Origin: a virus
Length of the DNA stretch: 48,068 nucleotides
Virus record (IMG/VR): IMGVR_UViG_3300028384_000990
Span: 1 to 48,068 of that record
Direction: 5' to 3' (one strand)
The notes beneath the pieces are model-generated. The model made no database searches and had not been told where the DNA came from. It saw only the letters and a list, made by a program, of their open reading frames with translations. Of this stretch, positions 1-48,068 are shown piece after piece; position 1 is the first letter of the stretch; every line of letters begins with the position of its first letter. Made by a program: the position numbers and the translations under genes.

Positions 1-79
1 CTGGATACCATTCTCTGTCAGGTTTGTTACGCCCTAATGCACGAACCATGGGATCGCCTTTACCTGTCTTAGGTGTCAT
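1..79 (-). CDS. Hypothetical protein, N-terminus only (runs off left edge)
   Basis: Leftward reading frame that begins at an ATG and stays open to the window edge. It gives 26 residues starting MTPKTGKGDP and ending DREWYP. The start codon CAT lies at 77-79 on the plus strand. The residues are polar and basic with no domain to recognise. Codon use looks like the rest of the window, and the frame faces a long non-coding region that also drives the rightward genes, so a divergent gene is plausible. With so little sequence the product cannot be named. Confidence 0.5.
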   Translation of the reverse strand, partial: MTPKTGKGDPMVRALGRNKPDREWYP

Positions 80-730
80 GAGAAGAAACCTTGTATCCAT
101 GCGTGCTGGAATATAATTGTGTGCATATGCGTACCTGTGAGTATTATTTCGATCATGGAGGGAGTGTATCAGAGAGGGATATAATGTGTCAAGTGCGTTT
201 TTGCGTGGATGCGAATATTTGTGCTTTTGTCGCTGGTGTTCGTGGGTCTTACCCTATGTATATGTTTGGGGTTGTCAACCTTCGGAGGGAAAAAATCTCA
301 CTCCCGAGGCGTTTGACACTCACATAACACAAAATCTGAGAGACAACAGAGTTTGTTCTATATGGATTGATGCTAAAAAAACAGAGGTTTTCGAGCTGTG
401 GCGCTTGACTTCCCCTATGCATTATGTCATCCTCCACCATGTCCCTACAAGGTGACATCGACAGTTAGGTTGGTCACGCAGAGGCATCTGGTGATCTCAG
501 ACCTGTTACTTTGATTGTTATGATCATTGCCCGTATGGTTGAGGTGTCTTAGAGGTAACTTGTAGGGGTTTTTTATTGGTGTGTGGCGCTTGACAATGAC
601 CCCTATAGTATGAGAGGATGGTGCCATGATGAGATTTATTAATACACACGGGTTACTAGACGAAGACTTTGTTCTCCCTATAGTGGCGCTTACTGTCCTT
701 CTAATGGTGAGAGATATGATATAATAAGGG

Positions 731-760
731 TTGACAGTAGACCCTTACATGGGTTATACT
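731..760 (+). promoter_or_regulatory. Sigma70-like promoter
   Basis: A perfect -35 box TTGACA at 731-736 is followed 18 nt later by TATACT at 755-760. The spacer contains ACCC-TTACAT-GGGT (741-754), a small inverted repeat like those in other promoters of this window. Transcription would start near 767 and read through a foldable leader into the small gene at 908. A second -10-like TATAAT lies just upstream at 720-725, without a good -35 box. Confidence 0.7.
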
Positions 761-766
761 GGTTAT

Positions 767-907
767 AGTAGGAATACACCAGTCATCTGAGAGTACTGGT
801 CTTACCATGAGTATGTGATGAAGTCTCAGAGGGCGGATCCCGAACTCCCTAGCAGGGATGAAAATGCCTGCAAACTTTAACGCACAATAAGGTGTGGAGA
901 TACCCCT
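767..907 (+). other. Foldable 5' leader of the gene at 908
   Basis: The predicted transcript leader contains ACCAGT (778-783) pairing with ACTGGT (795-800). It also contains TCTGAGA (786-792) pairing with TCTCAGA (824-830). The two helices compete because the second one's left arm lies in the loop of the first. Further down are ATCCC/GGGAT around 838-859 and GCAGG/CCTGC around 852-871. Such mutually exclusive pairings are typical of RNA switches, but the stems are short and I recognise no known riboswitch class. Confidence 0.4.
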
Positions 908-1087
908 ATGTCTGACGAATATAAGATGCAGTTCAAGATACGCTACTTCGATAAGAATGTGGTCAGCCTTAATGGTGAGCGTGTCTGGTTCGAGTGGTCT
1001 GAAGAGCCTCTGAATAGTGCTGAAGCGTTCTCCATTGTCTCCCTCTTAGAGGATAAGAACTGTGTTGTAGAATTGACTCGCTTATAG
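908..1087 (+). CDS. Small conserved-looking phage protein, 59 aa
   Basis: The start ATG follows a GGAG ribosome site with about 9 nt spacing, which sets the start. The product is soluble and acidic, with a beta-rich look (FKIRYFDKNVVSLNGERVWF near residues 9-28, then a short helix and VVELTRL at the end). I do not recognise its family. It is the first gene after the regulatory region and lies under the promoter at 731-760. Between its stop and the next gene lie a CCCCT/AGGGG hairpin (about 1117-1132) and an AAAAAATTTTTT tract at 1166-1177. Confidence 0.65.
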   Translation: MSDEYKMQFKIRYFDKNVVSLNGERVWFEWSEEPLNSAEAFSIVSLLEDKNCVVELTRL

Positions 1088-1188
1088 TAGCAAACAGTCC
1101 AGGCGCACCCCCACCCCCTAATACGAGGGGCTTAAGGCACCGAGGTATTCTCAAAGAGAGGATCTAAAAAATTTTTTCGGATAAAATT

Positions 1189-1326
1189 ATGACTCCAATA
1201 CTCATTACATTACTACCATTCTTTCCCTTCGCCCTTGTGGCATTCTATTATATCCAGATCAGTCTTACAGGTGAGTTCGAATACTTATGGAACTCTCGTG
1301 AAATCTATGAAGAGGACATCCAATGA
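1189..1326 (+). CDS. Tiny membrane protein, 45 aa
   Basis: One hydrophobic helix covers most of the first 25 residues (LITLLPFFPFALVAFYYIQI), followed by a short acidic tail (EIYEEDIQ). Its stop overlaps the next start as ATGA, showing translational coupling with the membrane protein at 1323. There is no strong Shine-Dalgarno. It is probably an inner-membrane peptide of the host-takeover type, but nothing in the sequence assigns a function. Confidence 0.6.
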   Translation: MTPILITLLPFFPFALVAFYYIQISLTGEFEYLWNSREIYEEDIQ

Positions 1327-1538
1327 GTGTAAGAAGTAGGCAGAGACATAAAGAGACATTCGCTACAGTAGGCACAGGTCTACTGATCAACTATCCACTC
1401 AATCTATTAGGGTTATACATCTGTATCTCTCTATTGGACATGACTGACCCCTTTTGGATAGGTAATATTATCACAGCATTCATGACCATAGTCGCATATA
1501 CTCGTGTCTACATGATAAGGAAGTACTTTGATAAGTAA
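1323..1538 (+). CDS. Small membrane protein, 71 aa
   Basis: Basic N-terminus (SVRSRQRHKE) and two predicted transmembrane helices: about residues 15-38 (VGTGLLINYPLNLLGLYICI) and about 45-65 (GNIITAFMTIVAYTRVYMI). The C-terminus is basic. It is coupled to the preceding gene by an ATGA overlap and followed by another tiny membrane protein. The sequence resembles the short DUF-type two-helix membrane proteins often found in marine phages. No function can be assigned. Confidence 0.65.
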   Translation: MSVRSRQRHKETFATVGTGLLINYPLNLLGLYICISLLDMTDPFWIGNIITAFMTIVAYTRVYMIRKYFDK

Positions 1539-1665
1539 AATTTTTAGAGGAATTCTCACACTCCCCTTTCGTATAGTGTGGTATATACTGAAATATATAT
1601 TCATATGTCTTGTAGCCATACTCTTATTACTACTAGGCATAGACTTACTCACAGATGGAATATAA
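1528..1665 (+). CDS. Tiny membrane protein with TTG start, 45 aa
   Basis: A frame starting TTG ATA AGT AAA overlaps the end of the previous gene by 11 nt and ends at TAA 1663-1665, overlapping the start of the MazG gene. The product has a basic amphipathic start (KIFRGILTLPFRIVWYILKY) and one strongly hydrophobic helix (ICLVAILLLLLGIDLL). It would complete a trio of adjacent short membrane proteins. The TTG start is inferred because the frame has no ATG, so it is less certain than its neighbours. Confidence 0.45.
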   Translation: MISKIFRGILTLPFRIVWYILKYIFICLVAILLLLLGIDLLTDGI

Positions 1666-1972
1666 TATGGAACGCATACAACAACTCGAACAACAAGTGA
1701 TACAGTGGCATTATGATCGTAATCTTATAGACGGTGCAACTGATAAAGATCAGGTACTCAAGCTCATTCAAGAGGTGGGCGAACTGTCTGATAATGTCTG
1801 TAAACAACAAGACATACGAGACGATTGTGGTGATATTATGGTCGTCTTAATTAATATTATGGAACGCAATCGTGTGTCTATGGAAGAGTGTCTCGAAGTC
1901 GCATACAATGATATTCGGAATCGTAAGGGCCGTATGGTCGATGGCATTTTTATTAAGGAAAGAAGTTGCTAA
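1655..1972 (+). CDS. MazG-like nucleotide pyrophosphohydrolase
   Basis: 105 residues, the size of a single-domain MazG-like or dCTPase-type all-alpha NTP pyrophosphatase. The signature is visible: KLIQEVGELSDN (about 38-49, the ExxE metal-binding helix), then DDCGDIMVVLINI (about 57-69, the second acidic helix), then AYNDIRNRKGRM near the C-terminus. These enzymes cleave NTPs or dNTPs to NMP and pyrophosphate. In marine phages they are proposed to adjust nucleotide pools or alarmone signals. The start could be 1655 or the ATG at 1667. Confidence 0.85.
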   Translation: MEYNMERIQQLEQQVIQWHYDRNLIDGATDKDQVLKLIQEVGELSDNVCKQQDIRDDCGDIMVVLINIMERNRVSMEECLEVAYNDIRNRKGRMVDGIFIKERSC

Positions 1973-1973
1973 C

Positions 1974-2606
1974 ATGAACTATAAAGACTATGTCAGTGAT
2001 ATAAAACATATAGCAGGTACTCCCTACTTGCAGGTGGAACGCTCTCCCTTTAGTGTGGACGAACTCGAAATCTTTAAGTATATTCTTGCAGAGCAGTCAC
2101 AGGCGGAGTTTCCTCCGTTCGATCCTACTCGTTCTAACGCAATGTCGTATCGGCTCGAAGAGAATACAGACTTTGGTGTTGCATTAGCAAATAATTTCAC
2201 AGAGATTACTCGTACTCTTGATGATGGTTCTGATACTTTCTTTTCTTATCCTTACGATAAACCTTTACATCATTCGCAGTTTTATCGTGTTGCAAAACCA
2301 GGATATATCAGTGAAAGTATTCGGTGTTCACCACCAGGCGAAGATTATCCCATTCACAAAGACAGTACCAGTAAACTTTTGACTTGTTTAATCTATTTGG
2401 AACCCGAAGTTTCTGACGGAACTTTCTTTCACACCGCAATGGAAACAGAAGGCGTTGAACATCCATGGGTGCCCAATACAGGATATATTTTCAAAGGAGG
2501 TTATAGTTCGTATCATTCGTATCGCAACACAACAAAAAATAGGCGGACAGTCTATATGTTGAATCTCTACGAAACAAATCCTTTTAAAGTTTCAAAAACT
2601 CACTAG
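1974..2606 (+). CDS. 2-oxoglutarate/Fe(II)-dependent oxygenase-like protein
   Basis: 210 residues. The iron-binding triad of the double-stranded beta-helix oxygenases is recognisable: the HxD pair in YPIHKDSTSK (about 137-146), a distal His in SSYHSYRN, and the downstream Arg in NRRTVYMLNLY that would bind 2-oxoglutarate. Marine T4-type phages commonly carry such prolyl-4-hydroxylase-like oxygenases of unknown substrate. The gene starts one base after the MazG stop and ends inside the promoter at 2604. The fold call is good; the substrate is unknown. Confidence 0.75.
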   Translation: MNYKDYVSDIKHIAGTPYLQVERSPFSVDELEIFKYILAEQSQAEFPPFDPTRSNAMSYRLEENTDFGVALANNFTEITRTLDDGSDTFFSYPYDKPLHHSQFYRVAKPGYISESIRCSPPGEDYPIHKDSTSKLLTCLIYLEPEVSDGTFFHTAMETEGVEHPWVPNTGYIFKGGYSSYHSYRNTTKNRRTVYMLNLYETNPFKVSKTH

Positions 2607-2632
2607 ACATATTCTATACTTAGTAGTATAGT
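2604..2632 (+). promoter_or_regulatory. Sigma70-like promoter with inverted repeat in spacer
   Basis: TAGACA (2604-2609), 17 nt spacer, TATAGT (2627-2632). The spacer and -10 box are covered by a perfect 7-bp inverted repeat CTATACT-TAGT-AGTATAG (2614-2631). Transcription would begin near 2639 and serve the small gene at 2710 and the DUF262-HNH gene. The same TAGACA box occurs in the promoter of RNase H at 7166. Confidence 0.6.
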
Positions 2633-2709
2633 GGTACTATATTCGATGCATCAGGTAATATACCGCAAACGATGTAGGACGGATACAATAAAACATTGAA
2701 GAGGTAAGC

Positions 2710-2805
2710 ATGGCTTATATTAAAAAGTTTTTGGCCAATATTTTCGTACCAGAAAAAGTGGCAACTCTAGAACCTTTCTTCGAATCAGAAGGAGGTAATT
2801 CATGA
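2710..2805 (+). CDS. Very small protein, 31 aa
   Basis: ATG preceded by GAGGTAAG, a good ribosome site. The frame ends TGA at 2803-2805, overlapping the ATG of the DUF262-HNH gene as ATGA. The product begins with an amphipathic basic/hydrophobic stretch (MAYIKKFLANIFVP) and has an acidic end. It could be a real micro-protein or a leader peptide that couples translation of the next gene. Too short for family recognition. Confidence 0.5.
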   Translation: MAYIKKFLANIFVPEKVATLEPFFESEGGNS

Positions 2806-4148
2806 AAATGAAATTTACTCGAAAAGAAGTCTCTATCAAAGAGTTCTTAGAGGATTATATTCCTTATCTTGACCGTCAACCGATTGGTCAAAGATTACCC
2901 GTACCTAATAATGTCGAGAAGGCTCAAGGCATTATTCAAACTATCCTCGATGGTTATGATATCGGCGATCTCACGATTGCAAAAGTGAATGATAACCCTA
3001 TGGGGTTCGAAAAAGAATCTATCGATGGTGGCCACAGAAAGCGTGGCATATATGACTTTAAACTACCAAGATCAGAAGAAGGCGCCTTCGCAACCGAAGA
3101 TGGTCTATACTGGTCTGATCTCACAAAACAACAACAAGAAGATTTTCTAAATTATATGCTTGTCATTGTTGAGTATTCAGAGATCGATAATGAAACTAAA
3201 GGTCATATCTTTAGAAACAAGAATAAAACTACCGATGTCAACTTCATGGAAATGTTGAACTCGTATGGCAATATTCCAATTGCCAATCTTGTCCGAGGTC
3301 TTGTTCGAAAAGTACAAGGCATACCTGGTGTACCACACCAATTATTCGAACAAACTCTACAAAAGAACTTTAGATTTCTAGAGTTCGATAACAAGAGATT
3401 GAAGATCGAAGACTATGTAGCAAGAATAGCATATCGTTACACTCAACAGGAGCGTCTTGGAGAATCGTCTGACACCCAAGTTGAAGATATGTATGTCTCA
3501 GATGAAACAGACGCTCAGGCGTTAAAATCTTTGATGACTGCTCATTGTGATTATTTGCTAGAATGTTCTCAAGCTAAGTTCGATACTTATGATCGTTACT
3601 TAACGCAACAGGACTTTAAGATTCTTTCCTTTATCTACTACTCGTTACTAGATAACTACAAAGTCTTTTCGATCCTTGATTACGATGTCTTCATGAAAGA
3701 TTATATGAAAGCAAGAAGCACCATTCTCAATGACGATAAGTACAAAGTATTGAATGACACAGGTGTCGATACAGTAGAACGAACTATTGCAGAAGCGTAT
3801 CAAGGTTACTTACAAGTGCCTAACAATGGTGCCAAGATCAGACAAGCAACAGATTGGATTATTTCTGAAATGGATATTCTCAATGTTGTTCAGATCAAAG
3901 ATGCGAAGCGTACATATACCTACGAAGAAAAGATTCGTAAGTTAATCGAACAGAATGGCATATGTGCTATTAGTGGTGATAAAGTAAAGTATAAAGATTG
4001 CGAGGCAGCTCACATTGTTGCACACTCAAATGGTGGGCAATCAACATACGATAACTTTGTTATGTGCAAAAGAAAATATAATCGTGACATGGGTTCAACA
4101 AATCTAAACGATTATAAAAAACTACTTGTCGAAAACGGAGAGATATAG
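2802..4148 (+). CDS. DUF262-type protein with C-terminal HNH nuclease domain
   Basis: 448 residues, with a strong AAGGAGGT ribosome site 5 nt before the ATG. The N-terminal half looks like DUF262 (the GmrS/ParB-like fold). IDGGHRKRGIYDF at about 74-86 corresponds to the family's nucleotide-binding DGxxR motif. The C-terminal part (about 380-440) is an HNH/McrA-type nuclease: paired residues in CAISG, then EAAHIVAHSNGG, then the Asn and His-like region YDNFVMCKRKYN. DUF262 proteins fused to nucleases include GmrSD-type enzymes that cut modified DNA. In a phage this could act against competing phages or host DNA. The role is inferred, the domains are seen. Confidence 0.75.
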   Translation: MKMKFTRKEVSIKEFLEDYIPYLDRQPIGQRLPVPNNVEKAQGIIQTILDGYDIGDLTIAKVNDNPMGFEKESIDGGHRKRGIYDFKLPRSEEGAFATEDGLYWSDLTKQQQEDFLNYMLVIVEYSEIDNETKGHIFRNKNKTTDVNFMEMLNSYGNIPIANLVRGLVRKVQGIPGVPHQLFEQTLQKNFRFLEFDNKRLKIEDYVARIAYRYTQQERLGESSDTQVEDMYVSDETDAQALKSLMTAHCDYLLECSQAKFDTYDRYLTQQDFKILSFIYYSLLDNYKVFSILDYDVFMKDYMKARSTILNDDKYKVLNDTGVDTVERTIAEAYQGYLQVPNNGAKIRQATDWIISEMDILNVVQIKDAKRTYTYEEKIRKLIEQNGICAISGDKVKYKDCEAAHIVAHSNGGQSTYDNFVMCKRKYNRDMGSTNLNDYKKLLVENGEI

Positions 4149-4231
4149 TAGGATAAAGTATGTGGTCGAAAGACTACTATGTGGGATCACAGGTCAAGTA
4201 TCACAAAATCCACAATTTCATATCAAGATTG

Positions 4232-4259
4232 ATGTGTGCGACCTGCCCCACATTTTTTT
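4232..4259 (+). terminator. Probable Rho-independent terminator
   Basis: ATGTG (4232-4236) pairs with CACAT (4249-4253), with an extra G-C pair inside, followed by a run of seven T. It lies about 85 nt after the DUF262-HNH stop and just before the ribosome site of the next gene. The stem is short, so termination may be partial. Confidence 0.5.
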
Positions 4260-4269
4260 AGGAGAGACT

Positions 4270-4470
4270 ATGTTAGATTTTTTTTGGAATGCACCCCTCG
4301 TTATATTACAATTAACCTTTGTAATTCTTTTTTGGTCAGGTATTATCTTTGGTGGTTATGTACTAGGTAAAGAATTGCTTGATAGATATATTGATAAAAA
4401 ATATAAATTCAAAGCCGATAAACCAATTAATCCAAACGACATCGATGATGACGACTATATAGGAGTCTAA
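4270..4470 (+). CDS. Small membrane protein with acidic tail, 66 aa
   Basis: The start is set by GGAGAG upstream of the ATG at 4270; the longer upstream frame overlaps the terminator-like hairpin and is not used here. A hydrophobic N-terminal helix spans about residues 8-30 (PLVILQLTFVILFWSGIIFG), followed by a charged linker (KYKFKADKP) and an Asp-rich tail (DIDDDDYIGV). It is followed 10 nt later by another small protein. It is probably inserted in the inner membrane with a cytoplasmic tail. Function unknown. Confidence 0.6.
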   Translation: MLDFFWNAPLVILQLTFVILFWSGIIFGGYVLGKELLDRYIDKKYKFKADKPINPNDIDDDDYIGV

Positions 4471-4480
4471 GGAGAAAAAT

Positions 4481-4642
4481 ATGGAAACATCGTTACTTAT
4501 TTTTCATGGGTTTTTTATCAGTGCTTGTGTGTACTTCTCTTATCAGAATGGTGCAAAGGCAGGCAGAGAAGAAATGCTAATCGATCTTTTAGAAAGAAAG
4601 CTCGTTACAGAAATACAACTAAAACAAAATTATATAGATTAA
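4481..4642 (+). CDS. Small protein with N-terminal hydrophobic helix, 53 aa
   Basis: Preceded by AAGGAGAAAAAT. The N-terminal hydrophobic stretch LLIFHGFFISACVYFSY is followed by a charged helix (REEMLIDLLERKLVTEIQLKQ). The pattern is that of a single-pass membrane anchor with a short coiled-coil-like tail. It is sandwiched between a membrane protein and the carbamoyltransferase genes, 4 nt before the latter. No family recognised. Confidence 0.6.
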   Translation: METSLLIFHGFFISACVYFSYQNGAKAGREEMLIDLLERKLVTEIQLKQNYID

Positions 4643-4646
4643 AAAT

Positions 4647-5798
4647 ATGAAAATTCTTGGAGTGAATATATCACACGACACAAGTTTATGTGTCATTGAA
4701 GACGGCGAAGTTAAGAATGTATATGAAGAGGAGAGAGTACGAAGAGAAAAGTACTGGTATCCTGGTAAAGATACAAACCTTGATCAAGCAAAACTTTTGA
4801 GCATTGATATGTATCAATTGTCCGAAATCGATCACATTGCATTTGCATCATACGATAAAAGATTGTTAAATGTAAAGTTCGATCCTAAATTAGTTGAGAA
4901 TCGAGTTCGACAAAAAGAAATTATCGAACTGATATCAGCAGAACAACTTACCCTCGAAAGATTAAATGAACTTGCTGATGGTCCTGTGCCTGAGATTATA
5001 GACATTGAGTTCTGTAATATGGATGCAGACGATCAGATCGTTGATAGTATTTGCCAACAAATGCAAGATGTCAATGACAAAGTTCACTTTAATAGAGGCA
5101 ATCACCACTACTATCATGCAGTATGTGGTTCACACTTAAGTCCTTATGATGAAGCAATTGTCATTACATGGGACGGTGGCGGTTCTAACACTTATTGGGA
5201 TACACATCCAGGTTATCAAGAAATCGAATGTATCTTCCATTATAAAGACGATGAAGTCACACCAAAGTTTAGACGAATGAGCAATCATAGATTCATAGAC
5301 GGCTTACAAGCAGATAACTTCGGTGGTTTCCAAGAAGGTTGTTTACATAGTGAGACACCAGATGTACAAGAATATGATGGTGTCGAAGTTGAGTTCGTTT
5401 CATATCCTTCTAACGGCATGAACTTCTCTAATATGTCTTATGCATTAGGTTGTGACGATCTTGGTCGTGCAGCTGGTAAAGTTATGGGCATGGCATCATA
5501 TGGCAAATTAACACCAAATGTCCACACAAAACACACAACAGCAAATAGACTTGAACATGATGCATTAGATTCTGCTGTTGCAACAATTCAAAAGGCAGTC
5601 GACATGTTACCCGATGTGAAGAACATTGTTCTCTCTGGTGGTTTCAGTCTGAACTGTACAAACAATTACAAATATCTGGAAGCTTTTCCAGATCATCAAT
5701 TCTTCGTTGACCCAATACCTCATGATGGTGGTACTGGTGTCGGTGCAGCTTTACAATATTGGAGGGAACTGAAAGATGATAGTAACGACAATTCATAG
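4647..5798 (+). CDS. Carbamoyltransferase, N-terminal (Kae1-like) domain
   Basis: 383 residues matching the N-terminal domain of the NodU/CmcH/TobZ carbamoyltransferases. The family opening MKILGVNISHDTSLCVIEDG, the metal-binding HxxxH-type segment GNHHYYHAV (about 151-159), the WDGGGS phosphate loop, GRAAGKVMGMASYGK and NIVLSGGFSLNCTNN are all visible. This domain makes carbamoyl-adenylate from carbamoyl phosphate and ATP. The partner domain is encoded separately downstream in another frame, whereas most family members are one chain of about 550-600 residues. The product probably modifies a sugar or small molecule by O-carbamoylation. Substrate unknown. Confidence 0.85.
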   Translation: MKILGVNISHDTSLCVIEDGEVKNVYEEERVRREKYWYPGKDTNLDQAKLLSIDMYQLSEIDHIAFASYDKRLLNVKFDPKLVENRVRQKEIIELISAEQLTLERLNELADGPVPEIIDIEFCNMDADDQIVDSICQQMQDVNDKVHFNRGNHHYYHAVCGSHLSPYDEAIVITWDGGGSNTYWDTHPGYQEIECIFHYKDDEVTPKFRRMSNHRFIDGLQADNFGGFQEGCLHSETPDVQEYDGVEVEFVSYPSNGMNFSNMSYALGCDDLGRAAGKVMGMASYGKLTPNVHTKHTTANRLEHDALDSAVATIQKAVDMLPDVKNIVLSGGFSLNCTNNYKYLEAFPDHQFFVDPIPHDGGTGVGAALQYWRELKDDSNDNS

Positions 5799-6399
5799 AA
5801 GTGAAAAAGATGTAGTTCATGAACTCGTTGAATGGAATCAGATCGTTGGTATCTTTCAAAATAGTTCTGAATGGGGACCTCGTGCCTTAGGCAATCGTAG
5901 TATCTTATTCAACCCCTGTCACCCAAATGCTAAAGCAATTGTTAACGAAGTTAAACGAAGAGAACATTATCGACCATTTGCTTGTACTGTTATGTTAGAA
6001 CATGTAAATGACTATTTCGATATGAAACAATTGCCTGAGTCACCTTGGATGTCATTCGCCATTCAAGCAAAAGACAAGGCACTTGAAACAATTCCAACGC
6101 TTGTCCATGCTGACAACACCTGTCGTATTCAAACAGTGACAGAGGAACAAAATAAGAACTACTACAATCTCATCAAAGCATTTTATGAAGAGACTGGAGT
6201 TCCGATCTTATTCAATACATCCTTCAACCTAGGCGGTGAAGCAATTGTAGAAACAATCTATGATGCTATAGATACATGCAATCGATCTATGATCAATCAC
6301 TTGTATGTACCTGAAGATCAAGACATCTATATTCCTTATGAGATTCTAAAAGACAAAACTGCCTTGGCTGACGAAGAAGAAAACGATTCATTCGAATGA
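5776..6399 (+). CDS. Carbamoyltransferase, C-terminal transfer domain (separate gene)
   Basis: 207 residues equal to the Carbam_trans_C domain. Family landmarks are IVGIFQNSSEWGPRALGNRS (about 25-44), HYRPFACTVM and the conserved PILFNTSFNLGGEAIVET near residue 150. This domain passes the carbamoyl group from carbamoyl-adenylate to the acceptor. It overlaps the N-terminal-domain gene by 23 nt in another frame, but has its own ATG with a GGAGGG ribosome site about 9 nt upstream. It therefore looks like true gene fission at the domain border rather than a sequencing error. The two subunits would have to assemble. Confidence 0.82.
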   Translation: MIVTTIHRSEKDVVHELVEWNQIVGIFQNSSEWGPRALGNRSILFNPCHPNAKAIVNEVKRREHYRPFACTVMLEHVNDYFDMKQLPESPWMSFAIQAKDKALETIPTLVHADNTCRIQTVTEEQNKNYYNLIKAFYEETGVPILFNTSFNLGGEAIVETIYDAIDTCNRSMINHLYVPEDQDIYIPYEILKDKTALADEEENDSFE

Positions 6400-6755
6400 A
6401 AACATCCAGCGCTAAAGCAAAAGGGCGCAATCTTCAGAAATGGGTTGTTGAAAAACTTGTAGAACATTTATCTGCTGACTCAGAAGACATCGAATCGAGA
6501 CCAATGGGTTCTCAAGGAGAAGATGTCATTATGGGAAAACAGACTAGACAAATGTTTTCATATTCGATAGAATGTAAGAATGTCGAAAAATTAAATGTGT
6601 GGGATGCTTACGATCAAGCAACAGCAAACTGCAAAGGTTATGAACCGATTGTAGTTATGAAAAAGAATCGTAAAAAACCACTTGTTGTTATTGACGCTGA
6701 ATACTTTATAAAACTACATAAACAGCATGAACAAAATACAGAAAGCAATACATAA
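6396..6755 (+). CDS. PD-(D/E)XK-type nuclease/resolvase-like protein
   Basis: 119 residues, starting in an ATGA overlap with the previous gene. The layout matches small phage Holliday-junction-resolvase or VRR-like nucleases: an N-terminal basic helix (KAKGRNLQKWVVEKLVEHL), GSQGEDVIM carrying the catalytic Asp, then SIECKN carrying the E-x-K pair, then the helix VWDAYDQATANCKG. These enzymes cut branched or recombining DNA. The superfamily call is based on motif order. The exact branch and substrate are not certain. Confidence 0.6.
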   Translation: MKTSSAKAKGRNLQKWVVEKLVEHLSADSEDIESRPMGSQGEDVIMGKQTRQMFSYSIECKNVEKLNVWDAYDQATANCKGYEPIVVMKKNRKKPLVVIDAEYFIKLHKQHEQNTESNT

Positions 6756-7158
6756 CAAAGTTAATACTGCCATGGGTGAGATTGAATATCAAACCGATTG
6801 CTTTATTGATGGTGGTTATAAGTCTAAATTTTCTATGTTTAAATATCTTGAACAGATCAAGTTCAAGAGAAAACTTATTGAGCTTATGAAGGAAGATATT
6901 CAACATCAGCTCGATGAGATTACTTCAGATGATCCACAACTGATAGAAGGTTACGACTTCATGACTGCCGGTCAGAAAACTAAGTACATCAACTATCTAC
7001 AAAAGTTACTAACGGATTGTGACAAGTACATTCTTAAACACGAAGCAGAATGGAAAGCAGACTCACAGTTAAAACGAGTTAGAAGAAAATCTAAAAAGAA
7101 ACTTGCAGAACGCCTTGAAGAGATTGAAAAAACTAAAGGCAGAAAGTTTAGAAAGTAA
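6727..7158 (+). CDS. Hypothetical basic helical protein, 143 aa
   Basis: Starts inside the end of the nuclease gene; an alternative ATG lies at 6772, and neither has a clear ribosome site. The predicted protein is highly charged and helical, with a strongly basic C-terminal third (LKRVRRKSKKKLAERLEEIE). That suggests nucleic-acid binding or coiled-coil assembly. It lies just before the RNase H promoter. I recognise no family. Confidence 0.6.
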   Translation: MNKIQKAIHNKVNTAMGEIEYQTDCFIDGGYKSKFSMFKYLEQIKFKRKLIELMKEDIQHQLDEITSDDPQLIEGYDFMTAGQKTKYINYLQKLLTDCDKYILKHEAEWKADSQLKRVRRKSKKKLAERLEEIEKTKGRKFRK

Positions 7159-7165
7159 AACCCAC

Positions 7166-7195
7166 TAGACAATACAGTAGTTAATACTGTACCAT
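7166..7195 (+). promoter_or_regulatory. Sigma70-like promoter with inverted repeat; predicted leaderless start
   Basis: TAGACA (7166-7171), 18 nt spacer, TACCAT (7190-7195). The spacer holds a perfect 7-bp inverted repeat TACAGTA-GTTAA-TACTGTA (7173-7191). The usual start position, about 7 nt after the -10 box, is 7202, which is the A of the RNase H ATG, and there is no Shine-Dalgarno. Two other promoters here (10782 and 11094) use the same TACCAT box with an 18-nt spacer. Confidence 0.6.
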
Positions 7196-7201
7196 TATAT
7201 T

Positions 7202-8038
7202 ATGATTTTAATTGACTTTACACAAACTATCATCGCTGGCCTCATGGCGCAACTTAAGAGCAACGATGGTGAAATCAATGAGAACATGTTACGCCACATG
7301 ATTCTAAATTCTCTTCGCAACTACCAGAAACGCTATCAAGATGAGTATGGTGAGATTGTCTTATGTACAGATGCAGGCAATCCATGGCGTAGAGATTTCT
7401 TTCCACTTTACAAGGCGAATCGTAAGAAGTCTAGAGAAAAATCTGATATGGATTGGAAGATGATCTTTGATACATTGCAAGTAGTCAAAGACGAGATTCG
7501 TGATAACTTTCCTTATCGTTACATGTATGTTGAAAGATGCGAGGCAGATGACATCATTGCTGTCTTGGTCAAACATGCAACTGAACCAGTCCTAATCGTC
7601 TCAGGCGATAAAGATTTTCAACAACTACACACTGAGTCAGTAACACAATGGTCACCAAACCTGAATCGAATGGTGCATTGTGAAGATACAAATTTATTTC
7701 TTAAAGAACATATCTTGAAAGGCGACAAGTCAGATGGCATACCAAACATCTTGTCGAATGATGATTGTCTTGATCAAGGCATTCGTCAAACGCCACTCAA
7801 GAAAACCATTCTCGATAAATATCTTAGGATATCCATTGAGGCGGACGATAAATACTATCGTAACTATTTAAGAAACCAAACTTTAATTGATTTGAGTTTT
7901 ATACCAGAAGATATAGAACAGAACATACTTGATGAATATAGCAACACAAATGTTATCACAGGCAAAGTTCTGCCCTACCTTCAGAAATATAGACTCAATC
8001 AACTACTAGATAACGCAGGAGATTTTTCAATATTATGA
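7202..8038 (+). CDS. rnh: T4-type RNase H (FEN-1 family 5'-3' exonuclease)
   Basis: 278 residues, close to T4 RNase H (305). The acidic metal-binding residues of the FEN-1/PIN-like fold appear in order: MILIDFTQT at the start, LCTDAGNPWRRDFFPLYKAN with the substrate-gripping basic residues, ERCEADDIIAVL, VSGDKDFQQL and KGDKSDGIPN. The enzyme removes RNA primers and flaps from Okazaki fragments and works with gp32, which lies further down this window. It appears to be transcribed from the promoter right in front of it without a leader. The next gene overlaps by an ATGA. Confidence 0.93.
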   Translation: MILIDFTQTIIAGLMAQLKSNDGEINENMLRHMILNSLRNYQKRYQDEYGEIVLCTDAGNPWRRDFFPLYKANRKKSREKSDMDWKMIFDTLQVVKDEIRDNFPYRYMYVERCEADDIIAVLVKHATEPVLIVSGDKDFQQLHTESVTQWSPNLNRMVHCEDTNLFLKEHILKGDKSDGIPNILSNDDCLDQGIRQTPLKKTILDKYLRISIEADDKYYRNYLRNQTLIDLSFIPEDIEQNILDEYSNTNVITGKVLPYLQKYRLNQLLDNAGDFSIL

Positions 8039-8553
8039 ACGATAAGAAAAGAGGAAGAGGCAGACCAAAAGGTGCACCTAACAAACCAAAGATGGAGTTA
8101 GTCACTGAGAGAGCAAGACTTCCAAAAAACGCTGATGTATTTGAGATACTTTGTCAGGCTGAACTTGTTGCACAAGACAATTCAGAGAAAGCTGTCAACG
8201 GTCTTAGATCATTTGGCGATACGAATGGTGCAGTAGCACCAGTACTACAATGGTTGTTTAACGATTCAATCGTGTCATCTCTACCAAAGGGTAAAACACC
8301 ATACACAGTAAACGATGCACCTGGTCCTGATTTAACAGAGACACAGTTGAGATTTGAATTCAAGAAGTTCAAGTATTTTGTCAGCGAGCAAATACCTCAA
8401 GTCAAAAGAGAGAACATGTGGATTCAATTGCTTGAAGGCATACCAGCCAAAGAAGCAGAGTTGTTAGACCTTGTAAAAGACAAGGTAAACCCTTTCAAAA
8501 GTATCACTAAGGAACTTGCTGTCAAAGCGTTCCCAAATGCTAATTTTGGATAA
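8035..8553 (+). CDS. Conserved T4-type marine phage protein (DUF6433-like) with AT-hook-like N-terminus
   Basis: 172 residues. The N-terminus KKRGRGRPKGAPNKPK contains the RGRP core of an AT-hook, a minor-groove DNA-binding element. The rest (for example SEKAVNGLRSFGDTNGAVAPVLQWLFND and WIQLLEGIPAKEAELLDLVKDK) resembles a protein found next to RNase H in marine T4-type phages and annotated there as DUF6433. That assignment is from memory of the family pattern. The start overlaps RNase H as ATGA, suggesting a replication-linked role. Function is not established. Confidence 0.65.
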   Translation: MNDKKRGRGRPKGAPNKPKMELVTERARLPKNADVFEILCQAELVAQDNSEKAVNGLRSFGDTNGAVAPVLQWLFNDSIVSSLPKGKTPYTVNDAPGPDLTETQLRFEFKKFKYFVSEQIPQVKRENMWIQLLEGIPAKEAELLDLVKDKVNPFKSITKELAVKAFPNANFG

Positions 8554-8661
8554 ATATAATTGTCCTCAGAGACTATACATAGAAGAGAAGGGAAAGTAAC
8601 AGTACATTTCCCGATGTGTAACTTTCTAGTCGAGTAGGACTCCATGGAGTAAATTAATATT
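8549..8661 (+). promoter_or_regulatory. Late-promoter-like element and palindrome-rich leader
   Basis: GATAAATA (8549-8556) matches the T4 late box TATAAATA at seven of eight positions. The following 105 nt up to the next ATG hold GGGAAA (8590-8595) pairing with TTTCCC (8607-8612) and the perfect palindrome ACTCCATGGAGT (8639-8650). There is no strong ribosome site before the ATG at 8662. The leader may fold, but I know no matching RNA class. Confidence 0.45.
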
Positions 8662-9915
8662 ATGGCAGAAGAATCAACATTCGCAAGTGAGTCGACTGAA
8701 CCAGTCGAAAAGTCTGAACTACAACAGATTCAGGAACGAATCGCCTCTTACAAAGCAACCCTAGACCCAAGATCATTAGGTGTCATTCAAACTATGGCAC
8801 AATCACAATTGGCAAATGGTCTTATCAAGTTAGAAGAACTTGATGCAATGGTATTGTTGAGAGACGAAATCAACAAAGCAAACATCGACTATCAGACGAT
8901 GATGAAAAGATCACAAACAAGAGCTCAAGAATTGTTAGCAGAACAAGAAGCAAACAAAACCGTTGAGTTCGAAAATATGATGGCAGAACAAAAGAATGTT
9001 ACTGCTAAAGAGAGAGTTCGAAGAAAAGAAGTAGAATCAAAATACGAAACTGCTAATCAATTAATCTTCTCTAAAGATGAAGAGATTGCAAGACTCACAA
9101 AAGAACTCGAGCAGATGAAGTCAGGTGTCACTAAGAAACCTTCTAAGGCATTCGAACAAGCAAGAGCATTGAATCCATTACCAACAATGGAAGAAATGCC
9201 TGGTGTAGAAAAGATGCCACCCGACCCAATGGAATCATGGCAACTTTACGAACCACAAGAGCTCGATCAAGAGAATCGTATCGAAGAAGCAGAAGAACAA
9301 CTCGAACTTGATTTAGGTATCAAGAGTGATTCAATCGATCCTCTCTCAGATCAGATGGCAAAAGCAATCGAAGATATTGAGGCAGAACTTGATGTTGAAG
9401 AATCTATTACAGATGATGACTATGAAACTCCAGTTGTGCAAGAAGAGGAAGTTCAAACAGAATATGGTAGTTTCTCAAAACCTGTAATCTCAAATTCACA
9501 ACTACCTGAGTCAGATACTATCGCTGATCAATTATCAGGTAAAAAAGAAATCAAATCATATGACACTGTAGAAGAATTGCAGGCCGCTGTCGATGAGAAA
9601 AACAAACTCAAAGAAGAAGCACAAGAAGAAGAATACGAAGAGATCACTATTCCTACACCAGACGAATTGAATAAGATGACCAAGTCAGGCATCTTTGGTG
9701 AAGCGAAGAAGTTGAACTTCGATTCTGTAGTCATGACAATGACAAAATCGGAAATGATCCAAGAATTCACCAATGCAACTGAAAAGTTTATTGCAGGTCT
9801 GGAAGAATCAGGCGATCTAGTATCATCTGAAGGATTTGACTTTGCAGAAGCAGAAATCCAAAACGAGAAATCAGATGAAGATAACTCCGATAGACAAGAT
9901 GGTGGGTACTTCTAA
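8662..9915 (+). CDS. Acidic coiled-coil protein of unknown function, 417 aa
   Basis: Strongly acidic and low in hydrophobic core residues. Long heptad-like helices span roughly residues 70-160 (for example AQELLAEQEANKTVEFENMM and EIARLTKELEQM) and around 300-330. A disordered acidic middle (about 190-300) contains many Glu/Asp. The C-terminus ends in an acidic tail (EKSDEDNSDRQDGGYF). There is no enzymatic motif, signal or membrane segment. It could be a scaffold- or core-like protein or a DNA mimic; both are only ideas from composition. It is followed by overlapping small genes. Confidence 0.7.
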   Translation: MAEESTFASESTEPVEKSELQQIQERIASYKATLDPRSLGVIQTMAQSQLANGLIKLEELDAMVLLRDEINKANIDYQTMMKRSQTRAQELLAEQEANKTVEFENMMAEQKNVTAKERVRRKEVESKYETANQLIFSKDEEIARLTKELEQMKSGVTKKPSKAFEQARALNPLPTMEEMPGVEKMPPDPMESWQLYEPQELDQENRIEEAEEQLELDLGIKSDSIDPLSDQMAKAIEDIEAELDVEESITDDDYETPVVQEEEVQTEYGSFSKPVISNSQLPESDTIADQLSGKKEIKSYDTVEELQAAVDEKNKLKEEAQEEEYEEITIPTPDELNKMTKSGIFGEAKKLNFDSVVMTMTKSEMIQEFTNATEKFIAGLEESGDLVSSEGFDFAEAEIQNEKSDEDNSDRQDGGYF

Positions 9916-10306
9916 AGAAGGCACCGTTTTACCACTAGATACAAACCGAGTTAGCAAGTCTTACGAACACGAGCTTTCGAACATCGAAGGTGTTGTTCGT
10001 ATTGACTTGCCTAACACTTATTCAACTATTATTGGTTCAAGAGAAGCTAGATACATTTTGTTAAATCATTATGAAAATGAATATCGACTATCGATGCAAC
10101 CTTTGTGCAAAACCTTTATAAAGTTACCATTATACTTTTTTTCTAAGCATAAAAACCCTAAATATCAAGTGTTCGATATTGACGCCGATAGTCAGTTCTT
10201 CATTACTGATCAACTGCCTTTTAGTGTGGGATCAATAATCACATTTTCAATGATCGATCAAACAGAAACAACAGAACGATATATTCTATTAGAGGAGAAA
10301 AAATAA
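9899..10306 (+). CDS. Hypothetical protein, 135 aa
   Basis: Overlaps the preceding gene by 17 nt. The frame extends further up, but the ATG at 9899 is the first that avoids a long overlap. The sequence is mixed alpha/beta with a beta-rich C-terminal half (KYQVFDIDADSQFFITDQL, GSIITFSMID, RYILLEEKK), perhaps a small barrel. It is translationally linked to the next gene by TAATG. No family recognised. Confidence 0.6.
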   Translation: MVGTSKEGTVLPLDTNRVSKSYEHELSNIEGVVRIDLPNTYSTIIGSREARYILLNHYENEYRLSMQPLCKTFIKLPLYFFSKHKNPKYQVFDIDADSQFFITDQLPFSVGSIITFSMIDQTETTERYILLEEKK

Positions 10307-10509
10307 TGGGTTCAGCAATGTTTTCAGTTCAAAATAAATTCGACCCGTCTCTCTACATTGAGTCGGATACTCCACAATCAGAGCAAAGGCATAAAGGATG
10401 GTACTGGTATCCACCAACTCGAAAGTATTATCGTTGGGACAATATGCCAGATCATAAGGGTCGAGACAACGATACCTTAAGAAATGAGTTATATAATCAG
10501 ATAGATTGA
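10306..10509 (+). CDS. Hypothetical small protein, 67 aa
   Basis: Starts in a TAATG junction after a GAGGAG ribosome site. It is rich in Tyr and Trp (GWYWYPPTRKYYRWDN about 31-46), which suggests a compact nucleic-acid- or protein-binding patch. The stop at 10507-10509 lies directly against the late promoter of the next gene. Function unknown. Confidence 0.6.
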   Translation: MGSAMFSVQNKFDPSLYIESDTPQSEQRHKGWYWYPPTRKYYRWDNMPDHKGRDNDTLRNELYNQID

Positions 10510-10517
10510 TATAAATA
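10510..10517 (+). promoter_or_regulatory. T4-type late promoter (exact TATAAATA)
   Basis: Exact TATAAATA followed by CTATATT, close to the extended T4 late consensus TATAAATACTATT. In T4 the start site lies six bases past the box, here about 10523, so the mRNA would have only about two bases before the ATG at 10525. No Shine-Dalgarno is present. Recognition would need the gp55-type sigma and gp33; gp33 is encoded in this window. Confidence 0.75.
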
Positions 10518-10524
10518 CTATATT

Positions 10525-10776
10525 ATGGCAGATATACAATATAACGATTTCGGATTTACAGCGATGGACGCCGATGAACTGGCGTCCATCGATACCAAGA
10601 TCGTAGAAAAAACAACCTCAGCAACCGAAGTTATCGAATCAATGGATAACTTTATTCGTCCACTGTTAGAGAATCTTATGAAAGATTCAGACAAGGACTA
10701 CATCTACTGGCCTAACAGACAGGAGATGATCATGAAACAGATCGAAAGACTGAACGATATCCAAAAAAACCTATAA
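10525..10776 (+). CDS. Conserved T4-type phage small protein, 83 aa
   Basis: The opening YNDFGFTAMDADEL and the C-terminal YIYWPNRQEMIMKQIERL are typical of a short protein conserved across T4-type phages and usually left unnamed (recognition from memory). The middle is helical (ENLMKDSDKD). It is expressed from a late promoter with almost no leader. A perfect 11-bp inverted repeat lies within its codons 13-23. Function unknown; late expression suggests a virion or packaging-related role. Confidence 0.7.
   Translation: MADIQYNDFGFTAMDADELASIDTKIVEKTTSATEVIESMDNFIRPLLENLMKDSDKDYIYWPNRQEMIMKQIERLNDIQKNL
10562..10591. repeat. Perfect 11-bp inverted repeat inside a coding region
   Basis: CGATGGACGCC (10562-10572), loop of 8 nt, GGCGTCCATCG (10581-10591). 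It is much richer in G and C than the surrounding gene and would form a stable mRNA hairpin about 37 nt after the start codon. No T-run follows, so it is not a simple terminator. Confidence 0.8.
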
Positions 10777-10781
10777 ATTGC

Positions 10782-10811
10782 TTGACAATGGGTCCAGTTT
10801 TCTGGTACCAT
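10782..10811 (+). promoter_or_regulatory. Sigma70-like promoter with inverted repeat in spacer
   Basis: Perfect TTGACA (10782-10787), 18 nt spacer, TACCAT (10806-10811). The spacer contains GGTCCAG-TTTT-CTGGTACC (10791-10809), an inverted repeat with one bulged base. The promoter at 11094 has nearly the same plan. The transcript would have a leader of about 20 nt with a normal ribosome site. Confidence 0.75.
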
Positions 10812-10839
10812 AGTGACTTCATAATCAAAGGAGTAAACT

Positions 10840-11088
10840 ATGTCAAACATATCTTATTACGACCCAAACCCACAACAGAAAATGTTGATCAAGTATGGTC
10901 GTGCTATGATCGCAAAGTGCGAAGCAAACGAACTATTTCCCAAAGACGATGAAATGTGGAATGCCGCTGTTACCTGTGGTAACAAACTTGTCGGTGTCGG
11001 TACAACATGGTCTAAATTCAATTCAATCGCTGACCTCTCTGAGAACGAGAAGAAGGCACTCTTATATTATCTGGAAAATAATGCTTAA
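10840..11088 (+). CDS. Hypothetical protein, 82 aa
   Basis: Clear AAGGAG ribosome site before the ATG and its own strong promoter. The product is helical and soluble (QQKMLIKYGRAMIAKCEANE, then NEKKALLYYLEN at the end) with no motif I recognise. A dedicated strong promoter on a single small gene suggests high expression early or mid infection, as is usual for host-takeover proteins. Confidence 0.65.
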   Translation: MSNISYYDPNPQQKMLIKYGRAMIAKCEANELFPKDDEMWNAAVTCGNKLVGVGTTWSKFNSIADLSENEKKALLYYLENNA

Positions 11089-11093
11089 AAAGC

Positions 11094-11123
11094 TTGACAA
11101 TTGGGCTACTTTTTTAGTACCAT
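11094..11123 (+). promoter_or_regulatory. Sigma70-like promoter, twin of the one at 10782
   Basis: Perfect TTGACA (11094-11099), 18 nt spacer, TACCAT (11118-11123), preceded by GC as at 10782. The spacer has TACT-TTTTT-AGTA (11107-11119) flanked by GG and CC. The -35/-10 geometry and the AGTACCATA or GGTACCATA context are shared with the previous promoter. The next gene has a normal AAGGAGAT ribosome site. Confidence 0.75.
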
Positions 11124-11150
11124 ATCCACATGATGAGAAAGGAGATAAAC

Positions 11151-11513
11151 ATGAAATTGAATGAACTAGTAAATGAAGTGAACCAAGAACAAGACCTTTT
11201 AATGGCTTGTAACGAGTTGTGTGAGAACTTAACTCAGGCATTACATGCTAAATGGAATCACGCTAAAGAGAATGGTGATCACTACACTCTTAAAGAAGGT
11301 AGTAAGTATATCAAGATCATTTCTAACAGTGGCAGTGGTGCCAGTGTTTGGGGTTTTGTCAACAAGGGCAACAAGAAGTTCCAGTACGGTGACATCTTGA
11401 AGGCTGCAGGTTGGGCGAGTCCTGCTACTAACAGTGCAAGGGGTAACATTCTCGAAGGTTACGATGTTCTTGCTAGACCAATGAGAATTTACGGTCCTGA
11501 TTACTTAATATAA
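11151..11513 (+). CDS. Hypothetical protein, 120 aa
   Basis: The start is set by GAAAGGAGATAAAC before the ATG at 11151; the in-frame ATG at 11130 would lie before the ribosome site. The N-terminal half is helical (NEVNQEQDLLMACNELCENL). The C-terminal half has a Gly/Ser-rich beta pattern (YIKIISNSGSGASVWGFVN, FQYGDILKAAGWASP) that looks like a small substrate- or surface-binding domain. No family recognised. It is the first gene after the promoter at 11094, and the following genes run on closely. Confidence 0.65.
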   Translation: MKLNELVNEVNQEQDLLMACNELCENLTQALHAKWNHAKENGDHYTLKEGSKYIKIISNSGSGASVWGFVNKGNKKFQYGDILKAAGWASPATNSARGNILEGYDVLARPMRIYGPDYLI

Positions 11514-11522
11514 GGAGACAAT

Positions 11523-11711
11523 ATGGCAAATCTATTAGACAACTACTTCACCAATGCGACACCGCAAGAGTTGGAGAATATCAGTATTTACGGTGTCAAA
11601 CATCCGAGTGAACTTGCACCCGATCCTGCTGACGATCCTGAACCAGGCTATTGTGTCTGTGGTGAGAAGAATTGTCCAGAAGAATACGCTCATTATACTA
11701 GCGGCTACTAA
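11523..11711 (+). CDS. Small cysteine-containing protein, 62 aa
   Basis: Good ribosome site (AAGGAGACAAT). Opens MANLLDNYFTNATPQELENI, a start seen in short proteins of marine T4-type phages. The C-terminal part has CVCGEKNC followed by EEYAHY, a possible small metal-binding knuckle. It ends two bases before the endolysin gene, so the two are likely co-translated. Function unknown. Confidence 0.65.
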   Translation: MANLLDNYFTNATPQELENISIYGVKHPSELAPDPADDPEPGYCVCGEKNCPEEYAHYTSGY

Positions 11712-11712
11712 G

Positions 11713-12201
11713 ATGAACACTTTCAAATACTTCATAGCGATGGCACTCATCGCTACACCCACATCTTCCGTAAATGCATACGATGAGAATGGTGATGTGT
11801 TCTGTATGGCAAAGAACATTTATTTCGAAGCAGGTAATCAACCAGTTGCAGGTAAGATTGCTGTATCTCTCGTTGTCCTAAATCGTGTCCAACATCATGC
11901 CTATCCAGACAATGTATGCGATGTCATATATCAAGCACAAATGCGAGAGAACTGGAAAGGGAACTTGGTACCAGTAAGACACATGTGTCAGTTCAGTTGG
12001 TTCTGTGATGGCAAGTCAGATGAACCAGTCGACAGTGCAACATGGATGTTTTCACTTGCTACTGCATCTTCAGTAATGAATGGTGACTACAAAGATTTTA
12101 CAGATGGTGCAACACACTATCATGCAGACTCAGTTAACCCATATTGGGCTGATGATCTAAATCAAACAGTAATAATAAACAACCACTTATTTTACAAATG
12201 A
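11713..12201 (+). CDS. SleB-type cell wall hydrolase (endolysin) with signal peptide
   Basis: The ATG at 11713 gives 162 residues with a typical signal peptide: FKYFIAMALIATPTSSVNA, cleavage expected near residue 22. The mature part is a Hydrolase_2/SleB domain: NIYFEAGNQPVAGKIAVSLV with the catalytic Glu at about 39, LNRVQH, then CQFSWFCDGKSD and GATHYHADSVNPYWA, all family hallmarks. The enzyme cleaves peptidoglycan. A Sec signal means it can reach the periplasm without a classical holin. The longer upstream frame is not used because it removes the signal. Confidence 0.88.
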   Translation: MNTFKYFIAMALIATPTSSVNAYDENGDVFCMAKNIYFEAGNQPVAGKIAVSLVVLNRVQHHAYPDNVCDVIYQAQMRENWKGNLVPVRHMCQFSWFCDGKSDEPVDSATWMFSLATASSVMNGDYKDFTDGATHYHADSVNPYWADDLNQTVIINNHLFYK

Positions 12202-12758
12202 ACATATTCGTATTACATGATGATCCAATCGTAGCAGCTCAAATGCTGTGTGACAAGCATGTCCCTAAAATGATTGTTGAATCAGGTCAGATGTTATCTA
12301 CTGCTCATCGATTACTTGATGGTACTCCAGAGAAACGACCATCAAAGTCAGGTAAAACAATTCAAACATACTACACATTCGGAGACAATCGTGACAACTT
12401 ATACTACCTTGCTGTCCACAAGTTTCACCCATGTACCACATGGACAATGGAATCTAAAACAAACTATCAATGGCACTATGAACATTTCATGGCAATGGGA
12501 CAAGAGTACGAATATCGTAGAGGTAAAGAACATGCCACTATTAGGTTACTCGGTGAACTACTTAAAAACCCACCCCTAAATATACCAGATATCGGTCTAA
12601 CTGAATTCGCACAGGCGATGAATCATTACCCACAATGTAAAGTAGACGGCGATGCTGTTAAAGCATATCGTAACTACTATCATGAAGCGAAACCATTTGC
12701 AAAGTGGGAATGGAAAAGACAAGCACCAGATTGGTGGGAGGGTTATAAAGGAGCATGA
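12198..12758 (+). CDS. Conserved phage protein of unknown function (CDKH motif)
   Basis: 186 residues, overlapping the endolysin stop as ATGA. The N-terminal MNIFVLHDDPIVAAQMLCDK followed by HVPKMIVESGQMLSTAHRLL is a pattern seen in a widespread phage/giant-virus protein of unknown activity. The conserved HPCTTWTMES and the C-terminal WEWKRQAPDWW also fit. Several invariant-looking His, Cys and Asp residues suggest an enzyme. Recognition is from memory of the motif. Confidence 0.65.
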   Translation: MNIFVLHDDPIVAAQMLCDKHVPKMIVESGQMLSTAHRLLDGTPEKRPSKSGKTIQTYYTFGDNRDNLYYLAVHKFHPCTTWTMESKTNYQWHYEHFMAMGQEYEYRRGKEHATIRLLGELLKNPPLNIPDIGLTEFAQAMNHYPQCKVDGDAVKAYRNYYHEAKPFAKWEWKRQAPDWWEGYKGA

Positions 12759-12937
12759 GAGTTTTAGTAGAGAACTACGGAGATGTCAGAATCTTTTATG
12801 ATAGACCATTCGGTTATAAACGATACATTGTAGAATGGCCAGATCATACACAAATGTATAGTGGTCTATGGTACAAAGAAAAGAAAGTAAAAGAACTAGT
12901 AGAAGAACAATTGAAAAATGCCACTATACGATTTTAA
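12755..12937 (+). CDS. Hypothetical small protein, 60 aa
   Basis: Starts in an ATGA overlap with the previous gene after a GGTTATAAAGGAG ribosome site. Beta-rich first half (MRVLVENYGDVRIFYD, YKRYIVEWPDHTQMYSG) and a charged C-terminal helix (KEKKVKELVEEQLKN). It overlaps the next gene by 20 nt. No family recognised. Confidence 0.6.
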   Translation: MRVLVENYGDVRIFYDRPFGYKRYIVEWPDHTQMYSGLWYKEKKVKELVEEQLKNATIRF

Positions 12938-13244
12938 AGATAAAGAAACAGGAGAAATCCAAGAGAGAATGGTTTCTTTAGCTAACTATGATCAGTTTTT
13001 ATTGGATAATCCAAACCTAGAACGAGTACATACTAAAACTCCAGGTATCGTTTCAGGCATTAACATGCAAAGTAAAATGGCAAACTCAGGCTTCAATGAA
13101 GTTCTTTCAAAGATTGCTGAGAAACATCCATCGTCTAGACTTGCTGATACACATGGCAACAAGACAATCAAAGATATCAAAACAAAAGAAGTTGTTAAGA
13201 AACACATTAAAAGTGGTTCGATTGACGGTATCAATCCACACTAA
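12918..13244 (+). CDS. FmdB-like phage protein lacking zinc cysteines
   Basis: 108 residues. The opening MPLYDFKDKETGEIQERMVS matches the FmdB-type proteins common in T4-type marine phages, where the first strands form a small beta domain. The C-terminal SGFNEVLSKIAEKHPSSRLA and VKKHIKSGSIDG also match the phage version. The Cys pairs of the cellular zinc-ribbon are absent. Function unknown; it is usually close to replication genes. No ribosome site is obvious, so coupling with the overlapping gene is likely. Confidence 0.65.
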   Translation: MPLYDFKDKETGEIQERMVSLANYDQFLLDNPNLERVHTKTPGIVSGINMQSKMANSGFNEVLSKIAEKHPSSRLADTHGNKTIKDIKTKEVVKKHIKSGSIDGINPH

Positions 13245-13249
13245 CCTCA

Positions 13250-13278
13250 TTGACAAGGGAAACATTTCCCTATAAAAT
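13250..13278 (+). promoter_or_regulatory. Sigma70-like promoter with perfect inverted repeat; predicted leaderless start
   Basis: Perfect TTGACA (13250-13255), 17 nt spacer, TAAAAT (13273-13278). The spacer is almost entirely the perfect inverted repeat AGGGAAA-CA-TTTCCCT (13256-13271). The expected start, 7 nt after the -10 box, is 13285, the A of the ATG. No Shine-Dalgarno is present. Confidence 0.7.
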
Positions 13279-13284
13279 AGATAT

Positions 13285-13965
13285 ATGACAAAATTAAAAA
13301 CTCAACTACTTGAGTTGTACGAACTTGAAGACATTCAGTTGGATACGGTCGAGATCGATGGTAAAAGATTCTATACAGATTCTACAGGCGTAAAGAAATA
13401 TCCGTCTGTTACTACTGTAACATCTTTATTAACCAGAGATCAGATCAAACTTTGGCGTCAGCGTGTTGGTGAAGAGAAAGCAAATCGCATATCTTCACGA
13501 GCATCAAATCGTGGTACAAAGTTTCATTCTCTTGTTGAAGATTATCTTCGTAAGGAAAAAGAATACATCGAGTTTGATGATGTCATGCAGGAGGCACAGT
13601 TCAAAGGTATTCAACCTGTGCTAGATGAAATCATGCCTTTAGCTCTCGAAGCGCCAATGTATTCCGATAATCTTGAAATGGCTGGACGAGTTGATTGTGT
13701 TGGTCTGTTTGATGGTGCAGTAAGTATCATTGACTTCAAGACAAGCAGTAAGTTCAAGACAGAAGAAATGGCAACACCTTGGTACTATCAAATGACAGCA
13801 TACGCCGTCATGGTCGAAGAGTTGACAGGCAAAGCAGTGGAAGAATGTGTAGCATTAGTCGCTATGGAAGACGGACACTTTCAAGTGTTTGGTTGTAATC
13901 CTGAAGACTATGTAGAAAAACTATACGAACTTCGACAGCAATACAGAAACTTATATAAAGTATAA
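13285..13965 (+). CDS. RecB/Cas4-like PD-(D/E)XK exonuclease
   Basis: 226 residues. The RecB-family nuclease core is visible: RGTKFHSLVEDYL (about 75-87, motif I His), GRVDCVGLFDGAVSIIDFKT (about 133-152, the D...D-x-K catalytic motif), then the QxxxY motif in YYQMTAYAVMVEEL (about 164-177). Such proteins in T4-type marine phages are annotated as PD-(D/E)XK or exonuclease proteins and probably act in recombination or host DNA breakdown. It has its own promoter with no leader. The following gene begins in a TAATG overlap. Confidence 0.8.
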   Translation: MTKLKTQLLELYELEDIQLDTVEIDGKRFYTDSTGVKKYPSVTTVTSLLTRDQIKLWRQRVGEEKANRISSRASNRGTKFHSLVEDYLRKEKEYIEFDDVMQEAQFKGIQPVLDEIMPLALEAPMYSDNLEMAGRVDCVGLFDGAVSIIDFKTSSKFKTEEMATPWYYQMTAYAVMVEELTGKAVEECVALVAMEDGHFQVFGCNPEDYVEKLYELRQQYRNLYKV

Positions 13966-14237
13966 TGGCAGAAATAAAATTTTTAAGAAACGAGAACCAT
14001 ACGGTTTTTGTAAAGAGGACTATGATCGTTGGAACAAGTGATTGGGAAGGTAACGAACTAGTAACTGAAGAACAACTCAGAGAGTACCTTGCAGAAGGTA
14101 CAACTGGCGATGATGACATTGATAACATATGCCATGATCTAGTCCTTGAAGCAGAAACTATCGATGAAGAAGACATCGACTGGTGGTCAGACAGAAAGGG
14201 TTGTACTGAGTATGAATATGAGGTGCTAGATGATTAG
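13965..14237 (+). CDS. Hypothetical acidic protein, 90 aa
   Basis: Starts in a TAATG junction. A short basic N-terminal beta region (MAEIKFLRNENHTVFVKRTM) is followed by a very acidic remainder (ETIDEEDIDWWSDRKGCTEY, EVLDD end). Overlaps gp33 by 8 nt. Conservation next to the nuclease and gp33 would suggest a transcription- or replication-linked role, but nothing in the sequence shows a function. Confidence 0.6.
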   Translation: MAEIKFLRNENHTVFVKRTMIVGTSDWEGNELVTEEQLREYLAEGTTGDDDIDNICHDLVLEAETIDEEDIDWWSDRKGCTEYEYEVLDD

Positions 14238-14472
14238 TAAAAAAGAATTTACAGAACAAGTTGAGAGATTATGTGTGTCTGGTAAAGCAGACATCATGAG
14301 TGCTATCTTAAAGATATGCGAACTCAACGGTATAGAACCAGAGGGTGCAAAACGGTTGCTAAGTACTCCTTTGAAAGAAAAACTGGAAGCAGAAGCAGAG
14401 AAACTTAAGATGATCAATAGAGAACAATCATCAAGAGCATCTTTGTCGAGTTTCTTTGCGACCACTGAATAG
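14230..14472 (+). CDS. 33: gp33-like late-transcription coactivator
   Basis: 80 residues, shorter than T4 gp33 (112) but like the gp33 of marine T4-type phages. The N-terminal helix EFTEQVERLCVSGKADIMSA, the ICELNGIEPEGAKRLLS segment and the closing LKEKLEAEAEKLKMIN follow that family. gp33 binds the RNA polymerase beta flap and links the gp55 sigma factor to the gp45 sliding clamp at TATAAATA promoters, several of which lie in this window. The assignment is by pattern and size. Confidence 0.75.
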   Translation: MISKKEFTEQVERLCVSGKADIMSAILKICELNGIEPEGAKRLLSTPLKEKLEAEAEKLKMINREQSSRASLSSFFATTE

Positions 14473-14481
14473 GAGAATATT

Positions 14482-14772
14482 ATGAAAGTAGGTGATGTAG
14501 TCACAATCGTTGCAGTAAGTGGCGAGTATGTTGGTAGACTTGACAGTAATACTGATCGAGTTACATTGAAAGACCCTCGAATGATTGTACAGAATCCACA
14601 AGATGGTTCTATGGGATTTGCCAAAGGTGTTGCAGTGACAGGACAAGAAAGTCCTAAGATCATGACATTTGATTCGTATGTCTTTATGGCAGAAACAAAT
14701 GAAAGAGTCGCAACAGCATGGACTGAAGCAACTAGCGGTATCGTATTGCAGAGTACAGAGATTGCAAAGTAG
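14482..14772 (+). CDS. Conserved T4-type phage protein, possible small beta-barrel, 96 aa
   Basis: TAGGAGAATATT ribosome site. The opening MKVGDVVTIVAVSGEYVGRL and VTLKDPRMIVQ give a strand-turn-strand pattern like an Sm/SH3-type barrel. This short protein is common beside gp33 and gp59 in marine T4-type phages (from memory) but has no known function. It overlaps the TTG start of gp59 by 11 nt. Confidence 0.65.
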   Translation: MKVGDVVTIVAVSGEYVGRLDSNTDRVTLKDPRMIVQNPQDGSMGFAKGVAVTGQESPKIMTFDSYVFMAETNERVATAWTEATSGIVLQSTEIAK

Positions 14773-15355
14773 AGAAGGTCTAGATGCTTATTTGTTGTAT
14801 CTCGGTATCAAGTTACATTTTCATACCGAGAGTTACGACTTTATCAAGTATAATGGCAAAGTAGATGCTACGCTCAATGCGTACATGAAACGAAAGGATA
14901 AGTTTCACTTTGCCAAACTTGCTCGTAAATATGGTGATGAGTTGCAAGACTTTTACATTGCCAATCTTTGTGAAAAAGATTATTGGGCAGGCGATCTTTT
15001 AGAGAATGAAGCACACAAACGCTTTACTGAATGGAAGAAACGCCAACAAAAATTATCCTACATGTTTGAGAACGATGTACAATCTATGTTAAAGAAGAGA
15101 GGCATACGAGAAGTTCTAGCATGTAACAATGGTCAACTACCTATTCTACTCAAAGAGTATATGGGTAAACGAATCTCACCTGAGACTTTGGTTATGATCT
15201 TAGATATCACCAAGTGCGAAGAGGTTTGGAACAAGGAGATCACCGACACATTAATCTATCCTGATCTCATGAACAAGATAAACAAATATAGAAGCTTTCT
15301 TTCCTTTGATGTAAGAAAGTATGCAGTAAAGTTAAAAGAGTTATGCTTACAGTAG
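14762..15355 (+). CDS. 59: gp59-like loader of the gp41 helicase (TTG start)
   Basis: 197 residues, near T4 gp59 (217). Matching features are REGLDAYLLYLGIKLHF then YDFIKYNGK at the start, KDKFHFAKLARKYGDELQDF, and a C-terminal half rich in helices ending LIYPDLMNKINKYRSFLSFD. gp59 binds fork DNA and gp32 and loads the gp41 helicase. The family begins only a few residues before REG. The frame has no ATG there, so TTG at 14762 is the likely start; the longer ATG frame from 14669 lies wholly within the previous gene. Confidence 0.85.
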   Translation: MQSREGLDAYLLYLGIKLHFHTESYDFIKYNGKVDATLNAYMKRKDKFHFAKLARKYGDELQDFYIANLCEKDYWAGDLLENEAHKRFTEWKKRQQKLSYMFENDVQSMLKKRGIREVLACNNGQLPILLKEYMGKRISPETLVMILDITKCEEVWNKEITDTLIYPDLMNKINKYRSFLSFDVRKYAVKLKELCLQ

Positions 15356-16095
15356 TTGGTAATGGACCGAGTCGTTTAGACTTTGATCTAAATGATATAG
15401 GTGAATGGTGGGGTTGTAATAAGGTTTACACCGATTACACTCCAGATTTATTGTTCTGTGGTGATATCGAAATGCAGAACGAGGTAATACATCAAGACAA
15501 GTATTACTATAAGAATAAATTGTTTTGGGCTGGTGCAGAAGTACTGGACATTACAATGTTAGATATTATGAAAATGGGATTTGAAGAATCACACGACAAC
15601 ATTCGTGAACTGATCCATCCAGAAGATACTCATTTTGTAGTCCAAGGTAATATGACTTATTGTGATTTCCTCGGGCTTAATGGTTCCCACAGCGGCAACA
15701 TAATTATGTATAATAATTCGCTGCTCAGGAACCTATTTACAGGACAATTAGCATTAGGTTATGCTTTAGATCAAGGACATCAAGAGGTTGAACTACTAGG
15801 TTTTGATGTACTGGATCCAGATATTGACAGTGTAGCCAATGTGTACACAGGTACAGGTGGTTCATACAACGAAGAATATACAGAAGAAGATAGAGTAAAC
15901 ATGGCACAAAAGAGTCAGTTCATAGCACTACTTCAACATTTTTCAGATCGAAAGGTTTACTTCAAAAAGTCACTAGACGAAAGAGTACTTATCGATTATA
16001 CTAAACTTCCATATTATATAAATAATAGGGAATGGTTGTTAGGGATAGGTTTCCGTGACGACCATGAGGCGTATGGTAAATCATTTACCATATAA
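15343..16095 (+). CDS. Putative nucleotide-binding enzyme with VGNGPS motif (glycosyltransferase- or MptE-like)
   Basis: 250 residues, overlapping gp59 by 13 nt. The N-terminus MLTVVGNGPSRLDFDLN is a phosphate-binding turn seen in DUF115/MptE-like and some sialyltransferase-like proteins. Further features are WGCNKVYTDYTPDLLFCGDI (about 24-43, acidic residue after a strand) and the later GYALDQGHQEVELLGFDVL. It sits between gp59 and gp32, where cellular-type metabolic genes are inserted in marine phages. It probably acts on a nucleotide-sugar or a related diphosphate. The substrate cannot be told. TATAAATA at 16017 lies within its end. Confidence 0.5.
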   Translation: MLTVVGNGPSRLDFDLNDIGEWWGCNKVYTDYTPDLLFCGDIEMQNEVIHQDKYYYKNKLFWAGAEVLDITMLDIMKMGFEESHDNIRELIHPEDTHFVVQGNMTYCDFLGLNGSHSGNIIMYNNSLLRNLFTGQLALGYALDQGHQEVELLGFDVLDPDIDSVANVYTGTGGSYNEEYTEEDRVNMAQKSQFIALLQHFSDRKVYFKKSLDERVLIDYTKLPYYINNREWLLGIGFRDDHEAYGKSFTI

Positions 16096-16142
16096 CTCTA
16101 AAGATAAAATGCGATACAATGTTAATACAATAGGAGAATACA

Positions 16143-17039
16143 ATGTCGACATTAGATAAATTAAGACAGGCCATGGAGTCTGCTTCACCTTCTCAAGGCT
16201 CTGAGAAGAAATCCTACGATGATAATTATTGGAAACCAGAACTCGATAAGAGTGGTAATGGTTATGCAGTAGTTAGATTCTTACCTACACCCACCGATGA
16301 GGAGATGCCTTGGGTATCTTACTTCGATCATGGGTTTCAAGGTCCTGGTGGTTGGTACATCGAGAAATCTTTGACCACTATCGGTAAACAAGATCCTGTA
16401 TCTGAGTACAACACTCAACTTTGGAATACAGGCATCGAAGCCAATAAAGAACAAGCTAGAAAGCAGAAGCGTAGATTACACTATGTTTCTAACATCTATG
16501 TGGTTTCTGATCCAAAGAATCCTCAGAACGAGGGTAAAGTCTTCATGTACCGTTATGGTAAGAAGATTTTTGAAATGTTGAAAGAGGCAATCAGTCCTGC
16601 ATTTGAGGACGAAGCGCCTATCAATCCGTTTGATCTCAGAGGTGAGGGTGCAAACTTCAAAATCAAAATCAGAAAAGTTGATGGTTATTGGAACTACGAC
16701 AAGTCTGAGTTTGATACACCAACACCATTATTTGATGATGAAAACCAGTTGAACGATATAAATAGTTCAACTCACTCGTTGAATGAGATCATTTCACCTA
16801 ACGAGTTCAAGACTTATGAAGAGTTAAAAACTAAACTCGACAGAGTTCTTGGTCTATCAGGTGGCGTGTCTACATCTACTGCTGAGTCAGTTGCAGAAGA
16901 CCTAGAAGAAGTGCCTTGGTCAAATGTGAACACTGAAACAGTGGCAGAAGAACCTGTAGTACCATCAGTTGAAGCGTCAGTCGGAGAAAGCACAGACGAT
17001 GATGCGATGGACTACTTCAAGAGGCTTGCTACAGAGTAA
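16143..17039 (+). CDS. 32: gp32 single-stranded DNA-binding protein
   Basis: 298 residues (T4 gp32 301). Strong TAGGAGAA ribosome site. The N-terminal helix (TLDKLRQAMESAS) takes the place of the cooperativity domain. The core (about 25-220) has the aromatic and basic OB-fold pattern: YWKPELDKSGNGYAVVRFLP, GGWYIEKSLTTIG, YVSNIYVVSDP and NFKIKIRKVDGYWNYDKSEF. The C-terminal tail is acidic and ends MDYFKRLATE, as expected for the tail that contacts partner proteins. It coats single-stranded DNA at forks and works with gp59 and RNase H. A structured RNA follows its stop. Confidence 0.93.
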   Translation: MSTLDKLRQAMESASPSQGSEKKSYDDNYWKPELDKSGNGYAVVRFLPTPTDEEMPWVSYFDHGFQGPGGWYIEKSLTTIGKQDPVSEYNTQLWNTGIEANKEQARKQKRRLHYVSNIYVVSDPKNPQNEGKVFMYRYGKKIFEMLKEAISPAFEDEAPINPFDLRGEGANFKIKIRKVDGYWNYDKSEFDTPTPLFDDENQLNDINSSTHSLNEIISPNEFKTYEELKTKLDRVLGLSGGVSTSTAESVAEDLEEVPWSNVNTETVAEEPVVPSVEASVGESTDDDAMDYFKRLATE

Positions 17040-17056
17040 GTTCTCTTGTTAAGGGT

Positions 17057-17198
17057 GCTACTTGAGTTGTTGAGTAGCAGAACTGAGACCGTGGATTGGG
17101 GGTAACTCAGTAAGGGAAAGATGATAGGTATTGACAAATGCGGTATCATCGGTCAACGGCGGGAATGCTGTAAAGTTGAGGGGCTAGTTGACATTTTT
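17057..17198 (+). ncRNA. Candidate structured RNA (gp32 3' UTR or small RNA)
   Basis: 198 nt between gp32 and bS21 have no reading frame but contain four consecutive perfect helices. A: GCTACT (17057-17062) with AGTAGC (17073-17078). B: ACTGAG (17082-17087) with CTCAGT (17106-17111). C: GATGATA (17120-17126) with TATCATC (17144-17150). D: GTCAAC (17152-17157) with GTTGAC (17187-17192), followed by ATTTTT. TTGAC at 17131 in the loop of C can pair instead with GTCAA of D, giving two exclusive folds. The end at about 17198 looks like a terminator. Matches no RNA family I know. Confidence 0.55.
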
Positions 17199-17201
17199 CA
17201 C

Positions 17202-17231
17202 TTGACAATAAGAGGCTAAATCGTTTATACT
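17202..17231 (+). promoter_or_regulatory. Sigma70-like promoter; predicted leaderless start for bS21
   Basis: Perfect TTGACA (17202-17207), 18 nt spacer, TATACT (17226-17231), then a second TATACT and the ATG at 17238. The start expected 7 nt after the -10 box coincides with the ATG. No Shine-Dalgarno is present. Unlike the other promoters it has no clear inverted repeat in the spacer. Confidence 0.7.
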
Positions 17232-17237
17232 TATACT

Positions 17238-17471
17238 ATGACAATGGTAAAACCAAGACAACATCCTAAATCTAAACAACCTGAGCCGTTTGATCGTATG
17301 CTACGCAGGTTCAAAAAGGCCTGTGATAGAAAAGGTATAGTCAAAGAGGTGAGAGATCGCCAGTACTTTGAGAAACCTTCTTCTAAAAAGAATACAAAGA
17401 ATCAAGCTCAAAAGCGTAAAAGAAAATTGGATGCAATTAAGAAAGAACGAAGAGGATTCAGAAGAGTATAA
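17238..17471 (+). CDS. rpsU: Phage-encoded ribosomal protein bS21
   Basis: 77 residues. The bS21 signature is clear: QPEPFDRMLRRFKKACDRKG (about 14-33), IVKEVRDRQYFEKPSSKK, then a Lys/Arg-rich tail (QKRKRKLDAIKKERRGFRRV). bS21 is a small-subunit protein beside the anti-Shine-Dalgarno end of 16S rRNA. It influences mRNA selection, and phage copies are known from marine phages including a pelagiphage. Here it could replace or supplement the host protein. It has its own promoter with no leader, and the next gene starts in a TAATG overlap. Confidence 0.9.
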   Translation: MTMVKPRQHPKSKQPEPFDRMLRRFKKACDRKGIVKEVRDRQYFEKPSSKKNTKNQAQKRKRKLDAIKKERRGFRRV

Positions 17472-17656
17472 TGACTTATCGGCCACAGTCGGTAAAGTGT
17501 TATGTCTGTAAATCGCCGATAGAAGTATCAGAAGTTAAGTATCATACAGCAATACATGAAGGTTCACCAGCAAAACCATTCTGTGGACCTGAATGTAGTT
17601 TAAAGTATTATCAAGAGAAAAGAAATGAATCAGTGGCATGGCGGAAAGGGGAGTAA
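17471..17656 (+). CDS. Small zinc-ribbon-like protein, 61 aa
   Basis: Starts in a TAATG overlap with bS21. Four Cys/His positions (KCYVCKSPIEV, HTAIHEG, FCGPECSLKYY) fit a treble-clef or short zinc-ribbon fold, as in small ribosome- or nucleic-acid-associated proteins. It is the second gene of the bS21 unit, so a translation-related role is an obvious but unproven idea. Overlaps the next gene by 32 nt. Confidence 0.65.
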   Translation: MTYRPQSVKCYVCKSPIEVSEVKYHTAIHEGSPAKPFCGPECSLKYYQEKRNESVAWRKGE

Positions 17657-17834
17657 AAGACGCCCTTCAAACGAGCAATCGTATTCTGATAATTGGGAAA
17701 AAATCTTTGGTAAGAAAGAACCAGAGGTTAAGGCTCGTAAGAAAACTCCTAAACATGCCAAATCACAAGTTCACACCGACCAAACTAAGGTCATCCCTCG
17801 TAAAACAAAGTATAATAAATTAAGTAGCGAGTGA
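17625..17834 (+). CDS. Small basic phage protein (HGGKGS motif), 69 aa
   Basis: The opening MNQWHGGKGSKRRPSNEQSY and SDNWEKIFGKKE matches short basic proteins widespread in marine T4-type phages (from memory), where it is a hypothetical protein. The rest is Lys/Arg-rich. The reading frame of 17638 overlaps it but lacks this motif. Its last 15 nt overlap the end of the leftward tape-measure candidate, so the two transcription units converge here without a clear terminator between them. Confidence 0.65.
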   Translation: MNQWHGGKGSKRRPSNEQSYSDNWEKIFGKKEPEVKARKKTPKHAKSQVHTDQTKVIPRKTKYNKLSSE

Positions 17835-19535
17835 GGCGTTTAACGCTGAATCATTTACTGGCGCTTGATTCGTTACTGGTGCAGCCCCTTGATATGCATT
17901 GTTATTGATCACTGTAGCATTTGCTTGATTGATACCACCATCTGCTGTTGCCATTTCACTATCTAGACCATCTTGTGCGGCTTGAATATTCTCAGCACTT
18001 GTTGGTGCTACTTCTGATAGAGTATCAAAATCTACATTTGAATCTTGTACACCTAAGACTGTCTCAGCAGCCTCAGTTGCAACTTTATCTCCTGCCAGAC
18101 CTCCAACAATACTTGCGCCAATCACGGCAGTACCATATGCTAACCAACCTAATGGACCAAATGCGAGTAGTGGTGCAGCTGTAGCCGCTACTGCTGAACC
18201 TGCAGCTAATGAACCAGTTGCTTTACCAACTGAACCAGCTTTTGTTGCTTGATATTGTTTCTCAATAGTATCCCATTCTTCAGGTGAAATAGGTCTCTTA
18301 CCACCATCAGCTGTGTCTACAATTGGGTCTTGTGTTTCATATGCCTGTTTGAGTGCTTTATATGATTCTGCATTGTCTTTAGCATCTAGACCACCTTCTA
18401 ACAATGCACCAACTAATGGTAATCTCTTAGCAAGTTGTTTAGCGCCTGTAGCTGCTACTTGTCCTGTTTTAGTCAAAACATTTGAACCAGCTTTTGCGCC
18501 TTTAGCAAGATCATCTCCTGAACCTACAACATTTTTAACTGCTGTTTGTGCCTTACTTGGGTCTGGTTTGACAGATGGAGTTTTTGTACCAGGAGTTTTT
18601 GGTGGTGTTTTCATACCAGGAATTAATTTTGTAAGTGACTTGATGGCATCATCAAAGAAACTGCCTAACTTTTTAGCACCTGCAGCCATTTTGGCGCCCA
18701 TATCATCGATAGCAGAACCGATCTTAGTTGCCATGTTACCAACTATTCTAACACCTTCATCGATGAATCCTTTTGCCATTTGGGCGATACCTGCAAATGC
18801 TTCAAATTTGAAACCTGCAATAACTGCCATGATAATACCAACGATTGCTATTAACATGAGTGAGAATTTGTTGAAACCACCTAATAGGCCTTTTCGACCT
18901 TTATCTTCTTTGTCTCTAGTTTTACCTAACGCTTCAGCATTGTCATCGATTGCTTCTGTATGATTTTGGATTGCAGCTTGATTATCTTCTTGTGATTCTT
19001 CTATAGTCTCACTACTCTTGTCTTGGTCTTCACTAGCACCAAACAATGAATTAGACATCGCTTTGAATGGACTAATAAGAAGTTTACCAGTACCTTTGAG
19101 AATGTTACCGACACCTTTGAGTTTATCAACGGCATCTTCCATCAATTTGAATCCTTGGTTAGATGAAAATCCTAAATCTTTAAATCCTTTTGATATATCA
19201 GAACCACCAGAATCCATTATCACCTTTGAAACACCATCAATGGCATTTTGCATAGGTTCAAACATCTTCTGGAAGAATGTCTTATCAGGTACTACTGGAT
19301 TTTCATCATTACCACCAGGTTCGTCATCTTCGTTTGGAGTACTTGTTACAGGTGGTGTAGACGGTGTTGCACCACCAATCATTGCATCAAATCCATCTTC
19401 GATTGATCCCATAGAATCACGAATGTCTGTCATTACAGACATGAACTTATCAAATGGATTTGCTTCTAATACCTCAAACTCAGCAACTGTAATGTCGCCA
19501 CCTTGAGACGGTGATGGTAATGCTAACTGTGCCAT
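17820..19535 (-). CDS. Tape-measure-like tail protein (position of T4 gp29)
   Basis: 571 residues, close to T4 gp29 (590). Layout: a low-complexity N-terminal part with a Pro/Thr/Asn-rich linker (about 55-80), helices, a hydrophobic segment at about 227-245 (FSLMLIAIVGIIMAVIAGF), helical repeats (QMAKGFIDEGVRIVGNMATK), another Pro/Lys linker and a glycine/alanine-rich hydrophobic region around 440-490 (LLAFGPLGWLAYGTAVIGAS). Such alternation of helices and membrane-like segments is typical of tape measures. It follows the gp26 frameshift gene, which is the normal position of a tape measure after tail assembly chaperones. Sequence similarity to gp29 is not visible by eye. Confidence 0.6.
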   Translation of the reverse strand: MAQLALPSPSQGGDITVAEFEVLEANPFDKFMSVMTDIRDSMGSIEDGFDAMIGGATPSTPPVTSTPNEDDEPGGNDENPVVPDKTFFQKMFEPMQNAIDGVSKVIMDSGGSDISKGFKDLGFSSNQGFKLMEDAVDKLKGVGNILKGTGKLLISPFKAMSNSLFGASEDQDKSSETIEESQEDNQAAIQNHTEAIDDNAEALGKTRDKEDKGRKGLLGGFNKFSLMLIAIVGIIMAVIAGFKFEAFAGIAQMAKGFIDEGVRIVGNMATKIGSAIDDMGAKMAAGAKKLGSFFDDAIKSLTKLIPGMKTPPKTPGTKTPSVKPDPSKAQTAVKNVVGSGDDLAKGAKAGSNVLTKTGQVAATGAKQLAKRLPLVGALLEGGLDAKDNAESYKALKQAYETQDPIVDTADGGKRPISPEEWDTIEKQYQATKAGSVGKATGSLAAGSAVAATAAPLLAFGPLGWLAYGTAVIGASIVGGLAGDKVATEAAETVLGVQDSNVDFDTLSEVAPTSAENIQAAQDGLDSEMATADGGINQANATVINNNAYQGAAPVTNQAPVNDSALNASLAT

Positions 19536-19538
19536 ATA

Positions 19539-19910
19539 TTATTTTCCGAATGCTTTTCCTGCTTCACTGATACCAAAACAACCAAGTGTCACTACAACAA
19601 ATGATGTGTAGATAGTATCAGATATTTCTAGTGGTTCACCGTCCATAGCGGTTACTAAATCAAATATACCAAATGCGACCATCATTGCGAAGGATATAAA
19701 CCCTACGATGGCCTTTTCATTTACATCATTATCGTCTAAGAATATATCGAGAACTCTTCTCTTCTTCTTAGGTTCAATAGCTTTCTTTTGTGCCTGTGCA
19801 TCAGCTTTGAGTCTAGCGATTTCTTTTTCTTTATCATGAAGGTTGTTGATCAACTGATCATACTTTTCTAAATCAAGTTCAACTTCATTTCTTGAAATGT
19901 CTTCTGCCAT
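19539..19910 (-). CDS. Coiled-coil membrane protein, 123 aa
   Basis: The start ATG overlaps the stop of the gp26 -1 extension (TAATG), and the stop is 3 nt before the next gene, so it is embedded in the tail operon. N-terminal coiled coil (LEKYDQLINNLHDKEKEIAR), a basic linker (EPKKKRR), then two hydrophobic helices (AIVGFISFAMMVAFGIFDL and YTSFVVVTLGCFGISEAGKA). A membrane protein inside a tail operon is unusual. It may be membrane-associated during assembly or a virion protein that acts at injection. No family recognised. Confidence 0.65.
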   Translation of the reverse strand: MAEDISRNEVELDLEKYDQLINNLHDKEKEIARLKADAQAQKKAIEPKKKRRVLDIFLDDNDVNEKAIVGFISFAMMVAFGIFDLVTAMDGEPLEISDTIYTSFVVVTLGCFGISEAGKAFGK

Positions 19911-20104
19911 TATCTTCTCCTCTGAGCTCTTTGCTTAGCTTTTTGTTTCTCTTCTTCGAGATGGTCAAGAAGTAACTTAATGTATATCTCCCTTTCCCAC
20001 GGTATCATACCTTCTAGTTCAGTTAATGAGTACTTGTGGTACTGCATCATCTGAAAGTTAGTCGTATAATAATTGACTAAACTCTCATGTGAAAGGGCTA
20101 TTAG
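19910..20104 (-). CDS. -1 frameshift extension of gp26 (64 codons)
   Basis: After the slippery site, the -1 frame reads 64 residues and stops at TAA (19910-19912) overlapping the next gene. The sequence is protein-like: LSHESLVNYYTTNFQMMQYH, KYSLTELEGMIPWEREIYIK, LLLDHLEEEKQ, then a basic end (KQRAQRRR). The aromatic/helical pattern with TELEGMIPWERE resembles the tail of gp26-type or gp51-like proteins of marine T4-type phages (from memory). It has no ribosome site. The only in-frame ATG pair (about 20045-20050) would drop the first 18 residues, which also look conserved. Frameshifted product: 234+64 = 298 residues. Confidence 0.75.
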   Translation of the reverse strand, partial: LIALSHESLVNYYTTNFQMMQYHKYSLTELEGMIPWEREIYIKLLLDHLEEEKQKAKQRAQRRR

Positions 20105-20110
20105 AAAAAA
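20082..20110 (-). promoter_or_regulatory. Programmed -1 ribosomal frameshift signal
   Basis: On the coding strand the 0-frame codons AGT TTT TTC TAA contain the heptamer T TTT TTC (complement of 20104-20110), a perfect X XXY YYZ slippery sequence ending just before the stop. After 8 nt, CTTTC (complement 20091-20095) can pair with GAGAG (complement 20082-20086) around a 4-nt loop. The hairpin is short and has one G-U pair. The -1 frame stays open until the next gene. Confidence 0.7.
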
Positions 20111-20805
20111 CTATTAAGTCCTTCTAACACTCTCGTGTTTTCTGTTTTACACTTTCCACATGTAAATGTAACTTCATGTTTCAGTGTAGGAACACTTTGA
20201 AAAAATTCTGCCATTCTTTCAAATTGATCCAATGTAAGACTATCGATAAAGTCATCAATCTCTGAGTCTCTATATTCTGAGAACTCATAAACATTATCTT
20301 CATCAAACAATCTTACCATGCAACTTCGTAGAACAGGTTTGATAGCTTCTGTTTCGCTTAAACCTTCTACTTTAGATACACTAGTAACAGTTGGATATTG
20401 CATCTCTACAACTAAGTCATCGTTGAGTCGAATCATGTTATCTACATCTTCATCAACTTCAACAGTGACATCATTAAGGTCTACTTCTACTCTACCCCAA
20501 CCATCACATTCTTTTTCTGTACAAGCAACACTAATGCCGGCAGTTTCACCAACAGACTTTGCTCGTATTTGCATAAACAAGTATTCTAGATCGCCTACTG
20601 CAAGTTTATTCGCATCAACAGTCTTACTTGTTACAGCAGAGATCATATCGATCACTGCCTGCATAATATCTTTAGTATTTTCACTTTCTCTAGCGACTAA
20701 CAAACTTCTTTGTTCTTTCACTAGAAAAGGTCGATACTTAACGACCTTCTTTGATATCGGCAGTGTGAGCGTATAGCTCGGGGCTGCCTGAATGGGTAAC
20801 GCCAT
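20101..20805 (-). CDS. 26: gp26-like baseplate hub assembly protein / tail assembly chaperone
   Basis: 234 residues in frame 0 (T4 gp26 208). Strong TTAGGAGTATATT ribosome site. The opening SYTLTLPISKKVVKYRPFLV followed by KEQRSLLVARES is the hallmark of the T4 gp26 baseplate family. Cys95/Cys100 (CTEKEC) and Cys216/Cys219 (CGKC) could bind zinc. The central part is acidic. It ends with the slippery sequence described separately, so ribosomes can make a longer form. Its position between gp54 and the tape-measure candidate suits a tail assembly chaperone pair like lambda G and GT. Confidence 0.88.
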   Translation of the reverse strand: MALPIQAAPSYTLTLPISKKVVKYRPFLVKEQRSLLVARESENTKDIMQAVIDMISAVTSKTVDANKLAVGDLEYLFMQIRAKSVGETAGISVACTEKECDGWGRVEVDLNDVTVEVDEDVDNMIRLNDDLVVEMQYPTVTSVSKVEGLSETEAIKPVLRSCMVRLFDEDNVYEFSEYRDSEIDDFIDSLTLDQFERMAEFFQSVPTLKHEVTFTCGKCKTENTRVLEGLNSFF

Positions 20806-20821
20806 AATATACTCCTAATAA

Positions 20822-21592
20822 TTAAATACCAAAACCACCTGTAAATCCACCCAAACTTCTCACTCTATCTTGGATTTTATTCAATGCACGACTATCTTTG
20901 CCTGCAACTCCGAGAAGTTGGTCGAAAGCACCCAATGCTCTCGATCCTTTATTTAGTATGTCCGAGATACCTTGTTGTGACTCTTTGTAATCGGTACTAA
21001 ATGTTCTGAATGCCATTGTTACTTCAAACTTCATGATCTCATCTGAAGATTCGTATGCAAGATCCATAGCTGCATATGACAATGGATATGCCTCATGAAG
21101 TGTGTAAACTAATGTCTTATTGTCTCTTTGGTTTAGTACTGCAATCTCAATCTCACCAACATAATCGTAATAGTAATTGAAGTATGGTGTCAATGAACTA
21201 CCTACTCTATCACCTTTATCAGATGCGTAGATGACATCTTGCCATGCCTCGATTAAGAATCTGTCAGCGAATGATGAATCGCATAAGAATGAAAATGTTG
21301 CTTCACCTCCATCCATTGAAATGTTTGTTGGCATCTTTCTCAAAGGTCCATACTCTGAGAACTCTTCGACTTCTAGTTGTCTTCCTGGTAATGTAGCGTT
21401 TGAACATCTTACGCCGTCAATTTGAATACCAAGATTTGGACATCTCATGTCGACCATGAATCTATTTGCACGAGCACCTTGATCGAACTTATATCTGAGA
21501 TTGTTAATGTCTTGATTGCCTTGCTTGAAGACTTCGATTGCACCCAATCGATCTCCAACACTTGTGATTTTATCTAATATTTTTCTAGCCAT
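20822..21592 (-). CDS. 54: gp54-like baseplate/tail-tube initiator
   Basis: 256 residues (T4 gp54 320). NRFMVDMRCPNLGIQIDGVR (about 42-61), CSNATLPGRQLEVEEFSEYG and FSFLCDSSFADRFLIEAWQD are the pattern of gp54 in marine T4-type phages, a tail-tube-fold protein. It completes the baseplate and primes tube polymerisation with gp48. The start ATG overlaps the gp2 stop by 8 nt. The C-terminal third is less conserved and helical. Confidence 0.82.
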   Translation of the reverse strand: MARKILDKITSVGDRLGAIEVFKQGNQDINNLRYKFDQGARANRFMVDMRCPNLGIQIDGVRCSNATLPGRQLEVEEFSEYGPLRKMPTNISMDGGEATFSFLCDSSFADRFLIEAWQDVIYASDKGDRVGSSLTPYFNYYYDYVGEIEIAVLNQRDNKTLVYTLHEAYPLSYAAMDLAYESSDEIMKFEVTMAFRTFSTDYKESQQGISDILNKGSRALGAFDQLLGVAGKDSRALNKIQDRVRSLGGFTGGFGI

Positions 21593-22169
21593 CTATTTTA
21601 TTCCTAGTGTCTCGATATATATCGACCATACTTGCACCTGAAAAACTTGCAGTTGGTAAAAACGAAACGATATCCCAATATTTAGGTTCAACTAATAAAG
21701 CAGAACCTTCTACATGTGAATAAAGATATCTCTTTACGGCAGCTTTCGATGCTCTTAACTTTGTTACGCTACTTAGAAGATTCCATGTGATTCGTATTCT
21801 GGTTGTTTCGTCAAACTCTTCGTTATTTGTGTACTCGAAAAGTTTCTCTAGAAAACGAATTCGTATTCTTGGTGGGAGATAGTGAATATTCAAACCTAGA
21901 AATCCACTACCGTATGTCTCTACAATCATGACACAAGGAAAAGTATCGTAATAAGGTAACTTGTCCTTTGTCTTGGGATCGTAGAAGAATGTAAACATAC
22001 GACCTTCTAAAAATCTACGAGACTTTTGAAGATCGGATTGTTTGTAGAATTGCTCTGAGTTAGTACGAATTCTTCTTACACGATTTCTAAACCATGTAAG
22101 GCTTTCTTTACTTCGCCTTTGTAATTGAGCGGGTGATTCTTTATCTAATCTTTCTAGTAGACTCGCCAT
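21585..22169 (-). CDS. 2: gp2-like DNA end protector
   Basis: 194 residues, shorter than T4 gp2 (274). The N-terminus has basic helices (QLQRRSKESLTWFRNRVRRI). Then come GRMFTFFYDPKTKDKLPYYD, TFPCVMIVETYGSGFLGLNI and YLPPRIRIRFLEKL, matching my recollection of gp2 of this group, which binds packaged DNA ends and blocks host RecBCD. It is read from an exact late promoter lying 6 nt upstream of the ATG. The family call is from memory, so the function is less certain than the gene. Confidence 0.65.
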   Translation of the reverse strand: MASLLERLDKESPAQLQRRSKESLTWFRNRVRRIRTNSEQFYKQSDLQKSRRFLEGRMFTFFYDPKTKDKLPYYDTFPCVMIVETYGSGFLGLNIHYLPPRIRIRFLEKLFEYTNNEEFDETTRIRITWNLLSSVTKLRASKAAVKRYLYSHVEGSALLVEPKYWDIVSFLPTASFSGASMVDIYRDTRNKIDG

Positions 22170-22175
22170 GCCTAC

Positions 22176-22183
22176 TATTTATA
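22176..22183 (-). promoter_or_regulatory. T4-type late promoter (exact TATAAATA), leaderless gp2
   Basis: TATAAATA on the minus strand (plus strand TATTTATA), in the 14-nt gap after the stop of the upstream gene. The start six bases past the box is position 22170, one base before the gp2 ATG. GTAGGC between them is not a Shine-Dalgarno at usable spacing. Confidence 0.75.
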
Positions 22184-22978
22184 CTACCGAACAGTAATAA
22201 TAACCTTTTCATCTTCATATCTTCTATCGACATCGTTAATGTTGATACAAAGATCAAAATCAGTTAAGGTGAACTCTTGACCTTCTTTAACAAAAATCTC
22301 AACGCCATGATCGTCTCCGTCATAGTGTACATATTGATCGAGTTCAGGTGATCTGTAATTGATCATCTTAGGTTTAGTGTGACGAAATACCTCTTTGATT
22401 GTTTCGCCCATATCTCTAAAAGGGTCCATACCTTGTTCAAGATGTGCTTCTAACATGAATACAGTATCTTTATCACCGATGAACTTCTCACATCTAGAGA
22501 ACCAAACACGAGCCTTTTCTTCTGGAAAATAAGATAACCATTCTTCAAAAGTCAGTTCTGGTTTATCGATACGATTCATCGGATCCCAAATCACTAGATT
22601 TGTATCGTACATGCCTAACATACATAATGCTTTAACTCTATTAGGACCTGGATGAAAATGAATCCAATTTGTTCTGTCTTGCTCTCTAAGAACGCCATTT
22701 GGTGGCGACCAAATACCGTTTCTTCGAATGTCATTGTAGAGATACCACACTTTATAGGTTAGAATATCTTCTGATATAATACAATTATTCTTCCAATGAT
22801 TTGCTGTCAACCAACCATTATCGTATGCCTCTTGTAATGTGATTACTTTTGGTTTACAATGAGTTTTTTCATCCCACAATCTTTTAACTTCTTCGAGGAC
22901 ACCTTCGTCTTCTTTGAAACCTAATGTCTTGTATATTTTGTTACCTTGTTGTCCGTATGAGAATCTCTTCATCTTCAT
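22184..22978 (-). CDS. Unknown protein with HPGxxR motif, paralogue 2
   Basis: 264 residues, overlapping its paralogue upstream by 38 nt. It shares with it a block around residues 115-160: FHPGPNRVKALCMLGM, LVIWDPMNRIDKPELTFEEW and the later RHTKPKM. The HPG-x-x-R-x-x-AL core looks like a ligand or phosphate-binding turn, loosely like the GxxR turn of ParB/DUF262 proteins. It is inserted with sugar genes among late structural genes, suggesting a host-surface or small-molecule role, but there is no firm family. The start could also be the next ATG (22972). Confidence 0.6.
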   Translation of the reverse strand: MKMKRFSYGQQGNKIYKTLGFKEDEGVLEEVKRLWDEKTHCKPKVITLQEAYDNGWLTANHWKNNCIISEDILTYKVWYLYNDIRRNGIWSPPNGVLREQDRTNWIHFHPGPNRVKALCMLGMYDTNLVIWDPMNRIDKPELTFEEWLSYFPEEKARVWFSRCEKFIGDKDTVFMLEAHLEQGMDPFRDMGETIKEVFRHTKPKMINYRSPELDQYVHYDGDDHGVEIFVKEGQEFTLTDFDLCININDVDRRYEDEKVIITVR

Positions 22979-23774
22979 ATTTCTCCGTTACATCAATATA
23001 GATTTCAGTTAGCTTTCTAAAATCTTTCTTTTGAAATTTGTAATCACCTTTTGTTTCTACGATGACACCCTCTGATTCATCATACTCTCTGAAGTATTGA
23101 TCTAGTAATGGTATTAATGTCTCGCCTTTGAGTTGAGGTTTTTTGTGTCTGTATAAATCTCGTTTGATATCAAGTTCTGCTTTATTGATCAAATCTCTTC
23201 TCTCACCAACATGCATTTCCATAATATATTCATGAGCAGTTCCAAATCTATCTTTACCCACATCGAAGACATCTAACCATTCTTGAAAACTTAAAACAGG
23301 TTGATCTAAATCGCCAACATCCCACATAACAATAGGTGCATCCCATTTTTTCATTTGCATAAGTGCATAAATGCGAGACATACCAGGATGAAAGAATATT
23401 TTATTATTAGATATTGTACATTGAACAGTTGAGTAAAGACCTACTGTCCTTTCTTGCATCATCAACCATTGTATTTTACATAGATGAAACGCCCAATTTT
23501 TTTCTGTAGTATCCATATCATGAGATGGTGTAGTGCCTGTTTCTACATTCTTAATCATCGCTTGTACATGTTCATCTAAATGTTTTAACTTATAATTTTC
23601 TTCAAACCATGTAATGTTATCTCTAATCCATCCTAGAGTTGTAAGTTTAGGTTTTGCCTTATTGTTTACAATGTAATCGAAATGAGCTCTGAACTCATCA
23701 CCAAAATCATTGTTTGGATATATTTTAGATTTACCATCAAAGACTTCATCTTGTGTTGGTTCAATTAAACGCAT
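22941..23774 (-). CDS. Unknown protein with HPGxxR motif, paralogue 1
   Basis: 277 residues. FFHPGMSRIYALMQMKKWDA (about 126-145), IVMWDVGDLDQPVLSFQEWL and YRHKKPQL align with the neighbouring gene, so these are tandem duplicates that have diverged strongly. Many acidic residues and a His-rich central part. It overlaps the KdsB gene by 14 nt and is in the same operon. It may act on the Kdo product or on a related sugar. This is inference from position. Confidence 0.6.
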   Translation of the reverse strand: MRLIEPTQDEVFDGKSKIYPNNDFGDEFRAHFDYIVNNKAKPKLTTLGWIRDNITWFEENYKLKHLDEHVQAMIKNVETGTTPSHDMDTTEKNWAFHLCKIQWLMMQERTVGLYSTVQCTISNNKIFFHPGMSRIYALMQMKKWDAPIVMWDVGDLDQPVLSFQEWLDVFDVGKDRFGTAHEYIMEMHVGERRDLINKAELDIKRDLYRHKKPQLKGETLIPLLDQYFREYDESEGVIVETKGDYKFQKKDFRKLTEIYIDVTEKYEDEEILIRTTR

Positions 23775-24519
23775 TGAGAAACTCCTCGACTCTTTTTAAG
23801 TCTTGTACTGTATCTACGGAGAGACCTTCATCTTCTACTTCTACCATGAGAACATCATAACCATTCTCAACGAAACGCAACATCTCAACTGATTCTGCTC
23901 TTTCGAGTGGACCTATATCTAATCTAGAAAATCTTTCCAATGATTCACGATCAAAACAGTATAAACCGAGTTGTTGTTTGAATACTGGTTCTTCTTTTTG
24001 TACATAGGGTATTGGTAAACGAGAATAGTATTGTGCCATGTTCAGTTTATTCTTCACAACTTTGACGACATTAGTATCGTGTTGTTTGTATGTGTCTATG
24101 ACTTTGACATACGCATTTGATACATCGATATAACCATGATCTTTATGTGCATTGACTAGTGTATCAATGGCATCTGGATTGATAAGTGGTTCGTCACCTT
24201 GAATGTTTACGAATCGAGCACCATCGACAAGTTCAATTGCTTTCGCACATCTGTCTGTACCAGTAAAGCAATCCTCATCTATAACAATACAACGCATTTC
24301 ATTCTGAGCGCAATACGCATTGATTCGTTCATCATCGGTTAAGACAACAACAGTATCGAGTGATTCTGCCATAAGACAACGATCATATACACGGCGAACC
24401 ATTGGTATGCCATTGATTAACGCTAGAGGTTTTCCCTCGAAACGAGTTGATGACCATCTTGCAGGTATAAAACCTACGGTAAGATCACTTGACTTATCTG
24501 GTCCACTGAGACTTCGCAT
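23761..24519 (-). CDS. KdsB-like CMP-Kdo synthetase (3-deoxy-manno-octulosonate cytidylyltransferase family)
   Basis: 252 residues from the ATG at 24519; the track frame extends further but into the HAD gene. Motifs in order: GFIPARWSSTRFEGKPLALI (about 16-35, nucleotide-binding loop), YDRCL, LTDDERI, FTGTDRCAKAI, NIQGDEPLINPDAI (metal/CMP site), YYSRLPIPY, QLGLYCFDRESL, and the closing GLSVDTVQDLKRVEEF. The enzyme activates a Kdo-like acid with CTP for lipopolysaccharide or capsule. It is followed by two unknown paralogues and preceded by a HAD phosphatase. The exact acid sugar is unknown. Confidence 0.85.
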   Translation of the reverse strand: MRSLSGPDKSSDLTVGFIPARWSSTRFEGKPLALINGIPMVRRVYDRCLMAESLDTVVVLTDDERINAYCAQNEMRCIVIDEDCFTGTDRCAKAIELVDGARFVNIQGDEPLINPDAIDTLVNAHKDHGYIDVSNAYVKVIDTYKQHDTNVVKVVKNKLNMAQYYSRLPIPYVQKEEPVFKQQLGLYCFDRESLERFSRLDIGPLERAESVEMLRFVENGYDVLMVEVEDEGLSVDTVQDLKRVEEFLNAFN

Positions 24520-25091
24520 TTCACTTGTCCATATCCATAATTTGCATGTATAAAATCTACGCCTGCTCTCTGAGCGCATTCGTAATCACTTTGCATATCG
24601 CCGATGTAAACTGTATCTATCGGATCGACATTGCAAAATGCCATAGTATATAGTAGTTGATCAGGTGAAGGTTTGCCACGCAAACCAGCCTTAGGCGCAC
24701 ATACATGATCAAACTCTGGAAGTTTTTCTCCATCCATTATTAATGATGCAAGAACATGTTTTACTCTTGTCATATCTTTCGATGTACAGATTGCTATTTT
24801 GCAGCCTGCCCCTTTGAGTGTATTAAGTGTTTCAATGACACCAGGATAAATCTTCACATTATCAAGACTCATTGATGATGCTTCGTCATAAGTCTTTTTG
24901 ATTTGTTGTTGGTCTTCTATAATACCAAGTTCGTCTAAGATATCGTAGAAAGGTTTACCAATTTGTTTGGCATATTCTGAAAACGGTACCTCAATCTTGT
25001 GATTGAGTTTTACAACACCCCAAGCAATTTCCATGTTGGGTAGAGAATCGATGATAACACCATCGAGATCAAACGCATATAATTTCTTCAT
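24474..25091 (-). CDS. HAD-superfamily phosphatase
   Basis: 205 residues with the four HAD motifs: FDLDGVIID (nucleophile Asp8 and acid Asp10), ICTSKD (motif II), KPSPD (motif III Lys) and YIGDMQSDYE (motif IV). A helical C1-type cap lies between motifs I and II, as in phosphoglycolate phosphatase or beta-phosphoglucomutase relatives. It overlaps KdsB by 46 nt and gp4 by 4 nt. Together with KdsB it may dephosphorylate a sugar phosphate before activation, but KdsC-type specificity is not shown. Confidence 0.82.
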   Translation of the reverse strand: MKKLYAFDLDGVIIDSLPNMEIAWGVVKLNHKIEVPFSEYAKQIGKPFYDILDELGIIEDQQQIKKTYDEASSMSLDNVKIYPGVIETLNTLKGAGCKIAICTSKDMTRVKHVLASLIMDGEKLPEFDHVCAPKAGLRGKPSPDQLLYTMAFCNVDPIDTVYIGDMQSDYECAQRAGVDFIHANYGYGQVKCEVSVDQISQVILP

Positions 25092-25537
25092 TTTTTAGGA
25101 AGTATCTCCTTTTCTGTAAGTATTCTAAATTTCATTCTTCTATCCTTACAATATCCTTTCGCCGCTTCAAACTTTGCCTGATTCACTAAGTATGTATTGA
25201 CTTCGGTCAGGAACTTCTTAGTTTGACGCTTCGGTGTTTTAGGGGGAAACAATTGTTTGTGAGGTTTTACTTCGATAATCTCACGCACAACTTGTTTATC
25301 CTTATTGGTATATTTTACATAAAAATCGGGGAAATATCTATGTACTTTTTGGTCTAAAGGTGATCTATATGGTATAATGATCTCTTCAGAACCCCATTCT
25401 ATGATTGCAGTGTTATTGTCACACCAAACCATGAATCGTCTTTCTAAGAGAGATCGATAGAAGATTCTAGTAGGGTCACCTTTGTATTTCTTGTAATTCT
25501 TCGGTCTGAATCGACCGCTATATGGTTTTTTCGACAT
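25088..25537 (-). CDS. 4: gp4-like head completion protein
   Basis: 149 residues from the ATG at 25537 (T4 gp4 150). The start codon giving MSKKPYSGRFRPKNYKKYKG fits the family start; an upstream GTG is possible but unneeded. Conserved landmarks are DPTRIFYRSLLERRFMVWCD, EEIIIPYRSPLD, VHRYFPDFYVKY and EIIEVKPHKQL, an endonuclease-like fold (TnsA-type). gp4 is added to filled heads before tails join. The promoter for this leftward operon lies in the divergent region upstream. Confidence 0.93.
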   Translation of the reverse strand: MSKKPYSGRFRPKNYKKYKGDPTRIFYRSLLERRFMVWCDNNTAIIEWGSEEIIIPYRSPLDQKVHRYFPDFYVKYTNKDKQVVREIIEVKPHKQLFPPKTPKRQTKKFLTEVNTYLVNQAKFEAAKGYCKDRRMKFRILTEKEILPKK

Positions 25538-25577
25538 AAATAATAATAAATAGTAAACTAACTCCACGGTATTTATA
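25536..25577. promoter_or_regulatory. Divergent late-promoter cluster
   Basis: Exact TATAAATA on the minus strand (plus TATTTATA, 25570-25577) reads towards gp4. On the plus strand AATAAATA (25545-25552) and CATAAATA (25536-25543) read towards gp48. The TATTTATA element matches the late box on the plus strand at six of eight positions and ends only 4 nt before the gp48 ATG. gp48 lacks a Shine-Dalgarno. The two late operons therefore diverge from a 45-nt region. Confidence 0.6.
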
Positions 25578-25581
25578 ACTC

Positions 25582-26751
25582 ATGGCATACATCGATAAAC
25601 TCATAGGAAAATTCAATAAAGCACAAAGCGCCGTCAACTCGTTAAAGGGTGTGGCTGCCAAACTACAATCTATCGATTACAACACAGCACTAGATGCTCT
25701 CGGAGAACAGAGAGCAGAGATATTAGAAGAGATCAAAGAAAGACGAGCATCATTAGAAAAATCACTTGATGCTAAAAATAGAATTAAGGGTAGCATTACA
25801 AAGAGAGCACCAAAAGGCACACCAACAGAGTTGGTCTATCCTTTACATGATGATCTTGCAAACTATATGGTGTTTGATATTCGAGGCAGAAGAAATCAGG
25901 CAGACAAAGAAGGTGATACAGTAGGTGCCAACTCAGTTGCATTGTATGTACCAGATGCAGTTGTATCATCAGCAAATGTAGAGTATCAAACAAAGGGCAT
26001 CTCACCAATGAATCGTGCATTTGCTGACTTGGCAAAATCATTCAAATCTGGTGAAGGTGATTTATTAGAAAAAGGTAAAGCCGCAGGTTCACAACTTGCA
26101 GGTGCAGCTGTCACATCGATGTTAGATGGTCTATCAGGTGGTCTTACAAACTTGGCTGCAGGTCAGGCAGTTAACCCATTAGAAGAACAAACATTGAGTG
26201 GTATTCCATTCAGATCATGGAGTCTTTCATTTGACTTTATGCCAAGATCACAAGAAGAAGCAAAGTTAGTCAACGAGATCATTTATACATTTAGAGTGTC
26301 AATGTTACCTGATACATTTGGTGGTTCATTGTCACAGGCATTTGGTAAAGATGCAAACAACACAGAAGTTGCACCAAACTTCTTTAACTATCCAAACATC
26401 TTTGATATCTACTTTGACGGACCTATCGCTGGTAAAATCGATGGTTTCTTACCAGCAGTATTGACATCATGTGAAGTTGATCACACAGGCGGTGCTAAGT
26501 TCTCAACATACTATGATGGTTCACCAGTCAAAACATCAATGACACTAGAATTTGCAGAGATCAGAATTCTTACTCAACAAAATTACAAAGCAATTGCAGC
26601 TATCAATGAAGATGGTACAGGCAGAACAAATACACAAAGACAAAACGCTCTTGCAGATGGTGGTTCAAGTATTTTAGATACTGCATCAAGAAACAATTCG
26701 TTTGGCCGAGATTTACCTGCACCCAAGAAAATTGATGGAGGTGATCAATAA
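25582..26751 (+). CDS. 48: gp48-like baseplate/tail tube cap
   Basis: 389 residues (T4 gp48 364). The pattern shared with gp48 of marine T4-type phages is visible: FRSWSLSFDFMPRSQEEAKL, VNEIIYTFRVSMLPDTFGG, FNYPNIFDIYFDGP then KIDGFLPAVLTSCEVDHTGG, and FAEIRILTQQNY. The N-terminal third is a coiled-coil-like region and a glycine-rich linker. This tube-like protein sits on the baseplate hub, where tube polymerisation begins with gp54. gp53 follows in a TAATG overlap. Confidence 0.82.
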   Translation: MAYIDKLIGKFNKAQSAVNSLKGVAAKLQSIDYNTALDALGEQRAEILEEIKERRASLEKSLDAKNRIKGSITKRAPKGTPTELVYPLHDDLANYMVFDIRGRRNQADKEGDTVGANSVALYVPDAVVSSANVEYQTKGISPMNRAFADLAKSFKSGEGDLLEKGKAAGSQLAGAAVTSMLDGLSGGLTNLAAGQAVNPLEEQTLSGIPFRSWSLSFDFMPRSQEEAKLVNEIIYTFRVSMLPDTFGGSLSQAFGKDANNTEVAPNFFNYPNIFDIYFDGPIAGKIDGFLPAVLTSCEVDHTGGAKFSTYYDGSPVKTSMTLEFAEIRILTQQNYKAIAAINEDGTGRTNTQRQNALADGGSSILDTASRNNSFGRDLPAPKKIDGGDQ

Positions 26752-27464
26752 TGGCAACAGAATTCTTTAAAAACTTTCCAAAGATTCAATACAAACTGAA
26801 TGATGGTCGTATCATATACATCAAAGACTTTTTCAGAAAGTCTAAGATCGAACAAGAAGCCGTATATAGCATTGTCGACTATTCAAAATATGAAATACAA
26901 GAAGGTGAAAGACCTGATATTGTTGCAACTAAGTTATATGGCAATCCTGATCTACATTGGATATTCTTTGTAGTAAACGAGATCGAAAACTACTATGATT
27001 GGCATATGGACAATCAAACATTTCAGAAGTATCTTGATAAGAAATATCATGGTCAGTTTTTAGTATTTGACCAAAGTACAAGTGTTGTCAGTGCAACATC
27101 TAAGTATTTACTTGGAGAAAAGATCACAAGCACATCTGGTCTAGGTCGTATCATCGAAGTAGACCCAACACATAAAAGATTGGCAGTTGATGTCGAAAAG
27201 AAATTTGTTGCTAATGAAGCAATCACAGGTGCAGTCAGTGAAAAGTCTTCTACACCAGCAAGTGTAGTTGATAGACTCGATGGTGTTTACAAATATAAGA
27301 ATTCAGATGGTGTAATGAGAAACTCAACAGATACAGGTTTCTCACCAATCACATTTAGAGATCACGAAATAGATGAGAACGAGGCAAAGAGATTAATTAA
27401 AATTGTTCGTCCCGAATTAGTTGACGGTATTGTCAGAAGATTCGAGAAGATAATGTTATCATGA
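26751..27464 (+). CDS. 53: gp53-like baseplate wedge protein
   Basis: 237 residues (T4 gp53 196). MATEFFKNFPKIQYKLNDGR, PDIVATKLYGNPDLHWIFFV and NEIENYYDWHMDNQTFQKYL are the typical gp53 N-terminus, which includes a LysM-like segment in T4-type phages. A beta-rich region follows. gp53 joins wedges to form the baseplate ring. It overlaps gp48 by one base and the hub gene by 4. Confidence 0.88.
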   Translation: MATEFFKNFPKIQYKLNDGRIIYIKDFFRKSKIEQEAVYSIVDYSKYEIQEGERPDIVATKLYGNPDLHWIFFVVNEIENYYDWHMDNQTFQKYLDKKYHGQFLVFDQSTSVVSATSKYLLGEKITSTSGLGRIIEVDPTHKRLAVDVEKKFVANEAITGAVSEKSSTPASVVDRLDGVYKYKNSDGVMRNSTDTGFSPITFRDHEIDENEAKRLIKIVRPELVDGIVRRFEKIMLS

Positions 27465-28933
27465 GTGAAGGCAACTTTCAGGCAGGACAGGTCTCCATTG
27501 ATTCTGTCACACTGGTCAATCAAGAAGGTGAGATAATTGATCTTACAAATATTGCTATGTCTATCGATATCTTCGAAGGCATCGATTCACCATTTCTGTC
27601 TGGTCGTATTTCAGTCATAGACGCTCTAGCAGTTTTTCGAAAGTATAAAATCTATGGTCAAGAACACTTGACGATTCGCTATCGTGCAAGAAAGGGTCAT
27701 GGTGAATTTGAAGACGGCGACTTTACAGTAGAAAAAACATTCAGAGTTTACAAGATCACCGACATGATCAATAGAGAGTTTACATCATATGCATATGTAA
27801 TACATTTCTGTGAGCCAAAACTTTTTACATGTCAGAAAACGAGACTATCTAAAGTTCTAAGAGGCTCTTACTCAGAGATTCTACTACAAACATTACTTAA
27901 AGATGCAGACTTTGAGAAGTTACCAACAAACAATAGAATCGATTATTGGGAAGAAACTCTACCTGAGAATCAACAGATCATATGCCCAAACTGGACAATA
28001 TCTAAACTCATCGACTACATAAAAGAGAACGCAAACAAAGGAGAAGATGCAGTCTATAAGAATAGCATGTTCTTCTATCAAACATTGATTGGTGGATTTA
28101 AGTTCATGTCTCTCAACCAAATGTTGAGTGGTGATATGGACTTTCTTACAAGATTTACATACACACCTAGAAATGTAGATACAGCTGGTGAAGATGTCCA
28201 AGTTGAAGCAGAAGAACTTGGTCTCAACACTAAGATAATGGATTTTGAAATTCAGAAACGAGGTGATACTTTACACGGCACAACTTCAGGTGCGTATGCA
28301 TCGTTACTAAGAACATACGATCCAATTTTAAAGATCGAAAGAGAAGTTGTCTTTGATCTTGGAGAAAAATTTAAGAAAACAGCATCATCACACATGAGTG
28401 GTTTTCCGACTGTAAGACTTGACGATCCAATCATGGTACATCAAGCAAGCGAAAGAATTAATGGTGATGAAGAACAAACATATGATGAGATCGGCGCTGA
28501 GATTGCACCAAACAAATCATTCGATGGCAAAACATTACTTAGAGTCAATCATACAAATGCATACTCAGATTCAGCAGTACTTAGAGACACATCTCAATTT
28601 GTAGGTAATGAGTATTTTGATACAGCTATATTAGAACGAAACAGTATGATTCATGCTTTGAGTTCACATGTATATAAAGTTACTCTACCATTGAGAACTG
28701 ATATGAGTGCAGGCATGGTTGTAAATCTTGATCTTCCTGGTGGTTCTTCTGATAAAGAAACAGATAACTTAGATGATAAGAGATATCTCATTACTAAGAT
28801 ACACCACATTGTATCACCATTATCAGGTGATGGTAGTATGGTTCTTCAATGTGTGAAAGAAAGTTTTGCAGATGATATTAAGAAACAAGATGCATTAAAA
28901 GACTATAAAGGTCCTAGAGGTCCAAATGAATAA
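27461..28933 (+). CDS. 27: Baseplate hub protein (gp27-like)
   Basis: 490 residues, longer than T4 gp27 (391). The opening VSIDSVTLVNQEGEIIDLTN and IFEGIDSPFLSGRISVIDAL form the tube-like barrel typical of hub proteins. Later blocks include TRLSKVLRGSYSEILLQTL and ISKLIDYIKENANKG, as in the gp27/VgrG hub fold. The C-terminal part resembles tube domains (VYKVTLPLRTDMSAGMVVNL). It precedes gp5, its spike partner, and overlaps it by 8 nt. The gp27 name is by position and fold pattern. Confidence 0.78.
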   Translation: MSEGNFQAGQVSIDSVTLVNQEGEIIDLTNIAMSIDIFEGIDSPFLSGRISVIDALAVFRKYKIYGQEHLTIRYRARKGHGEFEDGDFTVEKTFRVYKITDMINREFTSYAYVIHFCEPKLFTCQKTRLSKVLRGSYSEILLQTLLKDADFEKLPTNNRIDYWEETLPENQQIICPNWTISKLIDYIKENANKGEDAVYKNSMFFYQTLIGGFKFMSLNQMLSGDMDFLTRFTYTPRNVDTAGEDVQVEAEELGLNTKIMDFEIQKRGDTLHGTTSGAYASLLRTYDPILKIEREVVFDLGEKFKKTASSHMSGFPTVRLDDPIMVHQASERINGDEEQTYDEIGAEIAPNKSFDGKTLLRVNHTNAYSDSAVLRDTSQFVGNEYFDTAILERNSMIHALSSHVYKVTLPLRTDMSAGMVVNLDLPGGSSDKETDNLDDKRYLITKIHHIVSPLSGDGSMVLQCVKESFADDIKKQDALKDYKGPRGPNE

Positions 28934-30176
28934 TTGGTATTACGGCATAGTAGAAGATAGAAACGATCCTTTACAGATTGGTCGTGTCCGTGTTCGTGTG
29001 CATGGCGTACATACTGATAATAAACAGTTTATTGCATCGCCAGATTTACCATGGTCACAAGTATTGATGCCGACATCAAGTGCATCATTGTCAGGTTTTG
29101 GACATTCACATGGTCTTGTCGAAGGTACAAGTGTATATGGAATGTTTCGAGATAATGATATGCAAGACTTTATCGTCTTCGGTAGTATCATGGGATACTC
29201 TCAGAAAGGATATAAACAAACTTCAACAGAAGAATTACTTGATAGATCAATCGATGCAGGTTTCAATGACCCACGAAGAGCAACTGCAAGTGAATACGAT
29301 GGTTCACTTGATGGCCTCAATCCTCCAACAGGCAAAAGACCAAACTCACTATCGTTAGCACTTGATACATCACCACAATTACCAGAGTCAATCGAACTCA
29401 AGTACGATGGTACAGAGAACACAATTACAGAACCAACAGAAAAGACAACACCTTATTATCCACTATCAGACTACTATGATGAATCCGATCTGAACAGATT
29501 TGCAAGAGCTGGTGGTGTTTATGATATTAGAGATAATTTACCAGAAGGGTTCAAACTTAAATTAGAAGAGTTATATCAACCAACTGTTTGGAACGAAGAG
29601 ACGGGAAGAAAGTCTTTATATCCTTTCAACAAAGTACACCATACAGAATCAGGTCACATGATAGAGATGGACGATTCTGTAGGTGCAGAGAGATTGGCAA
29701 TACAACATAGATCAGGCACCTTTGTTGAGATACACAGAGATGGTTCAGAAGTTCATCAAATAGTAAACGATCATGTTAAAGTCACCGCAAAAGATGACAA
29801 AGTCTACATCGGTGGCAATGCAGATGTAGTTGTAGAAAGTGGTCATGTCAATATCGAAGTTCGAACAGGCAATGTAACTACAACAATACTAAAAGGTAAT
29901 GTAGATACAAAAGTCATGGAAGGAAATGTTGATCTATATGTTAAAGGTAATGTAACAGAAGTCATAGACGGTAATATAGATCAAACAGTTGGTGGCAATA
30001 TCACGCAAACTGTATCTGGTGATGTCACACAAACTATATCAGGTGGTCTTACATCCGATGTCACAAAAGATATCTCAATGACAGGTAAGAACATTTCAAT
30101 CAAAGCAAAGGGTGCTATGAATCTAGAATCTTCTGGTGTAAACACCATTAAAGGTAAAAAGGTAAATATTAACTAA
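28926..30176 (+). CDS. 5: gp5-like baseplate spike without lysozyme domain
   Basis: 416 residues (T4 gp5 575). The N-terminal OB-fold matches: YYGIVEDRNDPLQIGRVRVR then VHGVHTDN (about 5-33). A linker follows (about 100-200), with no sign of the T4 gp5 lysozyme domain and its catalytic Glu. From about 285 the repeats GNxxTxx (GNVTTTILKGNVDTKVMEGN, GNVTEVIDGNIDQTVGGNIT) are those of the triple-stranded beta-helix spike, ending in GKKVNIN. It punctures the membrane; the murein-cutting step must be done elsewhere. Confidence 0.88.
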   Translation: MNNWYYGIVEDRNDPLQIGRVRVRVHGVHTDNKQFIASPDLPWSQVLMPTSSASLSGFGHSHGLVEGTSVYGMFRDNDMQDFIVFGSIMGYSQKGYKQTSTEELLDRSIDAGFNDPRRATASEYDGSLDGLNPPTGKRPNSLSLALDTSPQLPESIELKYDGTENTITEPTEKTTPYYPLSDYYDESDLNRFARAGGVYDIRDNLPEGFKLKLEELYQPTVWNEETGRKSLYPFNKVHHTESGHMIEMDDSVGAERLAIQHRSGTFVEIHRDGSEVHQIVNDHVKVTAKDDKVYIGGNADVVVESGHVNIEVRTGNVTTTILKGNVDTKVMEGNVDLYVKGNVTEVIDGNIDQTVGGNITQTVSGDVTQTISGGLTSDVTKDISMTGKNISIKAKGAMNLESSGVNTIKGKKVNIN

Positions 30177-30493
30177 TGTCAGAAGCTGCTAGAAAAGGCG
30201 ATACTGCAAACCATGTTCCTGCTGGTACTTTTTCAGTACATAAGATTAATGAAGGTTCAGGAAATGTCAATATCAATAGTAAGAAAGCTGCAAGAAAAGG
30301 AGACGATTTAACCGATCATCAAAACACATCAAGTCCACCAATAGTTCATTTTCCTGGCCCAACGGTGCCAAAGATATCAGCTGGTTCATCGACTGTATTC
30401 ATCAACGGCAAAGCAGCCGCAAGAAAGGGTGATGCAATTAATTGTTCGAGTAAAATCCTTGATGGTTCTGGCAATGTAAATATTGGCGGTTAG
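30176..30493 (+). CDS. PAAR-repeat spike tip protein
   Basis: 105 residues with repeated PAAR-type motifs: AARKGDTANH, KKAARKGDDLTDH and GKAAARKGDAINC, plus the strands GSGNVNIN, GSSTVFING and GSGNVNIGG. PAAR proteins cap gp5/VgrG spikes with a pointed beta-cone that binds a metal. Starts in a TAATG overlap after gp5 and ends directly before the late promoter of gp25. Confidence 0.9.
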   Translation: MSEAARKGDTANHVPAGTFSVHKINEGSGNVNINSKKAARKGDDLTDHQNTSSPPIVHFPGPTVPKISAGSSTVFINGKAAARKGDAINCSSKILDGSGNVNIGG

Positions 30494-30501
30494 TATAAAT
30501 A
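30494..30501 (+). promoter_or_regulatory. T4-type late promoter (exact TATAAATA), leaderless gp25
   Basis: Exact TATAAATA directly after the PAAR stop. Six bases past the box is 30507, the A of the gp25 ATG, so the mRNA would have no leader. There is no Shine-Dalgarno; the TTG start at 30483 is upstream of the promoter and would not be on this transcript. Confidence 0.75.
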
Positions 30502-30506
30502 GTAGT

Positions 30507-30926
30507 ATGGCTGACAATCTCAAACCAAATTCGAAAATCAATGCAGTAAAAGACATTTACTCCGATCTTGATATATTTCTCAGACCTCATCCCGTGACAG
30601 GTGATATTGTTACGAAGAAGGATACAGATGCAATCAAAAGATCGTTGAGAAACATTGTCTTGACTAATAAATTTGAGCGACCATTTAAACCAAACTTTGG
30701 TGGTAGTGTAAGAAACATGCTCTTCGAATTAGACTCAACTCGAAATGTCAGACGATTTAAAAAAGATTTAGTACAACTGATTGAAACACTTGAACCAAGA
30801 GTTTACAATGTTAATATCGAGACAGGTGATGTAGATGCAAACGAGTTAAATGTCCAGATATTCTATTCTATTAGAAATGGATTACCAAATCAATCAGCAG
30901 AATACATAATAACAAGGGCACGATAA
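30507..30926 (+). CDS. 25: gp25-like baseplate wedge protein
   Basis: 139 residues (T4 gp25 132). Typical of the gp25/lysozyme-like baseplate wedge family: VKDIYSDLDIFLRPHPVTGD, DTDAIKRSLRNIVLTNKFER then PFKPNFGGSVRNMLFE, and the Glu-Pro-Arg loop IETLEPRVYNVNIE. gp25 ties gp6 and gp53 in the wedge and helps start sheath assembly. The start at 30507 rather than TTG 30483 is chosen because of the late promoter. gp6 follows in a TAATG overlap. Confidence 0.93.
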   Translation: MADNLKPNSKINAVKDIYSDLDIFLRPHPVTGDIVTKKDTDAIKRSLRNIVLTNKFERPFKPNFGGSVRNMLFELDSTRNVRRFKKDLVQLIETLEPRVYNVNIETGDVDANELNVQIFYSIRNGLPNQSAEYIITRAR

Positions 30927-32797
30927 TGGCAGTTAACAGTTCAAACATAAACGCAACAGATTTAGACTTCGAAGGTATTGCTGATAATATCAAGACCTAT
31001 CTCAAAGGTCAAGATAAATTCAAAGATTACGATTTCGAAGGTTCAACAATGTCGGTTCTCATCGACACATTGGCATATGCATCACATATTGCTGGTGTAA
31101 ACACAAACATAGCAGCCTCAGAGTTGTTCTTAGATTCAGCACAGATCAGAAAGAATGTTGTATCAAGAGCAAAAGATTTAGGTTTTATTCCTGCAACTGA
31201 GAAAGCTTCTTCAGCAAGTATTAGTGTTGACTTTAAGAACGCAAGAAATTCAGACGGTACGGTGCCCACCACAACTGCAATGATTATACCTCGTGGCCAT
31301 AAGTTCACTTCAGTATTTGACGGAGTCACATATGAATTTGTATGTGCAAAGGCAACTACACCAACAGTAAACAATGCTGATTTCCATTACGATAGTATTG
31401 ATCTTGTACAAGGTAAGTATGTTAGCGATACATTTGTATTTGATACACAAATCAAGAATCCAAAATTCGTACTATCAAATGAAAGAGTAGATAGATCAAG
31501 AATTTCTGTATCAGTGAATTCAAATGGTGTAACAGATACTTACTCACTTTCAACAGATGTATCAACGATCACTGCTTCAACAAAAGTTTATTACACACAA
31601 GAGAACGAAGAAGGATTCTTAGAGTTGTATTTTGGTGATGGTGTTCTTGGTGCAAAACTCAAAGACGGAGATGTTATCACTGTAACTTATGTTAGAGTAG
31701 ATGAACAACATGCTGATGGTGCTAGAATTTTCTCAATGGTTCAAAATGTAAATGGATTCTCAAACTCAACAATCACCACATTACAGAAGTCAGAGGGTGG
31801 TGCAGAAAGAGAAAGTATCGAGTCAATAAAATTTAAGGCAACAAAGTTCTACACATCTCAGAACAGACTCGTTACACTTAATGACTACAAAGCAAAAGTT
31901 AAAGAATATTATCCAAATGCTGATGCAGTTGCAGTATGGGGTGGTGAAGATAACGACCCACCTGAATATGGTAAAGTGTTTGTATCATTAAAACCACAAA
32001 ACTCAGACTATCTATCAACAACAGAGAAAGCTGATGTACAAACTAAACTTAACAATCTAAACATGTTAACAGTTCGACCAGTTATTGTCGATCCATCTAT
32101 TGTTAAGATTCTCGTATCAACAGTATTCAAATACAACGAAGGTGAAACTACACTTTCAAGAGGTGAACTCGAAGCAGTTGTAAGAAATGCAATCATAGAT
32201 TTCGATAACAACAGCTTATCAAACTTCGATAGTATCTTCAGACATTCAAAACTTGTAAGAGCAGTTGATGATGCTGAAGATTCTATTTTATCAAACTCTA
32301 CAAACATTCGACTTGCTAAAAAACATGAAGTTAAATTAAACTTCTCAGAAGGTTTTAAAGTGAAGTTTGGTAATGCATTGTATAACCCACATTCAGGTCA
32401 CAACTCATCTGGTGGTGGAATTACAAGTTCAACAGGATTTTATGTCTCAGGCGATTCTGCTAACATTCAATATTTCGATGACGATGGTAAAGGTAATATC
32501 AGAAGATATACTCTCGTTAGTGGTGTTAGATCAGTAATGGACTCTGAGGCAGGTACCATAAATTATGGTACTGGAGAGATTTCGATTGATGCCATCAAGG
32601 TCACTTCTACAGTGAGCGCAGATACCTCAATCGAATTCACCGTGGTGCCTGATAGTAACGATGTTGTTGCTATTAGAGGTTCTCTCATCGATATCGATGT
32701 ATCAAGAATCAAAGTCGCAGGTGAAATTGACACCATTGCAAGTGGTGAATCTAGCGCTGGTGTAGGATTTAATACTACATCAACATCTAGTTATTAA
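30926..32797 (+). CDS. 6: gp6-like baseplate wedge protein
   Basis: 623 residues (T4 gp6 660). The N-terminus (NINATDLDFEGIADNIKTYL, GSTMSVLIDTLAYASHIAGV) and AASELFLDSAQIRKNVVSRA then KDLGFIPATEKASSA are hallmarks of gp6/J-type baseplate proteins. The later FGDGVLGAKLKDGDVITVTY and TLNDYKAKVKEYYPNADAVA also match. gp6 dimers form the inner ring of the baseplate. It starts one base into the gp25 stop. Confidence 0.93.
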   Translation: MAVNSSNINATDLDFEGIADNIKTYLKGQDKFKDYDFEGSTMSVLIDTLAYASHIAGVNTNIAASELFLDSAQIRKNVVSRAKDLGFIPATEKASSASISVDFKNARNSDGTVPTTTAMIIPRGHKFTSVFDGVTYEFVCAKATTPTVNNADFHYDSIDLVQGKYVSDTFVFDTQIKNPKFVLSNERVDRSRISVSVNSNGVTDTYSLSTDVSTITASTKVYYTQENEEGFLELYFGDGVLGAKLKDGDVITVTYVRVDEQHADGARIFSMVQNVNGFSNSTITTLQKSEGGAERESIESIKFKATKFYTSQNRLVTLNDYKAKVKEYYPNADAVAVWGGEDNDPPEYGKVFVSLKPQNSDYLSTTEKADVQTKLNNLNMLTVRPVIVDPSIVKILVSTVFKYNEGETTLSRGELEAVVRNAIIDFDNNSLSNFDSIFRHSKLVRAVDDAEDSILSNSTNIRLAKKHEVKLNFSEGFKVKFGNALYNPHSGHNSSGGGITSSTGFYVSGDSANIQYFDDDGKGNIRRYTLVSGVRSVMDSEAGTINYGTGEISIDAIKVTSTVSADTSIEFTVVPDSNDVVAIRGSLIDIDVSRIKVAGEIDTIASGESSAGVGFNTTSTSSY

Positions 32798-32811
32798 TAT
32801 GTATAAAGTGA

Positions 32812-32829
32812 TTACGGAAACTACCGTAA
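32812..32829 (+). repeat. Intergenic hairpin between gp6 and the next gene
   Basis: TTACGG (32812-32817), loop AAACTA, CCGTAA (32824-32829), a perfect 6-bp stem 15 nt after the gp6 stop. A T5 tract (32849-32853) comes too late for a textbook terminator, and the next gene has its own strong ribosome site (TAGGAGGAAAC). It could be an mRNA processing or 3'-end-stabilising element. Confidence 0.55.
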
Positions 32830-32870
32830 GTAGCATCCCATTAACTTGGTTTTTATAGGAGGAAACTAAA

Positions 32871-33374
32871 ATGGCAGATAAGAAAATAACAGCGCTGAAT
32901 CTAATAGATGAAGCCGACATCAATAGTGGAGATTTGCTCCACATCGTTGATAGCCCGTCAGGAACTCCCGTCAACAAGAAGTTGACATTGGAGAGACTGT
33001 TCAATAATGTACCATCATTCATCGCATTTGATGATGTAGAGTCACTAGACGAAAATGACTCAGCTATAGCAGTTAGTGAAATGATCTCAAAGGTCGATAT
33101 CACAGGTGCTTCAGCTGCAGTCGATATGGATCTAGCAGCTCCAACTCACGAAGGTCAATTAAAGATCATCGTTAGAGTCAATGATGGTGTAGCACAAAAC
33201 TTGACAATTGACATTCCAGCCACAAACTGGACTGGTACTCAGTCAAACAATAACCTTACATTAGGAGAAGGCGATGCAGTCGTTCTACTAGGTATGGGTT
33301 CTGTTTGGTACCCAATTGCAGCTTTTAATGCTTCACATGCTGCTAACAGCGAAATCGTTGATGTTGATGCGTAA
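32871..33374 (+). CDS. Virion structural protein, fibre-like N-terminus, 167 aa
   Basis: Strong TAGGAGGAAAC ribosome site. The opening [20 protein letters not shown], then [20 protein letters not shown], is a common beginning of structural/fibre proteins in marine phages. The rest is beta-rich ([34 protein letters not shown]). It sits between gp6 and gp7, so it is probably a baseplate accessory protein. Function unknown. Confidence 0.7.
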
Positions 33375-33386
33375 TAGTTAATTAAT

Positions 33387-36300
33387 ATGGCACATCAAGA
33401 TCACATAGTAGACAAGTTATCGACTCGAATCGGTAGTATTATTCCTAGTTACATACAGGAAGAGGCTCCGATCTTCGAAGCATTCCTTGAATCATACTTT
33501 GAGTATCTTGAGTCAGAAATAATTACACTAGACACGATCAAATCATTAGACGGTGTTCAGTTAGAAGAAGGCACCCAAATTGAAACGGGTGCCTTTCTTC
33601 TTGAAGAAGGGACAGATGCGAATGCTCCCGATATTGCAGATGCTAAACTACTGCAAGAAGAATCAATCGATCCTTTTATTGAAGGTGAATACATCGTAGG
33701 AAGTATCTCTGGTTCAGTCGCAAAAATTAAAGTCATTAATAACAAAGTCTTGATCGTTGATACAGTTTCAGGATCAGGTTTTGCTATTGGTGAAACCATC
33801 ACAGGTCGAGATGGTAAAAGAACAGGTACTATCAAAACTTATAAAGAAAATAGTATCGTTGCAAACAATAGATTGTTAGACTATGGTGATATCGACCATA
33901 CACTTGAAACTTTTCTTAATTATTTTCAGAAAGATTTCATACCTTCACTCGATCTAGCAGACACACAAAACAAAAGATTAACTCTCAAGAACATTGGCAC
34001 ATTATACAAACAGAAAGGTACTGCTGATTCTGTAAAGTTCTTGATGAGAATTCTGTATGGTCAAAATGCAGAAATTAAATACCCCATAGACGAAACAGTA
34101 TTCGCTTCGACATCAGGCTATCAAGAAGATCGAAGAATGAATCTTGTCATGGACAGTGGCGTACCTAAGAATACAGACAAGGTTGTTCAATACAATGAAG
34201 TAGACGCCACACTTATTGATGCAGAAGCAGTCATCGACCAAGTAGAAATTATATCTACTGCAAACAAACAATATTCAGTTTCAATTTCAGATACACACAG
34301 AGGAACTTTCCAACCAAATAAAGCAGTCTCAGTGATTGACAGAGATGGTAAAATCACTTATACTGCTACTGTTAGGGGTATTGTATCTGATATACTTACA
34401 ACTCAATCATCAACTACATTCGGTCTTGAAAGTGAATCAGGCGATCTTCTTCTAGAAGATGGTTCAGCATTACTATTTGAAGGTGCAAATGCTGGTTCAA
34501 TGTATGATATCAATGACCAGATCACCTTTACTGGTGCAAAAGCAGATACAGCTGTCAATGCGAGAGGTACAGTTCAAGGTCTATCAAGAGGACCTGTAGA
34601 ACAAATCTACATTGAAAACGCAGGTTCAGGATATTCAGCAAACGATATTGTCATTTTCGAAGATGATGGTACAGAAGGTGGTGGTGCAGAAGCAATTATC
34701 GCCGCTACTGGTGATGAACTCATTCTTGAAAACCCAAGTGCATTTGATCAGTATGAATTCATTGCAACAGCAGGTCAAACTATCTTTGGTGGTGTTGACT
34801 CAGATGGTAACTCAGTTCGAGATATCACTGGTAAACCAACTGCATTAAATGGATTAGATATCAAAGTATTTGTTGACGGTGTCGAACAGTCAATAGACAA
34901 TTATCAAGTAAAATTAGATAGAGTAACATTTACAGGTCCTTTAGACAGTAACGATGATGTCATTTCACCAACACCAACTGGTGGTGAAAGAGTTGAAATT
35001 ATTTCAGCATTCAATCGTGTTGCAAGAGAAGATGGTGGTGTTGTAATGATGGAATCTTCTGATCAGAGAATCAGAAGAGTTATTATTACAAACGGTGGTA
35101 CTGGTTATCAGAAACTACCTAAAGTATTTCCAGGTGGTTACCTCTACTTCTCAGATGTATCAGGTTATACAGTAGGTGAACTTGTTACAGGTCAATCATC
35201 AAATGCTACTGGTGAGATTTCAAGAATCGATACAAAGAACAAGAGACTTGTAATTCGTAGGTTAACAACACATACAGGGTTATTTCAAACAAATGAACTC
35301 ATCTTAGGTGGTAGTTCAAGCACTAGTAAAACATGTACTCTTGCTAAAGTGACAGCTGGTGAAGGTGGTAACTTATTCGCATGGTCATCAAGAATTGGTA
35401 AAGTAGAGAAAGTTAGACTCACAAACCAAGGTTACAACTTTGATGAAGATGCAGTTATCGGTGATGATTCACATTACACAATGTTGATCAACGAACCATC
35501 AGCGGCTAGTGATCTATCAAAAGATACAGTTCTTACAGGTTCAGATTCAGGTGCAACTGCTAAAGTATTATCTTTTGATAATCAAAGAAACTTATTGAAG
35601 TTTACAGACAGAGATGGCACTTTCATGGAAAATGAGAAAGTGACATATGCAGTTGGTCAAAGTTTCAGAGTTCTTAAGTTCGACCCTTACGATGCAAGAG
35701 GTAAATTTGCTGGTGAAGGTATTATTAACGACAACTTCTTAAGTGATAAAGGTTTTGTATCAAACGAAGTATCAAATATTCAAGATAGTAAACTCTACCA
35801 ATCTCACTCGTATGTAATCAAGGTTGGTGAATCAATTGAGAAGTATAGAGCAGTAGTTAAAGACTTAGTTCACCCAGCAGGTCATATCTTCTTTGGTGAG
35901 GTTGCATTTGATTCTGTAATCGTACAAGACGATAGAGACGGAAGATTTGTTGTTGATGCAGAAAATACATTAGGTGTTCAGAGTACAACATTTGTACCAA
36001 CACTGGTAATCACACTCGCGGTTTACATTGAGAACGAAGAAGCATTTGAACCTTCATTTAGATCAGAAAGACAAGTTACTTTATTATTCCATACTAAGAA
36101 ATCAGAGTTAGATTCTTATGCAATGTCACATGTATTGCAACAATTCAATCAAGTTACAGATGGTATAGTTGCATCTAAATCGTTTGGTAACGAGACAGGC
36201 CGATCTAGATTAGAAACAATTAAGAAGTTAATTGAAAGTGCAACATCTACAAAGATTGGTAACGAGATCAGTGATCCTGTAGCATCAACAAATGTAACAG

Positions 36301-37136
36301 TAATTGGAAAGAATCAAAGATCACCTAGACTCGATGGTGTAGTCTCAGTTCTCAATCTTTCTAACACCCCAACACAAGGTCAAGACGGGTACTTATCACT
36401 TGCTGATGAAAATTCTTCAAGTGCAGTAGGAGTTAGACCTCAAGATCAAGGTAAAGTTTTCTCTTATGCAACACATGTTGAAGAGAGACTTATTTTTGAA
36501 GATGGTACATATATTCAAAATGAAGAACCACTAAATCAACTTGTACATGAACCAACAAAGGGCAACTTTGATGGTGAAAGAATGCTCATGGAAGATGGCA
36601 CAGCAGCTGATCTATTAATGACAACAAGTGGTGTGATTCTTTTAGAAGACGATACTGTACCAGAACAGATCGAATATTTCTTAACTGAAAGATCGACTGA
36701 ATTATTTAACCCATACTTCTATACAGAAAACTATCAAGATAGAATAGTTATGGAAGATGGTAGTCCACTAGTGAATGAAGGACTCGGCACAGGACATAGT
36801 TTACATATGTTTGCGCCATTAGGGTCAACTTTTAGATCACTAAATAAAATAGCATATCAAGACACTTATAGAATATCTTATTATCTACTTGACGAATCAT
36901 TAGAAAACGGAGAAGAAGATCGTATAGTATTAGAAAGTGGAACGGAAGGTGGCAGTGGCCATATTCTGCTTGAAGAAACGGTCAGAGATGGTATGAGAAT
37001 CGACCAACTCAATGGCCTGCTTGGTAATTTCTATGTGAGTTCTTTCCCAACACATGAGAACAGGAGAACGAATATAGCGTTTAGTACCTATGTTTCTTCA
37101 ACAAATATTACCAAATCACACCTAGATTCGTTATAA
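33387..37136 (+). CDS. 7: gp7-like giant baseplate wedge protein
   Basis: 1249 residues (T4 gp7 1032). The N-terminal VDKLSTRIGSIIPSYIQEEA and APIFEAFLESYFEYLESEII match gp7-type wedges of marine T4-type phages. The first 250 residues include SDSVKFLMRI-like structural helices (GTADSVKFLMRILYGQNAEI). Acidic motifs of the type L-x-x-E-D-G-T/S recur through the protein (about residues 57, 70, 350, 1040, 1068, 1118, 1180). The wedge starts on gp10 and recruits gp8 and gp6. A strong hairpin lies within its codons 60-72. Confidence 0.8.
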   Translation: MAHQDHIVDKLSTRIGSIIPSYIQEEAPIFEAFLESYFEYLESEIITLDTIKSLDGVQLEEGTQIETGAFLLEEGTDANAPDIADAKLLQEESIDPFIEGEYIVGSISGSVAKIKVINNKVLIVDTVSGSGFAIGETITGRDGKRTGTIKTYKENSIVANNRLLDYGDIDHTLETFLNYFQKDFIPSLDLADTQNKRLTLKNIGTLYKQKGTADSVKFLMRILYGQNAEIKYPIDETVFASTSGYQEDRRMNLVMDSGVPKNTDKVVQYNEVDATLIDAEAVIDQVEIISTANKQYSVSISDTHRGTFQPNKAVSVIDRDGKITYTATVRGIVSDILTTQSSTTFGLESESGDLLLEDGSALLFEGANAGSMYDINDQITFTGAKADTAVNARGTVQGLSRGPVEQIYIENAGSGYSANDIVIFEDDGTEGGGAEAIIAATGDELILENPSAFDQYEFIATAGQTIFGGVDSDGNSVRDITGKPTALNGLDIKVFVDGVEQSIDNYQVKLDRVTFTGPLDSNDDVISPTPTGGERVEIISAFNRVAREDGGVVMMESSDQRIRRVIITNGGTGYQKLPKVFPGGYLYFSDVSGYTVGELVTGQSSNATGEISRIDTKNKRLVIRRLTTHTGLFQTNELILGGSSSTSKTCTLAKVTAGEGGNLFAWSSRIGKVEKVRLTNQGYNFDEDAVIGDDSHYTMLINEPSAASDLSKDTVLTGSDSGATAKVLSFDNQRNLLKFTDRDGTFMENEKVTYAVGQSFRVLKFDPYDARGKFAGEGIINDNFLSDKGFVSNEVSNIQDSKLYQSHSYVIKVGESIEKYRAVVKDLVHPAGHIFFGEVAFDSVIVQDDRDGRFVVDAENTLGVQSTTFVPTLVITLAVYIENEEAFEPSFRSERQVTLLFHTKKSELDSYAMSHVLQQFNQVTDGIVASKSFGNETGRSRLETIKKLIESATSTKIGNEISDPVASTNVTVIGKNQRSPRLDGVVSVLNLSNTPTQGQDGYLSLADENSSSAVGVRPQDQGKVFSYATHVEERLIFEDGTYIQNEEPLNQLVHEPTKGNFDGERMLMEDGTAADLLMTTSGVILLEDDTVPEQIEYFLTERSTELFNPYFYTENYQDRIVMEDGSPLVNEGLGTGHSLHMFAPLGSTFRSLNKIAYQDTYRISYYLLDESLENGEEDRIVLESGTEGGSGHILLEETVRDGMRIDQLNGLLGNFYVSSFPTHENRRTNIAFSTYVSSTNITKSHLDSL
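33564..33600 (+). repeat. Long hairpin with T-rich 3' side inside gp7
   Basis: GAAGAAGGCACCC (33564-33576), loop of 10 nt, GGGTGCCTTTCTTC (33587-33600): nine perfect pairs from AAGGCACCC/GGGTGCCTT, plus further pairs past a one-base bulge. The 3' side continues TTGAAG. On RNA it resembles an intragenic terminator or attenuator about 180 nt into gp7. The encoded residues are EEGTQIETGAFLLEE. Confidence 0.75.
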
Positions 37137-37150
37137 ATAGTTAATAAATA
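37132..37150 (+). promoter_or_regulatory. T4-type late promoter before gp8
   Basis: Exact TATAAATA (37132-37139) covering the gp7 stop, followed by a second near-match AATAAATA (37143-37150). The gp8 ATG lies 26 nt past the first box and has a normal GAGGAG ribosome site, so this late transcript has a leader, unlike those of gp2 and gp25. Confidence 0.7.
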
Positions 37151-37165
37151 ACCGAGGAGTTACGA

Positions 37166-38632
37166 ATGGCAGCAATTATTTTAGAAAAGTTCAGGACTCA
37201 CAATGCGAAAGAATTTATCGCAGACTTTAGTGACAGTTCGAACTATATTTTTATCGGAAGGTCGTATGCGTGGGCAGACGACAATTCACCACCTTCACCC
37301 GCTAATGCAGAAAGCGAGGAGATAGGTGCATATTCAGATATGATCGCACTTAAAAAAGTGACGAGTACTGATATTACACATGGTTTAGTTAGATACAACT
37401 GGACTTCAGGAACAGTTTATGATGAGTATCGAGATGATTACTCTTCATCAAACCAGACACCTTCAGGTGCAAACAATTTCTTCGATGGTCGAGGATACAT
37501 TGTAACATCTGATTATAAAGTTTATAAGTGTCTAAGAACTAAGTTCAATTCAAGTAATGTAGCTCAAGGTTCAACAGTAGAACCTACTACAGTATCAACA
37601 ACAATTCCTCAAGAAACAGCTGACGGTTATATTTGGAAGTACATGTACTCCATTTCTGCTTCAGAGGTTATCAAATTCGTAACAAACGACTTCATTCCAG
37701 TTAAGACGCTTGGTGCAAAAACAAGTATTGCAGGTACAGGTACAAACGGTGGTTTCGGTTCTGCCGCTACAGACGATGGTTCTGGTCAATGGGATGTAGA
37801 AAATGATTCAGTTGACGGTGCAATTTATCGTTATGTCGTAACAAATTCAGGTACAGGTTATTCAAATGGTTCATCAACTTTTGATGTTGATGTCAATGTC
37901 GAAGGAGACGGGTCGGGTGCTGTCGCTACTCTATCTTTCGTATCTGGTGCTCTAGACTCAGTTACATATAAAGACACATCATCATTCGGTTCAGGTTATA
38001 AGAGAGCATCTTTCCCAACTCTTGATTCTTCAATTTCAGGAATCACTGCTGGTTCAGGTGCAACAATCAAAGTAGTTGTTTCACCGATCAATGGACATGG
38101 TGCAAATCCAGTCGAAGAGCTTGGTGGTAACTTCGTAGTTGTAAACTCAAGACTAGAGTTCGGTGATGGTTCAGGTGACTTCCCAACAGATAACGATTTC
38201 AGACAAATTGGTCTTATCAAGAATCCAGTTGCATCAAGTTCATCAGCAGTCGCAACTGCTACAACTCTAACATCTACAAGACAGATCACACTTGATGATG
38301 CTTCTGATCTTGCAGTAGATGATATCATTACCTCAGATACAACTAATAATGCTTCAACTAAGAGAGCAAGAATTGTTTCTAAGACAGGTAATGTACTTAA
38401 AGTTCACACAATCGCAAATGGTGGTGGTGAGTATGTAAACTTCGCAAATAGTGACGATGTTTTCAAGAACGCTTCAGGTTCTAAACTCACAGATGTGGCT
38501 TCAGCTGGTGTGTCAACAGCACATCCAGAAATGTCTCAATATACAGGACAAATTCTCTATGTAGAGAATAGAGGTCCAGTATCTAGGGCAGCTGATCAGA
38601 TTGAAGATATCAAACTGATCATTGAAATGTAA
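37166..38632 (+). CDS. 8: gp8-like baseplate wedge protein
   Basis: 488 residues (T4 gp8 334). Opening MAAIILEKFRTHNAKEFIAD then FSDSSNYIFIGRSYAWADDN is the gp8 signature. Then come WTSGTVYDEYRDDYSS, DGRGYIVTSDYKVYKCLRTK and ETADGYIWKYMYSISASEVI. The C-terminal half is an extra beta-rich, glycine-rich region absent from T4 gp8 (GSGYKRASFPTLDSS and similar). gp8 binds gp7, gp10 and gp6 in the wedge. Confidence 0.88.
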   Translation: MAAIILEKFRTHNAKEFIADFSDSSNYIFIGRSYAWADDNSPPSPANAESEEIGAYSDMIALKKVTSTDITHGLVRYNWTSGTVYDEYRDDYSSSNQTPSGANNFFDGRGYIVTSDYKVYKCLRTKFNSSNVAQGSTVEPTTVSTTIPQETADGYIWKYMYSISASEVIKFVTNDFIPVKTLGAKTSIAGTGTNGGFGSAATDDGSGQWDVENDSVDGAIYRYVVTNSGTGYSNGSSTFDVDVNVEGDGSGAVATLSFVSGALDSVTYKDTSSFGSGYKRASFPTLDSSISGITAGSGATIKVVVSPINGHGANPVEELGGNFVVVNSRLEFGDGSGDFPTDNDFRQIGLIKNPVASSSSAVATATTLTSTRQITLDDASDLAVDDIITSDTTNNASTKRARIVSKTGNVLKVHTIANGGGEYVNFANSDDVFKNASGSKLTDVASAGVSTAHPEMSQYTGQILYVENRGPVSRAADQIEDIKLIIEM

Positions 38633-38665
38633 TCATAGATTACACACTAAATACAAGTAGGAACT

Positions 38666-41600
38666 ATGACACAGAAGACTGATCTTAATATAACGCCGTA
38701 CTATGATGACTATGACAGTGATAAGAATTTTCACAAAGTCCTCTATCGTGCTGGCAGACCATTACAAGCAAGAGAATTAACTCAATCACAATCAATTTTA
38801 CAAGATCAGATTGAGAAGTTCGGTGATCACTTCTTCAAAGAAGGATCGATTGTTTCAGGTGCATCGTCTAATGTGGACATGGACATCTACTTTATTAAAG
38901 TAAAGGCAGATAACCCAACTCAAGCAGGTGATGATTCAGTCGAGTCATACAGAACAGACTATCACGGCAAATTCTTACAAGGTCAAACTACAGGTGTTGT
39001 AGTTAAAGTCATCACTTCAGTAGCAGCCACTTCAGATGATTCTGCAACTCTAATTTGTAAACAGTATACCTCAGGTACAGATGACGCTGGTTCTTTCATT
39101 GTTGGTGGTGATGAAGTTCTTAAAGAAGTTACTATCACAGAGAACACTGGTGCTATATTAGTAAACACATCAAACAACAATCATTTTAAAACAGTAGCGT
39201 CTGGTGATGTACCATCAGGTCGTGCTTCAATTGCAGAGATACAAGAAGGTGTAGTTTTCACTAGAGGATTCTTTGTAGTTGTTGATAAACAAACTATTGT
39301 TCTAGAAAAGTATTCAGGTAAACCTTCATTTAGAGTTGGTCTACAAATCAACGAAGAGTTGATTTCATCAACAAATGATACTTCACTTCTTGATAATGCA
39401 CAAGGTACAAATAACGAAAACGCTCCTGGTGCTGACAGACTTAAGATTGATCTAGAACTCAAAAAGATTGCTCTTGATGATACTACAAATGTCAACTTTA
39501 TTGAACTCGCAAGAGTTAATAATGGTATCATGGAACTTGAGATCAATAGACCGATCTACAACGAGATTGAAGACACCTTTGCAAGAAGAACTTTTGATAC
39601 AAATGGCGATTTCATTGTAAGACCATTTATTACAAACTTTAGAGAACACCTTAAGACAATTACAAACAAAGGTTTCTATCTTGAGAAACAAGGTGGTGTC
39701 GAAAATAAGTTTATCATGCAAATCTCTCCTGGTAAAGCATATGTCAAAGGATATGAGATTGAGAAAACAGGCACAACAAATTTAGAATTTAATAAAGCAA
39801 GAACAACAGTAGACTTAGCAGGTGCTTCAACACCTATTAGACTAGGTAATGAATTATTGGTTAACAACATCAAGGCATTACCTGAGATTGCAGATTCAAC
39901 AAATACAGATTCATTTAAACCAATCAAACTATATGATCAAAAACAGAACGCAGGCGCTCTAGCCTCTGGTGCAAAACATATTGGTTTTGCCAGAGTTCGT
40001 CATATTGAAAATAAAACAAATGTCTCAACACAAGCAAATGATGAAAATCAACTCTTCTTGTTTGATGTTAAGATGTTTACAGAGATTACATACTCAGCAC
40101 ACTCAGGCACAGCAGTAGTTGGTGATAAACTCGAAGGAGCGACCTCTGGTGCAACAGGAATCGTTGCCTATGACGATAATTCAGATGGCATATATCTACA
40201 TGATGTTGTCGGTACATTCCAATCAGGAGAGGCGATTTCATCAAGAGGTGATGGCAACTTTGCACTTACAACTTCACAAAATACTGGTGTAAGAACATAC
40301 AATGTTGGTCAAACTAGATGTGTATTCCAAGCAACTCCTGGTTCAGGTTCACAAAACTTTATCGGTGATGTTGTCTTAGATGACCTCAGAGAGTTAAGTG
40401 GTATCATTTCATTCTCAAGTAACAATGCAACAGTCACAGGTCTAGGTTCTCAGTTCGCAAAAGAACTCAACATTGGTGATTTAATTCTTGATTCGACTGG
40501 ATCAGAGTTTAGAGTAAGATCAATCGAGTCAAATATTTCAATGACTATCGAAGATTTAGATGGTACAAATGTATCTTCTGTATCTGCTCAGACACAAGTT
40601 AAAGTAATTAGAAAAAGAGCAAAACTCAAGAATCAAGATCAGTCAGCTGCTATCTTCTCATGGCCTAGAGATTACATCTCAACTATTACACCAAAAGATA
40701 ATGCTGTCACTGTAAGAAAACAGATTAAATTGACAGTGTCAAACGGAGATGTTACAATACCTTGTACTACATCTGAAGAAAAATTTGCAACTGATTCAAA
40801 TGATAATTTCCAATTTGCAGTTGTAACACAATCATCAAGTGGTTCTAGAACATTAAATGCTGGTGATGTAAAATATCCAGATGATATTTCAAGTTTCCCT
40901 TCACCTAGTGATACTGCATTAGTAGTACCTATCGGTGATCAATCATCAGATGCATTTGATGATGGTGCTGAAGTATTAGTGTCATACACTGTCATACGAA
41001 AATCTCCAACAATCAAGAACAAAGAATTAAAGTCATACAGATCATTCAAGATCGATGTTGCTAACTCAGCAGGTACTGCTAAATATGGTTATGCATACGA
41101 TCATAAAGAATTAGCACTTGCTGTACCAGATGTACATAAAGTTCATGCTGTATTAGAAGCAGTTCCAGGAACAACTTCAGGCTCTCAGAACAACGCAACC
41201 CCACCTAATTTTGTACCAACAATCTCATCTGGCGGATTCGCAACTGGTGAAATCGTAGTTGGTCAAACTTCTGGTGCTAGAGGTAAGATCATTGATTACA
41301 ATGGTGACGGTGTAAAACTTCACTTTGTCTATCTCGATGAATTATCAGTATTCTCAAGTGGAGAAGCAATCGTAGGACAAACAAGTTCAGGTGTTGCAAC
41401 AATTGCTAGTGTCTCTTCAGGTTCACCAGATATTAGAAAGAGATACTTCTTAGATAACGGTCAAAGAGATGGCATGTACGATACTGCCAAGTTGCAGTTA
41501 AAGCCAGGCGCTACAACACCAAACAATCCAATAACAATCATTTTCGATCATTTTGAGCCAGGAACTGGTGATTACTTTGCAGTAAATTCGTATCTAGGTA

Positions 41601-44600
41601 ATATCGATTATGATGATATTCCAGATTACTCACCAAACAAAGTTGACTTAGGTGGTTTCGAACCAGATGGTCAATTTGAACTTGGTGATGCAGTAGACTT
41701 TAGATCACCAGTAAACGATCTTCAATCACCTGCAAGTGGTGATTACGATCAAGATAGTGTAACATCTCTATCTGGTCTAACAACATCTCCATTTGCATAT
41801 GAGTCAAGAGTATTCTCAGATGAAGAAGTTGGTTGTCCAGTTCCTGGTACCACAGTAGATGCAGATATTAGTTTCTATGTACCTAGAATCGACAAAGTAT
41901 TCTTACATAAGTCAGGCAGATTCCAGATTTCAGGTGGACAACCTGCAATCTCACCTCAGAGACCTGACCCAATTGATGGTGCAATAGAGTTATTCGAATT
42001 ATATATTCCTGCATATACTGATAGTCTAAAAGAGATTAATACAAATCAGAAAGATCATAGAAGATATACTATGAAAGATATTGGTAAACTCAATCAAAGA
42101 CTTACCAATTTAGAAAGAATTACAGCATTATCACTACTAGAAAAAGACATTCAATCAAAACAGATACTTGATGCAGATGGTTTTGATTTATTCAAGTCTG
42201 GTTTCTTAGTAGACAATTTCAGAGGTCATAAGATCGGTGATGTTGTACATCCAGATTACAAAGCAGGTATCGACACAGAGAACGGTGTATTACGACCAAT
42301 GCACTTTACGAACTTCTTCGATATCTCTCAGAACACAGCAAAGTCATCAAACTATCAGAAGACAGGTGATCTAATAACATTACCCTACAAACAAGTTGAC
42401 TTTGTAAAACAAGACAAAGCATCAAGACAGATAAATGTTAACCCATATCATGTCTTTGCATTTATCGGTGATATCAAACTTACACCTGAAACAGACCTTT
42501 GGAACGACACAGCGAATCTACCTGAAGTTAGAATTAACAGAGAGGGTAACTTTGACGCTGTACTAGCTGAAAATGAGAATTCACTTGGTACTGTTTGGAA
42601 TGCATGGCAAACCACATGGGTTGGTCAACCAGAAGTTGTAAGTTCACAAGTTGAATCATCTATAACAGGTGGTTCGTGGAACGGTGATCCTGGTCAAGGT
42701 GGTAACTTTGCGCCAAGTCAGTTGCAAACAATTACAAGAGAAGTCACACAGACACCTGAAACACAAACAAGAACTGGTATTAAGACCACAGTTGTCGAAG
42801 AGTTTACCGAAACTCGAAACGATAGAGTTGTCAGTGTAACAATTGTACCATTTATCAGAAGTAGAGAGATCAAGATTGATGCTCAAAACTTAAAACCAAA
42901 TACAAACCATTATGTGTACTTTGACGGTATCAGAGTAGATGAATATGTAACTCCAGAATCAGCAGACTTCTCAAACGATTCAAATGCTGATGCATATTCT
43001 ACAATTAGAACAAACGCAAATGGTAGATTCAAAGGTTCATTCTTCTTACCTAATAACAGTAGACAAAGATTCCCTACTGGTCAAAGAGAGTTAAGAATTA
43101 CTTCAAGTTCAAATAACTTGAACAACCCAGCGTCTCAAGGTACTGCAATCTATACAGCATCTGGTACTTTACAAACAAATCAGACAGAGATTACATCAAC
43201 AAGAAATGCTAGAGTGGTTAGAGAGAATCTATCTGGTACTAGACAAACATCCAGAAGAGGTGAAAGACTCAATGTAGATATCATTGATCTACCCCCACCA
43301 GAACCACCTGCACCACCACCAGTTGTATTGCCACCTCCAATAGAGATACCAATTGGACCACCAACGCCACCGAGGGTGCCTCCAGTAATAGTTATCGATC
43401 CGCCTTTGCCGCCGTCACCTATAGAGCTACCGCCGCTGATTGTTGTGCCTCCAGTGGTATTTGACCCTATTCCGATTCCAGATCCAGTGGTAGTCGTAGA
43501 ACCAATTATTGCACCTACGCCTTCATTCCCAATGCCAGTAGACTTCAATCTAGACTTTGGTTTGCGTGATCTATGGGCAGAACCAGGAATGATGAATTGG
43601 TCAGACCCATTAGCACAATCATTCTTAGTTGATAGAAAAGGTGGTGTATTCTTATCAAGTATCGATCTATTCTTTAAGACAAAAGATAAGTCTATGCCTG
43701 TTTCAGTACAAATTAGAAACATGGTGAATGGTTATCCAGGACAAATTGTTGTACCATTCTCGACTACAACTCTTGAACCAGGATCTGTAAATATATCAGA
43801 AGATGGTTCAACAAGTACAACATTTACTTTTGAATCACCAGTATTCTTAGATACAGGTAATGAGTATTGTTTCGTTGTCTACTCAAACTCAAACGAGTAT
43901 GAGTGTTTCATTTCAAGAATGGGCGAACCTGATCTAGTAACAGGTGAAACAATCTCAGGACAACCATATGCAGGTTCATTGTTTACTTCACAGAACGCAT
44001 CAACATGGACAGCAGAACAGATGGACGATCTTAAGTTCACTATGAAACAGTGTGAATTTGAAATCGAAAAAGTTGCCTCTGTTCAATTTGAAAACGATGC
44101 ATTACCAAACATTGACTTGCAAACAGACCCAATCGAAACTTTCGCAAATCAAACTTATGTAAAAGTATTCAATTACTCACACGGACATTATTCAGCAACA
44201 TCAAATGTCACAATTTCAGGTGTTGTAGGAGATAAACAAAACGGTGTATTGTTGATCGATAGTGGTACAGTTGCTACTGGTGCTTTAGCAAACGGTGACA
44301 ATGATTACGATGATCTTGCAACAACAACAAGTGGTTCAGGTACAGGTGCAAAAGTAAAACTATCAGTTGATTCTTCAAATGCAATCGAATCTATTTTCAT
44401 TACTGATCCAGGTGTAGGTTACTCAACAAGTGATACACTTACAATTACAAATCCTGGCTCAGAGACAGTTACAATTACAGTTGGCATTGACGGTGTTGGT
44501 GACACATTAGGTGGTATACCAATCTCAGCAATCAACGGAACACACACATCAATTGCAGACTTTAGTATTGACTCATACAACATTGAGTTAAACACATTGT

Positions 44601-45463
44601 TAGATGGTGCAGACTACGATCTAGTAAGTGATTATGGTGCTACACAATCAACACTTTCTGGTGGTCAAAGTGTAAAAGCATCAAGAGACTTGTATTACGA
44701 TGCTTTACATACTATGATACCTTCAGTGAGACACGAAGGTACAGACATGTTTGTCAGTGTTAGAAGAACAGGCGCAAACAGTCCAGAATATGATTCAGCA
44801 GATTCATCAACACATTTAGATACAGTATATTCATTGAGAACTGCAAACGACTTTATCAAACTGAATGATAATGTCTACTTTGATAGACCAAGTCTTGTTG
44901 CATCACCGATCAATGAACAAAACGAAATGGGTTCAACAAAATCATTCGAGTGTCTAGTACAGTTAAGATCATCAAATAGAAACATATCACCAGTGATTGA
45001 TGTAGGTACTATTGGTGCTCTTGCAATTATGAACAGAATTAACGATATTGACGAATCAGCTGATGTATCAACAGGCGAAACTTATGTACCATCAACAGAA
45101 CCAGATGGCGATAACAATGCGTTTGTATATGTAACAAGAAAAGTATCAATGAAAACACCTGCAACACAATTGAAAGTGTTAGCAGACAACTTCAGAGCAC
45201 CAGGAACAGACTTAAAGTTCATGTTCAAGATTCTGAAGAACGATGAAGAAACACCATTAGATGATCTTGGTTTCGAATTCTTCAACGGTGACGGTTCACC
45301 AGATGTTGAAACACCAAGAGACGCTAGAAACTTTAAAGAATACGAATACACTGCTGATGGTTTACCAGAGTTCAGTGCATTTGTAGTTAAGATCGTAGGA
45401 CAGTCAACAAATACCTCAGTCGTACCAATCGTATCGGCATTGAGAGTTATGGCACTAGCATAA
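38666..45463 (+). CDS. Giant DUF4815 baseplate/fibre protein with proline-rich linker, 2265 aa
   Basis: The N-terminus (TDLNITPYYDDYDSDKNFHK, LYRAGRPLQARELTQSQSIL) is the DUF4815 domain of marine T4-type phages, in the place of gp9/gp10. Acidic Gly-rich repeats with E-G-A-T-S-G-A-T type motifs occupy about 460-530 and 840-930. A proline-rich linker (about 1541-1626, positions 43290-43545) is rich in PPP, PPV and PIP steps and in G+C. The C-terminal 600 residues are beta-rich with DPLAQSFLVDRKGGVFLSSI, a receptor or fibre attachment-like domain. Close to its start lies ACTAAATA, a weak late box, and TAGGAAC. Confidence 0.8.
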   Translation: MTQKTDLNITPYYDDYDSDKNFHKVLYRAGRPLQARELTQSQSILQDQIEKFGDHFFKEGSIVSGASSNVDMDIYFIKVKADNPTQAGDDSVESYRTDYHGKFLQGQTTGVVVKVITSVAATSDDSATLICKQYTSGTDDAGSFIVGGDEVLKEVTITENTGAILVNTSNNNHFKTVASGDVPSGRASIAEIQEGVVFTRGFFVVVDKQTIVLEKYSGKPSFRVGLQINEELISSTNDTSLLDNAQGTNNENAPGADRLKIDLELKKIALDDTTNVNFIELARVNNGIMELEINRPIYNEIEDTFARRTFDTNGDFIVRPFITNFREHLKTITNKGFYLEKQGGVENKFIMQISPGKAYVKGYEIEKTGTTNLEFNKARTTVDLAGASTPIRLGNELLVNNIKALPEIADSTNTDSFKPIKLYDQKQNAGALASGAKHIGFARVRHIENKTNVSTQANDENQLFLFDVKMFTEITYSAHSGTAVVGDKLEGATSGATGIVAYDDNSDGIYLHDVVGTFQSGEAISSRGDGNFALTTSQNTGVRTYNVGQTRCVFQATPGSGSQNFIGDVVLDDLRELSGIISFSSNNATVTGLGSQFAKELNIGDLILDSTGSEFRVRSIESNISMTIEDLDGTNVSSVSAQTQVKVIRKRAKLKNQDQSAAIFSWPRDYISTITPKDNAVTVRKQIKLTVSNGDVTIPCTTSEEKFATDSNDNFQFAVVTQSSSGSRTLNAGDVKYPDDISSFPSPSDTALVVPIGDQSSDAFDDGAEVLVSYTVIRKSPTIKNKELKSYRSFKIDVANSAGTAKYGYAYDHKELALAVPDVHKVHAVLEAVPGTTSGSQNNATPPNFVPTISSGGFATGEIVVGQTSGARGKIIDYNGDGVKLHFVYLDELSVFSSGEAIVGQTSSGVATIASVSSGSPDIRKRYFLDNGQRDGMYDTAKLQLKPGATTPNNPITIIFDHFEPGTGDYFAVNSYLGNIDYDDIPDYSPNKVDLGGFEPDGQFELGDAVDFRSPVNDLQSPASGDYDQDSVTSLSGLTTSPFAYESRVFSDEEVGCPVPGTTVDADISFYVPRIDKVFLHKSGRFQISGGQPAISPQRPDPIDGAIELFELYIPAYTDSLKEINTNQKDHRRYTMKDIGKLNQRLTNLERITALSLLEKDIQSKQILDADGFDLFKSGFLVDNFRGHKIGDVVHPDYKAGIDTENGVLRPMHFTNFFDISQNTAKSSNYQKTGDLITLPYKQVDFVKQDKASRQINVNPYHVFAFIGDIKLTPETDLWNDTANLPEVRINREGNFDAVLAENENSLGTVWNAWQTTWVGQPEVVSSQVESSITGGSWNGDPGQGGNFAPSQLQTITREVTQTPETQTRTGIKTTVVEEFTETRNDRVVSVTIVPFIRSREIKIDAQNLKPNTNHYVYFDGIRVDEYVTPESADFSNDSNADAYSTIRTNANGRFKGSFFLPNNSRQRFPTGQRELRITSSSNNLNNPASQGTAIYTASGTLQTNQTEITSTRNARVVRENLSGTRQTSRRGERLNVDIIDLPPPEPPAPPPVVLPPPIEIPIGPPTPPRVPPVIVIDPPLPPSPIELPPLIVVPPVVFDPIPIPDPVVVVEPIIAPTPSFPMPVDFNLDFGLRDLWAEPGMMNWSDPLAQSFLVDRKGGVFLSSIDLFFKTKDKSMPVSVQIRNMVNGYPGQIVVPFSTTTLEPGSVNISEDGSTSTTFTFESPVFLDTGNEYCFVVYSNSNEYECFISRMGEPDLVTGETISGQPYAGSLFTSQNASTWTAEQMDDLKFTMKQCEFEIEKVASVQFENDALPNIDLQTDPIETFANQTYVKVFNYSHGHYSATSNVTISGVVGDKQNGVLLIDSGTVATGALANGDNDYDDLATTTSGSGTGAKVKLSVDSSNAIESIFITDPGVGYSTSDTLTITNPGSETVTITVGIDGVGDTLGGIPISAINGTHTSIADFSIDSYNIELNTLLDGADYDLVSDYGATQSTLSGGQSVKASRDLYYDALHTMIPSVRHEGTDMFVSVRRTGANSPEYDSADSSTHLDTVYSLRTANDFIKLNDNVYFDRPSLVASPINEQNEMGSTKSFECLVQLRSSNRNISPVIDVGTIGALAIMNRINDIDESADVSTGETYVPSTEPDGDNNAFVYVTRKVSMKTPATQLKVLADNFRAPGTDLKFMFKILKNDEETPLDDLGFEFFNGDGSPDVETPRDARNFKEYEYTADGLPEFSAFVVKIVGQSTNTSVVPIVSALRVMALA

Positions 45464-45669
45464 TGGGTATTAAAGTAGAGGGACATTCACATTTAGTTAG
45501 AGACGAAAATTCTCATGCTATAGTGAATACAGATATTGAAACATATCGCCTAACAATGAAAAGAAGAGAGATTATGAAAGCTCAGAGAAGTGAGATAAAT
45601 AGTCTTAGAAGCGAAGTTTCAGAAATTAAACAATTGTTAGTACAGGTAATAGAGAAAGTAAATGGCTAA
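45463..45669 (+). CDS. Small coiled-coil structural protein, 68 aa
   Basis: Begins in a TAATG overlap with the giant protein. GIKVEGHSHLVRDENSHAIV at the start and a coiled coil at the end (RREIMKAQRSEINSLRSEVS, EIKQLLVQVIEKV). Short proteins of this pattern occur next to fibre genes in marine T4-type phages and probably trimerise or connect fibre parts. It overlaps the following fibre gene by 8 nt. Confidence 0.7.
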   Translation: MGIKVEGHSHLVRDENSHAIVNTDIETYRLTMKRREIMKAQRSEINSLRSEVSEIKQLLVQVIEKVNG

Positions 45670-47404
45670 AACAGTAGATGCATTTTCAACAATAGAAGAG
45701 TTGAGACTTAAACATAACGAGGTCGCAGTTGACCTTGGAGATGTTAGCGGTCTAAGAACAACCAGTAAAGATAATCTTGTAGACGCTATGAACAGTTTAC
45801 AAGATAAAGCATTTTTCTTCCAAGAATATATCTACGATGGCACACTTAATCAAATTGTATTTACAGGAAGTAATAACACAAGAACAACCGTAACACTTAC
45901 TGGTGATTATGCAAGTGGCGGTTCAAAAGCAGTTCAAGCAGGTGATAAAGTCATCATCTATTCCTTTACAGGTTCATTCGAAGGTGTTGCAGAGTCAGTA
46001 GCAACTGCTTCAAGATTTACACTTTCAGATTCAAACAGTATTTTTAATAACAACTCAAATGGTGTTATTATTAATAAAAATAACACTTCGCCAATCACAA
46101 CATTAGAAACAGGTTTCAATTTCCAAGTTAATGGTAAATCATTCTTTAATGATGATGTTAACTTAGACACAGGTAAAACATTAACTGCACCAACAGTAAC
46201 TGACGGAACATTAAGTATCAATAGCGGTGCAATCACTGGTGGTACAACTGCAACATTCAGTGGTGAAATCGAAGGTGGCAGTTTAGATATAAACGGAAAT
46301 GGTGATATATCAGGTTCTTTAGATGTCGCTGGAGGATATGGTTCAAGTGGCGTATCTATTTCGACTGGTGGTTCAATTCAAGCTGATGGAGACCTAAATG
46401 TCGAAGGTGCAACTACACTTGACGGTGCAGTCACACTAGGAAATGCATCTTCTGATAATATTAATTTTACTGGTAGTCTGAATTCAGATGTTGTTCCAAG
46501 TTCTACCAATAGTAAGAATTTAGGATCATCAACTCTAAAATTTGCAAACATACATTCAACTACATTTACTGGTGACCTAGCAGGTAATGCTACAACAGCA
46601 ACAACTTTACAAACTGCAAGAACTCTAGGTGGCGTATCTTTTGATGGTAGTGCAAATATTAACCTTCCTGGTGTAAACACTTCTGGTAATCAAGATACAT
46701 CTGGAAATGCATCTACTGCTACAACACTAGAGACAGCAAGAAATATTGGTGGCGTATCTTTTGATGGTAGTGCAAGTATCAACCTTCCTGGTGTAAATAC
46801 CACTGGTAATCAAAACACTTCAGGAAATGCAGCTACTGCTACAGCACTTGCAACAGGAAGAAGCATCGCTGGTAATACTTTTGACGGTACTGCTAATATC
46901 TCTATAGATATTGGCGATCTTGCTAATGTCACATCGACAACACCAACTAGTGGTCAAATACTAGCATATGATGGTGATAATAATGTGTGGGCATTAGAAT
47001 CTCAAGGAACTACAAGTACAATTGAAGAAACAGGTACTAGAAAGTTCTATACTGAAACTAGAGGTGATAATTCAATAAAACAAGTTATTGGCCATAGTAA
47101 TCATACAAATATTTCAATATCAGAAGTTAATAGTCCTGGTGATGCTAATTATGAAATTAGACTATCGGCAGCTGCCACATACGGTGATTCCAATGTCACT
47201 ACATACCTATCAACAAGGGCAGATGCAGGTCTTTCAGTTGATGGTTCAGGTAACCTTTCAGCTGATGTAGAAAATGGTTTGACATTAGGGTCAAATGCAT
47301 CTGATAAAATTCAACTTGACTACGAAGTGATTTCCTCAGGAAGTTTAAGTGGTACACCAGACGGGACAGGAGATGCCGTAGGACATCTCTACTTTGTGAT
47401 ATGA
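45662..47404 (+). CDS. Tail fibre-like structural protein with 40-residue repeats, 580 aa
   Basis: N-terminal helices (TIEELRLKHNEVAVDLGDVS) attach to the virion. The middle is beta-rich (FNFQVNGKSFFNDDVNLDTG). Between about residues 300 and 420 there are tandem repeats of the type GNASTATTLETARNIGGVSF-DGSASINLPGVN. These are the fibre repeats seen in many phage tail fibres and form a triple beta shaft. The C-terminus is a short compact domain without the chaperone-type autocleavage signature. It probably binds the receptor or another fibre. Confidence 0.8.
   Translation: MAKTVDAFSTIEELRLKHNEVAVDLGDVSGLRTTSKDNLVDAMNSLQDKAFFFQEYIYDGTLNQIVFTGSNNTRTTVTLTGDYASGGSKAVQAGDKVIIYSFTGSFEGVAESVATASRFTLSDSNSIFNNNSNGVIINKNNTSPITTLETGFNFQVNGKSFFNDDVNLDTGKTLTAPTVTDGTLSINSGAITGGTTATFSGEIEGGSLDINGNGDISGSLDVAGGYGSSGVSISTGGSIQADGDLNVEGATTLDGAVTLGNASSDNINFTGSLNSDVVPSSTNSKNLGSSTLKFANIHSTTFTGDLAGNATTATTLQTARTLGGVSFDGSANINLPGVNTSGNQDTSGNASTATTLETARNIGGVSFDGSASINLPGVNTTGNQNTSGNAATATALATGRSIAGNTFDGTANISIDIGDLANVTSTTPTSGQILAYDGDNNVWALESQGTTSTIEETGTRKFYTETRGDNSIKQVIGHSNHTNISISEVNSPGDANYEIRLSAAATYGDSNVTTYLSTRADAGLSVDGSGNLSADVENGLTLGSNASDKIQLDYEVISSGSLSGTPDGTGDAVGHLYFVI
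46581..46920 (+). repeat. 120-bp tandem repeats in fibre gene
   Basis: The DNA at 46621-46740 and 46741-46860 aligns exactly in step at 120-bp spacing, with a partial third unit from 46861. Each encodes about 40 residues (GGVSFDGS...INLPGVNT...GNQ...SGNA...TAT.L...R). Only some positions are changed, so the array is a recent or recombining duplication. Confidence 0.8.
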
Positions 47405-47405
47405 T

Positions 47406-48068
47406 ATGGCTGACGATCTTTTTATTAAACACAATCTAGGAAGTTTTCAACAACCTTATATTTTTCAATCTATTGGCCAAGGGCAAGAACCTAATATTAG
47501 AAGAACGCCGGCGCCTTATCCTTATATTGCAAACGCACAAAACCCAGCTGTTCGTAGACAACCTGCGCCCTATCCGTATATTGCAAATGCACAAGAACCT
47601 AATATAAGAGACGCTCAAGAACCTAATATCAGAGATGGCCAAACACCAAATATTGGTAATACACAACAACCAGGAATTGGTACAACACAAAATACCGTTA
47701 ATGTACAGAATACTAGAGATAAACAATCGCCCTTTACTTATCCCTTTCAGACAACATATAACTTTCAGCAACCTAACACTTATAGATTTCCTCAACCATA
47801 TCCGTTTATAGGAAATAGTAGAATACCACATATTAGACGACAACCTGCGCCTTATCCATTTATTGGTAGTACGCAACAACCTAATATCAGAGATAAACAA
47901 GAACCTAATATCAGAGATCAACAACATCCATTTATTAGAGATAAACAAGAACCAAATATTAGAAGAACGCCTGCGCCTTATCCGTATATTGCAGACAGGC
48001 AAAATCCTTTTATTAGACAACAGTCTATTCCTTATCCTTTCATAGGAAACACACGAACTCCTTTTGAA
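47406..48068 (+). CDS. Repeat-rich fibre/whisker-like protein, N-terminal part (runs off right edge)
   Basis: Open frame from ATG 47406 with no stop before the window end: at least 221 residues. After MADDLFIKHNLGSFQQPYIF the protein is built from short degenerate repeats: QEPNIRD, QQPNIRDKQ, APYPYIANAQ, TPAPYPYIA, QPYPFIGN. The repeat gives a Gln, Pro, Ile and Arg-rich, evenly spaced chain, as in extended structural proteins of marine T4-type phages. The opposite strand has a frame that is a shadow of this. Probably a virion surface or neck protein; the end is missing. Confidence 0.7.
   Translation, partial: MADDLFIKHNLGSFQQPYIFQSIGQGQEPNIRRTPAPYPYIANAQNPAVRRQPAPYPYIANAQEPNIRDAQEPNIRDGQTPNIGNTQQPGIGTTQNTVNVQNTRDKQSPFTYPFQTTYNFQQPNTYRFPQPYPFIGNSRIPHIRRQPAPYPFIGSTQQPNIRDKQEPNIRDQQHPFIRDKQEPNIRRTPAPYPYIADRQNPFIRQQSIPYPFIGNTRTPFE

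Follow-up and report, generated by a model that had tools for sequence, protein, structure and literature searches.

The window, that is, the whole 48,068-nt virus record IMGVR_UViG_3300028384_000990 that was analyzed, belongs to a marine T4-like phage and carries a T4-type gene 26, which is read on the minus strand and is listed with its surrounding features in Table 1. The product of this gene is a member of family PF12322, the match covering positions 2-218 of 219, and it is the single PF12322 match in the whole record, which may be an incomplete genome. The 3' end of the gene reads CTT AAT AGT TTT TTC TAA, and the perfect T_TTT_TTC directly 5' of the stop codon is in a register that fits tandem -1 slippage. 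The -1 frame is open for 66 codons (FF + 64); its translation from the slip site is FF-LIALSHESLVNYYTTNFQMMQYHKYSLTELEGMIPWEREIYIKLLLDHLEEEKQKAKQRAQRRR and it ends in a TAA (19912-19910) that overlaps the ATG of the next gene as TAATG, the likely ribosome site of that gene, GGAG, being within the last codons of the extension. The TAATG at 19908-19912 suggests that the next gene may be translationally coupled to shifted ribosomes. The first in-frame ATG of the extension is 60 nt past the slip site and no Shine-Dalgarno (SD) pairing was found at this ATG; unlike T4 gp51, the extension is not a full-length gene with its own start codon. Thus, what the sequence-only reading had described here, namely, a perfect heptamer before the gp26 stop, a -1 frame open for 64 codons up to the next ATG and an extension without a ribosome site of its own, is indeed present. 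When TTTTTTC was counted across the window no enrichment was found, there being 14 occurrences compared to 18 expected, and therefore the motif alone is weak evidence.

Table 1. Position, strand and basis of assignment of the features at the gene 26 locus of the window
Feature	Positions	Strand	Basis
Tail tube gene, upstream neighbor	20822..21592	-	phrog_45 E=4e-30
Gene 26, short chaperone form (TAC-N), 234 aa, zero frame	20101..20805	-	PF12322 E=3.8e-56; phrog_150 E=2.5e-59
SD-like AGAAGG, possible stimulator	20120..20125	-	9 nt upstream of heptamer
Slippery heptamer T TTT TTC	20104..20110	-	sequence; T TTT TTN in 98/98 scored junctions
-1 frame extension, gp51-like C-terminal domain of the putative long form	19910..20110	-	phrog_634 E=7.5e-28; 549 phage records; no -1 stop in 94 relatives
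Short alternative hairpin CTTTC-ACAT-GAGAG (one G-U pair)	20082..20095	-	8 nt past heptamer; sequence
12-bp hairpin with one bulge, possible stimulator	20052..20087	-	begins 17 nt past heptamer
123-aa gene between extension and tape-measure candidate	19539..19910	-	ORF list; ATG overlaps extension stop
571-aa tape-measure candidate	17820..19535	-	phrog_11300 E=1.4e-5; position

When the extension was searched with tblastn, 549 phage records were found and in nearly all of the matches listed the alignment begins at residue 1, which is the slip site. A scan of viral contigs with a gp26 profile gave 80 loci (a single gp26 protein gave only 3), and these profile loci together with named isolates yielded 98 deduplicated heptamer junctions, a junction being scored where gp26 and the -1 extension were both found; 3 other loci, in which the extension is present and the heptamer is not, were counted apart from the 98. 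In all 98 the T TTT TTN is in the slipping register and the extension is always in the -1 frame, the heptamer being T TTT TTC in 49, TTT in 46, TTA in 2 and TTG in 1. These junctions come from Kyanoviridae, pelagiphages, Emdodecavirus, Otagovirus, non-Tevenvirinae Straboviridae, Menderavirus, Pootjesviridae and others. Codon usage of the same genes, given the amino acids, predicts T TTT TT with a probability of about 0.4 per gene, and a naive product of this value over the 98 junctions ignores relatedness, although the junctions come from many genera and from several families. Among 94 alignable relatives not one has a stop over 111 nt of the -1 frame whereas each other frame is stopped in all 94, and the changes among them concentrate at position 3 of the -1 codons (2750 compared to 1577 and 1118 at the other positions). 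The zero-frame stop drifts among five offsets (7, 10, 13, 16 and 31 nt) while the extension stays. In four relatives (L030, L038, L045 and L103) this stop is 31 nt after the heptamer start and the short form gains a tail, which overlaps the -1 coding region in a different frame. As judged from these sequence comparisons the slip site and the open -1 frame at the end of gene 26 are confirmed as real, and it is conservation rather than the motif that makes the case.

Since one single-base change would join both frames, it could be argued that gene 26 and its extension were once one frame and that the break is an artefact of a sequencing error or of gene decay. The identical break is found at the identical site in isolates and in metagenomes of many sources and phage groups; the comparative data refute this explanation and we give it virtually no chance. 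The canonical heptamer is absent from Ackermannviridae and from some Vibrio and Pseudomonas relatives. The gp26 homologues of Pseudomonas Cygsa01 (L095), Vibrio BX-1 (L096), Vibrio D495 (L097) and Serratia MAM1 (L098) do not have the T6 heptamer, their last codons being NTT TTC or NTT TTT, and a -1 extension was found in three of the four, weakly in BX-1, and not in D495; in these phages the slip site may be different or weaker. Retention of the extension behind a broken heptamer had been named beforehand as evidence that would speak against a frameshift, and it was seen, but only in a few distant relatives.

Whether the extension could be expressed from a start codon of its own has to be considered because in GenBank a separate gp51 that starts past the slip site is annotated in S-PM2, P-SSM2, P-HM1 and HTVC008M. 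By this account the extension would be a small gene in its own right, annotated as gp51 in cyanophages, and in the window it could begin, for example, with MMQYHK... However, the annotated starts vary from phage to phage and omit conserved residues, homology in the -1 frame already begins at the slip site, and an independent gene does not need the T_TTT_TTN to be retained. Moreover, 69 of the 98 junctions lack an ATG in the first 15 codons after the slip, 42 lack ATG, GTG and TTG alike over this distance, and only 5 have a start codon with SD pairing as strong as -5 kcal/mol or stronger. From these sequences independent initiation of the extension appears unlikely, and a separate gene as the full explanation is in our judgment very improbable. 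Alignment of relatives had been set beforehand as the test of a frameshift, and it came out in favor of one, as the heptamer and the -1 frame are kept in 98 of 98 junctions, mostly with no ATG nearby.

When sequences that could stimulate ribosomal slippage were examined, anti-SD pairing upstream of the slip site was found to beat the synonymous null family-wide (z=-0.98 ± 0.13; controls +0.03 and -0.14) and the 51-nt downstream folds were more stable than their synonymous versions (z=-1.20 ± 0.16; controls -0.19 and -0.20), both averages counting related sequences as independent. In 38 of the 98 junctions a GAGGG ends 9 nt 5' of the heptamer; the AGAAGG of the window showed no excess over its own synonymous null (z=-0.1). 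The combination of an SD-like element about 10 nt upstream and a 3' RNA structure is like that in E. coli dnaX, which differs in that it is a host gene with an A_AAA_AAG site where the shift yields a shorter product. These signals bear on the possibility that the long form arises from transcriptional slippage on the T6-T8 run and not from ribosomal slippage. Runs of T or A can make the polymerase slip, and the heptamer consists of seven T in 46 of the 98 junctions; but the other 52 have only six T, a rather short run for a polymerase to slip on efficiently, the register is in every case one that fits tandem slippage of tRNAs, and SD-like elements and RNA structures are signals to be expected if it is ribosomes that slip. 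We consider transcriptional slippage to be extremely unlikely.

The 12-bp hairpin of the window has a folding energy of -11.0 kcal/mol with z values of -2.7 (synonymous) and -4.5 (dinucleotide). Covariation is seen for it among close relatives: in the window's lineage 80% of cells are paired, and 9 double-change cells were counted compared to 2.2 in shuffles, none of 500 shuffles being as high. That this hairpin stimulates frameshifting is a guess because its distance from the slip site is unusual; stimulator hairpins usually lie 5-9 nt from it. The short hairpin that the sequence-only reading had pointed to does exist, but this 5-bp stem is absent from the minimum-energy fold, which prefers the 12-bp hairpin, and the two compete for the same GAGAG. 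The region 20052-20095 thus holds two mutually exclusive hairpins on a shared GAGAG, and an attenuator-like switch is conceivable. A single consensus RNA structure was sought with RNAalifold over 94 relatives and none was found, the hairpins being lineage-specific. Three relatives (L001, L104 and L105) have a strong hairpin that starts nearer to the slip site. In S-CAM4 (L004) it was seen by eye that the heptamer is followed by a CCCTCT...AGAGGG stem with a loop complementary to the following ATATTATA, which could form an H-type pseudoknot.

The gp26 and the extension were modeled as two separate parts, with a pLDDT of 90 for gp26 and 82 for the extension, which is predicted to be helical. The best solved-structure match of the gp26 model in VIA-align was the HK97 tail assembly chaperone 2OB9 (rmsd 4.0 over 83 of 107 residues), with a Z of 7.5, which is below 8, compared to 4.0 for the next row; the match is limited to the N-terminal domain, model residues 1-85, and in Foldseek the same pair gave E=1.6. 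When the PDB was searched by sequence with gp26 and gp51, no credible relative was found. The model thus indicates that gp26 has, in its N-terminal domain only, the fold of solved tail assembly chaperones, which agrees with the chaperone role that had been proposed earlier by analogy with lambda G/GT. The order of tail tube, chaperone and tape-measure candidate, the last after a 123-aa gene, is the canonical one of tail tube, chaperone and tape measure. For the 123-aa gene no clear family match was found. A tape-measure candidate had been said to follow, and the 571-aa gene does follow, after the 123-aa gene; its position and weak profile matches weakly suggest that the protein is the tape measure. 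The family that it matches, phrog_11300, is also that of the positional counterparts in Chrysonvirus (L091) and Cronobacter S13 (L094), the counterparts in Schizotequatrovirus (L093) and in L089 have weak matches to tape-measure families, and the HTVC008M gene at this position is annotated as putative tail tape measure. By BLASTP no significant similarity was found between the 571-aa candidate and its positional counterpart in phiN3, or between two other positional counterparts and T4 gp29.

The extension of the window matches phrog_634, 'baseplate hub assembly catalyst' or gp51 (Table 1), as had been guessed, and it also matches positions 231-277 of phrog_150, from which it follows that some members of the gp26 family already include the extension. 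T4 gp51 itself is a complete PF12322 protein (E=3.9e-52) which spans positions 13-280 of phrog_150 and carries the extension, with phrog_634 matching at residues 147-246 (E=1.2e-23). By these profile matches the extension of the window is the gp51 C-terminal domain and T4 gp51 is a gp26 homologue plus the extension; likewise, on the sequence data, T4 has the short and the long form divided between two genes, 26 and 51, gp26 being the short form. It has been reported that cyanophage gp51 is only about 20% of the length of non-cyanophage gp51 (PMC3037559), and the reason for this is that the missing part is gp26 itself.

The chaperone-like fold, the order of the tail tube, chaperone and tape-measure genes, and the gp26/gp51 homology together make the mechanism lambda G/GT-like. 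In lambda the two forms are made in a set ratio, the short form coats the tape measure, the extension recruits tail-tube subunits and neither form is in the finished virion. The locus resembles lambda G/GT in having a short form and a -1-extended long form with the slip site at the 3' end, in lying between the tail tube and tape-measure genes, and in a domain fold that resembles the HK97 chaperone; the slip heptamer here is T_TTT_TTN and the likeness is one of architecture and fold. In the proposed mechanism most ribosomes would terminate at the TAA that follows TTT TTC, yielding the short form of 234 residues, and a minority would shift back by one base on T_TTT_TTC to yield a long form, which is the short form plus about 64 mainly helical residues, the gp51 domain. 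By analogy with lambda, the short form would coat the tape measure protein, the extension would recruit tail-tube or hub subunits, and both forms would be gone by the time the virion is finished. T4 and its close relatives encode these two forms in separate genes, 26 (short, TTC TTT, no slip site) and 51 (long, an in-frame fusion). The slip site, the conserved -1 frame, the homology, the predicted fold and the gene order are direct results, from which we infer that ribosomes slip, how often they do so and what each form does. The reading of a frameshift in a chaperone gene is strongly supported by these comparisons, and we are highly confident that gene 26 encodes a tail assembly chaperone with a short and a -1-frameshifted long form, the T4 equivalents of which are genes 26 and 51. 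If so, the gp26 and gp51 of cyanophages and pelagiphages, which now carry the labels 'baseplate hub' and 'hub assembly catalyst', can be given a definite role, and their gene model can be corrected.

Frameshifted G/GT-type chaperones were described by Xu, Hendrix and Duda (2004), as cited in PMC5009743, and that 2016 review names G-T frameshifting as a conserved feature of long-tailed phages 'except T4'. The chaperone locus of Vandenendeviridae and Andersonviridae is alike in its slip site and frame, with a T-run -1 frameshift where the short form ends and a -1 frame that is open family-wide, and differs in that it has a GTTTTT slip motif and belongs to other phage families (PMC12846349). Tail assembly chaperone genes of T4-like phages were identified by Vladimirov et al. 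(Virology 2022, PMID 34826709), and papers that cite this work report from it that some T4-like phages have two genes, one short and one a long fusion (PMC10885494), and that poly-T slip signals are found in the TAC-N genes of T4-like phages (PMC12846349). As far as these citing papers convey it, the chaperone identity and the frameshift mechanism have at least partly been published already. The sequence-only reading, which held the frameshift to be undescribed for T4-type gene 26, therefore stands in its frameshift, its chaperone role and its gp51-like extension but not in its novelty. In open-licence papers neither the SD-like element nor the RNA structures were found to be described, and the stimulators and the breadth of the frameshift may be unreported so far; the trick is widespread in phages, and what is added here is stimulator detail and breadth.

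That T4 has separate genes 26 and 51 had been pointed out correctly. Unlike the locus of the window, these are two divergently transcribed genes with no slip site, and the same arrangement is found in Merlin; the gp26 of both phages keeps the FF as TTC TTT, which is not slippery. Straboviridae outside Tevenvirinae, namely, Schizotequatrovirus, Chrysonvirus and Cronobacter S13, keep the frameshift and therefore, as far as sequence can tell the direction, the split into genes 26 and 51 probably arose within Straboviridae. A fuller scenario is that among T4-type phages the frameshift came first and is still in use in most lineages beyond the T4 subfamily, with SD-like elements 9-10 nt upstream and lineage-specific downstream hairpins as its stimulators, and that the T4 lineage duplicated the gene and lost the slip site; for all of these parts jointly we find the case evenly balanced. 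If it is true, the T4 lineage turned a translational ratio into two genes, and these phages offer a natural comparison of a protein ratio set by frameshifting with one set by gene duplication. At least 80% of T4 gp51 is covered in 1334 phage records.
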